Origin: Bacteroides sp.
GTDB taxonomy: Bacteria; Bacteroidota; Bacteroidia; Bacteroidales; Muribaculaceae
Assembly (NCBI GenBank): GCA_014802045.1
Contig: JAAVDA010000015.1
Coordinates: 31,571 to 78,986 of the forward strand
Length of the DNA stretch: 47,416 nt
Direction of reading: 5' to 3'
Part shown: positions 1 through 47,416 of the stretch, one piece after another
Numbering within the stretch: position 1 is the first letter of the stretch
Layout of the letters: the number at the start of each line of letters is the position of its first letter
Translations under genes and position numbers: made by a program
The notes under the pieces: model-generated
What the model was told of the DNA's origin: nothing
Databases searched by the model: none
The model's input: only the letters and a program-made list of their open reading frames with translations

Positions 1-413
1 TTGTTGCGGCGCAGGAAGGGGTGCACATAGTTTATGCCGCTCTTCCCCGTGGTGCTGTAGCGCAGATGGCCCATATATATCTCACCGATAAACGGCGCCT
101 CGCGCTCAACGGCCGAAGCCGGCATAGACTCCACCTTCATCGCATCGAGCGATGGCCGGAGACTGTCGAAAATCTCCTGAATTGCTCCGGAACCGAGAGC
201 ACGCTCTCTGAACACATATTCGCTCCCCGGCTCAGCGTGAAGCTTCACCACCCCGATGCCCGCGGCTTCCTGGCCTCGGTTGTGCTGCTTCTCCATCATG
301 AGATAGAGTTTGCTCAGTCCGTAGCAATATGTGCCATACTTCTCCTTATAATACTCAAGCGGCTTGAGCAGCCTTATCATGGCCACTCCGCACTCATGTT
401 TCAGTTGTTCCAT
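1..413 (-). CDS. purF: Amidophosphoribosyltransferase, N-terminal part (cut by window edge)
   Basis: Partial gene: 137 codons are visible and the reading frame runs off the left edge. PurF transfers ammonia from glutamine to PRPP, the first committed step of purine synthesis, in the cytoplasm. The visible part is the class II glutamine amidotransferase (Ntn) domain. It begins MEQLKHECGVAMIRLLKPLE, and Cys8 is the expected nucleophile after removal of a 7-residue propeptide. Further conserved stretches are EKQHNRGQEAAGIGVVK and IYMGHLRYSTTGKSG. These match the Bacteroidales type of PurF, from family knowledge. The start at 413 lies 22 nt downstream of a good Bacteroidota promoter. The phosphoribosyltransferase half is outside the window. 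Confidence 0.85.
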   Translation of the reverse strand, partial: MEQLKHECGVAMIRLLKPLEYYKEKYGTYCYGLSKLYLMMEKQHNRGQEAAGIGVVKLHAEPGSEYVFRERALGSGAIQEIFDSLRPSLDAMKVESMPASAVEREAPFIGEIYMGHLRYSTTGKSGINYVHPFLRRN

Positions 414-460
414 CTGCGTTAAGATTATGCTCCTGCAAAGTTACACCATTTCCTCAACAA
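403..460 (-). repeat. Direct repeat, copy 1 (purF start codon and promoter)
   Basis: These 58 bp match 3798-3855 at all but one position. Similarity then decays over the next ~30 bp. The repeat covers the first purF codons, its leader and its -7 element. Copy 1 is the functional original because it is joined to the purF reading frame. Confidence 0.9.
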
Positions 461-635
461 TTCAACCCCTCTCCGCCCCAAGAGTTTTCATTATCTGCCA
501 ACAAGCCACAACAAGGCAGACATCGACAGCCTCCCCCCCCCTGAATCTACACCCGAAAGCACAACAACAAATTCATCCCATTCCCGCAACCAGCCCCGAG
601 CGCAAAGCCGGAGCCTGTCCGCAGCCGGTTAAAAT
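414..635. other. Intergenic region purF / acetyltransferase
   Basis: Apart from the purF promoter, this holds a run of nine C at 533-541 (G9 on the minus strand), about 70 bp upstream of the purF -33 element. No convincing gene is seen. No clear terminator follows the acetyltransferase that ends at 636. Confidence 0.5.
436..465 (-). promoter_or_regulatory. Promoter of purF
   Basis: TAACTTTG (436-443, minus strand) fits the Bacteroidota -7 element TAnnTTTG. A TTG at 463-465 lies 19 nt further upstream and fits the -33 element. The predicted leader before the purF ATG at 413 is about 18-20 nt. Almost the same sequence occurs again at 3798-3855. Confidence 0.7.
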
Positions 636-1247
636 CTACTTTGCCGGCACTTCCCAACGATGCTTGATAAATCTTCCCGGATTATTATAATTGAGCACTT
701 TTGCCGGAACTCCGGCACATGTGCTCCCCGGCGGTACATCCTTGACCACCACCGCTCCGGCGCCGATAGTCGATTTCGAACCGATATGCACATTCTCTAC
801 AATGCTAACATTCGGCCCCACATACACTTCGTCGCCAATAATCGCCGGAGTGTAATTATCAGTGCCAATATTCAGGAATTGAAACAAACTCACATTATTG
901 CCGATAATCGTATCGCCATTGATCACCATGCACCTTCTGTGACCCAAATACAGTCCGTAACCGATTCTCGTTTCTGCCGGAAGCTCAATCTGACGCAGAT
1001 TACAACACAACCCGTGCATCAACTTCGACGGATAATACAACAACCCCTTATACCCGCAAAGCCGCTGCCACACAAGCAGCGAAAACGGATGAGCCAACAT
1101 ATGAGCAACCACCCTGAAAGTAGAAGCTCTCAGACCGCAGTGACGGTAAATATCACTGCGAATCAGCTCCACACAATCTCTATAACATTCAGCTTGCGGA
1201 ATAACGATATAATCACCCTCGCCGACCTTTATTTTTTCAAATTTCAT
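636..1247 (-). CDS. Hexapeptide-repeat acetyltransferase, serine acetyltransferase-like
   Basis: A 203-residue protein with a C-terminal left-handed beta-helix. The helical N-terminal part holds ECYRDCVELIRSD, as in CysE-like enzymes. From about residue 95 there are hexapeptide turns such as IGYGLYLGHR, IIGNNVSLFQFLNIG, VYVGPNVSIVENVHIG and IGAGAVVVKDVPPG, closing with CAGVPAKVL. Such enzymes transfer acetyl from acetyl-CoA, either to serine (cysteine synthesis) or to a sugar in surface glycan synthesis; the sequence does not decide which. The frame is open to 1283, but a promoter-like element (TATTTTCG at 1266-1273, TTTG 20 nt upstream at 1294-1297) favours the ATG at 1247. It sits between the purF promoter and OMP1, inside what looks like a duplicated interval. 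Confidence 0.75.
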   Translation of the reverse strand: MKFEKIKVGEGDYIVIPQAECYRDCVELIRSDIYRHCGLRASTFRVVAHMLAHPFSLLVWQRLCGYKGLLYYPSKLMHGLCCNLRQIELPAETRIGYGLYLGHRRCMVINGDTIIGNNVSLFQFLNIGTDNYTPAIIGDEVYVGPNVSIVENVHIGSKSTIGAGAVVVKDVPPGSTCAGVPAKVLNYNNPGRFIKHRWEVPAK

Positions 1248-1332
1248 AAAAACTAAATATAGCCGCGAAAATACAAAATTCATTTATCCCGACCAAACGT
1301 CCTGTGGCCAACGCATCTGAAAAATAGCGATA

Positions 1333-1366
1333 TAAAAATTTACCCGATTCGCACCGAACCGGGTAA
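1333..1366 (-). terminator. Rho-independent terminator after OMP1
   Basis: On the minus strand, a 12-bp stem with one G-T pair (TTACCCGGTTCG / CGAATCGGGTAA), a 3-nt loop, then ATTTTTAT. It lies about 70 bp downstream of the OMP1 stop and separates it from the acetyltransferase. Confidence 0.75.
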
Positions 1367-1437
1367 GAGTGATTATCTATTTATTCTGTGTCTGAATGAA
1401 ATAGCCGTGGAGTCATCGGCTTAGTCGCATCATACCA

Positions 1438-3528
1438 TCAGCGGCTGCCGGCCTTCGATTGCTCGACTGAAGTATCGGCATTGACGCGCTTGTCTACACC
1501 ACGTTTCTGACGTCCCCACTGCAGGTTGTAGGAAATCTGGATGAAAGGCATTGAAGCTAAGTCAAGGCGCATATGCTTCTCATTTGTGTTGTAATGGTTT
1601 AGCAGGCGTGATCCCTGATCGTATTTATTGAACGGGCATAGCATGCCGGCACCAAACTGCCACTTTTGCCAGTTATAGGCAAGCATTGCAAGCGAAACCT
1701 TCTCACCCCAGGTTTCTCTTTCGCCTATAAGGGTTGTTGCATTATGATTATACTGAACAATCAGGTTAAAGCCCCAATGATATGCCATGGCCGTTACTTC
1801 GCCACTCCAGTTGTATTTAGTGATGTTATATCCCATTCCCTTGGTATTGGTAAGACCATAGCGGATATATCCCGATAAATTGAGCCATCCCGGAATCAGA
1901 TTGATATCCGGCGAGATATATGCCGAAAACCATTTGCGTCCGCGGCTATTCTCAAATGACGACACGAGTCTTTCATCTTGCCACTCATAGAAAGGAGCTA
2001 TTGATTTGGGGGAGAACAGATAGTTTACTCCCACCGTGCCTGAGATACGGTCACCGCTATAGGAATATTGGGCATCTATGCGATAATTATTGTAGGTGTG
2101 CAGTTGCGGATTGCCTATCTGCCACTGGAAGGCATCAATCTGCTGGGCCACACTGTTGGTTTCCGAGAGTGTAGGAGACACTTGCCAGGAGTAAAATGCC
2201 AGATACCAACGCGAGGCATTCCCAGGACGATATGACAATGTAAGCCGAGGACGCAGATTCCACGAATGATTGCCGAGTCCGGATTCCCGGAGCTTGAACG
2301 ATGAATATTGGGCTCCGAGACCTCCGGTAAGTGTCACCTTGCCAATCCTATGCATATATTCACCAAACAGATACACATTATTCTGATTCTGGTGATATTT
2401 CTCTCCGCCGAGGTTCTCATAGGTTGACTGATTGCTGCTGCCGTTGTATGACACTCCGGCTGTAAGCCTTGACCTGCGCCATTGCTCGGTATAATTGGCT
2501 TCGATGGCATAGGAATAATTCCGGTCTCTGATCCGGGTATCTACCTCGGTAATCATATCCCCGCTCTCTGCTCCATTCTCCGAGTGATGATGACCTGCGA
2601 AGCCTCTATAAAATGAAGTTCCGGCATCAATGGCCAGAATCCGGTTTTTGGCCAAGTGTTGCTCCACATAAAGTGATGCTCTTGGAGTGAGCCCGTGGCT
2701 GCTATCCTTATCTCTTACTCCTACCTTATCCGTGCCGTCACTCAATGTCAACAGGCCTCTGTAGTCTTCGCCCGAAGAAAAATTCTTGAATCCTGAAAGA
2801 CTTGCGTATATTACGGTCGTATCCGGTTTGATATATGAATATGACAGGGTTGCCTTTGCGTTACTTTCTTTCGCTTTACCACCCAGAGGGCTTTCGTTGC
2901 GTGTGAGATGGCTGCCATCAGGATATGTGAATGTCTCGTAGTATTCACGATAAACATCCACATCTGTAACTTTTCCCGTCAGATCGAGTCCCCACTGCGA
3001 CCTCCCATTATTGAGCTTCACAGACGCGCTGCCCTGCCCCCAAGGTGTATTCAGTGCCGGCATAGCCTGCACCATAAATGACCCTCCAAGACCGGGATTG
3101 CGCACAATCAGATTGATCACGGCGTTTGCCCCTTTATATTTCAGACCCGGATTCTCAATCCACTCCACACGCTTGATATCGTCGGGCGACAACGTTTTCA
3201 TTTGTTCGACGGATGCCACACGTCCGTTGATCCGGATTTCCACAGCGCTGCCGAGAGACGACACGGTGCCCAAAACTTCATTTACGGTAACTGATGGAAT
3301 TTTGAGATTTTGGAGCAGTTGCATTCCGTTTTTCGACAGAGCTTTTGCATCGGCCGACGGGATGTATAGATCCATATCAGATTTGTGGAGCACTTTCGGG
3401 GCCGACACCACAATCTCCTGAAGAACCTTTGATTCCGTCACAGTGTCGGGCACAACCTCCTGCGCCTCCACACCTGCTGCACAAAGCAGAGCCATTGTCA
3501 TCACGCATCCGGTCATGCTTTTGCGCAT
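1438..3528 (-). CDS. Outer-membrane beta-barrel protein, TonB-receptor-like, paralogue 1 (OMP1)
   Basis: About 696 residues from the ATG at 3528. The frame is open to 3603 (721 residues), but the signal peptide (MRKSMTGCVMTMALLCAAG, cleaved near VEAQ) begins at 3528. After it come VTESKVLQEIVVSAPKV, a plug-like domain (VEIRINGRVASVEQM, DDIKRVEWIENPG, ANAVINLIV) and then an aromatic-rich barrel (OMP_b-brl_3 type) to the C terminus. There is no CarboxypepD_reg domain at the N terminus. The likely role is outer-membrane transport or binding; no substrate can be read. It is a tandem paralogue of the gene at 3963-6107. Their first ~35 and last ~40 codons are nearly identical while the middle has diverged. 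The 5' region carries a copied purF promoter. Confidence 0.8.
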   Translation of the reverse strand: MRKSMTGCVMTMALLCAAGVEAQEVVPDTVTESKVLQEIVVSAPKVLHKSDMDLYIPSADAKALSKNGMQLLQNLKIPSVTVNEVLGTVSSLGSAVEIRINGRVASVEQMKTLSPDDIKRVEWIENPGLKYKGANAVINLIVRNPGLGGSFMVQAMPALNTPWGQGSASVKLNNGRSQWGLDLTGKVTDVDVYREYYETFTYPDGSHLTRNESPLGGKAKESNAKATLSYSYIKPDTTVIYASLSGFKNFSSGEDYRGLLTLSDGTDKVGVRDKDSSHGLTPRASLYVEQHLAKNRILAIDAGTSFYRGFAGHHHSENGAESGDMITEVDTRIRDRNYSYAIEANYTEQWRRSRLTAGVSYNGSSNQSTYENLGGEKYHQNQNNVYLFGEYMHRIGKVTLTGGLGAQYSSFKLRESGLGNHSWNLRPRLTLSYRPGNASRWYLAFYSWQVSPTLSETNSVAQQIDAFQWQIGNPQLHTYNNYRIDAQYSYSGDRISGTVGVNYLFSPKSIAPFYEWQDERLVSSFENSRGRKWFSAYISPDINLIPGWLNLSGYIRYGLTNTKGMGYNITKYNWSGEVTAMAYHWGFNLIVQYNHNATTLIGERETWGEKVSLAMLAYNWQKWQFGAGMLCPFNKYDQGSRLLNHYNTNEKHMRLDLASMPFIQISYNLQWGRQKRGVDKRVNADTSVEQSKAGSR

Positions 3529-3784
3529 AGTTGACGAGCAGCCCATTGTCCGGCTGCCACGCTGCTCACACCGAATCACATCTTTTGATCTTTCTCTATC
3601 CATTGAGACTATATTTTATTATTACTTTTGCCGAATGCCACACACACTTCGTGCCAATCGGCAAAATAGTATCTCACACAAACCGTGCCAAAATGACAAC
3701 ACACTGATAATCAGAGAGGGAATTGAAATCGAGATGTACGATATCGTACACATTGTCCGTTATTTCCGTACACTTTCCCGATTT

Positions 3785-3808
3785 TCACCCCATTAAAAGT
3801 TGTTCCAT
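3785..3808 (-). pseudogene. Seven-codon purF start remnant / small upstream ORF before OMP1
   Basis: The duplicated purF leader keeps the start codon and first codons and then runs into a stop, reading MEQLLMG. It begins 22 nt after the copied TAACTTTG element, as in purF. If the copied promoter is active, this is a short uORF in the OMP1 leader, ending ~255 nt before the OMP1 ATG at 3528. Confidence 0.6.
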
Positions 3809-3855
3809 CCGCGTTAAGATTATGCTCCTGCAAAGTTACACCATTTCCTCAACAA
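3798..3855 (-). repeat. Direct repeat, copy 2: copied purF promoter upstream of OMP1
   Basis: The sequence matches 403-460 at 57 of 58 positions. It includes the perfect -7 element TAACTTTG at 3831-3838. The -33 TTG is changed to GTG at 3858-3860. It reads on the minus strand toward OMP1 and lies just after the OMP2 terminator, so it is well placed as the OMP1 promoter. Confidence 0.85.
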
Positions 3856-3886
3856 ATCACCCCGTCCCCGCCTCAAAAGTTTCCAG

Positions 3887-3925
3887 AAAAAAAATGGGCC
3901 GGCTGCTCTGACGGCTACCGGCCCA
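3887..3925 (-). terminator. Rho-independent terminator after OMP2
   Basis: Minus-strand stem TGGGCCGG / CCGGCCCA (3918-3925 and 3895-3902) followed by eight T (3887-3894). It lies about 40 bp after the OMP2 stop, so OMP1 needs its own promoter. Confidence 0.9.
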
Positions 3926-3962
3926 CATCATATAATATCAAATTATCCGCTCAATCACACAA

Positions 3963-6107
3963 TCAGCGGCTCCCAGCCTTTGACCGCTCGACTGAGGTAT
4001 CGGCATTGACGCGCTTGTTCACTCCCCGTTTCTGACGTCCCCACTGCAGGTTGTAGGCTATCTGGAGGAAAGGCATTGAGGCAATCTTATTAGAGCGGAT
4101 ATGTTTTTCATTGCTGATATATCGGTTAATCAGGCGTGATCCTTGATCATATCTGTTAAACGGACAGAATAAGCCGGCAGCAAATTGCCATTTGCCCCAG
4201 TTGTATGCAAGCATGGCAAACGAGGATCTTTGTCCCCATGTCTCGCGCTCACCTATCAAGGTAGTGCGTTGATGCTCATACTGAAGAATCAACTGAAAAT
4301 TCCAGTGGTACGCTACGGCTTGTATATTGCCGCTCCAATTATGATTTCTAAGGCTGTAGCCTGTGCCTTCTGTGCGGGTTAACCCCCATCGCAGGAATCC
4401 GCTTAGGGTGACCCATCCGGGTATCACATGTAGGGTGGGAGCGATCGAAGCCGCAAGTTGCTGACGGTGACGGCTGTTCTCATAAGTGGAAATAAGGCGG
4501 TCGCCTTCCCAGTGATAATATGGTGCTATAGCGTTCGGTTCTGTTTCGGCAAACATGCTCACTTGCCCTGAAAAACGGTTGGAGGAGTAACCGTATTCGG
4601 CCTGTAGAGTATAGGAGGAATATGTTTTAAGATCAGGATTACCCAATTCCCATTGGAATCCATCTATCTGCCGGGCCACGTTATTTGTCTGGTCAAGTGT
4701 CGGAGTAGTCTGGCGTGTGAAGAATGACATATACCACCACGATGCCTGAGTAGGACTATAATAGAATGTGACCTGTGGCCTCAGATCCCATGATGACTTC
4801 CCGCGATTGCTTTCGCAGAACAGGTATGAGCTGTATTGCACACCTAAGCCGCCAGTCAGGGTCACTTTATTTATGGAATGTCTGTATTCGCCGAACAAAC
4901 GGAAACGGTTCTGCGACTGGTGAAATGTCTGATCGCCAAGTCGCTCATATGTCGATTTATTACGCGCTCCCCCATACAGCGCACCTGCCGTGAACTTCGA
5001 TTTAGACCACTCCTTTTCATAATTGATCGTTGCGCCAAAGGAGGTATTGCGGTCATGGATGGATGTATTCACATCAGTGATAATTTCTTCCTCAGAATGG
5101 TGGGATTGTTCTGTGTAGATGTGTCTTGAGTATCCGTCGTAATGAGCGGCAGAAGCATCGACTGACAGAATCTGACCTTTGCCGAGATGCTGTTCCAGAT
5201 ATGCGCTGAGTCCTGGAGTGAAGCCGTCGCTACCGATTTTGTCATGAAGCAGTATATCGCCCGACTGATCGCTCATGGTCAGCAGTCCACGGTAGTCTTC
5301 GGTAAGATTCCACATTTTAAATCCACTCAACTTCACATAGATCATCGTTGTATCGGGTTTGACATAATTATAAGCAACTCCGAACTCAGTATGATTTTCA
5401 GTAAGCGCACCTCCGATGGGTTCCTCAGTTCGGTTTAATATTTGCCCGTCGGGGTAAGTGAAGGTTTCATGATATTCTCTGAAAGATTTTATCTTATTTG
5501 TAAGTTTCTCATCCACATTGAAGCTCCATTGTGATTTGCCGCTATTGAGCTTCAATGATGCCTCTCCTTGTCCCCATGCATTATTGAGAGCCGACATGGC
5601 CTGAGCCATTAAAGAGCCGCCGGTAGTAGGATTTACTGTTATTACGTTGATTACCGCCGTAGCGCCATCATATTTCATTCCTGGGTTGGATATCCATTCC
5701 ACCCTTTTCACATTCTCGGGTGCTATCTGTTTCAATTCGTTCACCGAGGTCACACGTCCGTTGATACGCACCTGTACCGAATTACCCTTTGCCGTCAACG
5801 TACCCATCACATCATTAGCCACCAGGGTAGGGACACTTAAATTATTAAGCAACTGCAGTCCATTGGCCGACAGTCGCTTGGCCTCGGCCGACGGATAATA
5901 CAGATCCTTGTCGATTTTCTTTATGACTTTTGGGGCTGACACAACAACCTCCTGAAGAACCTTTGATTCCGTCACAGTGTCTGGCGCAACCTCCTGCGCC
6001 TCCACACCTGCTGCACAAAGCAGAGCCATTGTCATCACGCATCCGCGTATAGCCGGATATGTGTGGCACATAGTCTTGCAGACAGATTTCAATGAATTAA
6101 TTATCAT
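3963..6107 (-). CDS. Outer-membrane beta-barrel protein, TonB-receptor-like, paralogue 2 (OMP2)
   Basis: 714 residues from the ATG at 6107. The frame is open to 6188, but the -7 element at 6138-6145 lies inside that extension, so 6107 is chosen. The hydrophobic signal segment (CVMTMALLCAAGVEAQ) is identical to that of OMP1. Plug-like motifs are VQVRINGRVTSVNEL, ENVKRVEWISNPGMKY and ATAVINVI, followed by a barrel-type region. The C-terminal part (SYNLQWGRQKRGV in OMP1, AYNLQWGRQKRGV here) is almost shared. It is divergently transcribed from a PAS-LuxR regulator, with an inverted repeat between the genes that is also found upstream of the ThiF-like gene. Expression is therefore probably controlled by that regulator (inference). 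The substrate is unknown. Confidence 0.8.
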   Translation of the reverse strand: MIINSLKSVCKTMCHTYPAIRGCVMTMALLCAAGVEAQEVAPDTVTESKVLQEVVVSAPKVIKKIDKDLYYPSAEAKRLSANGLQLLNNLSVPTLVANDVMGTLTAKGNSVQVRINGRVTSVNELKQIAPENVKRVEWISNPGMKYDGATAVINVITVNPTTGGSLMAQAMSALNNAWGQGEASLKLNSGKSQWSFNVDEKLTNKIKSFREYHETFTYPDGQILNRTEEPIGGALTENHTEFGVAYNYVKPDTTMIYVKLSGFKMWNLTEDYRGLLTMSDQSGDILLHDKIGSDGFTPGLSAYLEQHLGKGQILSVDASAAHYDGYSRHIYTEQSHHSEEEIITDVNTSIHDRNTSFGATINYEKEWSKSKFTAGALYGGARNKSTYERLGDQTFHQSQNRFRLFGEYRHSINKVTLTGGLGVQYSSYLFCESNRGKSSWDLRPQVTFYYSPTQASWWYMSFFTRQTTPTLDQTNNVARQIDGFQWELGNPDLKTYSSYTLQAEYGYSSNRFSGQVSMFAETEPNAIAPYYHWEGDRLISTYENSRHRQQLAASIAPTLHVIPGWVTLSGFLRWGLTRTEGTGYSLRNHNWSGNIQAVAYHWNFQLILQYEHQRTTLIGERETWGQRSSFAMLAYNWGKWQFAAGLFCPFNRYDQGSRLINRYISNEKHIRSNKIASMPFLQIAYNLQWGRQKRGVNKRVNADTSVERSKAGSR

Positions 6108-6137
6108 AGCTCGTTTTTGTTTTATGTTTCGATACTG

Positions 6138-6145
6138 CAAAATTA
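6138..6145 (-). promoter_or_regulatory. -7 promoter element of OMP2
   Basis: TAATTTTG fits TAnnTTTG, 30 nt upstream of the OMP2 ATG at 6107. No TTG sits at the normal -33 distance. Instead the TACCCTTTTGTGT box begins 24 nt further upstream, which is the geometry of an activator-dependent promoter. Confidence 0.65.
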
Positions 6146-6168
6146 TCGCGGACATCACGTTCCGAGCG

Positions 6169-6221
6169 TACACAAAAGGGTATATCAAGCGATTTTGCCT
6201 TAAATCTTACCCTTTTGTGTA
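6169..6221. promoter_or_regulatory. Inverted-repeat operator between OMP2 and its divergent regulator
   Basis: A perfect 14-bp inverted repeat: TACACAAAAGGGTA at 6169-6182 and TACCCTTTTGTGTA at 6208-6221, with a 25-nt spacer. Each half faces one of the two divergent promoters. The 13-bp core occurs once more at 7868-7880, upstream of the ThiF-like gene. The natural candidate binder is the adjacent LuxR-type protein (inference). Confidence 0.7.
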
Positions 6222-6251
6222 GTATCAGGCACCAAGAAGAGATAATTTTCG

Positions 6252-6259
6252 TATTTTTG
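6252..6259 (+). promoter_or_regulatory. -7 promoter element of the PAS-LuxR regulator
   Basis: TATTTTTG fits TAnnTTTG, 24 nt before the ATG at 6284. The facing half of the inverted repeat ends 31 nt upstream. A weaker element, TAATTTTC at 6243-6250, would place the box 22 nt upstream instead. Confidence 0.5.
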
Positions 6260-6283
6260 CACTACAAAACTTTCACAGGCACC

Positions 6284-7061
6284 ATGACTTCCAACATACA
6301 GATAGGCGACTTCTTTTCGCTTCAAAATTCGGTAGAGAACATCAATGAGTCGGACTATGAGAAGACTGACCTTATAATAGAGGCTGCCAAAGCTTTCGAG
6401 CGGAGCACCTATCAGTGCGTATATATCATAGATTATTTCAAAAAGGGATTTCTATACGTATCCAGCAATATCGCACGTTTGTGTGGTGGTGACGCCGAGA
6501 AAATCAAAGATTTCGGATATAAATTCTATATAGATTATGTGCCTGAGAAAGATCTGAAAATGCTTGTGGAGATAAACAATAACGGCTTCAAGCTCTTCAA
6601 TACTCTCCCCGTGTATGAGCGCAAGGACTACACCATATCATATAACTTCCACATCATCAGATCTGGAGGGGGGGGGGAGAAGCACACGCCTCGTAAACCA
6701 TAAACTGACGCCACTCATCCTTACGAAAGACGGCAGGATATGGCTGGCTATATGCACCATCTCGCTTGCAGCAGGCAATGAGACCGGAAATGTGATTTTC
6801 AAGAAAAACGGAGCCGGAAAGTTTTATGAGTACTCATTTTATGACCACAAGTGGGAGGAGCGCCCGGAAATCTCGCTGACCGACAATGAGCGTGAGGTGC
6901 TTTCGCGCTCCACTCAGGGTTATACCATGAACGATATCGCCGACAATATCTGCAAGTCGGTCGATACCGTGAAAGCCTATAAGAGGAGTATCTTTCAGAA
7001 GATGGATGTGAAGAACATCGCCGAGGCGGTCACCTATGCCCAAAACCATCAGCTGATTTAG
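6284..7061 (+). pseudogene. PAS-LuxR transcriptional regulator, frameshifted at a G10 tract (possibly phase-OFF)
   Basis: Two frames together make one regulator. From the ATG at 6284, frame 1 encodes a PAS-like sensor region (QCVYIIDYFKKGFLYVSSN, YVPEKDLKMLVEINNNG) and stops at 6703 after 139 residues. The continuation is in the next frame: LVNHKLTPLILTKDGRIW, then a GerE/LuxR helix-turn-helix near the C terminus (LTDNEREVLSRSTQGYTMND, SVDTVKAYKRSIFQKM). The break is at ten consecutive G (6668-6677). With nine or twelve G the gene would read through to about 258 residues. No other damage is visible, so this looks like a switchable or wrongly counted homopolymer, not an old pseudogene. Its stop overlaps the end of the convergent ThiF-like gene by 4 nt. 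Probable role: one-component activator of OMP2 and neighbours (inference). Confidence 0.75.
6668..6677 (+). repeat. Homopolymer G10 inside the regulator gene
   Basis: Ten G after TCTGGA. A change of one base restores the reading frame (GGA plus nine G, then AGA AGC ACA). It falls between the PAS-like half and the DNA-binding half, so the present state should yield a protein without its helix-turn-helix. Confidence 0.9.
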
Positions 7062-7813
7062 GCAGGGTCACACCTGATAGACGAGAAATAGAATTTCGGG
7101 AAATATTTCACCTCTTCGCCTGTGATGATGTCGAACATGGCGTTAACACAGTGGCCGGCCACAACCCATGATGCAACAGCCAGACGTGGCGGCAACAGCT
7201 CTCCGCGCTCGGAGCGCCACTGTTCAATCATCCCGTCGAGCCATCTGTTGGGCATATTCCAGAATGTGCAATAGCGAGCCACAAACTCAGCCATCTTGAT
7301 TTCGAAGCCTTTATAGGAGGGCGAAATCTCATTGAGCTGATAGCCTCCAGGCTTCACAATAGTGAGAAAGGCTCCCCAACCGAAATTATAAGGGTGAAGC
7401 ACCGGTATTCTCTTTTCCGAACATCGGGCATCGAACACAAAAGGTATGTCGGATCTGAAATCAAGGGCATTGACAGCGATATCCACTCTGTCGAGCAGTT
7501 CTTCCAGATTGTCGGTATCTATCATCATATTATGCCATCTGACATTAGCTTTCGGATTTATTTTCAGCAGTCTTTTGGCCAGCGATTCTGCTTTAGGCTT
7601 GCCGATATCGCTCTTCACAAAGTTCTGCCGGTTGAGATCTGAGACCTCGACCTTACTACCATCAGCTATCACGATATTCTCGAAGCCTAAGCGCAGGGCA
7701 CATTCGGCTATAACGCTCCCAATGCCCGCTCCGCCGAGCAATATCCGGGTCCGTCTCACCTTTTCCTGCTCTTCCTCACTCACATATATCCGGTTTCTGC
7801 TATATCTGTCCAT
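7058..7813 (-). CDS. ThiF/MoeB/HesA-family E1-like adenylyltransferase
   Basis: 251 residues from the ATG at 7813. The frame is open to 7852, but the -7 element at 7836-7843 argues for 7813. The N terminus RYSRNRIYVSEEEQEKV is followed by the nucleotide-binding loop GGAGIGS (27-33), then ADGSKVEVSDLNRQNF with the family DLNRQ (59-63). The C-terminal part is divergent. The paired CxxC zinc motifs of MoeB/ThiF are not seen. Family members adenylate the C terminus of a ubiquitin-like sulfur carrier or a small substrate, in the cytoplasm. No carrier gene lies nearby, so the substrate is unknown. Its promoter has the same box at the same 24-nt spacing as OMP2, suggesting co-regulation. Confidence 0.75.
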   Translation of the reverse strand: MDRYSRNRIYVSEEEQEKVRRTRILLGGAGIGSVIAECALRLGFENIVIADGSKVEVSDLNRQNFVKSDIGKPKAESLAKRLLKINPKANVRWHNMMIDTDNLEELLDRVDIAVNALDFRSDIPFVFDARCSEKRIPVLHPYNFGWGAFLTIVKPGGYQLNEISPSYKGFEIKMAEFVARYCTFWNMPNRWLDGMIEQWRSERGELLPPRLAVASWVVAGHCVNAMFDIITGEEVKYFPKFYFSSIRCDPA

Positions 7814-7835
7814 ATTGAAAATAAGTATTAATATG

Positions 7836-7880
7836 CAAAGATATATGTGCATGTATTATCCGCCACCACACAAAAGGGTA
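7836..7880 (-). promoter_or_regulatory. Promoter and operator box of the ThiF-like gene
   Basis: The -7 element TATCTTTG is at 7836-7843. The box TACCCTTTTGTGT is at 7868-7880, with exactly 24 nt between them. The arrangement matches the OMP2 promoter in sequence and spacing. Confidence 0.7.
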
Positions 7881-7950
7881 TTTCTATCGGAGAGCGCAAG
7901 GACAAATGGCAGGGATTTGTCAAGTTTGCGACATTTTTTTGGAAATAAAA

Positions 7951-7983
7951 GCGGGAAGCTCTGGCGGCTTCCGGCTTTTTTTC
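7951..7983 (+). terminator. Terminator-like hairpin just upstream of the galK promoter
   Basis: Stem AAAGCGGGAAGC / GCTTCCGGCTTT (one mismatch), 7-nt loop, then a T tract that runs to within 3 nt of the galK -7 element. The minus strand also ends in CTTTTATTT, so it could work in both directions. No plus-strand gene directly precedes it. Confidence 0.55.
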
Positions 7984-7984
7984 T

Positions 7985-7992
7985 TATATTTG
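7985..7992 (+). promoter_or_regulatory. -7 promoter element of galK
   Basis: TATATTTG fits TAnnTTTG. The leader to the ATG at 8064 is about 68 nt. The T tract of the preceding hairpin occupies part of the -33 region. Confidence 0.6.
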
Positions 7993-8063
7993 CAAGCGCA
8001 AGAGCCTCCCGGCGGCTCCGGCAGTAATCAAAATCTGATATCAACATCAACAAAAATACCATC

Positions 8064-9212
8064 ATGAAAGCTAAACTCAACAAAGCGTTTGAAGAACATT
8101 TCGGCGGCAAAGGCACTCTCTACACATCGCCCGGCCGCTTCAACCTTATAGGCGAACACACTGACTACAACGGAGGCTTCGTATTCCCCGGTGCTATCGA
8201 TAAGGGTATCTATGCCGAAATCCGTCCCAACGGCACAGACCGTGTGAAAGTCTACTCCATCGACCTCAACGACTCTGCCGAATTCGGCCTCAACGAAGCC
8301 GACGCTCCCGAGCAGTCATGGGCCCGCTACATCTTCGGCGTGTGCCGCGAAATCATCAAGCGCGGCGGCAAGGTGGAAGGCTTTGACGCTGTCTTCGCCG
8401 GCAATGTGCCTCTGGGTGCGGGCCTCTCTTCGAGCGCCGCTCTCGAAAGCTGCTTTGCCAACGCTCTCAACGACCTTTTCAACAACAACTCCATAGACAA
8501 ATTCGAGCTCGCCCGCATCGGTCAGAGCACCGAACACAACTATTGCGGCGTGAACTGCGGCATCATGGACCAGTTTGCCAGCGTATTCGGCAAGAAAGAC
8601 CATCTCATGCGTCTCGACTGCCGCTCCATGGAGTTTGAATACTTCCCCTTCAAGCCCGTGGGCTATAAACTCGTGCTCGTTGACTCCCGCGTGAAGCATG
8701 AGCTCGCCGACTCTCCCTACAACAAGCGCCGCGCAAGCTGCGAACGTGTGGCCAAGCGCCTCGGCATCGACACCCTCCGCGATGCTACCATGGAGATGCT
8801 CAACGCTGTGAAGACCGACATCACCGCCGAAGACTATTTCCGTGCCAAATTCGTGATTGAAGAGAAAGACCGCGTGCTCGCCGTGTGCGACGCTCTCGTC
8901 AAAGGCGACTACGACACTGTGGGTCGCTGCATGTATGAAACCCACGATGGTCTCTCCAAAGACTACGAGGTGAGCTGCGAAGAGCTCGACTTCCTCAACG
9001 ACATCGCCCGCGAATGCGGCGTGACCGGCTCGCGCATCATGGGCGGCGGATTCGGCGGCTGCACAGTCAATCTCGTGAAAGACGAACTCTACGACAACTT
9101 CATCGCCACAGCCACCGAGAAATTCAAGGAGCGCTATGGCCACGAGCCCAAAATCTATCCCGTGGTGGTGAGCGACGGCTCTCATCGCGTGGCCGACGAC
9201 GAAGAAGCATAA
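8064..9212 (+). CDS. galK: Galactokinase
   Basis: 382 residues, the usual length for the family. The enzyme phosphorylates galactose to galactose 1-phosphate in the Leloir pathway, in the cytoplasm. The galactokinase signature SPGRFNLIGEHTDYNGGFVF lies near the N terminus. The GHMP ATP-binding motif PLGAGLSSSAALE follows, and MGGGFGGCTVNLV lies near the C terminus; NCGIMDQFASVFG is also present. It stands alone with its own promoter and terminator and no other gal gene beside it. Expression probably responds to sugar supply, but no operator is recognised. Confidence 0.95.
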   Translation: MKAKLNKAFEEHFGGKGTLYTSPGRFNLIGEHTDYNGGFVFPGAIDKGIYAEIRPNGTDRVKVYSIDLNDSAEFGLNEADAPEQSWARYIFGVCREIIKRGGKVEGFDAVFAGNVPLGAGLSSSAALESCFANALNDLFNNNSIDKFELARIGQSTEHNYCGVNCGIMDQFASVFGKKDHLMRLDCRSMEFEYFPFKPVGYKLVLVDSRVKHELADSPYNKRRASCERVAKRLGIDTLRDATMEMLNAVKTDITAEDYFRAKFVIEEKDRVLAVCDALVKGDYDTVGRCMYETHDGLSKDYEVSCEELDFLNDIARECGVTGSRIMGGGFGGCTVNLVKDELYDNFIATATEKFKERYGHEPKIYPVVVSDGSHRVADDEEA

Positions 9213-9233
9213 TCTTCTGACCAATAGCATTCA

Positions 9234-9270
9234 TACCCCCGCGCCATTCACTGACGGCGCGGGGGTATTT
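9234..9270 (+). terminator. Terminator after galK
   Basis: Perfect 12-bp stem TACCCCCGCGCC / GGCGCGGGGGTA with a 10-nt loop, 21 nt after the galK stop. The following T run is short (TTT). Confidence 0.75.
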
Positions 9271-9291
9271 GCATATTCATAAAAATAATAT

Positions 9292-9299
9292 TACATTTG
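9292..9299 (+). promoter_or_regulatory. -7 promoter element of argR
   Basis: TACATTTG fits TAnnTTTG, 25 nt before the argR ATG. The AT-rich segment ATTCATAAAAATAATATT just upstream loosely resembles an ARG box. Autorepression is possible but not shown. Confidence 0.55.
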
Positions 9300-9324
9300 C
9301 AGAAACTATTTTCTGCTCATAGAT

Positions 9325-9816
9325 ATGAACAAAAGACAGACTCGTCTCACCGCCATCGCCGACATTCTGCTCAATAATATTGTCGGAAGCCAGGAAGAAC
9401 TCCTGGAGCTGCTCCGCAATCAGGGATGCCTCGTGACTCAGGCCACGCTCTCACGCGACCTCAAGACGCTCCGCACATCGAAAGTGGCCACCGAAATGGG
9501 GGGCTACCGCTATGTGGTGGGCAGCGGACTCCCCACCCACAAGGAGATTGAGAAAGGCACAGTCGACAAGGTGAGCCATGCGGCGGTAGAAGAGGTGGCG
9601 CTCAGCGGCCAGATACTCGTAATCAAAACCCGCAACGGCTATGCCGGCGGCGTGGCCTACGACATTGACGACCTCGACACGCCCTACATACTCGGCACCA
9701 TAGCCGGAGCCGACACTGTGTTTGTGGCTTTGGCAGTCAACGCGCCGGTCGACGAGGTGATTCGCGTCCTCTCGTCCATTATGCCCCCCTCGCTCCTCCA
9801 CACAATCAACCCTTAA
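9325..9816 (+). CDS. argR: Arginine repressor
   Basis: 163 residues, typical ArgR length. The N-terminal winged helix-turn-helix includes GSQEELLELLRNQGCLVTQ and ATLSRDLKTLRTSKV. The C-terminal oligomerisation and arginine-binding part includes VIKTRNGYAGGVAYDID and LGTIAGADTVFVAL, where GTIAGADT is the expected arginine-binding stretch. ArgR represses arginine synthesis genes when arginine is abundant. It is followed after 13 nt by an argC homologue, so they are probably co-transcribed. In many Bacteroidales argR heads a longer arginine operon; here only this one partner follows. Confidence 0.93.
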   Translation: MNKRQTRLTAIADILLNNIVGSQEELLELLRNQGCLVTQATLSRDLKTLRTSKVATEMGGYRYVVGSGLPTHKEIEKGTVDKVSHAAVEEVALSGQILVIKTRNGYAGGVAYDIDDLDTPYILGTIAGADTVFVALAVNAPVDEVIRVLSSIMPPSLLHTINP

Positions 9817-9829
9817 GTCTTTTTATTTT

Positions 9830-10768
9830 ATGATACGCGTAGGCATAACCGGCGGCGAATCAGAAGCGGCCGGACATCTCATCAGAATTCTCATAAACCA
9901 CCCCGATGTGGAGCTCGCATGGGTAGAATCGCCCTCTGAAGAGGGCGCCCTCCTCTCCCAGCGCCACAAAGGGCTCACCGGAGAGACCTACATGCAGTTT
10001 TGCCGCAAAGGAAATCCGGAAGACACCGACGTGATATTTCTCTGCCACACCGACGACGGCGATTCGGAGCGATACGTGGCCACACGCAAGATACCCGACA
10101 CCGTGAAACTCATAGACCTCTCGCCCGACTTCCGCATGCCCGAAGAGGGCAGCGAATCGCCCTGGGTCTACGCTCTCCCGGAGCTCAACCGCAAGCCTCT
10201 GGTGCGCGGAGCCACACGCGCCGCCATCCCCGGGCCGCTTGCCACCATTATGCTCCTCGCCCTCCTGCCAATGGCCAAAAACCTGCTGCTCAACTCAGAC
10301 ATCCATGTGAGCTGTGTCACCCCCACCGGCGAAGACACTCCCGGCGAGGCCACCGTGATGTTTGACCACGAAGAAATCGAAGAGACCCGCCATGCGCTCC
10401 GCTCCCTGCAGCAGAGTTTTGACGCTCCCATTCATCTCGTGGCCACAGCCGGCGGATGGAACCACGGCATCTCGGCCACAATCTATCTCGACACTCCGGT
10501 GAGCGAAGATGACATCAAGGATATCTACGACACTTTCTATGAAGACCACGGATTCACATTCCTTTCCGAATCATATCCCGGACTCAACGAAGTGTCGGGC
10601 ACAAACAAGTGTGTGATTCATGTGGAGAAGGCAGACAGACGTCTGGCCGTGACAGCCGTGATTGACGATGCCCTCAAGGGGGGCGCCGCAGCCGCTGTCC
10701 ATGTGATGAATCTGCTCTTCGGCCTTCAGGAGCGTGTGGGGCTCATGCTCACCGCCGCCGGCCGCTGA
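9830..10768 (+). CDS. ArgC-like protein lacking the catalytic cysteine
   Basis: 312 residues, homologous to N-acetyl-gamma-glutamyl-phosphate reductase. It has an N-terminal Rossmann start (VGITGGESEAAGHLIRIL), LIDLSPDFRM, YALPELNR and a C-terminal TNKCVIHVEK, DDALKGGAAAAVHVMNLLFG. The ArgC active site normally reads NPGC followed by an aromatic residue, A or P, then T. Here it is IPGPLAT (133-139), so the nucleophilic cysteine is proline (136). The usual basic RG motif is also changed (WNHGIS). The frame is intact and the rest of the fold looks conserved, so it is not a fresh pseudogene. It is probably inactive as a reductase. A regulatory or binding role next to argR is possible (inference). 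The 3' end overlaps dnaG tail to tail by 20 bp. Confidence 0.8.
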   Translation: MIRVGITGGESEAAGHLIRILINHPDVELAWVESPSEEGALLSQRHKGLTGETYMQFCRKGNPEDTDVIFLCHTDDGDSERYVATRKIPDTVKLIDLSPDFRMPEEGSESPWVYALPELNRKPLVRGATRAAIPGPLATIMLLALLPMAKNLLLNSDIHVSCVTPTGEDTPGEATVMFDHEEIEETRHALRSLQQSFDAPIHLVATAGGWNHGISATIYLDTPVSEDDIKDIYDTFYEDHGFTFLSESYPGLNEVSGTNKCVIHVEKADRRLAVTAVIDDALKGGAAAAVHVMNLLFGLQERVGLMLTAAGR

Positions 10769-12977
10769 AGCGTGGAGCCACAGTGCGCTCCCCCAGATAG
10801 CGGGCAAGTTCCATCTTTATGACATTGAGCTCACCCAGCTCACGCATCATTATCACGAGGTCGGCATCCGTGCAGGTGCCGGCCTCGAATGCTTCGCGCA
10901 TCTTCTGCTGCAGCGAGCGAATCTCCCTCTCTATTATCGCTTCTTTGAGATTGAGCAGAGCCTGCGGCACGAGATCCTTCAGCTTGTCTTCTTCGGTCTC
11001 CACCTTGGCATATTTGGTGTGGATTTTGCTCAGACGGTGTTTTTCGCTCACCAGCGACAGGGTGATGTTGCGCACCGTGTCGTCGGCCGACGAAGACAGC
11101 ACCCTGGCTATATATGAGCCTGAATACTCGGCCATCCCGGCCTCGAAATCAGCCTCAACCTGCTCGCGCAGCCGCTCCTCGGCAGCCTGAAGCGAAGCCA
11201 TGTCGCCCACCTCGTTGCGTATTTTCTCCACACCCGCCTCCATGGCGCGCTCCGCCTCCTCGCGCAGCCGGGCTTTATGGCGCTCCTCATCGGCCGCACG
11301 CGAAGGCGACGATGCCACCTCCACAGCAGCTTCAAACGCCCTGCGGTAAGGCTCGTGAGTGAATGTCATCTCATCTCCGGCCATATCGTGGATGATATAT
11401 TCTATCACATTCATAGGCCAGGTATTGCCGTCGGCGTCTACTAAGTCGCAAAGATAGCGCATGCCGTAGCGCAACGCATAGCGCAGCAGCTCCCTCTCAT
11501 AGGGCGCCAGAAGAGCATCGCCCGAGGCCGGAATCCCCATCCCGGCTCCAGTCCTGTCGGTGGCAGGCTCCGAAGTCGTTGTGGCGTCTGCCGGAGCCGA
11601 CTCCGCCTGCTGTCCGCCACTTTTGCGCGCGCGGGCTCTCTGCTCGTCGGCGGCAGCCTTTTCGGCAGACTGCGCCATGAGCTTGTTCACCTGAAGGGTC
11701 AGCAATGTCTCGGCCACGCCGAAAGTGCGGCTGCACTCGGCAATATACATTGTGCGCAGCATCGGTTCAGGCACCACCGATATGGTCTTTACAATCTCAT
11801 TTATGGCCTCGGCGCGCCGCTGTGGGTCGCGGTCGGTGCCTTCGAGGAGTATACGGGTTTTGAACTGGATGAAATCGCTCTCATGCTCCGCAATATAGCG
11901 CTCCACCTCGGCCGACGAATGAGACTGCGCGAACGAATCGGGGTCATCCCCCTCCGGTAGCAGGAGCACCTTGATCTTAAGCCCCTCGGCAAGCAGCATA
12001 TCAATGCCTCGCAGAGAGGCCTTGATACCGGCGGGGTCGCTGTCGTAGATCACCGTCACATTTTCGGTGAAACGGTGTATGAGCCTTATCTGGCCCTCGG
12101 TGAGCGACGTGCCAGACGAAGCCACCACATTGGTTATGCCAGCCTGATGCATCGAAATCACATCCATGTAGCCCTCCACGAGTATACACTTGTCTTTCCT
12201 CACAATCTCGGGCTTGGCCTGATAGAGACCGTAGAGTTCGAGGCTCTTATGGTAGACGATAGATTCTATCGAGTTGACATACTTGGCCATCGTCTTGTCA
12301 GAGCGAAGAGTGCGGCCGCCGAAAGCCACCACCTTACCCGACACCGTAAACACCGGAAAAATCACCCTCTCGCGAAAACGGTCGCGCCACTCTCCGCGCT
12401 CGTTGCGCATGCAGAGACCGGTCTTTTCGAGATATTCGGGGTTAAACCCTCTCGCAAGCGCCGTCTGATAGAGGGCATCGCGCTGCTCCAGCGAATAGCC
12501 GAGATGAAATTTCTTGACCATGGCGTCGTTGATACCGCGCTCGCGGAAATAAGACAGCCCTATGTCGCGCCCTTCTGAGGTGGAGGTGAGGTTGCGCTCA
12601 AAACATTGCATCGCAAACTCATTGGCAGCCATCATGCTCTCGCGTTCGGTGGCCGCCTCACGCTCCTCGGGGCTGAGCTCGCGCTCCTCTATCTCGATGT
12701 TATATTTCTTTGCCAGCAGTCTGAGAGCTTCCGGATAGGTCATCTGCTCTATCTCCATGATAAAGCTCACCGGACTCCCCCCCTTGCCGCAGCTGAAACA
12801 CTTGCACAGCCCCTTGGTTTTCGACACGGAAAATGAAGGGGTGCGCTCGTTGTGAAACGGGCACAACCCTATATACCCCGACCCGCGCCGCTTCAGGCTG
12901 ACGTAGTCGCTCACCACGTCGACTATATCGGCCGCGTCGAGGATGCGCTGCACTGTGGCATCGTCAATCCTTGCCAT
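10749..12977 (-). CDS. dnaG: DNA primase
   Basis: 742 residues. DnaG makes RNA primers at the replication fork. The N-terminal CHC2 zinc ribbon is C39, H42, C60, C63 (LCPFHNERTPSFSV ... CKCFSCGKGG). The catalytic core with the TOPRIM domain follows: CILVEGYMDVISMHQAG, VASSGTSLTEGQI and VIYDSDPAGIKAS with acidic metal ligands. The C-terminal third is a helicase-binding region with a low-complexity Ala/Thr linker near residues 440-480. It stands alone on the minus strand, about 60 nt after ettA. Confidence 0.95.
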   Translation of the reverse strand: MARIDDATVQRILDAADIVDVVSDYVSLKRRGSGYIGLCPFHNERTPSFSVSKTKGLCKCFSCGKGGSPVSFIMEIEQMTYPEALRLLAKKYNIEIEERELSPEEREAATERESMMAANEFAMQCFERNLTSTSEGRDIGLSYFRERGINDAMVKKFHLGYSLEQRDALYQTALARGFNPEYLEKTGLCMRNERGEWRDRFRERVIFPVFTVSGKVVAFGGRTLRSDKTMAKYVNSIESIVYHKSLELYGLYQAKPEIVRKDKCILVEGYMDVISMHQAGITNVVASSGTSLTEGQIRLIHRFTENVTVIYDSDPAGIKASLRGIDMLLAEGLKIKVLLLPEGDDPDSFAQSHSSAEVERYIAEHESDFIQFKTRILLEGTDRDPQRRAEAINEIVKTISVVPEPMLRTMYIAECSRTFGVAETLLTLQVNKLMAQSAEKAAADEQRARARKSGGQQAESAPADATTTSEPATDRTGAGMGIPASGDALLAPYERELLRYALRYGMRYLCDLVDADGNTWPMNVIEYIIHDMAGDEMTFTHEPYRRAFEAAVEVASSPSRAADEERHKARLREEAERAMEAGVEKIRNEVGDMASLQAAEERLREQVEADFEAGMAEYSGSYIARVLSSSADDTVRNITLSLVSEKHRLSKIHTKYAKVETEEDKLKDLVPQALLNLKEAIIEREIRSLQQKMREAFEAGTCTDADLVIMMRELGELNVIKMELARYLGERTVAPRFSGRRR

Positions 12978-13037
12978 TATTTATCGCCTCTGATCTGTAT
13001 GGGTGTTATCTCTCCTCCGTGTAGCCGCCGCAGCCGC

Positions 13038-14723
13038 TCATTCCATCAGCTTGCGGTAGCGCTTGCGGGGCAGCTCCTTGCCGCCGTTCTGCGCGCGCTT
13101 ATACTCCTCGTAGTCGGAATACGACCCGGCGTAGAACACCACCTTGCCGTCACCCTCAAACGAGAGGATATGAGTGCAGATACGGTCAAGAAACCAGCGG
13201 TCGTGGCTCACCACCACCGCACATCCGGCAAACTCGTCGAGACCCTCCTCAAGCGCGCGCAGAGTGTTCACGTCAATATCATTGGTAGGCTCGTCGAGCA
13301 GCAACACATTGCCCTCCTCTTTGAGAGCCATGGCCAGATGCAGACGGTTGCGTTCGCCGCCCGAAAGCACCCCGATTTTCTTCTCCTGGTCGGCACCGGA
13401 GAAATTAAATTTCGACAGATAGGCACGCGCGTTCACATCGCGGCCCCCCATCCGGAAGCTCTCCACACCTTGCGATATCACCTCATAGACGGTCTTCTCC
13501 GGCAGGAGATCGTGGTGTGTCTGATCCACATAGGCCACCTTCACTGTCTCGCCCACATCGAAAGTGCCGGCATCAGGCTTCTCCTGACCCATTATCAGAC
13601 GAAACAGAGTGGTCTTGCCTGCACCGTTGGGGCCGATCACCCCCACAATGCCGTTAGGCGGCAGAGAAAATCCGAGGTCTTTGAAGAGCTGCTTCTTGCC
13701 GAAAGCCTTGGCAAGCCCCTCGGCTTCTATCACCTTGTTGCCCAGACGCGGACCGTTGGGAATGAATATCTCCAGCTTCTCTTCGCGGGCTTTCTGGTCT
13801 TCGTTGAGCAGACGGTCGTAGCTCGACAGACGGGCCTTACCCTTTGCCTGACGCGCTTTCGGAGCCATTCTCACCCATTCGAGCTCACGTTCGAGAGTCT
13901 TGCGGCGCTTGCTGGCCTGCTTCTCCTCCTGAGCCATACGCTTGGTCTTCTGTTCGAGCCATGAGGAGTAGTTGCCCTTCCAGGGAATCCCCTCTCCGCG
14001 GTCAAGCTCCAGAATCCATCCGGCCACATGGTCAAGGAAGTAGCGGTCGTGGGTGATGGCAATCACAGTGCCGGGATACTGCTGCAGATGCTGTTCGAGC
14101 CAGTCGATAGACTCGGCATCGAGATGGTTGGTAGGCTCGTCGAGCAGCAACACATCGGGCTGCTGCAGAAGCAGGCGGCAGAGAGCCACACGGCGCCGCT
14201 CGCCTCCGGAAAGTGTGGCCACCTTCTGGTCGTCGGGCGGACACTGCAGGGCATCCATGGCGCGCTCCAGCTTCGAGTCGATATTCCAGGCATCTGCCGC
14301 GTCGAGAGCATCCTGAAGCTCTGCCTGCCGCGCAATCAGCGCATCCATCTTGTCGGGGTCTTCAAGCACATCGGGGTCGGCGAAACTTTCGTTCACCTTG
14401 TCAAACTCCGCAAGAAGATCCATCACCGGCTGCACACCTTCGCGCACAACCTCTATCACCGTCTTCTCCGGATCGAGCTTCGGGTCCTGCTCCAGATAGC
14501 CCACGGAATAGCCCGGAGCCCACACAACCTCACCCTGATAATTCTTGTCAATTCCGGCTATTATCTTCAGAAGCGACGACTTACCCGAGCCGTTCAGACC
14601 GATTATGCCGATTTTCGCCCCGTAGAAGAACGAAAGATATATATTCTTAAGCACCTGTTTCTGGGGAGGATAAGTCTTGCTTACACCCACCATCGAAAAT
14701 ATCACTTTCTTATCGTCTGCCAT
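13038..14723 (-). CDS. ettA: ABC-F ATPase, energy-dependent translational throttle EttA
   Basis: 561 residues with two ABC ATPase domains and no membrane segments. Domain 1 has GLNGSGKSSLLK and LSGGERRRVALCRLL with LLLDEPTNHLD. Domain 2 has GPNGAGKTTLFRLI and LSGGERNRLHLA with LLLDEPTNDID. The linker between them includes EREWVRMAPKARQAKGKARL-like residues typical of EttA. The N terminus (IFSMVGVSKTYPPQKQVLK) also fits the EttA subgroup. EttA binds the ribosomal E site and couples the first elongation step to ATP level. Start: ATG at 14723; no TAnnTTTG element is obvious directly upstream. Confidence 0.92.
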   Translation of the reverse strand: MADDKKVIFSMVGVSKTYPPQKQVLKNIYLSFFYGAKIGIIGLNGSGKSSLLKIIAGIDKNYQGEVVWAPGYSVGYLEQDPKLDPEKTVIEVVREGVQPVMDLLAEFDKVNESFADPDVLEDPDKMDALIARQAELQDALDAADAWNIDSKLERAMDALQCPPDDQKVATLSGGERRRVALCRLLLQQPDVLLLDEPTNHLDAESIDWLEQHLQQYPGTVIAITHDRYFLDHVAGWILELDRGEGIPWKGNYSSWLEQKTKRMAQEEKQASKRRKTLERELEWVRMAPKARQAKGKARLSSYDRLLNEDQKAREEKLEIFIPNGPRLGNKVIEAEGLAKAFGKKQLFKDLGFSLPPNGIVGVIGPNGAGKTTLFRLIMGQEKPDAGTFDVGETVKVAYVDQTHHDLLPEKTVYEVISQGVESFRMGGRDVNARAYLSKFNFSGADQEKKIGVLSGGERNRLHLAMALKEEGNVLLLDEPTNDIDVNTLRALEEGLDEFAGCAVVVSHDRWFLDRICTHILSFEGDGKVVFYAGSYSDYEEYKRAQNGGKELPRKRYRKLME

Positions 14724-14759
14724 AATTAATCGCTATGTGTGCGTGGTTACAGTATTTAT

Positions 14760-15326
14760 TCATTTCCTTTTGCCCGGAGCATACTTCACCGGATAGTCGC
14801 AATGAGTGCGCCCCGTCACGATAGAATTGAGCTTGCTCTTGAGCAGCTGACGGCGGATAGGGCTGATGCGGTCTATATAGAGCTTCCCCTCCAGATGGTC
14901 ACACTCATGCTGCACTATTCTGGCCAGAAAACCCTCCATCACCTCTTCATGCTCATTGAAATCCTCATCTTGCCAATGAAGCCGGATTTTCTCCACACGG
15001 CTCACATTTTCCGACAGGCCGGGCACCGACAGACACCCTTCGCCGCGGGTCACAGCCTCACCGTCGAGCACCTCGATACGCGGATTAATCAACGCGAACT
15101 TCCGCCCCTCGCACTCCGGAAACTGCTCGCCAACCGGGCTGGCGTCTATCACCACCAGACGGATATTCTTTCCCACCTGAGGAGCGGCCAGACCCACACC
15201 TTCTGAATAATACATCGTTTCAAACATATCCTCGACCAGCTTCTTCAGGTCGGGATAGTCAGCAGCCACTTCCTCCGACTGCTTGCGGAGCACGGGATGC
15301 CCGTAAAGATACACAGGTAATTTCAT
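14760..15326 (-). CDS. def: Peptide deformylase
   Basis: 188 residues. Removes the formyl group from the N-terminal methionine of new proteins. All three family motifs are present: EGVGLAAPQVGKN (motif I), EGCLSVPG (motif II, with the metal-binding Cys) and VQHECDHLEGKLYIDR (motif III, HExxH type). The start overlaps the ruvX stop by 4 nt, indicating translational coupling in a ruvX-def operon. Confidence 0.95.
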   Translation of the reverse strand: MKLPVYLYGHPVLRKQSEEVAADYPDLKKLVEDMFETMYYSEGVGLAAPQVGKNIRLVVIDASPVGEQFPECEGRKFALINPRIEVLDGEAVTRGEGCLSVPGLSENVSRVEKIRLHWQDEDFNEHEEVMEGFLARIVQHECDHLEGKLYIDRISPIRRQLLKSKLNSIVTGRTHCDYPVKYAPGKRK

Positions 15327-15736
15327 TTCAGACTGTCTAAATAACTGTTGAGGATTATCACGGCCGCCATTTCATCCACGGCCGCCTTATCCTGACGACG
15401 GCTCTTGCGCATGCCAGAGTCAATCATGGCCCGGTGGGCAAGCACCGAAGTGAAACGCTCATCCCACATCACTATCTTCATATCGGGCAGAGCATGCCTC
15501 AGCTGACCCACGCCCGGATTGATATAGCGCATCGAATCAGAATCATTGCCATGCATATCGCGAGGATGGCCCACCACAATGGCGTCTACCTCCTCTCTGT
15601 CCACATAGGCCTTCACCCACTCCGTAAGCTCGCGCCGACTCACAGTTGTGAGCCCCGTAGCGACTATGCGCAGAGGGTCGGTCGCCGCGATGCCGCAGCG
15701 CTTCATTCCGAAATCTATGGCCAATAAACGTCCCAC
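15323..15736 (-). CDS. ruvX: Putative pre-16S rRNA nuclease / Holliday junction resolvase YqgF family
   Basis: 137 residues, RNase H-like fold, the usual size of YqgF/RuvX. The N terminus GRLLAIDFGMKRCGIAATDP contains the first catalytic Asp. VGHPRDMHGNDSDSMR and the motif MWDERFTSVLAHRAM follow, and DKAAVDEMAAVIILNSYLD ends the protein. The family trims the 5' end of 16S rRNA. The start codon is GTG at 15736. A perfect -7 element TATCTTTG ends only 4 nt before it, so the transcript is probably leaderless. First gene of the ruvX-def pair. Confidence 0.9.
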   Translation of the reverse strand: MGRLLAIDFGMKRCGIAATDPLRIVATGLTTVSRRELTEWVKAYVDREEVDAIVVGHPRDMHGNDSDSMRYINPGVGQLRHALPDMKIVMWDERFTSVLAHRAMIDSGMRKSRRQDKAAVDEMAAVIILNSYLDSLK

Positions 15737-15740
15737 ACTG

Positions 15741-15748
15741 CAAAGATA
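15741..15748 (-). promoter_or_regulatory. -7 promoter element of ruvX (leaderless geometry)
   Basis: TATCTTTG followed by 4 nt (CAGT) and the GTG start. Transcription starting where expected for TAnnTTTG promoters would begin at or next to the start codon. Confidence 0.65.
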
Positions 15749-15800
15749 GCAAAAAATCCCCTAATTCCCAATATCCCGCCGATTATATCGCCCCCCTCTC

Positions 15801-15989
15801 TCACGCCCTGTCCCGCACCAAGAAATAGAGCATCACCGCCACGATGATTCCGGCCAGCAGCGCGGCCACAACAGTGAGCGCAGCCACTCCCGCCTTAGAG
15901 CGCATCTTAGGCTTCAGATAATTCTGCACCACAATCGCGCTGACAGCCACCACCCCCACAACTATACCGTCCATAAACTCCTCACTCAT
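15801..15989 (-). CDS. Small two-helix membrane protein, unknown function
   Basis: 62 residues from the ATG at 15989; a TTG at 15995 is also possible but less likely. Two hydrophobic helices, GIVVGVVAVSAIVVQNYL and VVAALLAGIIVAVMLYFLV, are joined by a basic loop (KPKMRSKAG). The start is 2 nt after the stop of the GNAT-like gene, so it is co-translated with it. The family is not recognised. It may belong to the toxin-antitoxin-like cassette upstream, or ride along with it. Confidence 0.6.
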   Translation of the reverse strand: MSEEFMDGIVVGVVAVSAIVVQNYLKPKMRSKAGVAALTVVAALLAGIIVAVMLYFLVRDRA

Positions 15990-15991
15990 CG

Positions 15992-16825
15992 TCAAACCTC
16001 ACTTTCTGTAAAATATTCCTTGGCTCGCTCCATCAGTTCTGCTACAGACTGCGCCATAAAGAGACACCCCGATGCCTTGAGCCCATTATTTACTCCGTAG
16101 CCCGGATTAGATCTGAATCCGAAGTAGTCCTGATAATGAGCCACCAGTTTATTGTCGCGTTCGTCGGTCACAGCAAATAGATAGACATATTTACATCCCA
16201 CCAGCTTAGTAACATCACTTATAATCTTTACAGCCTTGGCCATAAATAAGACCGTCCCGAGTCGCTTGCCAGGAAAAAGGTTATAAAAATCACCCTCATA
16301 ATCCTCAGCCCTGCATAGATGAACCACTTCAATCGCCGGAACTGTCTTTCTTACGAGTGTCACATCGTCCGATTCACCGGAACGCTGCTCATCATTCTTC
16401 TTGGGAGCCACATCATGCAGACGGGTCTCTATATCCATCATTCGCCGAGATAACTCAGAATCACTCATATTATTGAGAGCCTGATACATCCCCAACCTCT
16501 CATCCTTGACTCCCTTCCCTCCTGAATCCGAATATTCTTTGAACAGCCTATAGATCTTCAGATCTTCTTCACTCACAATCTTCTCATAAATCATCCCGCA
16601 TTGCAGTGAAAAGAACGCTATAATCTTTCCATTTTCTTTTACCACATACACGGCTATCTCTCCGGAAGCATCCTTAGTCAGCGTGTCATGATGTCCGATA
16701 AAATCCATGAGACTCTCCACCGCATCATTTTTGAATTCAAGACGCAGGGTATCATTATTCTCATCAGCCGACAACCGTTGGCACACAAGAGCATCAAGCC
16801 ACGCATTTTGCTCATCAGTCAACAT
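15992..16825 (-). CDS. GNAT-domain protein, putative toxin partner of the Panacea antitoxin
   Basis: 277 residues. The N-terminal ~140 residues have no clear family (LRLEFKNDAVESLMDFIGHH, VKENGKIIAFFSLQCG). The C-terminal part looks like an acetyltransferase: LFPGKRLGTVLFMAKA resembles the acetyl-CoA binding region, and LVGCKYVYLFAVTDERDN followed by YQDYFGFRSN resembles the last GNAT strands. It begins 14 nt after the stop of a Panacea-domain gene and is followed by a small membrane protein. Panacea antitoxins are known to neutralise many unrelated toxin domains, so this is the candidate toxin; that role is inferred from position. It could instead be an ordinary acetyltransferase. Confidence 0.6.
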   Translation of the reverse strand: MLTDEQNAWLDALVCQRLSADENNDTLRLEFKNDAVESLMDFIGHHDTLTKDASGEIAVYVVKENGKIIAFFSLQCGMIYEKIVSEEDLKIYRLFKEYSDSGGKGVKDERLGMYQALNNMSDSELSRRMMDIETRLHDVAPKKNDEQRSGESDDVTLVRKTVPAIEVVHLCRAEDYEGDFYNLFPGKRLGTVLFMAKAVKIISDVTKLVGCKYVYLFAVTDERDNKLVAHYQDYFGFRSNPGYGVNNGLKASGCLFMAQSVAELMERAKEYFTESEV

Positions 16826-16839
16826 ATTTGCCGCTGTTA

Positions 16840-17313
16840 TCAGACAACTTTTCTCCTGAGTTTTTCCTCACGTATACGGATTTTCATCGCATCTAATCTG
16901 ATATCAGCATCAGATATACGCTGATAAGGACCCTTTTTACCTGCACGGTCTTGAGCGTTGCGCCACGAAATCTCGCTGTGCGACAAGCTGCTTAAGGTGT
17001 GTGCCGACATCTTACCGTAATGATTTATCACATAGCGGAGCACACTCTCGTGCTCCTGCAGCCAGTCATCACACGGCATTTCAGTCAAATCATCTCTTTT
17101 AAGACAACCCTTAAGTTTTATAATCACAGGACCATATTGGGCGGCATGGAATATATTTTCTTCGAACAGGGGTCTGTCGGTCCGCACATAAGATTCCCGT
17201 TGGGCAAAATACATCACCTTATTCAGTGTCATAAGGTCTATTTTGTCCACGTTCCGCTGCTTAGCCAGTTCACTTGCCATATAAGCTGCAACTTCTTGCC
17301 ACACTGCCATCAT
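16840..17313 (-). CDS. Panacea (DUF4065/SocA-like) domain protein, putative antitoxin
   Basis: 157 residues from the ATG at 17313. The frame opens at 17424, but a -7 element at 17386-17393 lies inside that extension, so a start downstream of it is required. Panacea features: LMTLNKVMYFAQRESYV, DRPLFEENIFHAAQYGPVI and, near the end, AHTLSSLSHSEISWRNAQDR. This domain is the neutralising unit in a large group of two-gene toxin-antitoxin systems. The antitoxin comes first in the operon, then the GNAT-like gene. Self-regulation by binding its own promoter is common in such systems but not visible here. Confidence 0.8.
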   Translation of the reverse strand: MMAVWQEVAAYMASELAKQRNVDKIDLMTLNKVMYFAQRESYVRTDRPLFEENIFHAAQYGPVIIKLKGCLKRDDLTEMPCDDWLQEHESVLRYVINHYGKMSAHTLSSLSHSEISWRNAQDRAGKKGPYQRISDADIRLDAMKIRIREEKLRRKVV

Positions 17314-17644
17314 CAATTTTGTTTTAATATCCGACCCAAAGTCTAATCCGAGCGGGAAATAGCTTTTTAACTCGTTTGAATTCTGCAAATATAACACATT
17401 ATTCCCAATCGCCTCATCTCTCACCGCTTATTTTCTCATTTTTTAAGCATGTATTCCCACCACTCAGCCCTCCGGCGAGCGCGTCGCGAAATAATTGCGG
17501 AGTCGCCAGACTCCGCGACAAAGCTCCGCGCGGAAGAGGCTTTTTTCATTTTTCACCGCAAAAAAACTTGGAAAAGATGTAACTTTGTGACTACGAAACA
17601 CGTCAAATAATATCCTCCAATAATACATTACCAATACCAATGAT
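17314..17644. promoter_or_regulatory. Divergent intergenic region: Panacea promoter and S41 protease promoter
   Basis: The minus-strand -7 element TATATTTG (17386-17393) serves the Panacea operon. The plus-strand -7 element TAACTTTG (17580-17587) lies 57 nt before the protease ATG. Between them is a GC-rich inverted repeat: GCGGAGTC / GACTCCGC (17497-17516). An overlapping alternative pairing, GTCGCG / CGCGAC (17483-17519), excludes it. A T6 run sits at 17541-17546. No gene is seen here. Confidence 0.55.
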
Positions 17645-20600
17645 ATGAAAAAACAAGTGCTCGCCGCAGCGGCCATAGCCATGGCCATAGCGGCTTCGGG
17701 AGCCGACACTCCCCTGTGGATGCGCTATCCGGCCATCTCACCCGACGGCAAGACTATCGCCTTCTGCTATAAAGGCGATATCTTCACCGTGCCATCTGCC
17801 GGAGGAACAGCCCGACAGCTCACCACGAATCCCGCCTACGACACAGCCCCCGTATGGAGTCCAGACGGCAAGACCATCGCGTTTGCTTCAGACCGCCACG
17901 GAAGCATGGACGTGTTCACCGTGCCCGCAACCGGCGGCACACCACTCCGCATCACCACCCATTCCGGCTCTGAAAAGCCTGTCACCTATCTGCCCGACGG
18001 CACCCTCCTCTTCACAGCCGCCCTGCAGCCCGACCGCATGGACGCTCAGTTTCCCTCCTCACAGTTTCCCCAGACCTACAGCGTGAAGCCCGACGGACAG
18101 TCGCGTCCGCAGCTCTTCTCGTCGCTCGCCATGGACCACATCAGCATCAATCCCACCGACGGCACCCTCCTCTACACCGACAAGAAAGGCTATGAAGACC
18201 CCTGGCGCAAACACCACACCTCCTCCATTGCCCGCGACATCTGGCGCGCCGATGCAGGAGCCAAGAGCGGATTCCGCAAACTCACCGACTTCAAAGGCGA
18301 AGACCGCAACGCCGTGTGGGCTCCCGACGGAAAAAGTTTCTACTATCTGAGCGAGCGCGACGGAAGTTTCAACGTGTATAAAGCCGACGGAGGCAACACC
18401 GCCAATGCCAAGGCTCTCACCACCCACACCACTCACCCCGTGAGATTCCTTACAGCGTCGGCCGACGGACGCCTGGCCTACTCCTACAACGGTGAGCTCT
18501 ACACCATTGCCCCGGGAGCCACACAGCCCGCAAAGGTCAACGTCGACATAATCACCGATGTGATCGAATCGCCCGTCACCGTGCAGCGCCACGGCTCCGG
18601 CGCACGCGACATCGCCGTCTCCCCCTCAGGCAAGGAAGTGGCCTTCATACTCCACGGCGATGTCTACGTCACCTCAATCGAATATAACACCACACGCCGC
18701 ATCACCGACACCCCCCAGCAGGAGCGCGACATTGACTTCAGCCCCGACGGACGCTCTCTCGTCTACTCGGCCGAACGAGGCGACACATGGGGCATCTACG
18801 AAAGCAAAATCACTCGCCCCGAAGAAAAGCTCTTCACCTATGCTGCCGAAATCACCGAAACTCCCCTCGTGGTCGGCGATAAAACCTCTTTCCAGCCCTC
18901 CTACTCCCCCGACGGTAAAGAGGTGGCCTTCCTTGAAGACCGCACGACTCTGCGCGTTATCAACCTCGACACTAAGAAGGTGCGCACTGTGCTCGACGGT
19001 AAATACAACTACTCCTACACCGATGGCGATGTCACCTACCGATGGTCGCCCGACAGCCGCTGGTTTCTCACCGACTATATCGGTATAGGCGGATGGAACA
19101 ACCCCGACATCGCTCTCGTTAAGGCCGACGGTTCCGGCGAAATCACCGACCTCACCGAAAGCGGCTATGCCGACAGCAATGCCAAATGGGTGCTCGACGG
19201 CAAGGCCATGATCTGGGAGAGCGACCGCGCCGGCTACCGCAGCCACGGAAGCTGGGGAGCCGAGGGCGACACTTATATAATGTTCTTCGACCCCGATGCA
19301 TGGGATCGCTTCCGCCTCTCTAAAGAAGACCTCGCACTGCTCGAAGAGAAAGAGAAAGCCGAGAAAGACAACGGCACCGACGCCACCGACGCCAAAGACT
19401 CCAAAAAGAAATCATCAAAGAAAGATGATAAGACGGCCGGCAAGACCACACCCGATGTGGCCCCCCTTAAGTTTGACCTCGACAACCGCCGTGACCGTGT
19501 GGCCCGTCTCACCCCCAACTCCTCTCATCTCGGCGACGCCGTGCTCTCGAAAAAGGGCGACAAGCTCTACTACAGCGCCGCTTTCGAAAGCGGCTACGAC
19601 CTCTGGGAACACGACCTCAAGGATGGCTCCACACGAAAGGTGCTCACCGGAGTGGGCGGTGGAATGACCACCGACAAGGCCGGCGAGAAAATCTATATGG
19701 TGCAGCGCGGAGGTCTGCGTGAAATCACCCTCGCCGACACCAAGTCTAAAGATATTCCCTTCAGCGCTGAGTTCAACTACCGTCCCGCCGACGAACGCCA
19801 ATACATGTTCAACCACGCATGGCGCCAGGTGAAAGACAAATTCTACGACCCTGACATCCACGGCATCGACTGGAAAGGCTATCACGACGCCTATGCGCGC
19901 TTCCTCCCCCACATCAACAACAACTACGACTTTGCCGAAATGCTCGGCGAGATGCTCGGCGAGCTCAACGGCTCCCACACCGGCGCCCGCTACTATGCCT
20001 CGGGCAACGCCCCCGCCACTGCCTCGCTCGGAGCGTTCTTCGACGAAGCCTATACCGGCAACGGTCTTAAAATCACCGAAATCATTGCCCGCGGGCCCCT
20101 CACCAAAGCAGACAGCAAAATCACCGAAGGCTGCATCATTGAAAAAATCGACGGCCAGCCCATAGAAGCAGGCAAAGACTACTATCCCCTTCTCGCAGGA
20201 AAATCCGGCAAAAAGGTGCGCCTCACAGTCAAAGACACCGCCGGCAAGAGCTTCGAGCAGACCGTAGAACCCATCTCGGCCGGCGAACTCAATTCGCTCC
20301 TCTACCGCCGCTGGGTTGAGCGCAACCGCAAGACCGTAGAGCAGCTTTCCGACGGCAAAATCGGCTACATCCATATCAAAGGCATGGACAGCCCAAGCTT
20401 CCGCGAGACATATTCAGACCTCCTCGGCCGCTACCGCAACTGCGACGCCGTGGTTATCGACACCCGCCACAACGGCGGCGGATGGCTCCACGAAGACCTC
20501 GCCATATTGCTCAGCGGCAAGGAGTTTGCCAAGTTTACCCCGCGCGGCCAGTTTATCGGCATAGACCCCTTCAACCGCTGGACAAAACCCTCGGTGGTGC

Positions 20601-20911
20601 TCGTGTGTGAAGACAACTACTCCAACGCCCACGGATTCCCCTGGACCTATCAGACCCTTGAGCTCGGCAAACTCGTAGGAGCCCCCGTGCCCGGCACTAT
20701 GACCGCCGTGTGGTGGGAAAATCAGATTGACCCCTCCATCGTGTTCGGTGTGCCCCAGACAGGCATGATCGACCGTCAGGGCCGCTACCTCGAAAACCAG
20801 CAGCTCGAACCCGACATCCTCATCTACAACACCCCCGAGCAACAGCTCTCAGGCGACGACGCCCAGCTTAAGGCCGCCGTCGAAGAGATGCTCCGCGCCA
20901 CCCGCAAATAA
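17645..20911 (+). CDS. Tricorn-like S41 family protease with WD40-like beta-propellers, secreted
   Basis: 1088 residues. The signal peptide is MKKQVLAAAAIAMAIAASGA. Beta-propeller repeats follow (MRYPAISPDGKTIAF, PVWSPDGKTIAFASD, IDFSPDGRSLVYSAE, SYSPDGKEVAFLED, then a second set from ~520). A lysine/aspartate-rich insert (EEKEKAEKDNGTDATDAKDS) lies near residue 570. After residue 720 come the helical bundle, a PDZ-like segment (GLKITEIIARGPLTKADSK) and the S41 core: IGYIHIKGM, AVVIDTRHNGGGWLHEDLA and the nucleophile region NYSNAHGFPW. It matches tricorn-type peptidases that degrade peptides, here periplasmic or exported. A strong hairpin follows the gene. Confidence 0.9.
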   Translation: MKKQVLAAAAIAMAIAASGADTPLWMRYPAISPDGKTIAFCYKGDIFTVPSAGGTARQLTTNPAYDTAPVWSPDGKTIAFASDRHGSMDVFTVPATGGTPLRITTHSGSEKPVTYLPDGTLLFTAALQPDRMDAQFPSSQFPQTYSVKPDGQSRPQLFSSLAMDHISINPTDGTLLYTDKKGYEDPWRKHHTSSIARDIWRADAGAKSGFRKLTDFKGEDRNAVWAPDGKSFYYLSERDGSFNVYKADGGNTANAKALTTHTTHPVRFLTASADGRLAYSYNGELYTIAPGATQPAKVNVDIITDVIESPVTVQRHGSGARDIAVSPSGKEVAFILHGDVYVTSIEYNTTRRITDTPQQERDIDFSPDGRSLVYSAERGDTWGIYESKITRPEEKLFTYAAEITETPLVVGDKTSFQPSYSPDGKEVAFLEDRTTLRVINLDTKKVRTVLDGKYNYSYTDGDVTYRWSPDSRWFLTDYIGIGGWNNPDIALVKADGSGEITDLTESGYADSNAKWVLDGKAMIWESDRAGYRSHGSWGAEGDTYIMFFDPDAWDRFRLSKEDLALLEEKEKAEKDNGTDATDAKDSKKKSSKKDDKTAGKTTPDVAPLKFDLDNRRDRVARLTPNSSHLGDAVLSKKGDKLYYSAAFESGYDLWEHDLKDGSTRKVLTGVGGGMTTDKAGEKIYMVQRGGLREITLADTKSKDIPFSAEFNYRPADERQYMFNHAWRQVKDKFYDPDIHGIDWKGYHDAYARFLPHINNNYDFAEMLGEMLGELNGSHTGARYYASGNAPATASLGAFFDEAYTGNGLKITEIIARGPLTKADSKITEGCIIEKIDGQPIEAGKDYYPLLAGKSGKKVRLTVKDTAGKSFEQTVEPISAGELNSLLYRRWVERNRKTVEQLSDGKIGYIHIKGMDSPSFRETYSDLLGRYRNCDAVVIDTRHNGGGWLHEDLAILLSGKEFAKFTPRGQFIGIDPFNRWTKPSVVLVCEDNYSNAHGFPWTYQTLELGKLVGAPVPGTMTAVWWENQIDPSIVFGVPQTGMIDRQGRYLENQQLEPDILIYNTPEQQLSGDDAQLKAAVEEMLRATRK

Positions 20912-20963
20912 TATCCCGATACTCCGCAGGCGAGCCACAACTCCCTGCGGAGTATCGGAATAT
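20911..20963 (+). terminator. Hairpin after the tricorn-like protease
   Basis: Perfect 15-bp stem CCGATACTCCGCAGG / CCTGCGGAGTATCGG (20916-20930, 20944-20958), extended by ATAT / ATAT outside a one-base mismatch. No long T run follows, so its termination efficiency is uncertain. Confidence 0.65.
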
Positions 20964-21000
20964 CCTTAACAATGTGCCATAAATTAATGATAAATAAGTA

Positions 21001-22446
21001 GTGAAAAAAGCATTCCCCTTCATCCCAACAGCCGCAGACTCGAAGCTCGTCTACACCGACGGCGAGACCATGGACGAGGCTGTCGAGGCATTTGAAAACC
21101 GAGACTACCTCCAATCGCTCCAACTCCTCATCGATGCTCTCGACTTTGACTTCCGCGAAAACTACGGCAACCCCGACGGAACTTCATTCAGAATTCCCCA
21201 CGGATCGATAGTGGTAAACATCAATATAACCCCCGAATCACTCCATATCTCGGCCGACTTCCTCAAACTCCCCGAAAAAGGACGAGTAGCCATGCTGCGC
21301 CAGATAGCCGAAATGAACATCAATAATCTCATGCTCCCACGCTTCGTGAAAAGCGGAGATTATCTGAAGATGGAATATTCATGCCCTATCACCGACACTC
21401 ACCCCCATAAAATTCACTCCGTAATCCATAATATCTGTGCCATAGGCGACAAATATGATGACGAGCTCTGCACCCGCTTCCACGCCGAGCGATGCTACAC
21501 GCCTAAAGTCACCCCCTACACCACAGAAGAGGTCGATGCCGTCTACAATGGTCTCCAGACCATCGGTCGGCTTGCTCTCGAAGCCGCTGCCGACTACTCC
21601 GCACAGCGCCGCTACATCTACGCATGGACCATAATCTGCGGTGCAATCTATCAGTTCACATTCTTCGCCAATCCGCAGGGACAGCTCATCAACGACATAA
21701 ACAAAGCAGTTGAATCTATGAGCGACGAACGCCCCCTCGAAGAGCTTATTGCCCGAGGCACAACCTTTATTAATAAGCTCCTCTCTATTCCGAAAGCCCA
21801 ACTCGCCAAAGACCTCTACAATGTAGAGATGATGGTGTCTATGAAACCTCACGCACCGCTCCAGAGTGTGCAGGACGACTTCGAAGACCTCCATGAAGGA
21901 GTGACCGAAGCCATGCAGAAGAGAGACTATGACCAGGTGGTGGCACGTATCTACTTCTCGTTCTATCGCCTCCTCGCCGAAAACAATATCCCCCTCCTTC
22001 TCGAATATCTTATCATCACCGCCCTGCGCGAAAGCGGAGCCCTCCCGCTCAAAGAAGCTGCACAGATATTGCTCAACGCGCTCGACAAAATCATCGAAGG
22101 CAACCTCCAGTCTCAAGACAATGACGACGAAGAAGACGATGATGAAGAGGAGGATGACGACTACGCGGACGAGGAAGAGGACGAAGAGGACGAAGAGGAC
22201 GAAGAGGACGAAGAGGACGAAGAAGACGAAGAAGACGAAGAGGAGGAAGAGGACGAAGAAGCTCTTGCCCAAGCCCACGCCAACGTAATGGAAGCCCACC
22301 GCAAACTATCCGAAGCTATGAGCGGAGAAGAAATAGTTGCAATCCAGCGCCGTATGGACGAAGCACTCAAAGCCGGCAATATGCCCGAATATATGCGCTT
22401 GGCCACCGAACTACAGATGCGTATGCTCAGTTCGCTCGGTTCATAA
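21001..22446 (+). CDS. YbjN-like domain protein with a long acidic repeat tract
   Basis: 481 residues from a GTG start at 21001; in-frame stops directly upstream exclude a longer form. Residues ~25-150 resemble the YbjN (type III chaperone-like) fold: AVEAFENRDYLQSLQLLIDA, VNINITPESLHISADF, RVAMLRQIAEMNINNLMLPR. The middle is helical and unassigned. Residues ~375-420 are almost only Glu and Asp, coded by tandem 9-bp units. The helical C terminus ends MRMLSSLGS. There is no signal peptide, so it is likely cytoplasmic. It lies 54 nt before a protease gene that also ends in a YbjN-like domain; the pair probably works together. Function unknown. Confidence 0.75.
   Translation: MKKAFPFIPTAADSKLVYTDGETMDEAVEAFENRDYLQSLQLLIDALDFDFRENYGNPDGTSFRIPHGSIVVNINITPESLHISADFLKLPEKGRVAMLRQIAEMNINNLMLPRFVKSGDYLKMEYSCPITDTHPHKIHSVIHNICAIGDKYDDELCTRFHAERCYTPKVTPYTTEEVDAVYNGLQTIGRLALEAAADYSAQRRYIYAWTIICGAIYQFTFFANPQGQLINDINKAVESMSDERPLEELIARGTTFINKLLSIPKAQLAKDLYNVEMMVSMKPHAPLQSVQDDFEDLHEGVTEAMQKRDYDQVVARIYFSFYRLLAENNIPLLLEYLIITALRESGALPLKEAAQILLNALDKIIEGNLQSQDNDDEEDDDEEEDDDYADEEEDEEDEEDEEDEEDEEDEEDEEEEEDEEALAQAHANVMEAHRKLSEAMSGEEIVAIQRRMDEALKAGNMPEYMRLATELQMRMLSSLGS
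22164..22258 (+). repeat. Tandem 9-bp repeat coding a poly-acidic tract
   Basis: Units of GACGAAGAG and close variants (GACGAAGAA) repeat about ten times in frame, giving DEE triplets. Copy number may vary between strains through slippage without a frameshift. Confidence 0.85.
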
Positions 22447-22500
22447 CTACCCCGGCTGTCAAGCTACAATGTGCAGTCATATATCTACAATCACTACCCT

Positions 22501-23580
22501 ATGAATCCGGAAATCAACAGACTTATATATAAAGTGACCCACGCCGACGGATCCGGCAGCTGCTTCTATCTGAAGCAACACGACATTTTCGTGACAAACT
22601 ACCACGTTGTGGCCGGCTACCGCACCGTTGCCATCCACGACAACGACCGCAATCCCTTCGAAGCCCGCGTGGTGGTGGTCAATCCTGAGCTCGACCTCGC
22701 CCTGCTGGCCGTCGACGCAGATTTCAGTCACCTCCCCGACTTCAATATAGCCGGCGAAGAAGACCCCGTGATAGGGTCGAAAGTTCATGTGGCCGGCTAT
22801 CCTTTCGGCATGCCGTTTACCATCACCGAAGGCTCCCTCTCCTCACCCCGTCAGCTCATGGATGGAAAATACTACATCCAGGTAGACGCACCGGTCAATC
22901 CGGGCAACTCCGGCGGCCCCATCATCAACGACAAAGGCGAAGTGATCGGTGTTACCGTAAGCAAATTTGCTTCCGCTTCGGCCGACAACATCGGCTTCGG
23001 AGTGCGCACCGAAGCTCTGAGGCAGCTGCTCGATGCTATCGAAGACCTCGACCGCACGGAGTTTCACGTGCAGTGCGACAGTTGCGACGAGCTCATCAGC
23101 GGCGACGAAGAATACTGCCCCTCATGCGGGGCACACATAGACGAAGCCGTGCTCGCCACCCACGAGATGACACCCCTCGGAGAGTTTTGCGAAACCGCTA
23201 TCGCACGCATGGGCATCAACCCGGTGCTCGCACGCAGCGGCCACAATTCCTGGGTGTTCCATCGCGGAAGCTCCGAAATCCGCCTCTTTGTCTACGACCG
23301 CCACTATCTCTTCGCCGTATCCCCAATCAACCTTCTCCCGAAAAAGAATGTGGAGCCGGTGCTTGAATTCATGCTCGACACCGATTTCTACCCCTACAAG
23401 ATGGGCATCGACGGACGCCAGATTTATCTCTGCTACCGTATTCATCTCGCAGACCTCACTCAGGAGTCTGCCCAACGTATCCTCGACAACATCGTAGGGC
23501 TGGCAGAAAAAGCCGATGAACTCGACAACATGATGGTCGATAAATTCGGCTGCGAATTCTCCCTCTATTCCAAAGCCTGA
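22501..23580 (+). CDS. Trypsin-like serine protease fused to a zinc ribbon and a YbjN-like domain
   Basis: 359 residues from the ATG at 22501 (a GTG at 22471 would add ten). Residues 1-180 are an S1C/HtrA-like protease with the triad His35 (TNYHVV), Asp65 (ELDLALL) and Ser137 (PGNSGGPI). No PDZ domain follows. A zinc ribbon comes next (C192, C195, C206, C209). The C-terminal domain (~230-345) resembles YbjN: VEPVLEFMLDTDFYPYKMGI, DGRQIYLCYRIHLADLT. There is no signal peptide or membrane segment, unlike typical HtrA, so cytoplasmic action is expected. The upstream gene also has a YbjN-like domain. Quality control of a bound partner is one possibility (inference). Confidence 0.75.
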   Translation: MNPEINRLIYKVTHADGSGSCFYLKQHDIFVTNYHVVAGYRTVAIHDNDRNPFEARVVVVNPELDLALLAVDADFSHLPDFNIAGEEDPVIGSKVHVAGYPFGMPFTITEGSLSSPRQLMDGKYYIQVDAPVNPGNSGGPIINDKGEVIGVTVSKFASASADNIGFGVRTEALRQLLDAIEDLDRTEFHVQCDSCDELISGDEEYCPSCGAHIDEAVLATHEMTPLGEFCETAIARMGINPVLARSGHNSWVFHRGSSEIRLFVYDRHYLFAVSPINLLPKKNVEPVLEFMLDTDFYPYKMGIDGRQIYLCYRIHLADLTQESAQRILDNIVGLAEKADELDNMMVDKFGCEFSLYSKA

Positions 23581-23608
23581 TTTCCCATTGGCTCTCCACA
23601 CCCTCCCG

Positions 23609-23640
23609 AAGCCCTCCTGCGCCCCACGCAGGAGGGCTTT
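23609..23640 (+). terminator. Rho-independent terminator after the YbjN/protease pair
   Basis: Perfect 13-bp stem AAGCCCTCCTGCG / CGCAGGAGGGCTT with a 5-nt loop, ending TTT. It lies about 30 nt after the protease stop and closes the two-gene unit. Confidence 0.85.
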
Positions 23641-23732
23641 CAATCATTTTACATATACCCTTTACACAATCTCACATCAAGTCAAAGCCCTATTAATGCG
23701 GGATTTCGTTTTTCCACTTTCCGGTTTTTACT

Positions 23733-23740
23733 TAACTTTG
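23733..23740 (+). promoter_or_regulatory. -7 promoter element of the DUF418 gene (leaderless geometry)
   Basis: TAACTTTG, then CTTT, then the ATG at 23745. The same layout (TACCTTTG, CTTT, ATG) survives in the decayed copy near 30,790. Confidence 0.7.
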
Positions 23741-23744
23741 CTTT

Positions 23745-24941
23745 ATGAAAACTGCAATCCCAAACCAATCACACCGTCTGGAAGTGGTCGATGCCCTCCG
23801 CGGATTTGCCCTGCTTGCTATAGTCCTGCTCCATAATCTTGAGCACTACAACATCTTTGGAGCTCCGCCACAGCCGGAGTGGCTCAATCACCTCGACAAA
23901 TTCCTCACATCATTTGTCTATTTTATTTTTGCAGGCAAGGCTTATGCCACTTTCTCGCTCCTGTTCGGGTTCAGCTTCTACATTCAGATGCGCAACGCCC
24001 GCCGCAGAGGATGCGATTTCCGCGCACGCTTTGCATGGCGAATGCTCCTGTTGGTCGGATTCTCACAGTTTCATGCGCTATTCTACAACGGCGATATCCT
24101 GCTGCTCTACGCCGTGTGCGGCCTCATCCTCATTCCTGCATCGGGATGGAAAGACCGCACACTGCTGATTGTGGCGGCGGTACTCATGCTTCAGCCATAT
24201 TGCTGGGCTAAAATCATCTATGCCCTCTCACACCCCGACTATATCGACACTAATTCTCTTTTCGCCCGCTATGCGGCTCAGGCCGAAGTGGTGGGCCGCA
24301 CCGGCAACTTCCTTTCAACCATAGCCGACAATATCTGGAACGGACAGCTCTACAGCAACTTCTGGCAGGTGGAGGCCGGACGACTCTTCCAGACTCCCGC
24401 ACTCTTCCTGCTCGGCATGTGGCTTGGGCGCCGGGGGCTCTTTGAGCACACCCCCTCGTCAGTGCGATTCTGGAAGCTGGCGTTTGCCGCAGCGGCGGTG
24501 TGTGCCGTTCCGCTCCACTGGCTTTCGACCGCCATACCTCCGCGTATCTCCAATGTCACCGTCCTCTCCTACTATTCCATCGCTGTGCTGATGCTCTATA
24601 ACTTCGCTTTCATGACCATGCTTGTGGGCGGTTTCATCACCCTATGGTTCCATCGCGGAGCCACAGGCTATGGATGGCAGCGTTTCATCGTGCCCTACGG
24701 CCGAATGACTCTCACCAATTATATCGGTCAGTCAATAATAGGTGTAGCTATCTACTATCATTGGGGGCTTGACCTCTGGAACTCCGTCGGCGCCTCGGCT
24801 ACACTTCTCATTGCCATAGGCATATTCACGGTGCAGCTGCTATTCAGCCGCTACTGGCTCGCCACCCATCCCCAGGGTCCGCTCGAAAGGCTTTGGAAAC
24901 GCGGCACCTGGATTTCGCTCCGCCCCACCGCAACCGCCTGA
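23745..24941 (+). CDS. YeiB-family DUF418 membrane protein
   Basis: 398 residues. The N terminus HRLEVVDALRGFALLAIVLL plus HNLEHYN is the YeiB/DUF418 signature. About nine or ten hydrophobic helices follow, for example FVYFIFAGKAYATFSLLFGF, MLLLVGFSQFHALFYNGDIL and LLYAVCGLILIPASG. The C-terminal DUF418 part includes YGRMTLTNYIGQSIIG and LFSRYWLATHPQGPLERLWK. It lies in the inner membrane; the family's function is not established, though a transport or acyl-transfer-like role is often suggested. It converges on the response regulator with 7 nt between stops. A decayed relative lies at 30,757-30,890. Confidence 0.88.
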   Translation: MKTAIPNQSHRLEVVDALRGFALLAIVLLHNLEHYNIFGAPPQPEWLNHLDKFLTSFVYFIFAGKAYATFSLLFGFSFYIQMRNARRRGCDFRARFAWRMLLLVGFSQFHALFYNGDILLLYAVCGLILIPASGWKDRTLLIVAAVLMLQPYCWAKIIYALSHPDYIDTNSLFARYAAQAEVVGRTGNFLSTIADNIWNGQLYSNFWQVEAGRLFQTPALFLLGMWLGRRGLFEHTPSSVRFWKLAFAAAAVCAVPLHWLSTAIPPRISNVTVLSYYSIAVLMLYNFAFMTMLVGGFITLWFHRGATGYGWQRFIVPYGRMTLTNYIGQSIIGVAIYYHWGLDLWNSVGASATLLIAIGIFTVQLLFSRYWLATHPQGPLERLWKRGTWISLRPTATA

Positions 24942-24948
24942 GCCGTAA

Positions 24949-25653
24949 TCAGTCTGCCTCACTTCCATCCTCTACCGCCTCTACCGACAGAATATACCCT
25001 CGTTTCTTTATAGAGAGTATTGTGACCCTGGGATCCGGCAAAAGACGGCGCAGGTAGGTGATCTGTACATTGAGGGCCAGGGAATTGGAGTAGCTTGCAT
25101 CGCCCCATATTCTCTCAAGGATCAAATCGCGCTCCACAGGCTTCCCCGCATTCTCGGCAAGCATCAGCAGAATCTCGGTCTGCCGCACTGAGAGCGAATG
25201 TGTCTCCCCCGCATAGGTGAGTGACGACAGGTTCGGACAAAAAAGAGTGTCGCCCAGTCTGTAATCCATTTCCTTACCCACTGTCATGCTCTCAAACCGT
25301 TCGTTGATTCTGGCCACGAGTTCTTCAGGATAAAAAGGCTTCGGGATATAGTCATTGCCTTTGAGAGAGAATCCGTGCAGTCTGTCCACCTTATCAGTGC
25401 GGTCGGTCAGGAAGAATATCACCACCCGCTTGTCGCTCTGCCTTATAATCCGCGCCATCTCAAACCCATCGAGTTCAGGCATATTTATATCCAGCAATAT
25501 CAGGTCCGGACGTGCCTGCCTATACATCTCCAGCCCTACCCTTCCATCGGTGGCATATGCCACCTCATATCCCTCCGCCTCGATAAACCGCTTCAGCAGC
25601 ATGGAGTTCTTGAGGTCGTCATCCACCAGGAGCACTTTTATAGTCTTGGTCAT
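24949..25653 (-). CDS. OmpR-family response regulator
   Basis: 234 residues from the ATG at 25653, which overlaps the histidine kinase stop (ATGA). The receiver domain is IKVLLVDDDLKNSMLLKRFI with phospho-acceptor Asp in LILLDINMPELDGF and a conserved Lys in YIPKPFYPEEL. The C-terminal winged helix includes LSVRQTEILLMLAENAGKPV and NVQITYLRRLL. It acts with the kinase gene upstream. The likely target is the divergent GLPGLI-receptor operon (inference from arrangement). Confidence 0.93.
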   Translation of the reverse strand: MTKTIKVLLVDDDLKNSMLLKRFIEAEGYEVAYATDGRVGLEMYRQARPDLILLDINMPELDGFEMARIIRQSDKRVVIFFLTDRTDKVDRLHGFSLKGNDYIPKPFYPEELVARINERFESMTVGKEMDYRLGDTLFCPNLSSLTYAGETHSLSVRQTEILLMLAENAGKPVERDLILERIWGDASYSNSLALNVQITYLRRLLPDPRVTILSIKKRGYILSVEAVEDGSEAD

Positions 25654-27134
25654 TGCGGTAATCTTATGGTGAAACATGTCCCCTCCCCTTCCTTGCTTGC
25701 CACGGATATGTCACCGCCATGGGCCTCAACGAGCAGTCTTGCATAGGCCAGTCCGAGTCCCATGCCGGGCTGATCTCCACCCGACGCCTGACCGCGATAG
25801 AAACGCTTGAATATATGCCTGAGGTCAGCCGGAGATATACCGTTGCCGGTATCACTGATGCGGAGCACCACGTTTGCTCCATCCACGGCTGCCTCAGCCG
25901 TGATTTCCACCGAGGGACCCGAATACTTCACGGCATTCTCCACCAGATTGCTCACCACATTATAGAGATGGGTGCGGTCTGCCGACACCTCTACAGCCGG
26001 AGCTATCTCATTTTTGATCACGACAGCCTTGCCTGACGGCACCGCTGTAGCACCGGCCACCGACTCAAACAGCTCATGGAGATTGACGCTCCTGATATTG
26101 AGCGGTATCTGTTCCACATCATTGAACGTGATATCCCTCAGCCTGGAGAAGTAGGCCGAGAGATTGTCGAGAGCGTTGCGGGTCTCCGACAATAGTTCTT
26201 TCCTTACGGCCTGGTCTTCCATCATATGCTTGTTTTCCAGACCCGACACACACATCTTGAAGGTGGAGATGGGGCGCTTGAGCTCATGGATCATGGTAGT
26301 GATGAAGCTGTTGCGCATCCTGTCGAGACGCGAAAGCTTCAGTATGGTGGCAAACTGCAATATCAAGCATATTATGAGAAACAACGAAAGCAGCGCCACC
26401 ACGACCAGAGTACCGGTCATATCATGAAATATCTTTGATACGGGTATATGACAGGTTACGACCACGCTCTTGCACTCCAGTTCAGAGTAGGGCACCGAAA
26501 TCACCGTTGTAGGGCTGACTGCTGAGGCATGATGAATCACCGACGGTTGCCACATCATGGTGTCGGTGACCACAAGACGGATATCCGCATCAAGTCCATG
26601 CATCCTGAGCACCGAATCAACCATACCGGTGGTAAGAGGTGCCAGAAACTCTGCCTCACTTCTTTCGAATGCGCCCCACACAGCGGCATCAGATGGGGCA
26701 TTGCTCGCGTCGTAGGATTGTCTGCGTGTTTCGGCAAGAGTCTCGTTCTCAAGTACCATCAGCGCCGCACGCTGGCTCTCTTCCGGAGTAAGCTCCCGCC
26801 GCTCAGTTATGCCAAGCAGCTTATGAGCGAAATATTTCTGGGATCTGATTGTTGCAGTGATCCTTTTCCGTCCCGCAGAGTCTGTGTGATGATTGATATT
26901 ATAGTTGGATCTGTGTGCCAACTCCTCTCCATCCTCCTCAGCCCAATTTACGCGCCGGTTTTTACCGAGTTTTCCGAGATTGTCCACCGCCTCCACTATT
27001 TTCGCGGAGGCATAACTGTCATATTCGCTGAGAGAAAATTCATAGCGTCCGTAGAGCCAGTAGGCCTGCATGCCGAGAAATGCCAGTATGGCCACGATAG
27101 TGATTATATACAGCAGCTTTATCCGTCTTTCCAT
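25650..27134 (-). CDS. Membrane sensor histidine kinase
   Basis: 494 residues. TM1 lies near the N terminus (LLYIITIVAILAFLGMQAYW), then a periplasmic sensor of about 200 residues with no named domain, then TM2 (VVVALLSLFLIICLILQF). HisKA phospho-acceptor His is in TMIHELKRPIST. ATPase motifs are the N box NLVENAVKYSG, G1 ISDTGNGISP, F box IFKRFYRG and G2 GMGLGLAYARLLVEAHGG. Dimeric inner-membrane kinase of a two-component pair, first in its operon. The -7 element TAATTTTG (27139-27146) lies 4 nt before the ATG, so the mRNA is probably leaderless. Confidence 0.93.
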   Translation of the reverse strand: MERRIKLLYIITIVAILAFLGMQAYWLYGRYEFSLSEYDSYASAKIVEAVDNLGKLGKNRRVNWAEEDGEELAHRSNYNINHHTDSAGRKRITATIRSQKYFAHKLLGITERRELTPEESQRAALMVLENETLAETRRQSYDASNAPSDAAVWGAFERSEAEFLAPLTTGMVDSVLRMHGLDADIRLVVTDTMMWQPSVIHHASAVSPTTVISVPYSELECKSVVVTCHIPVSKIFHDMTGTLVVVALLSLFLIICLILQFATILKLSRLDRMRNSFITTMIHELKRPISTFKMCVSGLENKHMMEDQAVRKELLSETRNALDNLSAYFSRLRDITFNDVEQIPLNIRSVNLHELFESVAGATAVPSGKAVVIKNEIAPAVEVSADRTHLYNVVSNLVENAVKYSGPSVEITAEAAVDGANVVLRISDTGNGISPADLRHIFKRFYRGQASGGDQPGMGLGLAYARLLVEAHGGDISVASKEGEGTCFTIRLPQ

Positions 27135-27138
27135 ATCG

Positions 27139-27146
27139 CAAAATTA
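27139..27146 (-). promoter_or_regulatory. -7 promoter element of the histidine kinase operon (leaderless geometry)
   Basis: TAATTTTG followed by CGAT and the ATG. The divergent GLPGLI promoter lies about 120 bp away in the same intergenic region. Confidence 0.65.
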
Positions 27147-27239
27147 AAGTAAATCCGTGACTTAACAGGACTGCCGGTAGTGTTGATTTACGGGTCGTAA
27201 TAATTTAGTAATAATTCCATAATGTTTGAGTAATGATTA

Positions 27240-27274
27240 TTTTGGGAGCGTGAGATCCAGTGCGGGTAACTTTG
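27240..27274 (+). promoter_or_regulatory. Promoter of the GLPGLI-receptor operon
   Basis: TAACTTTG at 27267-27274, with TTTTGG starting around 27239 and 22 nt of spacing. The leader to the ATG at 27299 is about 20 nt. It lies between a two-component system and its probable target operon. Confidence 0.6.
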
Positions 27275-27298
27275 CAGCATCAATCAAAACCAACAGAT

Positions 27299-28180
27299 AT
27301 GAAAAAAACATTCTTGCTTCTCGTCCTCGCGGTCATCACGGCATCCGTAGCCTCAGGCAAAGTAACGCGCCGCACTCTCAACATAATCCAGAGCACGGTG
27401 CCCGAGACCGAGACCATAGCTCCGGAAACCATGGAGTTTGTATATGACTACCGCTGCTGTGTAGACACCACAGGCTCGCAGACCGAAGGCTTCGACAGCG
27501 ACAATATGCTCCTGCAGATCGGTCCCGACGGGCTCTCGAAGTTCTCGAGCTACAAGAATCTTACCATCGACTCAATACTGATGCGCTCCACTCCTGAGCA
27601 GATAGCGACCGCAGCCATGGATGGCAAACTCAGCAACGGGGAGTTTATGACCATCTACAAGAACTATCCGGACGGCAAACTCACCCACACCGAGAAAATC
27701 TGTGAGGACTGGTTCAGCTACACCGAAGATATGTCGCAACTTGATTGGGAGCTGACCGATTCCGTAGCTACCGTGCTCGGCTACCAGTGTCAGAGCGCAC
27801 GATGCCGCTTCCGCGGCCGGGAGTGGAGAGTGTTATACACCGAGGAGATTCCGCTCGCCGACGGTCCCTGGAAACTGCACGGGCTCCCAGGTCTCATCAT
27901 GAAAGCTTCGGATGATAGAGGCCACTACATATTCGAATGCATCGGCATAAAGTCTAAAGCCGACCGCCCTATCACCATCTACAAAGTGCCTTTCAACAAA
28001 ACCGACCGCCGTGGATATTACGACGCGAAACACCGGTATGATATAAACCCCTACTCATATTACGAGGCGACTACGGGCTATCATGTCACCGTGACAGACA
28101 TGGAGGGCAACCCCTCACTTGAGGCCTACGAGCCTATGGAACTGTCGTATGACTATCTCGAAACCGACTGGAAGAAATGA
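27299..28180 (+). CDS. GLPGLI family secreted protein
   Basis: 293 residues from the ATG at 27299; the frame is open from 27260, but that start would sit on the -7 element. The signal peptide is KKTFLLLVLAVITASVASG. The family motif is in GPWKLHGLPGLIMKA, followed by GHYIFECIGI. GLPGLI proteins are secreted Bacteroidota proteins often found with TonB-like receptors that carry a CarboxypepD_reg domain. Here the stop overlaps the next start by 4 nt (ATGA), so the two are translated together. Function not established. Confidence 0.88.
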   Translation: MKKTFLLLVLAVITASVASGKVTRRTLNIIQSTVPETETIAPETMEFVYDYRCCVDTTGSQTEGFDSDNMLLQIGPDGLSKFSSYKNLTIDSILMRSTPEQIATAAMDGKLSNGEFMTIYKNYPDGKLTHTEKICEDWFSYTEDMSQLDWELTDSVATVLGYQCQSARCRFRGREWRVLYTEEIPLADGPWKLHGLPGLIMKASDDRGHYIFECIGIKSKADRPITIYKVPFNKTDRRGYYDAKHRYDINPYSYYEATTGYHVTVTDMEGNPSLEAYEPMELSYDYLETDWKK

Positions 28181-30711
28181 TAAGATACAGCTTTTTCATA
28201 CTTTGCGTTCTCCTCGGTCTGCTGTCGGCTTCGGCAGCAGATCAGGGTGAACTGCGGGGCAAGGTAGTGGATGCCGGTTCAGGTGAGCCCATCGCAGGAT
28301 GTATCGTGAAATCTAAAGGCGCGTTTACATCTACCGGCAAGGATGGCCGCTTCGCAATCAGTCCGAAAGAGGGAGCCGACTCCATTTCGTTTCGTTTCAT
28401 GGGCTATGAATCCCGGTCACTGCCCGTCACCGCCGATTTCTCAAATGTGACTCTGAGACCTAAAGCGACACAACTCAGAGACGTGATAGTGGAAGCCCCC
28501 GACATATATGCCCGGGGCGACACCCTTGTATTCAATGTAGCCAAATATGCCAACGCCAAAGACAATGCCATAATAGACGTGATCAAACGTCTGCCGGGCA
28601 TAAAGGTGAAGGATGACGGCACGATAGAATATCAGGGCAAACCGATCAACAAGTTTTATATCGACGGCAACGATTTCGTCGGGGGGCAATACGGTCTCGC
28701 CACCGACAACATCTCCCACAAGGATGTGGCATCGGTCGAAGTCATGGAAAACCATCAGCCTGTAAAGGCACTCGAAGGAATCGAATTTCCTGAGGAGGCC
28801 GGTATCAACCTCAAGCTCAAGGAGGGTGCGAGAAGCCGTTGGGTAGGCGTGGGCCAGGCAGCCGCCGGAGTACAGCCGCTACTCTACAACGGCTCGCTCT
28901 ACACCATGCGCATCGCTCCCAAAAACCAGAACATCATCACCCTCAAAGCCGACAATACCGGCTGGAATCCCGCACATGAGATCAGGGAACATGATTTTGA
29001 TGAAATGTTTTCATCTGACTACGTCTCCACACTGTGGCCCGAATATATCTCGGCCGACATGGTGTACGCTCCCCTATCGGAGAAGCGTACACGCGACAAC
29101 CTATCGTGGCTGGCAAACGCCATAACCGCGTGGAAATCAGGCGACACGTCAATGCGTCTAAAATTCAATTACATAGGTGACCGTCTGAACTATAACTCAG
29201 GGGTGACCACCGACTATCTCAATCAGCAGATACCACTCTTTGTCCGGAACAACTCGCAGCAGACGCAGACCCACGACCTGTCGGCACAGTTCTACAGCCA
29301 GACAAACAGGCGTGACTATTATCTGAAAGAGAAGCTCACTGTGGCAGGAGTGCAGGATAAGTCAAACTCGGCCATCACCGGCTCGACTGACCTCACCCAA
29401 CGTGTCGGGCGCAAGAGTCTTCATGCCGACAACGACCTCAAACTTGTGAAGCGCAACGACAAGCGCCTCTTTACCCTCATCTCGCGCAACAGACTGGAGC
29501 ATCGTCAGGACCGGCTGCTTGTGGCGGGGACTGAAAATGCGATGCAATATCTCGGCACAACAGATTTCCGAAGCACCACGGAGACGAAAGCAGGAAAGAT
29601 GACACGCTTCTGGAAATACTATGCATCCGGAGGACTCGACTTCGACTATCACCGCATGAACGCCGCACTCTGCGGACTCGGCGCACCAGACAACGAAGGA
29701 ATCCATGAAGCATTCCTATCCAACATCTTTGCGACACCCCAGGTGGATTACGAACGCAATGGCTGGCGTGGCTCGCTGCGGATGCCCCTGAAATGGCTGC
29801 ATTACTCCGCAGCAGGGCGGCATGACTATGTGAATGTCTCTCCACACCTCTATGTAAAGCGACAACTGACCGCCAGATCTGATATTTCCGTCGGGATGAG
29901 CTATAATCTCGAAGCTCCGCAGCCATATCTGCACATCAGGGTTGCCGTTTTGGCTGACTACCGTAATCTTCTCATCCCCGACAATCCGGAGAAATATTCA
30001 CATAATGTGGCGACCACGCTGTCATACCGTTACCGCAATCCACTGCAGTCACTGTTTTTCAACATCTCCGGCTCATATAATCACAGCCGCAACGCAGTGA
30101 TGTCAGACCAGACGTTTATCGGTGATTTCATTGTATCGACCTACACGGACCGGCTAAACCACACCGACTCGTGGATAGTCAACGGCGGGGGCAGCAAAGG
30201 ACTCGGACACAGCAGGATGGTGGTGGGCTGCGATGCGGATGCCTCCACATCATCCGCATCTTCAATGCGCGATGGCGCAGTGATAGCATACCGTCGGACG
30301 AATGCCGGAGTAAAACCCTATTTCAGGGGAAGCTTGCTAAGATGGCTCTCGGCAAACTATGAGGCGCAATACGGATTCTCAAGCCTATCGACCGACAGAG
30401 AGCACACCAGCCACCACACCTTGCGGCAGAACCTTTTCGTGACATTTTTTCCCAGCGACAACCTACACTTCACCGCAGGTACGGAACACTATCTCACCCG
30501 TTTCCCGGATGGGAACCACGCCAATCTCATATTGCTCGATGCCTCGGCGGTGTGGAAAGCGAGCAACAAAGCCCGGATATCGCTCACAGCCTGCAATCTC
30601 CTCAACAGGCGTAGATATGAATATGCCAACTACGGCATCCTGTCTCGCTCCGACTACATATTTGAAATCAGACAGCGCACCATCCTCGCCACCGTGCAAT
30701 ACAGCTTTTAG
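28177..30711 (+). CDS. CarboxypepD_reg / TonB-dependent receptor-like outer-membrane protein
   Basis: 844 residues. After the signal peptide (YSFFILCVLLGLLSASAA) comes a carboxypeptidase-regulatory-like domain: GELRGKVVDAGSGEPIAGCI, STGKDGRFAISP, ISFRFMGYESRSLP. A plug-like region follows (LRDVIVEAPDIYARGDTLVF, IIDVIKRLPGIKV, NKFYIDGNDFVGGQYGLA), then a beta-barrel to a terminal aromatic (TILATVQYSF). It is a partner of GLPGLI in the same operon, under a divergent two-component system. Likely uptake or processing of an outer ligand; the substrate is unknown. Its 3' end is partly repeated in a decayed form at 32,395-32,497. Confidence 0.87.
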   Translation: MIRYSFFILCVLLGLLSASAADQGELRGKVVDAGSGEPIAGCIVKSKGAFTSTGKDGRFAISPKEGADSISFRFMGYESRSLPVTADFSNVTLRPKATQLRDVIVEAPDIYARGDTLVFNVAKYANAKDNAIIDVIKRLPGIKVKDDGTIEYQGKPINKFYIDGNDFVGGQYGLATDNISHKDVASVEVMENHQPVKALEGIEFPEEAGINLKLKEGARSRWVGVGQAAAGVQPLLYNGSLYTMRIAPKNQNIITLKADNTGWNPAHEIREHDFDEMFSSDYVSTLWPEYISADMVYAPLSEKRTRDNLSWLANAITAWKSGDTSMRLKFNYIGDRLNYNSGVTTDYLNQQIPLFVRNNSQQTQTHDLSAQFYSQTNRRDYYLKEKLTVAGVQDKSNSAITGSTDLTQRVGRKSLHADNDLKLVKRNDKRLFTLISRNRLEHRQDRLLVAGTENAMQYLGTTDFRSTTETKAGKMTRFWKYYASGGLDFDYHRMNAALCGLGAPDNEGIHEAFLSNIFATPQVDYERNGWRGSLRMPLKWLHYSAAGRHDYVNVSPHLYVKRQLTARSDISVGMSYNLEAPQPYLHIRVAVLADYRNLLIPDNPEKYSHNVATTLSYRYRNPLQSLFFNISGSYNHSRNAVMSDQTFIGDFIVSTYTDRLNHTDSWIVNGGGSKGLGHSRMVVGCDADASTSSASSMRDGAVIAYRRTNAGVKPYFRGSLLRWLSANYEAQYGFSSLSTDREHTSHHTLRQNLFVTFFPSDNLHFTAGTEHYLTRFPDGNHANLILLDASAVWKASNKARISLTACNLLNRRRYEYANYGILSRSDYIFEIRQRTILATVQYSF

Positions 30712-30755
30712 GCCGGACTTGCAGGAATACCATCGTCCATATACCGCAAAAATGC
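30701..30755 (+). repeat. Direct repeat A: end of the receptor gene and its downstream flank
   Basis: About 55 bp starting ACAGCTTTTAGG and including AATACCATCGTCCATATACC. It matches 32440-32494 with about six to seven differences. The two copies bound the DUF418 remnant and the aspartic-protease-like gene. Confidence 0.85.
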
Positions 30756-30756
30756 A

Positions 30757-30890
30757 TGGGAATTTCGCTTTTATTATTGCTGCGTTTTGTCTACCTTTGC
30801 TTTATGATACCTACAATACCCACCAAGCACAGTTCCTGGAGGTAGTAGAGCTCTCCGCGGGTTTGTTGCAGTCCTGCTCCATAAGCCTCT
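30757..30890 (+). pseudogene. Decayed 5' remnant of a DUF418 gene, with its promoter
   Basis: The segment aligns with the promoter and first ~40 codons of the DUF418 gene at 23,745: GGGAATTTCGCTTTT against GGGATTTCGTTTTT, CTTTGCTTTATGA identical, then GGAGGTAGTAGAG against GGAAGTGGTCGATG, and GCAGTCCTGCTCCATAA against TATAGTCCTGCTCCATAA. The reading frame is broken after about 12 codons and no DUF418 sequence is seen after ~30,890. This is the trace of a second copy. Confidence 0.75.
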
Positions 30891-30955
30891 CTAAAGAGTC
30901 TGGAAACGGGGCACATGGCTCTCATTCCATCATATTAACTAAAAAACAGCTCATC

Positions 30956-32368
30956 ATGCAAAAACTCCTTTTATCGGTCATAATTATTGTTTCGTCGTTG
31001 GTCGGCTCAGCACAGTCATACGATGAGCGTATTGCCACCGCAATGAATACCAGCGACTGGTTTGCACTTGACTCTACATATAACTCCGCCCCCAAGGATT
31101 CCATAATGCCTTTCCTCGAAGTGTTTTCAAGATGTCTGATTGGTAATAAGCTCAATCGTCCTGATGTTTCCGTTCCGGCCTTTGATCAGTTGTTCAAGGA
31201 ACACTCTGCATCGCTTGACCTCGGAAATCTGTTGAGTTCAACGGTTATGTTTGCAACAGATCTGGGACGCATAGGTTATTATCAGCAAGCATCCGATCTG
31301 GCAAAAACTATTCTTTATGCGACCCGACAGCATCTTGATTCTTTGTGGACGTCCTCGTTGGAACAAATCACTTCAAAATATGCCGCATTAGCAGCTTATA
31401 AACCGTATGCGATTACGTTTGCTGAATCCACCGGCCGCATTCCGTTCAAAATTGTGCCTGTCGGCGAAGAAAAAAACAGGTCTGTTCTTATGCACCTTGA
31501 AAACAGTGCAATCAATGGCCACATTGCAGATATTACATTCGACACCGGCGCCGGAGTCAATACTATTTCCGATTCGCTTGCCCGACATCTCAATCTTATT
31601 CCTATAGACGGATATGTCACAGCCGCGGGAGTGGGTAAACGCGTAGGTCAATATGCCATAGCAAAAGAGGTTCGGATTGGAAACATTACGGTAACAGATG
31701 TGCCGTTTGTTATCATTGATTTCAAAACAGGTAATGCCAAAGCTGACCAGGTTACTCATAATTTCAGTATTATTCTTGGAAACGAACTGATGCTTCAGCT
31801 TAAGGACGTTACTTTGGATTTCACTAATAATGAAATCACTGTGCCGTCAATAGCACCGGAAAGAAGCAATGCCGCACCCAATATGTGCTTTGGTGAAGGA
31901 ATGACACTCAACTGCCGTGGCAGCATTTTGAATAATCCGATTATGATGAACATTGATACCGGCGATGCCTCTTTCGGCACACTGGGTGTATCATTCTTCA
32001 ATGCCAATAAGGATTTCATTCTGGCTCACGCGGAAACTGATACCATTCGCAGAAGTGGCCTTGGCGGTGTGGTCGAATCGTTAGGCTATCGAGTCACTCA
32101 AATGCCTGTAAGTCTGGGCGGACATACTATTGGAATACAGGGCCTCGTGGTCGATGCTTCAGAATCTTCTGCTGCCATGGATTTCAATTGCAATTTAGGA
32201 ATAAAGACTCTTATGCAGTTTGATAAAATCAGGTTTAATCTGGTTGATTTCGTATTGACCACATATCCTCAAATAATACTCGGTTTTAATAACCAGCATT
32301 ACAACGTCCCTACATTTCAATTTCCGAAAAACAGAAGCGTTTCTCCTCTTCAAGCGTTAGGAATATAG
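30956..32368 (+). CDS. Secreted protein with two retropepsin-like aspartic protease motifs
   Basis: 470 residues from the ATG at 30956, chosen because MQKLLLSVIIIVSSLVGSAQ is a clear signal peptide. The N-terminal ~150 residues are helical and unassigned. Two clan-AA aspartic protease motifs follow: ITFDTGAGVNTIS with Asp196 and MMNIDTGDASFGTLG with Asp334, each followed by a hydrophobic-Gly segment (SIILGNELM, CNLGIKTLM). Bacteroidota have many such gag-like or retropepsin-like secreted proteins of unknown role. Two motifs in one chain could form a single active site. Codon use looks AT-richer than the neighbours, suggesting transfer. It is bounded by direct repeats and pseudogene remnants. 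Confidence 0.78.
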   Translation: MQKLLLSVIIIVSSLVGSAQSYDERIATAMNTSDWFALDSTYNSAPKDSIMPFLEVFSRCLIGNKLNRPDVSVPAFDQLFKEHSASLDLGNLLSSTVMFATDLGRIGYYQQASDLAKTILYATRQHLDSLWTSSLEQITSKYAALAAYKPYAITFAESTGRIPFKIVPVGEEKNRSVLMHLENSAINGHIADITFDTGAGVNTISDSLARHLNLIPIDGYVTAAGVGKRVGQYAIAKEVRIGNITVTDVPFVIIDFKTGNAKADQVTHNFSIILGNELMLQLKDVTLDFTNNEITVPSIAPERSNAAPNMCFGEGMTLNCRGSILNNPIMMNIDTGDASFGTLGVSFFNANKDFILAHAETDTIRRSGLGGVVESLGYRVTQMPVSLGGHTIGIQGLVVDASESSAAMDFNCNLGIKTLMQFDKIRFNLVDFVLTTYPQIILGFNNQHYNVPTFQFPKNRSVSPLQALGI

Positions 32369-32394
32369 CTTTTGGTGTAACGAGGGCACTGATA

Positions 32395-32497
32395 TGCGAT
32401 GGCTATTGGCCAGCTATGCGGCGAGCTACGGAGTCTTAACAGCTTTTAGGCTGGAATGACAGGAATACCGTCGTCCATACACCGCAAAAAGTGAATC
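32395..32497 (+). pseudogene. Decayed remnant of the receptor gene 3' end
   Basis: 32399-32440 aligns with 30341-30382 of the receptor at about 76%: it reads RWLLASYAASYG against RWLSANYEAQYG. It then jumps directly to a copy of the receptor's last codons and downstream flank (32440-32494 against 30701-30755). About 320 bp between the two matched parts are missing. This shows that a second receptor copy once stood here. Confidence 0.75.
32440..32494 (+). repeat. Direct repeat B: copy of the receptor gene end and flank
   Basis: Pairs with 30701-30755. It lies 55 bp before the mrp stop on the other strand, so the duplication ends against a core gene. Confidence 0.85.
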
Positions 32498-32549
32498 GCC
32501 CGGGAACTGTGAAGTGTCTCGGACGATTCGCATATGAGGTTGGATGCTA

Positions 32550-33656
32550 TCAGTGGGTGAGGCTGACGCGCTGTGTGGGAGGCAGGTCGCCATTGCGGCG
32601 GTTCACCGCGTCGATCACTTCATGAGCCAGATGACGGAAGGCCTGACCGGTCACGGTGTCTTCAGAGAGAGCGGCGGGGCGACCGTCGTCGCCGCCTTCG
32701 CAGATGCTTCCCACCACGGGTATCTGACCGAGCACCTTCACACCGAGCTGTTCGGCGAGTTTCACACCACCCTCGCGCCCGAAAATATAGTAGCGTTCGT
32801 CGGGATGCTTCTCGGGAGTGAACCATGCCATATTCTCCACGAGCCCGAGGATAGGCACTCCTACCTTATCGCCGGTAAACATAGCTATTCCCTTGCGTGC
32901 ATCGGCCAGCGCCACCTCCTGGGGAGTGGTGACGATTACAGCGCCGGTCATGGCGAGAGTCTGCACGAGGGTTAGATGGATGTCGCTCGTGCCGGGAGGC
33001 ATGTCAATAAGGAAATAGTCGAGCTCGCCCCAATCGGCCTCAAGAATAAGCTGCTTGAGGGCATTGGAGGCCATGCCGCCGCGCCAGAGCACGGGACTGT
33101 TCTTATCAACGAGGAAACCTATAGAAAGCATCTTCACTCCGTAGCGCTCGAGCGGAATGATGAGCGGACGTCCGTCGACCTCGTGCATATACACCTGCTC
33201 ATCTTCCACACCAAACATCTTGGGCACCGAGGGTCCGAAGATATCAGCGTCGAGCAGTCCCACCTTATAGCCCTCCTGAGCGAGAGCCACCGCCAGATTG
33301 GCGGCCACGGTGCTCTTGCCCACTCCACCCTTGCCGGAGCTGACGCCAACGATGTTTCTCACCCCCGGCAGAGCGGGAGCCGCGGCTGCAGGAGCGGGCT
33401 GCAGGGAGCGGGCGCCCACTGTAGCCTCTATATCTTTGGCTATATAGGTGTGGAGCGCTGTCTCGGCCGCCTTGACCAGCGATTTCATAAACGGATCGGT
33501 GGGCTTTTCAAACACGAGAGTGAAGCTCACCTTGCGGCCGTCTATACGGATATCGTCGTCGACCATGCCGAGCTCCACGATATTTTTTCCGTTGCCCGGA
33601 TAGCGCACATTGCGCAGGGCATCAAGTATAAGGTTTGGATACAGTCTGTCTTCCAT
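32550..33656 (-). CDS. Mrp/NBP35-family iron-sulfur carrier ATPase
   Basis: 368 residues. N-terminal MIP18/DUF59 domain (~1-95), then an Ala/Pro-rich linker, then the deviant Walker A ATPase VGVSSGKGGVGKSTVAANL and DYFLIDMPPGTSDIHLTLVQ. Mrp proteins carry iron-sulfur clusters to apoproteins in the cytoplasm. The CxxC pair that many Mrp proteins use to hold the cluster is absent: the region reads ENMAWFTPEKHPDERYYIFG. As far as is recalled, this is usual in Bacteroidota members. The start touches the trmB stop (TGATG), so the two genes are coupled. Often called apbC or mrp. Confidence 0.9.
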   Translation of the reverse strand: MEDRLYPNLILDALRNVRYPGNGKNIVELGMVDDDIRIDGRKVSFTLVFEKPTDPFMKSLVKAAETALHTYIAKDIEATVGARSLQPAPAAAAPALPGVRNIVGVSSGKGGVGKSTVAANLAVALAQEGYKVGLLDADIFGPSVPKMFGVEDEQVYMHEVDGRPLIIPLERYGVKMLSIGFLVDKNSPVLWRGGMASNALKQLILEADWGELDYFLIDMPPGTSDIHLTLVQTLAMTGAVIVTTPQEVALADARKGIAMFTGDKVGVPILGLVENMAWFTPEKHPDERYYIFGREGGVKLAEQLGVKVLGQIPVVGSICEGGDDGRPAALSEDTVTGQAFRHLAHEVIDAVNRRNGDLPPTQRVSLTH

Positions 33657-34450
33657 CAGAGATTGTTTTTGGGGGTGACTTTAGGATTGCAGAGCTCCGG
33701 ACACTGGAGTTGTCCGCGCGAGAAGCTCCGGTAAGTGTCGTGTTCTATCTCCACTTCAGGCTCTTCGAGCGCGGGCTGGGCCGGCAGACTCAGAGCTATA
33801 TATTTTATGGTGAGACCGCGGTCAAGCCATTGCTGCTCATAATAGGTGCGGATAGAGAGAATGTCTGTCTCCTCTCCGGCACCGGTCTTATAGAGGTCGG
33901 CGGTGTCGGCCAGAAGATTCAGCCCGTTGTGGAGAGCCATAAGGCGCGTGTAGGTGTAGAGGAATGGACTGTCGGTTTTCAGCTTCACCAGTCCGCCCGG
34001 GGCGAGCACCTTGCGGTAGAGCTCAAGAAAGCGGGTGGATGTGAGCCGCTTCCTCACCTTCTTCATCTGCGGGTCGGGAAATGTGATCCATATCTCGCTC
34101 ACCTCTCCGGGGGCAAAGAAATATGCCAACAGCTCGATATCTGTGCGCAGAAAGGCCACATTTGAGAGCCCTTCGTCGCGTGCCTGACAGGCCCCGGTCC
34201 ACATGCGGGCTCCCTTGATGTCAATGCCTATGAAATTGCGGTCGGGAAACCGTCGGGCCAACCCTACGGTATACTCCCCTTTGCCGCAGCCCAGTTCAAG
34301 CACAATCGGACCGTCGTTTTTGAAAAAATCGCTGTGCCACCGGCCTTTCAGCGGACAGCCGCCCTCAGCCTGCAGGACGGCAAACGGATATTGGAACACG
34401 AAATCTATCGTCTCCATCTCCCTGAATTTTTTCAGTTTGTTTTTTCCCAT
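33656..34450 (-). CDS. trmB: tRNA (guanine-N7)-methyltransferase
   Basis: 264 residues. Methylates G46 in the tRNA variable loop using S-adenosylmethionine. Motifs: [20 protein letters not shown] (SAM site), [12 protein letters not shown] and the family [32 protein letters not shown]. The C-terminal ~40 residues ([19 protein letters not shown] onward) extend beyond many family members. The conserved start [14 protein letters not shown] confirms the ATG at 34450. The -7 element ends 4 nt before it, so a leaderless transcript is likely. It is in an operon with mrp. Confidence 0.92.
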
Positions 34451-34453
34451 GCT

Positions 34454-34486
34454 GCAAAGTTAAGCAAAAAACGCCTAACTTTGCAA
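34454..34486. promoter_or_regulatory. Divergent promoters of trmB-mrp and the epimerase operon, in one palindrome
   Basis: GCAAAGTTA (34454-34462) and TAACTTTGC (34476-34484) form a perfect 9-bp inverted repeat with a 13-nt spacer. Each half is a TAACTTTG -7 element pointing outward. The minus-strand promoter has a TTG at 34484-34486, 21 nt upstream, overlapping the plus-strand -7 element. The two promoters therefore share bases and cannot easily be used at once. Confidence 0.7.
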
Positions 34487-34551
34487 AACTTATCCGGCCA
34501 ACAGCCACGTTACACGCGCGTTGGCCGGAAACACGCTAAAAATCACGACTC

Positions 34552-35568
34552 ATGAACGTACTTATCATAGGCGCCGGAGGATTTATCGGCGGATTCATAG
34601 CCCGCGAGTCGCTGCGCCGCGGCTACACCACATGGGCCGGGGTGCGGGAGTCTACATCCCGTCGTTTTCTCACCGACCCGCAGCTCCGATTCGTCACCCT
34701 CGACTATTCTGACCCTGCCGTAATGGCACGTCAGCTTGAGGAAGCGATGCCCGAAGGAGAGAAATGGGACTGGATCGTCTATAACCTCGGGGCTACCAAA
34801 TGCACCAATTTCGCCGACTTCAACCGCATTAACCTCACATTTCTGCGCAACACCATTGAGGCGCTGCGCCAATCCGGCAAGATGCCGCACCGCTTTCTGT
34901 TCATGAGCAGCCTCAGCGCTCTCGGCCCCGGTGACGAAAACGGCTATGCCCCTCTGACCGGGCGCACCATTCCGCAACCCAACACACGCTACGGGGTGTC
35001 GAAAATCAAGGCCGAGATCTTTCTCGAGACTTGTGCCGACGTGCCTTGGACCATATTCCGCCCCACGGGAGTCTACGGTCCTCATGAGCAAGACTATCTG
35101 ATGATGATCAAGAGCATTGACCGTCACTGGGATTTCGCTGTGGGCTTCAAGCAGCAGACCCTCACGTTTATCTATGTGGAAGACCTCGCCTCGGCCATCT
35201 TCGACGCTCTTGCCTCTGAGGCCACAATGCGCAGGAAATATATCATCTCCGAGCCGAGGTCATACTCACAAAAGGAATTCCGCACCATAGTGGCCCGCGA
35301 ACTCGGACGCAAGTTTGTCATTCCGATCCGGCTCCCTCTCTGGGCTCTTTACGGAGCCTCAGTGGTGGCCGAAAAGATAGGAGTGCTCCGAATGAAACCC
35401 TCAACCCTCAACCGCGACAAATACCGCATCATGAAGCAGCGCAACTGGAACTGCTCTGTAGATGAGGCGGTGGCCGACTTCGGATTCTCTCCGAAATACA
35501 GCCTCGCCGACGGCATACACCAGACAGTGCTCGCCTACCGTGGCTCCGGGGAGGGAGTGGGCAAATGA
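34552..35568 (+). CDS. NAD-dependent epimerase/dehydratase family protein
   Basis: 338 residues, extended short-chain dehydrogenase fold. The N-terminal dinucleotide loop is VLIIGAGGFIGGFIARESLR. The SDR catalytic pattern is FMSSLSALGPG followed by TRYGVSKIKAEIFLE (YxxxK). RPTGVYGPHEQDYLMM and YVEDLASAIFDAL are also typical of nucleotide-sugar epimerase-like proteins. The specific substrate cannot be read. First gene of an operon in which each of the next four genes overlaps its predecessor by 4 nt. Confidence 0.87.
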   Translation: MNVLIIGAGGFIGGFIARESLRRGYTTWAGVRESTSRRFLTDPQLRFVTLDYSDPAVMARQLEEAMPEGEKWDWIVYNLGATKCTNFADFNRINLTFLRNTIEALRQSGKMPHRFLFMSSLSALGPGDENGYAPLTGRTIPQPNTRYGVSKIKAEIFLETCADVPWTIFRPTGVYGPHEQDYLMMIKSIDRHWDFAVGFKQQTLTFIYVEDLASAIFDALASEATMRRKYIISEPRSYSQKEFRTIVARELGRKFVIPIRLPLWALYGASVVAEKIGVLRMKPSTLNRDKYRIMKQRNWNCSVDEAVADFGFSPKYSLADGIHQTVLAYRGSGEGVGK

Positions 35569-35837
35569 TAGCGCGTGGACGTGTGCCCTGGTGGCTTATC
35601 CTCATAGCCGTGGTGATGGCTCTGCCGGTGTTTCGCACTCCGGCCCTCATCGCAGCCTGTCCGCCCGAGCCTGAGATAGTGCGCACGCTCGTGATAATCT
35701 ATCCTTTCTATGTAGGGGTCACCGCATGGCTCGCCTGCATCTGCTGGCCTGCGCGCAAGACCATGACATGGATTCTAATAGTGCTGATGGCACTCAGCAA
35801 TCTCAGCATACATTTTTTAGTCTACTCCCGAATATGA
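35565..35837 (+). CDS. Small membrane protein, unknown function
   Basis: 90 residues. Three hydrophobic segments: WWLILIAVVMALPVF, TLVIIYPFYVGVTAWLACI and TWILIVLMALSNLSIHFLVY. The start overlaps the epimerase stop (ATGA) and its stop overlaps the aroQ start (ATGA), which strongly supports translation. No family recognised. Confidence 0.72.
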   Translation: MIARGRVPWWLILIAVVMALPVFRTPALIAACPPEPEIVRTLVIIYPFYVGVTAWLACICWPARKTMTWILIVLMALSNLSIHFLVYSRI

Positions 35838-36253
35838 AAATACTCATCATAAACGGTCCGAATCTCAATCTGCTCGGACGCCGCGAACCCGGCATATACG
35901 GCAGCAACACGATGGAGAGCTGTCTCGCCTCGCTGCGCCGGCGCTACCCTGATATTGATATAGAATATTTCCAGAGCAATTCAGAGGGAGCTCTGATAGA
36001 CCGCATCCATGCCGTAGGGTTTGACGACACCTACCGAGGCATAGTGCTCAACGCCGGCGCCTATACCCACACCTCGCTCGCCATTGCCGATGCCATAAGC
36101 GCTATAACCCTCCCTGTGGTGGAGGTGCATATCTCCAACGTGGCCTCGCGCGAACCTATCCGTCACACCTCACTCATCACATCCGTGTGTCGCGGAGTCA
36201 TTGCCGGATTCGGCCTCGATTCCTACCGCCTCGGCATAGAATCGTTATTATGA
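35834..36253 (+). CDS. aroQ: 3-dehydroquinate dehydratase, type II
   Basis: 139 residues, typical size. The third step of the shikimate pathway. The N-terminal MKILIINGPNLNLLGRREPG carries the catalytic Asn and Tyr region (IYGSNTM). EYFQSNSEGALIDRIH, LNAGAYTHTSLAIADAI and VEVHISNVASREPIRHTS with the catalytic His follow. The start at 35834 is fixed by this conserved beginning. It lies between a small membrane protein and pyk in a coupled operon; aroQ next to pyk is common in Bacteroidales as far as is recalled. Confidence 0.95.
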   Translation: MKILIINGPNLNLLGRREPGIYGSNTMESCLASLRRRYPDIDIEYFQSNSEGALIDRIHAVGFDDTYRGIVLNAGAYTHTSLAIADAISAITLPVVEVHISNVASREPIRHTSLITSVCRGVIAGFGLDSYRLGIESLL

Positions 36254-37278
36254 CACGTCCTATATCCACACATATAATGGCCACCATGGCCGACGACCGC
36301 TGCACGGCAGCCTTCGTGAAAGAGATGGCCGATGCGGGGATGGACTCAGTGCGCATCAATTCGGCTCACGTCGACCCCCACTCAATAGCCGCCATGACCG
36401 CCACTATCAGAGCCGCAGCTCCGGAAGTGGCAATCCTGATGGACACAAAAGGCCCTGAGATACGCACCACATCGCTCGCCGATGATGTCGACTCCATTAC
36501 CCTTGCCGACGGCGACAGGCTGACTCTTGTGGCCGACCCTCATGCAACAACCCGACCCGGCCTGATAGCAATAGCCGTGGCCGGGCTCGACAAATATCTG
36601 AAGCCCGGACACCGTATTCTCATAGACGACGGGGCTATAGAACTCACCGTGGCCGAATCTGCCGGCAATGAGGATGGAGTGACAGCAATTGTGACCCGCG
36701 GCGGGAAACTCGGCTCGCGCAAAACCGTGGCAGCTCCGGAGGTTGAGCTTCCTCCCCTTCCGGCTGTGTCTGAGCGCGACAGGGTGAACATCGCGGCCGC
36801 CATAGAATGCGGTGTGAGCATGATAGCCCACTCTTTCGTGCGCTCGGCTGCCGATGTCGAGGCTGTGAGAAGTCTCATAGCCGGCACCGATATAACCCTC
36901 TATGCCAAGATAGAGTGCAGAGAGGCGGTTGAAAATCTTGATGAGATTCTTGCGGCGGCCGACGGGCTGCTCGTGGCTCGCGGCGATCTCGGCACTCAGG
37001 TGGCGGTAGAAAGGATTCCGGCTATACAGCACCGCATAGCCTGCCTATGCCGGACCGTAGACAAGCCGGTGATCGTGGCCACACAGATGCTCGACTCCAT
37101 GGAGCGTAATCCTTATCCCACCCGCGCGGAAGTGAGCGATATAGCTTTCGCTGTGCTTGAAGGGATAGACACTCTCCTGCTCACCGGCGAGACCGCCCGC
37201 GGCGCATATCCGGTGAGATGCGTGGAGGTGATGCGGCGCACAATCGAAGAAACCGAAGCATACCTCAACAACCTATGA
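36250..37278 (+). CDS. pyk: Pyruvate kinase, short form without the C-terminal regulatory domain
   Basis: 342 residues from the ATG at 36250 (ATGA overlap with aroQ), against about 470-490 for usual bacterial enzymes. The barrel and B domain are present: ILMDTKGPEIRT, VPAP-like LPPLPAVSERDRVNIAAAIE, LYAKIECREAVENLDEIL, LLVARGDLGTQ, PVIVATQMLDSM and LLLTGETARGAYP. The protein ends right after the last barrel helix (TIEETEAYLNNL), so the C-terminal domain that binds effectors is missing. Near the N terminus the usual RLNFSHG reads RINSAHV, changing the Ser of the potassium site. It probably converts phosphoenolpyruvate to pyruvate without allosteric control, but activity is uncertain. Confidence 0.82.
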   Translation: MTRPISTHIMATMADDRCTAAFVKEMADAGMDSVRINSAHVDPHSIAAMTATIRAAAPEVAILMDTKGPEIRTTSLADDVDSITLADGDRLTLVADPHATTRPGLIAIAVAGLDKYLKPGHRILIDDGAIELTVAESAGNEDGVTAIVTRGGKLGSRKTVAAPEVELPPLPAVSERDRVNIAAAIECGVSMIAHSFVRSAADVEAVRSLIAGTDITLYAKIECREAVENLDEILAAADGLLVARGDLGTQVAVERIPAIQHRIACLCRTVDKPVIVATQMLDSMERNPYPTRAEVSDIAFAVLEGIDTLLLTGETARGAYPVRCVEVMRRTIEETEAYLNNL

Positions 37279-37913
37279 CCTCCACACCGCTCGAAGACTA
37301 CATTGAGGCTCATATCTCTCCCGAGCCTCCGAGACTTACCCGCCTCTATCGCGACACTCACCTGCATCACCTCTACCCGCGTATGTGCTCCGGGCATCTG
37401 CAGGGACGCATCCTCAAGATGCTCACCACCATGATTGCGCCGAAAAGGGTGCTTGAACTCGGGGCATTCACGGGCTACTCGGCCATGTGTATAGCCGAGG
37501 GAATGCCCGAGGGAGCTGAACTCCACACTGTGGAGATTGACGACGAGATGGCCGACGAACTGCAGGCGCTTTTCGACGAATCGTCACGCGCATCAGACAT
37601 TACCCTCCATATCGGAGATGCCGAAGAGATTGTGCCTCAACTGCCGGGAGAATGGGACATGGTGTTTATCGACGCCAACAAGCGCCGCTATCCCGCCTAT
37701 CTCAACATGATTCTACCCCGTCTGGCAAAGGGAGGATACATTCTGGCCGACAACACTCTGTGGGATGGCAAGGTAATAGAAGCGCCCACACATTCCGACC
37801 CGCAGCTACAGGGCATACTCGAATTTAACCGTATGGTGGCCGAAGACCCTACGCTCGAAAAGGTAATCCTGCCGCTGCGCGACGGCCTGACCCTCATCCG
37901 CCGCCTACCCTGA
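37275..37913 (+). CDS. SAM-dependent O-methyltransferase, class I (COMT-like)
   Basis: 212 residues from the ATG at 37275, overlapping the pyk stop (ATGA). SAM-binding motif KRVLELGAFTGYSAMCIAEG, then HTVEIDDEMAD. The metal/acceptor region is DMVFIDANKRRYPAYLNM and GGYILADNTLWDGKV (DN motif). It matches the O-methyltransferase family 3 proteins (PF01596) found after pyk in Bacteroidales. The acceptor substrate is unknown. Last gene of the five-gene operon. Confidence 0.88.
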   Translation: MTSTPLEDYIEAHISPEPPRLTRLYRDTHLHHLYPRMCSGHLQGRILKMLTTMIAPKRVLELGAFTGYSAMCIAEGMPEGAELHTVEIDDEMADELQALFDESSRASDITLHIGDAEEIVPQLPGEWDMVFIDANKRRYPAYLNMILPRLAKGGYILADNTLWDGKVIEAPTHSDPQLQGILEFNRMVAEDPTLEKVILPLRDGLTLIRRLP

Positions 37914-37942
37914 CATCACCGCCTCTCTCCTCTCGCCACAAA

Positions 37943-38152
37943 TCAGTCCATATCCTGAGCGTTGGCCCACCACTGCCGGAGTCGTGCGGTCTCTTTATAG
38001 ATATCGGGTATTTTATAGCGGTCTACATTTCCGAATTTACTTCCGTCAGCGATATCATGAATCACAGTGTCGCAGTCGCCGGTTACTGAACGGTCCACAC
38101 ATCCGGTGGCAAAGAGCGCCTTGATTTCAGAAATAAGCTCGGTGACTTCCAT
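37943..38152 (-). CDS. Small soluble protein downstream of the ion channel, unknown function
   Basis: 69 residues, starting one base after the channel stop (TGATATG), which supports real translation. Residues include VTELISEIKALFATGCVD, YKIPDIYKETARLRQWW. No transmembrane segment and no family recognised. Its coupling suggests a channel accessory or an unrelated passenger. Confidence 0.55.
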   Translation of the reverse strand: MEVTELISEIKALFATGCVDRSVTGDCDTVIHDIADGSKFGNVDRYKIPDIYKETARLRQWWANAQDMD

Positions 38153-38153
38153 A

Positions 38154-39014
38154 TCAGTGGCCGGAAGATGCCTCCGTGTGGCTTTCCGGATGCTTTTTGC
38201 GCTCTACGGCTTCTTCGATAGACATCTGATAGTTGTTGATTACCGCGCCGGTAACGAGGTTGAGGAGCAGGAAGGCGGCGATACAGAACCATATCACATG
38301 GAATATAGTGACCACCGACGGACTCACGCTTATAATATCATATTTGGCCGCAGTGACGAGATTGTAGCGGAGATCGGTCCAGTCTTCGCCGGTGAGAGCA
38401 CGGAAGAGAGTGAAGAATGCCTCATCAATGCTGCCGTATGGGTCGGGAGAATTGGCCGGAGAGTGGGGAGCCTCGGCCATTAGCTGCTCATATTTCTGCA
38501 GTTGCTCGCCATGAAGAGTGGCAGGGTCGGGCAGACGGAACATCGACACTCCGGCCACAGCAAAGAGATACATAAAGATCAGGAAAAGCAGACCATTGTA
38601 GACCAGCGATTTCAACGACCTGATGAGCACACTGATTATGAGTTTTATCTCGCTGGCTGTGCGCAGCAGACGAAGCACTCTGAACACACGCAGCACTCTG
38701 AGCGCCATCATGGTGGCACCATTGCCGGCTATGGACGGCGGAATCCATCCGATAATCACCAGCAGGAGGTCAAAAACATTCCATCCGGAGCTCAGATAGT
38801 CTTTCATATTGCCGGCAGCCAGATAACGCAACAGGCATTCTATGGTGAAAATCCATAGAATGACGTGCTGAATGGCATCGATAGTAGCATTTTGTTCGGT
38901 GGTCTGCACACCGATTAAAAATGCATTGACAAGGATTACGATTGTGATGAAAACATCGAAAGGCTTACCGTAGACAAATGCATAGCATTTCTCCCTAATG
39001 TTCATGCTGTCCAT
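38154..39014 (-). CDS. Voltage-gated-type cation channel (ion_trans family)
   Basis: 286 residues with six membrane helices. S1 FDVFITIVILVNAFLIGV, S2 around AIQHVILWIFTIECLLRYL, S3 VFDLLLVIIGWI. The S4 voltage sensor has Arg at 106, 109, 112, 115 and 118 (ALRVLRVFRVLRLLR). S5 is GLLFLIFMYLFAVAGVSMF. The pore loop has the filter TGEDW (208-212). S6 is VIWFCIAAFLLLNLVTGAVI. One domain per chain implies a homotetramer. The filter resembles domain II of animal calcium channels more than the TLESW of NaChBac, so calcium or mixed selectivity is possible (inference). A -7 element TAATTTTG is at 39064-39071. Confidence 0.85.
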   Translation of the reverse strand: MDSMNIREKCYAFVYGKPFDVFITIVILVNAFLIGVQTTEQNATIDAIQHVILWIFTIECLLRYLAAGNMKDYLSSGWNVFDLLLVIIGWIPPSIAGNGATMMALRVLRVFRVLRLLRTASEIKLIISVLIRSLKSLVYNGLLFLIFMYLFAVAGVSMFRLPDPATLHGEQLQKYEQLMAEAPHSPANSPDPYGSIDEAFFTLFRALTGEDWTDLRYNLVTAAKYDIISVSPSVVTIFHVIWFCIAAFLLLNLVTGAVINNYQMSIEEAVERKKHPESHTEASSGH

Positions 39015-39063
39015 TGTATGACTGTGATTGATTATTAAGTTCGGCTCTGAAAAATCAGGCCGA

Positions 39064-39071
39064 CAAAATTA
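39064..39071 (-). promoter_or_regulatory. -7 promoter element of the ion channel gene
   Basis: TAATTTTG fits TAnnTTTG, about 49 nt upstream of the channel ATG. An imperfect hairpin (TCGGCCTGA / TCAGAGCCGA) lies in the leader. Confidence 0.55.
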
Positions 39072-39164
39072 ATCAATTTTTCCCATCCCTACAATCAATC
39101 ACACCGCCGGAACCCTGCGAGGACAGCGAGCCTCATACCATCATTTCCCACTTTTCTGAAGGAA

Positions 39165-40256
39165 TCACAACTTCTTTTTCTGTTCGGCGAGTTTGCTCTT
39201 CACATCATTCTCGTGGCTTGCAGCCTCTTTGGTCTTGGCAGCCTTATCGGCCGACTTTATAATTCTTACGCGGGGAGTGGTGGAAGTCTTGCGGACTTCG
39301 CGTTGCGCCTCGGCACGGGCTTTCTGGGCTTCTATGCGGGCCTTCTGAGCCTCGCGCTGCGCCTCAGCACGGGCTTTCTGGGCCTCAACGCGGGCTTTCT
39401 GAGCCTCACGTTGAGCTTCGGCACGAGCTTTCTGAGCCTCAACGCGGGCTTTCTGAGCCTCACGTTGAGCTTCGGCACGAGCTTTCTGAGCTTCAACGCG
39501 GGCTTTCTGAGCCTCAACGCGGGCTTTCTGGGCATCGCGCTGGGCAGCTACACGAGCCTTCTGAGTCTCAACACGGGCTTTCTGGGCTTCGCGCTGAGCC
39601 GCCACACGAGCGGCCTTACGGGCAGCTTTAACCCCCTGCTCGCTATTTATCCTATCCTTGCGTGCCTGCTGCTTACCTTCGAGAGTCAAACGGTCATATT
39701 GGGCACGGCCGGCATCATAAGCCGCCTTTTCTCTGGCTTCCTCTTCCTTGGCCTCGCGTAGGATGCGCTCGCGCATGTCCATGGCTTCTTCAAAGGCATT
39801 TTGATAGGATGCACGAGCTTCCGGATCCTCGCGGAGAAGGCGGTCGCGTTCCTGCAGCGCCTTGCTGATCCCTACGGCACTTCTATAGACCTTGAAACAA
39901 TATAGTCCGGGAGACTCTTTGCGAATCTCGTAGATACCGACCCGGCCTTTTCCGGCGCTTACCCTCATCACAAGCCGCCCTTTGTCATCTTCCTGAGTGA
40001 ACATGTCGGCATCATCGAGATGCTTGTTCAACTCTCTCATCAGAGAATTATAAGTGGTGGCCGATTTGAATCGGAAGGTGTAGCTCTCAGTGTCTATCTT
40101 CTTTGTCTGCGAATCACGATTGACCACTATGCTTTTTTCGGCCGTGGCATCGCCCTGCATCCGCTTGATAAGTTTATCGCCCCATGTCTGGGCAGCAGCC
40201 GGAAGACAAAGAGCCATCGCAGCACTCATGGTAATAATCAGTCGTTTCAGTTTCAT
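39165..40256 (-). CDS. Secreted protein with a long AQKARxE coiled repeat
   Basis: 363 residues. Signal peptide MKLKRLIITMSAAMALCLPA, cleaved near AAQ. Residues ~25-135 are a globular region (DTESYTFRFKSATTYNSLMR, GRVGIYEIRKESPGLYCFKV). From ~160 to 320 there is highly charged helix. It is dominated by repeats of AQKARVEAQKARAEAQRE, about 18 residues each, predicted to form a long helix or coiled coil in the periplasm. The tail is Lys-rich. The start overlaps the preceding gene by 4 nt, so it belongs to the sigma-factor operon. It resembles secreted proteins often found downstream of ECF sigma and anti-sigma-like genes in Bacteroidales. Function unknown. Confidence 0.75.
   Translation of the reverse strand: MKLKRLIITMSAAMALCLPAAAQTWGDKLIKRMQGDATAEKSIVVNRDSQTKKIDTESYTFRFKSATTYNSLMRELNKHLDDADMFTQEDDKGRLVMRVSAGKGRVGIYEIRKESPGLYCFKVYRSAVGISKALQERDRLLREDPEARASYQNAFEEAMDMRERILREAKEEEAREKAAYDAGRAQYDRLTLEGKQQARKDRINSEQGVKAARKAARVAAQREAQKARVETQKARVAAQRDAQKARVEAQKARVEAQKARAEAQREAQKARVEAQKARAEAQREAQKARVEAQKARAEAQREAQKARIEAQKARAEAQREVRKTSTTPRVRIIKSADKAAKTKEAASHENDVKSKLAEQKKKL
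39300..39600 (-). repeat. Tandem repeat array within the coiled-repeat gene
   Basis: Nearly identical 54-bp units, with shorter 21- to 33-bp sub-units, code for AQKARVEAQKARAEAQRE. Units at about 39,395-39,505 are almost identical in DNA, which implies recent expansion or homogenisation. Confidence 0.8.
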
Positions 40257-40774
40257 AGTCCGTTGTCGTTATTTTGAAGTGAATATTGCGCTTCCTCAAG
40301 CTCCATCTCCAGAAGCTCCATCTCCAGAAGGGCGGCATCTATCTCAGGCTGCACCTCGGCCTGTCCGGTTATCACCAGGCCGTCGCGTATCACATAGCTT
40401 TCGGCAAACATCATTTCCATCCCTTCGAGACGCTCGGCATGATGATGCCAGCCGAAACCGATGATGAGGGCAGCCACAGCGGCTGCAGAAGTCCACCATG
40501 TGATCCACCGGATGGAGTCTCTGCGGGGTCGTTTCTCTCTCTGTGGAGGCAGCACTACCGGTGAAATCACCGCCCGCTCATCCGGAAGCTCTTCGTCAGG
40601 CATACCCGACGCATACCATCCGAACATCTCCCGATAGGGAGCCAGATGGTCGGGCAGTTGCCGACCGGAAGTGAAATAAGCCTCCAGTTCACGCTCTTCG
40701 GCGCGGGTGGTGGATGCGTCGAAAAAGCGTTCGAGAAGTTGCTCTATCCTATGTTGGTCTGTCATTTCTGTCAT
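40253..40774 (-). CDS. Single-pass membrane protein, anti-sigma-factor-like
   Basis: 173 residues (an ATG at 40765 would remove three). The N-terminal ~75 residues are acidic and helical: RIEQLLERFFDASTTRAEER resembles the zinc-free anti-sigma-type N termini of Bacteroidota. One membrane helix: WWTSAAAVAALIIGFGW. The outer part ends in LLEMELLEMELEE, coded by a perfect 15-bp tandem duplication (40299-40313 and 40314-40328). Located directly after an ECF sigma gene and overlapping the next gene by 4 nt. An anti-sigma role is inferred from position and topology. Confidence 0.65.
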   Translation of the reverse strand: MTEMTDQHRIEQLLERFFDASTTRAEERELEAYFTSGRQLPDHLAPYREMFGWYASGMPDEELPDERAVISPVVLPPQREKRPRRDSIRWITWWTSAAAVAALIIGFGWHHHAERLEGMEMMFAESYVIRDGLVITGQAEVQPEIDAALLEMELLEMELEEAQYSLQNNDNGL

Positions 40775-40802
40775 TGTCTGTTAGTAGTAAGTGTGCGGGC
40801 CA

Positions 40803-41315
40803 TCATGTATTGTGACCGCTGTTAAGGAACCGTTCGCGAACCTTCCGTCTGGCCCGCGAAAGGGCTGTTCTGACCGCTCCCTCGCTTGAACCGGTGAGCG
40901 AGGCTATCTCTTCAATCTCCAGATCGTCTATATGCCGGAGGCGGAGCACTGCCTGCTCGGTTGAGGGAAGGGCGTCGATAGCGGTGAGCAATTCGTCGGA
41001 GAATCCGTCGCTTGCAGTGTTGTCGCACCATTCTGCCTCAGGCATGCCTCCGGAGGTGGTGACGGTGATTGACCGTCCGCGTGAGCGGAGCATGTTGAGG
41101 CTCACTCTTCTCACTATCACCATGGCCGGAGCATCGACCGAGTCGTATTCGGCGAGGCGGTCGCGGAAAAACCATAGTTTCAGAAGTGATTCCTGAACTG
41201 CGTCTTCAGCATCGCCGGTGTCATAGCCGAGCAACCCGGAGGCCACCCTGAGCATGGCCGGACGAAGTCGCCGGGCTTCACGCTCGAAGCTATGATGGTC
41301 TAATGGCTGTGTCAT
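40803..41315 (-). CDS. ECF-type RNA polymerase sigma factor
   Basis: 170 residues. Region 2 includes LLGYDTGDAEDAVQESLLKL plus WFFRDRLAEY (the -10/-7 recognition region). Region 4 includes LPSTEQAVLRLRHIDDLEIE and SLTGSSEGAVRTALSRARRK (helix-turn-helix). It has the size and layout of ECF sigma factors. Followed by an anti-sigma-like membrane protein and a secreted repeat protein, and preceded by a secreted DUF2807 protein. The cluster looks like an envelope-responsive unit. Confidence 0.9.
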   Translation of the reverse strand: MTQPLDHHSFEREARRLRPAMLRVASGLLGYDTGDAEDAVQESLLKLWFFRDRLAEYDSVDAPAMVIVRRVSLNMLRSRGRSITVTTSGGMPEAEWCDNTASDGFSDELLTAIDALPSTEQAVLRLRHIDDLEIEEIASLTGSSEGAVRTALSRARRKVRERFLNSGHNT

Positions 41316-41356
41316 GGATAGGGGTGAGTGGAATCAATAAGTGCGAAGAGTTGGGC

Positions 41357-42400
41357 TCAGAGAGGATAAACTCCGTCGTCGCGGCGGGTGGAGGAGACGG
41401 TGATTTCCGCCGGATTGCCGGCATAGCGGATTGTGCCTTTACTTTTGCGGTAGGCCTGAAGGCTCTCCACTGCGTAGCAATCTATACCTCCCGAACTCAT
41501 CACCGTGGCGTAGACAGAGGTGGCTTTGAGATTTCTGGCTTCAATATTGCCCGAACTGCCATTGCTCATCTCGGCATAGGAACAGATACCCCCCACTCTG
41601 ATATCTCCGGCGCTGCGACATGTGAGCTTAACGTTCAGGGCTGTAAGGTCGGTCACTTTCACATTGCCCGATGAGTTGGAAGCGAGTGAAGCGTGGTCGG
41701 CCGAGGCTTCCTTCACCTTAATATCACCCGCTGAATTAGTGGTGAAAACAAGGTCTTCACCCGCAAGCACCGAAGGGACATCTATGTCACCGGCTGAATT
41801 TACGGTAAGTTTGGCCTGCTTGCGGGCCCGGATGTCGCCGGTTGAGATATCACCGGCCGAATTTACAATAAGGTTGGCCTCATCGGTAAGAATCTCCTTT
41901 GTTACGATATCGCCGGCTGAACTGGTGGTGAGGTTGACAGTGGGGGCGTTGATATTGCGGGCCCGGATGTCGCCTGCCGATTTCACCATCATACTCACCG
42001 CTTTGTTTGTCTTGATATCGCTCTTCACTGTTATATCGCCGGCACTGCCTACCGTGAAGCGCGACACATCAGGAGCGGAGACAATAAGGATGGTCTTATG
42101 ATTGCCCTGTATGTTCATATTCTCCGAGTAGCTCACGGTGAGATTGCCACCGGTCACTGTGACCTTGACATATTTAGCCAGATTGTCGGGCACATGGAGC
42201 TGCACTTTCTGGGGGCCGACGGTATATTCGATATCTATGGCTGTGTTGGTGCGCAGACCGTCGAAAGACGCATTGACCTTCACCGGCACTGTGACATAGT
42301 TTTTACTCGGCACTACTGTGGCGGGGGCTGCTGATGCTAAAACGCTCCAGGTCATTGCTACGGCCAGAAGAGCTGCCTTAAGAATATTGGGGATTCTCAT
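41357..42400 (-). CDS. Secreted DUF2807 (GIN domain) protein with SAGDI repeats
   Basis: 347 residues. Signal peptide NILKAALLAVAMTWSVLASA. The body is a repeated beta-structure: the pentapeptide SAGDI occurs seven times and variants (SSGNV, SSGNI, SSGGI) three times, spaced about 20-23 residues. This periodicity fits the right-handed beta-helix-like DUF2807/GIN fold. Located upstream of the sigma factor gene on the same strand, with a 41-nt gap. Probably periplasmic or surface exposed; function unknown. Confidence 0.85.
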   Translation of the reverse strand: MRIPNILKAALLAVAMTWSVLASAAPATVVPSKNYVTVPVKVNASFDGLRTNTAIDIEYTVGPQKVQLHVPDNLAKYVKVTVTGGNLTVSYSENMNIQGNHKTILIVSAPDVSRFTVGSAGDITVKSDIKTNKAVSMMVKSAGDIRARNINAPTVNLTTSSAGDIVTKEILTDEANLIVNSAGDISTGDIRARKQAKLTVNSAGDIDVPSVLAGEDLVFTTNSAGDIKVKEASADHASLASNSSGNVKVTDLTALNVKLTCRSAGDIRVGGICSYAEMSNGSSGNIEARNLKATSVYATVMSSGGIDCYAVESLQAYRKSKGTIRYAGNPAEITVSSTRRDDGVYPL

Positions 42401-42518
42401 AAGATGATATTTTGTTGTTAATGTTGGCTGATTATCTGTTTCTGCTTAATAGACACCCCGGATAGTGTGATTGTTACATCTAACCGGATATTTTTTTTTA
42501 CAAAAAGTGTGGTGGCAC

Positions 42519-42556
42519 AAAAAGCGGGAAGGGCACCCTTTCTGAGGTGCCCTTCC
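42519..42556 (-). terminator. Rho-independent terminator after the asparaginase gene
   Basis: Minus-strand perfect 11-bp stem GGAAGGGCACC / GGTGCCCTTCC (42546-42556 and 42527-42537), then CGCTTTTTG. It lies about 35 nt after the asparaginase stop and ends the metG-asparaginase unit. Confidence 0.85.
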
Positions 42557-42590
42557 TACACAGATATTGATATATATGGATGAAACGTCG

Positions 42591-43631
42591 TCAGGCTGTA
42601 AGCTCGCCACATAGCGATTGCTCGAAATTTTCGCTCACCTCTGCAGGCGATAATCCGAGACCGAAAAGATGCATCATCTTGGTTATGGCAGCCTCGCCGG
42701 TGATATCGTGGCCTGACACCGCCCCGCTTGCCATAAGGGCATCGCCGGCGGCATAGCGTTTGTGGACACCGCCATTGACACATTGGGTGACATTGACCAC
42801 CACCCGCCCGCTATCTACCGCGTCGGCGATGGCGCGGGTGAACCATTCGGCCGTGGGAGCATTGCCGGCTCCGAATGTTTTGAGCACTATGCCTTTGATG
42901 CCTGGGGTGGAGAGCTGATGGCGCAGGGTGGCTTCCGATATGCCCGGAAAGAGGTCAACAAACATCACCCCGGGGTCGAGCTCATAGTGAGTGCGGAGGG
43001 GGCGGCGCTCATTGCGGCGGTAGAGGGCATCCTCATTGTAGTGGATTCCGAGGCCAATCTTGGCCAAAGGGGGATAATTGTTGCTCTTGAAAGCGTTGAA
43101 ATTGTCGGCGCTCATTTTGGTGGAGCGGTTGCCTCGCCAGAGATAGTTCTCAAACAGTATGGCCACCTCCTGCACCATAGGCATTCCGGCCGCATCGGTG
43201 TCGGCCGCTATCTGCAGGGCAGTGATGAGGTTTTCCTCGCCGTCGGTGCGCACTTCACCTATGGGAAGCTGGGATCCGGTGATAATCACCGGCTTGGCCA
43301 GATTTTCGAGCATAAAGGAGAGGGCCGAGGCTGTATAGGCCATGGTGTCGGTGCCGTGGAGCACAACGAAGCCATCATATTTGCGGTAATTCCGCTCTAT
43401 AGTCTTGACAATCTCTACCCAATGAGCCGGCGACATGTCGCTTGAATCTATCGGGGAGTCAAACGACACATTGTCTATCTCAAAATTGAGCATCTTGATT
43501 TTTGGCACATTGTCAATCAGATGCGAGAAGTCAAATGGTTGCAGGGTGTGGGTGTCGGGATTCTCTATCATTCCGATTGTGCCACCGGTGTAAATGAGCA
43601 GAATCCGCGGTCGGCGGGAAGGGGTTTCCAT
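42591..43631 (-). CDS. ansA: Type I L-asparaginase
   Basis: 346 residues. Hydrolyses asparagine to aspartate and ammonia. N-terminal active-site motif LLIYTGGTIGMIENP with the nucleophilic Thr, and the second motif VVLHGTDTMAYTASALSFML with the Thr-Asp pair. KPVIITGSQLPIGEVRTDGE is also conserved. There is no signal peptide, which suits the cytoplasmic type I enzyme. Begins 19 nt after the metG stop, so it is probably co-transcribed. Confidence 0.93.
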   Translation of the reverse strand: METPSRRPRILLIYTGGTIGMIENPDTHTLQPFDFSHLIDNVPKIKMLNFEIDNVSFDSPIDSSDMSPAHWVEIVKTIERNYRKYDGFVVLHGTDTMAYTASALSFMLENLAKPVIITGSQLPIGEVRTDGEENLITALQIAADTDAAGMPMVQEVAILFENYLWRGNRSTKMSADNFNAFKSNNYPPLAKIGLGIHYNEDALYRRNERRPLRTHYELDPGVMFVDLFPGISEATLRHQLSTPGIKGIVLKTFGAGNAPTAEWFTRAIADAVDSGRVVVNVTQCVNGGVHKRYAAGDALMASGAVSGHDITGEAAITKMMHLFGLGLSPAEVSENFEQSLCGELTA

Positions 43632-43650
43632 CTTCGAAGGGTGGAAGAGA

Positions 43651-45690
43651 TTATTTCACCTGCGCACCCGGCACTACAGGACCGGTCGGACCAATCACCA
43701 CCAGACTTCCGTCGGCATTCTCAGCCGAGAGAATCATGCCCTGGCTTTCGATGCCTTTGAGCTTGCGCGGCGGCAGATTGGCGATGAAGCACACCTGCTT
43801 TCCAATCAGCTCTTCCGGCTGATAATGCTTTGCGATGCCCGACACTATGGTGCGGTTGCCCATGCCGTCGTCAATCAGGAAGCGGAGGAGCTTGTCGGCC
43901 TTGGGCACTTTCACACATTCCTTGACTGTGCCTACACGGATGTCGGCCTTCATGAAGGTGTCGAAATCGATATCCGGTTCTTGAGGGGCGGCCTTGAAGT
44001 TTTTCACTTTGTTCTGCTGCTTGATATCTTCGAGCCGTTTCATCTGGGCCTCGATGGCCGAATCTTCGATTTTTTCGAAAAGAAGCACCGGCTCAGCTAT
44101 TTCGGCTCCGGCTCCCACGAGATCAAACTCGCCGAGATTCTGCCAGCCGGCAGACTGGATGCGGAGCATGGTGCGGAGTTTCTCTGCAGCAAAGGGCATG
44201 AACGGTTCGAAGGCTATGGCCAGATTGGCGCAAAGTTGCAGAGCGAGGTTGAGGATAGTGGCTGTGCGCGCTTCGTCGGTCTTTGCCATTTTCCAGGGTT
44301 CGGTTTCCTGAAGATAGCGGTTGCCGATACGGGCCATCTCCATAGCCTCTTTAAGGGCTTCGCGGAAATGAAAGGTGTCAAGAGCCGCGGTAAGGCGGTC
44401 TTTGGTGGCACGCACTTCGGCAATCATAGCCTCGTCTACCGGCTGAAGCTCACCACACACGGGCACCATGCCTCCGAAATATTTATGGGTGAGCACTGTG
44501 GCGCGGTTAACGAAATTGCCGAACACAGCCACCAGCTCATTATTATTGCGAGCCTGAAAATCGGCCCATGTGAAATCGTTGTCTTTAGTCTCTGGAGCAT
44601 TGGCGGTGAGCACGTAGCGAAGGGTGTCTTGCTTGCCCGGGAAGTCGCGGAGATATTCGTGGAGCCACACTGCCCAGTTGCGCGAGGTGGAAATCTTATC
44701 CCCCTCCAGATTCAGAAACTCATTGGCCGGCACATTGTCGGGAAGCTGGAAATTGTCGCCGTAGGCCATAAGCATTGCGGGGAACACGATGCAATGGAAC
44801 ACGATGTTGTCCTTGCCGATGAAATTGATAATTCGTGTGTCGGACTGTTTCCACCATTTCTCCCAGCTTTCGGGGAGAAGCTCCTTGGTGTTGGAAATAT
44901 AGCCGATGGGAGCATCAAACCACACATAGAGCACCTTGCCTTCAGCGCCCTCTACAGGGACAGGCACACCCCACTTGAGGTCGCGGCTCACCGCACGCGG
45001 CTGAAGCCCCATGTCGAGCCACGATTTGCACTGGCCATAGACATTGGTTTTCCACTCCTTGTGGCCTTCGAGAATCCACTCTTTGAGACGCTCCTCATAG
45101 CGGTTGAGAGGCAGATACCAGTGGGTGGTCTCTTTCCAGCTCACGGGGGCGGATGTGAGACGCGAATGGGGATCGATAAGATCGGTGACGCTCAGCGACG
45201 ACCCGCAAGCCTCGCACTGGTCGCCATAAGCCTCCTTGCCACAATGAGGACAGGTGCCGGCCACATAGCGGTCGGCAAGAAATTCTCCCGCCTCCGCATC
45301 ATAGGGCTGCTCCGAGGTCTTGACTTCAAAACATCCGTCGTCATAGAGTTTTTTGAAAAATTCGGATGCTGTGTGGCGGTGTATGTCAGAGCTTGTGCGC
45401 GAATATATGTCAAAAGATACTCCGAGTTCGACCATTGAGTCGCGGATTATGGCATGATAGCGATCCACAATGTCCTGAGGTGTGACACCCTCCTCGCGGG
45501 CCTTGATGGTGATGGGCACTCCATGCTCGTCGCTACCACCGATCATCAACACGTCCTCACCCTTGAGGCGAAGATAGCGCGCATAGATATCGGCAGGCAC
45601 ATAGACGCCGGCCAGATGACCGATATGCACCGGGCCGTTAGCATAAGGGAGAGCGGTTGTGATAAGTGTACGGTTGAATTTCTTTTCCAT
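43651..45690 (-). CDS. metG: Methionyl-tRNA synthetase
   Basis: 679 residues. The HIGH motif is in [17 protein letters not shown] near the N terminus. The zinc knuckle has [17 protein letters not shown]. The KMSKS motif is represented by [13 protein letters not shown]. The C-terminal ~110 residues are an EMAPII-like tRNA-binding domain ([40 protein letters not shown]) that promotes dimerisation and tRNA binding. First gene of the metG-ansA unit, with a leader of about 108 nt. Confidence 0.95.
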
Positions 45691-45956
45691 ATTTTTATGA
45701 TTTGTGCAAGCCTAAGCTGATAAAATAGGTTGATAAATTCGATTATTTCTGATAACGGCGAACATTCTCGCCACGAGCTTAGCCCGCACTGCGTTCAATA
45801 CTGCAAAATTAATCCATCTTCGTCAATCCATAATCATTTATGGCGAACTTTTAGGCCTCTGTCAGCGTAATATTTTTAAGCAACGACCGTAAAGCCTGCC
45901 GATAATGGCGTGGCGGGATTGTTGCAAAATAAATAATCACTAAAGTTTCAACTGAT
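45691..45956. promoter_or_regulatory. Divergent intergenic region with the metG promoter and long leader
   Basis: The minus-strand -7 element TAATTTTG at 45804-45811 gives a metG leader of about 108 nt. No T-box or known riboswitch pattern is recognised in it. For the plus-strand DUF308 gene no perfect TAnnTTTG is seen (nearest TAAAGTTTC). No gene is seen. Confidence 0.5.
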
Positions 45957-46535
45957 ATGAAAACCGCACACAATTGGCTCACGATACTCATCGTGTTTGT
46001 TGTAGGGGTGCTGCTCATAGTGTGGCACCAGAGAGTAGACATCCTCTCATGGATAGTAATGGCCGTAGGGTTCATGCTCATCATTCCTTCTCTCTACAGC
46101 CTTATTTCGGCTCTGGTCCGCAAGAAAGATGACGGAAATATAAACCACTCGGCTTCAACATCTACAATAGTTGCTTCCATAGGCGCTCTCGCCCTCGGGA
46201 TTTGGATGGTGGTCACACCGGCTTTTTTCGTAGGGTTGCTTGCCTATATCTTCGGAGCTATCCTGATACTCTATGGTATTTTCCACATCGTTAACATCGG
46301 GTTCTGGGCGCGACCGTATGTGTTGCCCGGATGGATGTATATAATCCCGGTGCTTATGATTGGAGCCGGAGTGGTGATACTCTGCACAAGCGTGCGCACA
46401 ATCGAGAGCACAGTTGTGCTCATAACCGGCATTTCATTTGTGGCTTCAGCCGTCAATTCACTGTGTGAGACAGTAGCCACAAATCCGGCCCGCATAAGGG
46501 AAGCTAATCAATTGCCCCGGGGAAACGCTGATTGA
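45957..46535 (+). CDS. DUF308 / HdeD-like integral membrane protein
   Basis: 192 residues with about six hydrophobic helices in paired repeats: LTILIVFVVGVLLIVW, LSWIVMAVGFMLIIPSLYSL, IVASIGALALGIWMVVTPAF, VGLLAYIFGAILILYGIF, YIIPVLMIGAGVVILCTSV and VLITGISFVASAVNSL. This is the DUF308 pattern, related to the acid-resistance membrane protein HdeD. The acid-stress role is not demonstrated for this branch. Its 3' end overlaps the convergent cytidylate-kinase-like gene by 32 bp. Confidence 0.82.
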   Translation: MKTAHNWLTILIVFVVGVLLIVWHQRVDILSWIVMAVGFMLIIPSLYSLISALVRKKDDGNINHSASTSTIVASIGALALGIWMVVTPAFFVGLLAYIFGAILILYGIFHIVNIGFWARPYVLPGWMYIIPVLMIGAGVVILCTSVRTIESTVVLITGISFVASAVNSLCETVATNPARIREANQLPRGNAD

Positions 46536-47151
46536 GATAGGTGCGGATCACCTCTACAATCTGAGGCATGGATAGCAGCGATGTGTTGATTGTGAGATCA
46601 TAGCTTCCGGCTGCACCCCAAGTCTTGTCGGTATAGAAATTATAATAGTTTGAGCGCAGACGATTGACCTTCTCGGCTTTCGCCCGCGCTTTTTCGGGCG
46701 TAAGCGAAGAATCCCTACGCATGATTCTATCCACGCAATCGTCCATGTGGGCATGCACAAAGATATTCAATGTGTGGGGATGGTCGCGAAGCACATAGTC
46801 TGAGCTGCGGCCTACTATGACACACGAACCATTGTCGGCCAATGAGTGGATGAAATCGCTCTGAGCCTTATAGATATTGTCGTCGCTTATAGAAGTGGAG
46901 CCTGCATAGAAATTTGACGGATTCATGCCGAAGGCAAAAGAGAAAAGACCATTGAGAAAGGTGGGAAATCTCTCGTCGTTTTTCTCAAAAAATTCCGGAC
47001 TCATGCCCGCTCTCTTTGCTGCTTCACTCAGAAGCTCCTTATCATAATATTTGAAGCCGAAAGCCTCGGCAAGATGCATGCCAAGCTCCCTACCACCACT
47101 GCCGAACTGTCGGCCGATTGTAATCACCACTTTGGGTTTATCGTTTTCCAT
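46504..47151 (-). CDS. Cytidylate kinase-like family protein
   Basis: 215 residues. P-loop-like N terminus KVVITIGRQFGSGGRELGMH, then LAEAFGFKYYDKELLSEAAK, SCVIVGRSSDYVLRDHP and FVHAHMDDCVDRIMRRD. It matches the cytidylate_kin_2 family (PF13189), which is related to but distinct from CMP kinase Cmk; the true substrate is uncertain. A -7 element TAAATTTG lies at 47171-47178, 19 nt before the start. Confidence 0.87.
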   Translation of the reverse strand: MENDKPKVVITIGRQFGSGGRELGMHLAEAFGFKYYDKELLSEAAKRAGMSPEFFEKNDERFPTFLNGLFSFAFGMNPSNFYAGSTSISDDNIYKAQSDFIHSLADNGSCVIVGRSSDYVLRDHPHTLNIFVHAHMDDCVDRIMRRDSSLTPEKARAKAEKVNRLRSNYYNFYTDKTWGAAGSYDLTINTSLLSMPQIVEVIRTYLNQRFPGAID

Positions 47152-47242
47152 CGTATAATCTCTTTGACGACAAATTTACGAATTTTCCACCACATCTCAC
47201 CTCCCTGCCAATAATATAAGAAACTTTAATATCAAATGGGTA

Positions 47243-47288
47243 TAAAAAGAGGGAAGCTGCAGTCTCTTGTGGAGTTTGCGGCTTCCCT
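47243..47288 (-). terminator. Terminator of the rRNA operon
   Basis: Minus-strand stem GGGAAGC / GCTTCCC (47281-47287 and 47251-47257) with a 23-nt loop, followed by CTTTTTAT. It lies directly after the 5S rRNA. Confidence 0.8.
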
Positions 47289-47294
47289 TGGAAG

Positions 47295-47402
<108 letters not shown>

Positions 47403-47416
47403 TATCGTTAAAAAAA

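Follow-up and report, generated by a model that had tools for sequence, protein, structure and literature searches.

Homopolymer slippage in a regulator gene has been described for mga of group A Streptococcus, for which reversal and strain variation were shown; a pure homopolymer in this transcription-regulator gene shifts the frame, alters the C-terminal end of the product and controls a surface protein, and one section heading refers to serotypes without the tract (PMC10330708). In Bordetella pertussis, a frameshift in the gene of a two-component regulator switches a regulon, a case of phase variation attributed to Stibitz (1989) in PMC11868660. In the literature surveyed, which includes that paper, phase variation in Bacteroidales is described as DNA inversion, involving invertible promoters of OMP and polysaccharide genes.

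The regulator gene analysed here resembles mga in that a pure homopolymer shifts its frame and it is predicted to control a surface protein, and its tract is likewise lacking in relatives. It differs from mga in that the repeat is a coding-strand G run in the middle of the sensor domain, seen at one length, in a Bacteroidales commensal. With the Bordetella system, the gene of which is reportedly bvgS, it shares a frameshift in a regulator gene that would switch a regulon, whereas the protein is a two-component sensor in Bordetella and a one-component PAS-LuxR activator with five predicted promoters in our case. The invertible promoters concern surface genes of the same bacterial order, and slippage is proposed here instead of inversion. 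A search of the open-licence literature, judged among the papers listed by title and the start of the abstract, found no report on slippage in Muribaculaceae or on a genome-wide poly-G phase-variation repertoire in the order. A slippage switch in a PAS-LuxR activator, if true, would give gut commensals another means of becoming heterogeneous from cell to cell.

The 47,416-nucleotide stretch of DNA that was analysed (the window) is part of contig C15 in an assembly of 2.22 Mb consisting of 37 contigs, with a completeness of 75.7% and a contamination of 2.23%. A G10 homopolymer at 6668..6677 (+ strand), which is the longest G run in the window, the next longest being three G6, divides a regulator gene into two pieces. 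The N-terminal piece (6284..6703, +) is an open reading frame of 139 amino acids that runs out of frame past the tract, and its residues 1-127 were 87% identical to the product of an intact copy on contig C24 of the same assembly, a near-duplicate of which is located on contig C3. The C-terminal piece (6678..7061, +, including the stop codon) lies in another frame and contains the last PAS strands, followed by a GerE/LuxR helix-turn-helix (HTH) at the C terminus (PF00196, E-value of 2.2e-13, 50 bits against a cut-off of 23.5). Over query residues 126-254, this piece and the intact C24 copy were 84% identical. No stop was observed inside either piece in the alignment to the C24 copy. Since both pieces match the intact copy without stops, they constitute one gene with a single frame change at the tract. 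The original prediction of a frame disrupted by G10, of a 139-residue product without the HTH and of the tract as the sole defect in an otherwise intact regulator was thus borne out.

In the assembly, both the tract and the change of frame are real. Two features expected of a simple-sequence contingency gene are present, namely a pure repeat long enough to slip inside the reading frame (G10) and a coding signal that is intact and constrained on either side of it, with one deviating position in the HTH. If the count were wrong by one, the ON/OFF state would be altered, and the slippage-prone run in a conserved activator gene would still be there.

Subsequently, the position of the tract in the protein fold was examined using a model of the intact C24 copy, which was built from a 32-row alignment (pLDDT 92.6, pTM 0.86). 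PAS structures were among the fold matches of the N-terminal part of the model, whereas no Pfam PAS match was obtained by sequence in the regulator. In the model, strands 117-126 and 129-142 form a beta-hairpin, whose turn holds the tract (between residues 124 and 132). The HTH starts near residue 193, as judged by L030, approximately 65 residues after the tract. The tract had been predicted to lie exactly between the PAS and LuxR halves; the model instead places it in the turn of the PAS hairpin, so that the frame change cuts the PAS sheet itself. Small insertions were found at this turn in L040 and L043 of the 32-row alignment, indicating that the turn tolerates changes in length. The best match of the regulator, both in sequence and in fold, was 3clo, a PAS-LuxR protein of Bacteroides with 19-20% identity in the fold alignment, and the next fold match was VqmA, the PAS-LuxR quorum-sensing receptor of Vibrio, with 14-16% identity. 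As in the window regulator, a PAS sensor is combined with a LuxR-type HTH in 3clo, VqmA, and EL222.

The divergent neighbour of the regulator gene is OMP2 (3963..6107, -), an outer-membrane beta-barrel-like gene taken as an open reading frame from the first ATG past its promoter box. Its product was 21% identical (4e-26) to the protein at the equivalent place in L042 and had no match in Pfam, NCBIfam, or PHROGs. A paralogue, OMP1 (1438..3603, -; 58% identical to OMP2), has no operator of its own and is possibly in the same transcript as OMP2. The two tandem paralogues are nearly identical at the signal-peptide region and at the C-terminal end, as if by gene conversion. On the other side, a gene for a ThiF/E1-like adenylyltransferase (7058..7813, -; PF00899, 5.1e-34), whose product was 80% identical to the L030 ThiF over 1-251, is convergent with the regulator gene.

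An inverted pair of TACCCTTTTGTGTA was found between OMP2 and the regulator gene, and a third site before thiF. Given the distance of 25 bp between its 14-bp inverted arms, the pair resembles two matched binding sites more than an invertible promoter. One arm (6208..6221, +) is located 30 bp before the regulator's own -7-type promoter box, TATTTTTG (6252..6259, +), and the other arm (6169..6182, -) precedes the -7-type box of OMP2, TAATTTTG (6138..6145, -), by exactly 23 bp. The third site (7867..7880, -), which has one mismatch, again lies exactly 23 bp before a -7-type box, that of thiF, TATCTTTG (7836..7843, -). The operator pattern, which was derived from the same place, gave three matches in the window with two mismatches or fewer, against 0.11 expected. 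The probable operator is TACMCTTTTGTGTA.

When 56 sequences, consisting of the window, L002, and 54 homologous loci, were scanned for TACMCTTTTGTGTA with at most one mismatch, 66 sites were obtained in 26 of them, plus one site cut by a sequence end; many of the site-bearing loci are close relatives, so that the sites are not independent. A TAnnTTTG box, which we take to be the -7 element of Bacteroidetes promoters, was present exactly 23 bp downstream of the operator at 36 of the 66 sites, in 19 sequences, against 0.04 expected. The distance was 30-32 bp at 11 sites and another value at six, and 13 had no box within 80 bp. The 30-32-bp class corresponded to the regulator's own promoter in the loci examined for it, whereas the 23-bp element preceded thiF in 11 of 15 cases and an acyltransferase gene in seven of nine. 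The 23-bp element was not found at L046 or L060, nor before thiF at L062, and L045 contains too little sequence upstream of thiF. A single fixed distance is what an activator touching RNA polymerase needs, and the regulator may therefore be called class-II-like.

The composite of operator and box at this spacing was then counted in 34 genomes of the genus. With at most one mismatch it was found in three: eight times in the present assembly, once in G013, and three times in G026. All three genomes also carry a regulator of the same family, and no reversed-pattern control element was found in any of the 34. In four of the seven genus genomes with the regulator, the element was absent at the threshold used. 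The eight elements of the present assembly represent five distinct promoters, those of OMP2 and thiF in the window and those of a cargo gene, the acyltransferase gene, and thiF on C24, together with three duplicates on C3; both target promoters in the window have no mismatch to the composite pattern. So few elements indicate a local regulon. A whole surface-protein regulon had been suggested, whereas the assembly has five distinct promoters with the element, including the two of the window; a genome-wide surface regulon was accordingly rejected, the eight occurrences being counted at one mismatch or fewer, a threshold that could overlook sites of greater divergence. Together, the operator and its constant distance from the promoter box provide a concrete and checkable regulon of five promoters in the assembly, and the 23-bp rule allows targets to be sought in related genomes.

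The tract was next compared with the corresponding stretch in relatives. Across 54 homologous loci from named genomes, no tract was found at the same place, the longest G/C run in the matched stretch being 6. The nearest named homologues are labelled mostly as Muribaculaceae and in some cases as uncultured Porphyromonadaceae, and are gut commensals. The regulator is present in seven of the 34 genus genomes and was matched in 129 of 397 genomes of a family sample; among the family matches listed, only the window copy was split at the tract position, and a partial match in G106 has a stop elsewhere. Because of the lack of a long run in the 54 loci and this lone split among the listed matches, the tract looks private to the lineage and is not a conserved contingency locus. 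A scan of viral_contigs for length variants of the flanked tract gave none.

Taken together, we favour, at about even probability, a slippage-prone on/off switch that is specific to this lineage, lies in a local activator, and was assembled at its OFF length. The encoded protein would be a PAS-LuxR activator of transcription with a small and local regulon; it would bind TACMC-TTTT-GTGTA as a dimer and contact RNA polymerase from a fixed position, thereby activating thiF and OMP2, the latter perhaps together with OMP1. In the tolerant turn of the PAS hairpin, a poly-G tract may have grown in this lineage, and slipped-strand mispairing there would bring the half that encodes the HTH into frame or take it out again. 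Since the 139-residue fragment lacks half of the PAS sheet and the HTH, the regulator would be OFF at the assembled length, and the intact second copy, which has the same operator, could partly cover for it. The two copies share the operator and have nearly the same HTH, and may thus cross-talk.

A possible, if unlikely, alternative is that the consensus or the assembly miscounted a real tract, in which case the gene would be intact in most cells and the regulator ON, with the potential for slippage remaining. The assembly gives some reason for this concern. It is incomplete, and contigs C24 and C3 are 98-99% identical across approximately 60 kb, suggesting that the bin contains two haplotypes of one region, from which C15 was not separable by tetranucleotide composition. 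Scattered Ns occur in C15 (100) and C3 (205), both halves of the regulator are under strong constraint, and there is no homologous tract for comparison. On the other hand, the window itself is free of N, and the primase gene near the regulator (10749-12977) is open despite a shorter run, C7 at 12777. Moreover, when the homopolymers of C24 and C3 were compared (19 of 29 matched one way and 20 of 22 the other way), the single length difference was T8/T9, which also argues against a miscount.

A recent fixed loss, in which one slip became fixed in the lineage and left a fresh pseudogene whose function was taken over by the second copy, is considered improbable. It would agree with the split form being seen only in the window copy among the listed homologues, and with the intact second copy with the same operator in the assembly. 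The divergence of the two halves was also determined. The dN to the intact C24 copy was 0.072 for the N half and 0.078 for the C half, the synonymous differences being near saturation. When the pieces were aligned separately to 14 relatives, the lowest dN was 0.072 for the N piece and 0.060 for the C piece, and the synonymous sites were saturated or nearly so. In a branch codon model with seven taxa, whose long branches limit the resolution, the omega of the window branch was 0.041 for the N piece (background 0.053, 2ΔlnL 0.17) and 0.040 for the C piece (background 0.034, 2ΔlnL 0.13); hence, no rise was detected on the window branch, and neither piece differed from the background. The residues fixed in the 14 other relatives were retained at 45 of 45 positions in the N piece and at 51 of 52 in the C piece. 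The sole exception was a change of Leu to Arg in the first HTH helix, at a position occupied by Leu or Tyr in all 32 alignment rows. Changes found only in the window comprised six amino-acid and three synonymous ones in the C piece, against three and six, respectively, in the N piece. The Arg and this ratio in the C half may be an early sign of decay and likewise count in favour of a fixed loss. In contrast, the lack of any further stop or frame change, the unraised omega, and the composite element kept without mismatch at both target promoters argue against it, as does the tract itself, since pure G9-G10 tracts are prone to slip back on mutational grounds. In the regulator of L043 (3001-3774), the N-half dN to the window copy was 0.085, similar to that of the other relatives, and the C-half dN was 0.23, which looks like recombination.

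Low dN and unraised omega speak against an old pseudogene, although a very recent loss would be possible. The original prediction had named homologues split at unrelated places as the mark of an old pseudogene; instead, 52 of the 54 homologous stretches were open, in some of them over only part of the gene, and the two loci with stops, L073 and L078, are distant and contain no G/C run longer than 4, L078 having an A/T run of 9. With homologues mostly open and strong constraint on both halves, an old pseudogene was rejected. Slippage during expression, by which RNA polymerase or the ribosome would slip on the G run to give the fragment and some full-length protein, or by which the C piece would start at an ATG as a sensor-less DNA-binding fragment, is highly improbable. 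Programmed sites are usually conserved, and among the homologues examined this one was not. In its favour are the length and purity of the tract, an ATG at 6615 that lies 53 nt before the tract and in frame with the C piece, and the recognition of programmed transcriptional realignment as a cause of conserved frame transitions (PMC3711429).

Long G tracts were also counted across the assembly on both strands. Exact counts were 41 for G7, 11 for G8, 16 for G9, and 3 for G10, with none longer; G9 thus outnumbered G8. Extrapolation of the step from G7 to G8 gave approximately three G9 and 0.8 G10. Markov nulls based on three contigs gave 7.2 (order 4) or 11.7 (order 1) runs of at least 9, against 19 observed, and 2.8 or 1.7 runs of at least 10, against three observed; these models over-predicted shorter runs, giving 130-207 runs of at least 7 against 71 counted. 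Since the nulls differ, the excess of runs of at least 9 ranges from 1.6- to 5-fold, and for G10 by itself the Markov nulls leave hardly any excess. A chance G run is unlikely, although how large the excess is depends on the null. Of the 34 genus genomes, 33 contain runs of G10 or longer.

Twelve of the 19 tracts of at least 9 were located within envelope genes, as classed from Pfam families, or in the 150 nt preceding them (tract-bearing loci L008, L010-L012, L016-L018, L022-L025, and L029). These genes encode three SusC/TonB receptors, two of which have the tract inside the leader and in frame, a BspA-type LRR protein, two propeller proteins, DUF3575, a glycosyl transferase 4, a MatE-type flippase, an acyltransferase 3 with the tract inside and in frame, a hexapeptide transferase, and NeuB. 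G8 tracts adjoin such envelope genes too. The long G tracts beside envelope genes are a candidate slippage phasome. The in-frame G9 leaders of SusC-type genes were set aside as proof of slippage; L121 has the same GGGY leader peptide, with no G9 listed there. In the window, a C9 was observed at 533-541, where it separates a hexapeptide transferase gene (636-1283, -) from the start of a glutamine amidotransferase-like gene of the same orientation. As for the predicted phase-variable regulator as a whole, the interpretation gained from the constraint on both sides of the tract, the activator-like geometry at the divergent OMP gene, and the tracts at envelope genes, whereas the predicted tract position and regulon size did not hold.

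Finally, the gene neighbourhood of the regulator was compared among 55 loci by tblastn (1e-8). A ThiF/E1-like gene accompanies the regulator in 14 of them, in addition to the window, many loci being cut by contig ends. An acyltransferase gene is present near the regulator in nine (L002, L030, L032, L033, L036, L037, L045, L046, and L060), and was not found in the 47-kb window at the same threshold. It is divergent in most of the nine loci and lies beyond thiF in L037, and the acyltransferase-regulator pair also occurs in Parabacteroides distasonis. The acyltransferase showed a weak match to Pfam FeeM (23.5 bits or less, under the cut-off of 27). In its model (pLDDT 92.2), the best fold matches were TofI and LasI, with FeeM (2g0b) and BjaI at ranks 4 and 5, suggesting that it shares its fold with LuxI/FeeM synthases of AHLs and N-acyl amino acids at 10-19% identity; other GNAT enzymes matched almost as well. 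Production of commendamide, an N-acyl glycine, is known from Bacteroidales (PMC5643525). The acyltransferase in some relatives hints at a quorum-sensing-like circuit, which is a fair lead and not a result. When the open-licence literature was searched for a LuxR with a homopolymeric tract, or for LuxR/LuxI/FeeM-type systems of Bacteroides, Bacteroidetes, or Bacteroidales, no matching paper was obtained.

A broader scheme, which we think unlikely as a whole, would be a Muribaculaceae circuit composed of a LuxI/FeeM-fold synthase, a PAS-LuxR receptor, an E1-like enzyme, and exchangeable OMP or peptide cargo under one operator. In the window lineage, a second, synthase-less receptor would have gained the poly-G switch, so that only part of the population answers the signal with OMP2, and would belong to a poly-G phase-variation repertoire that spans the genome. 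The cargo varies among the loci, including an OMP_b-brl_3 protein in L033, a radical-SAM/SPASM protein in L032, a LanC-like protein in L045 (below cut-off), and lipoprotein-like genes classed by eye. In L034, the ThiF gene (1033-1784) is split into two frames in the MAG.
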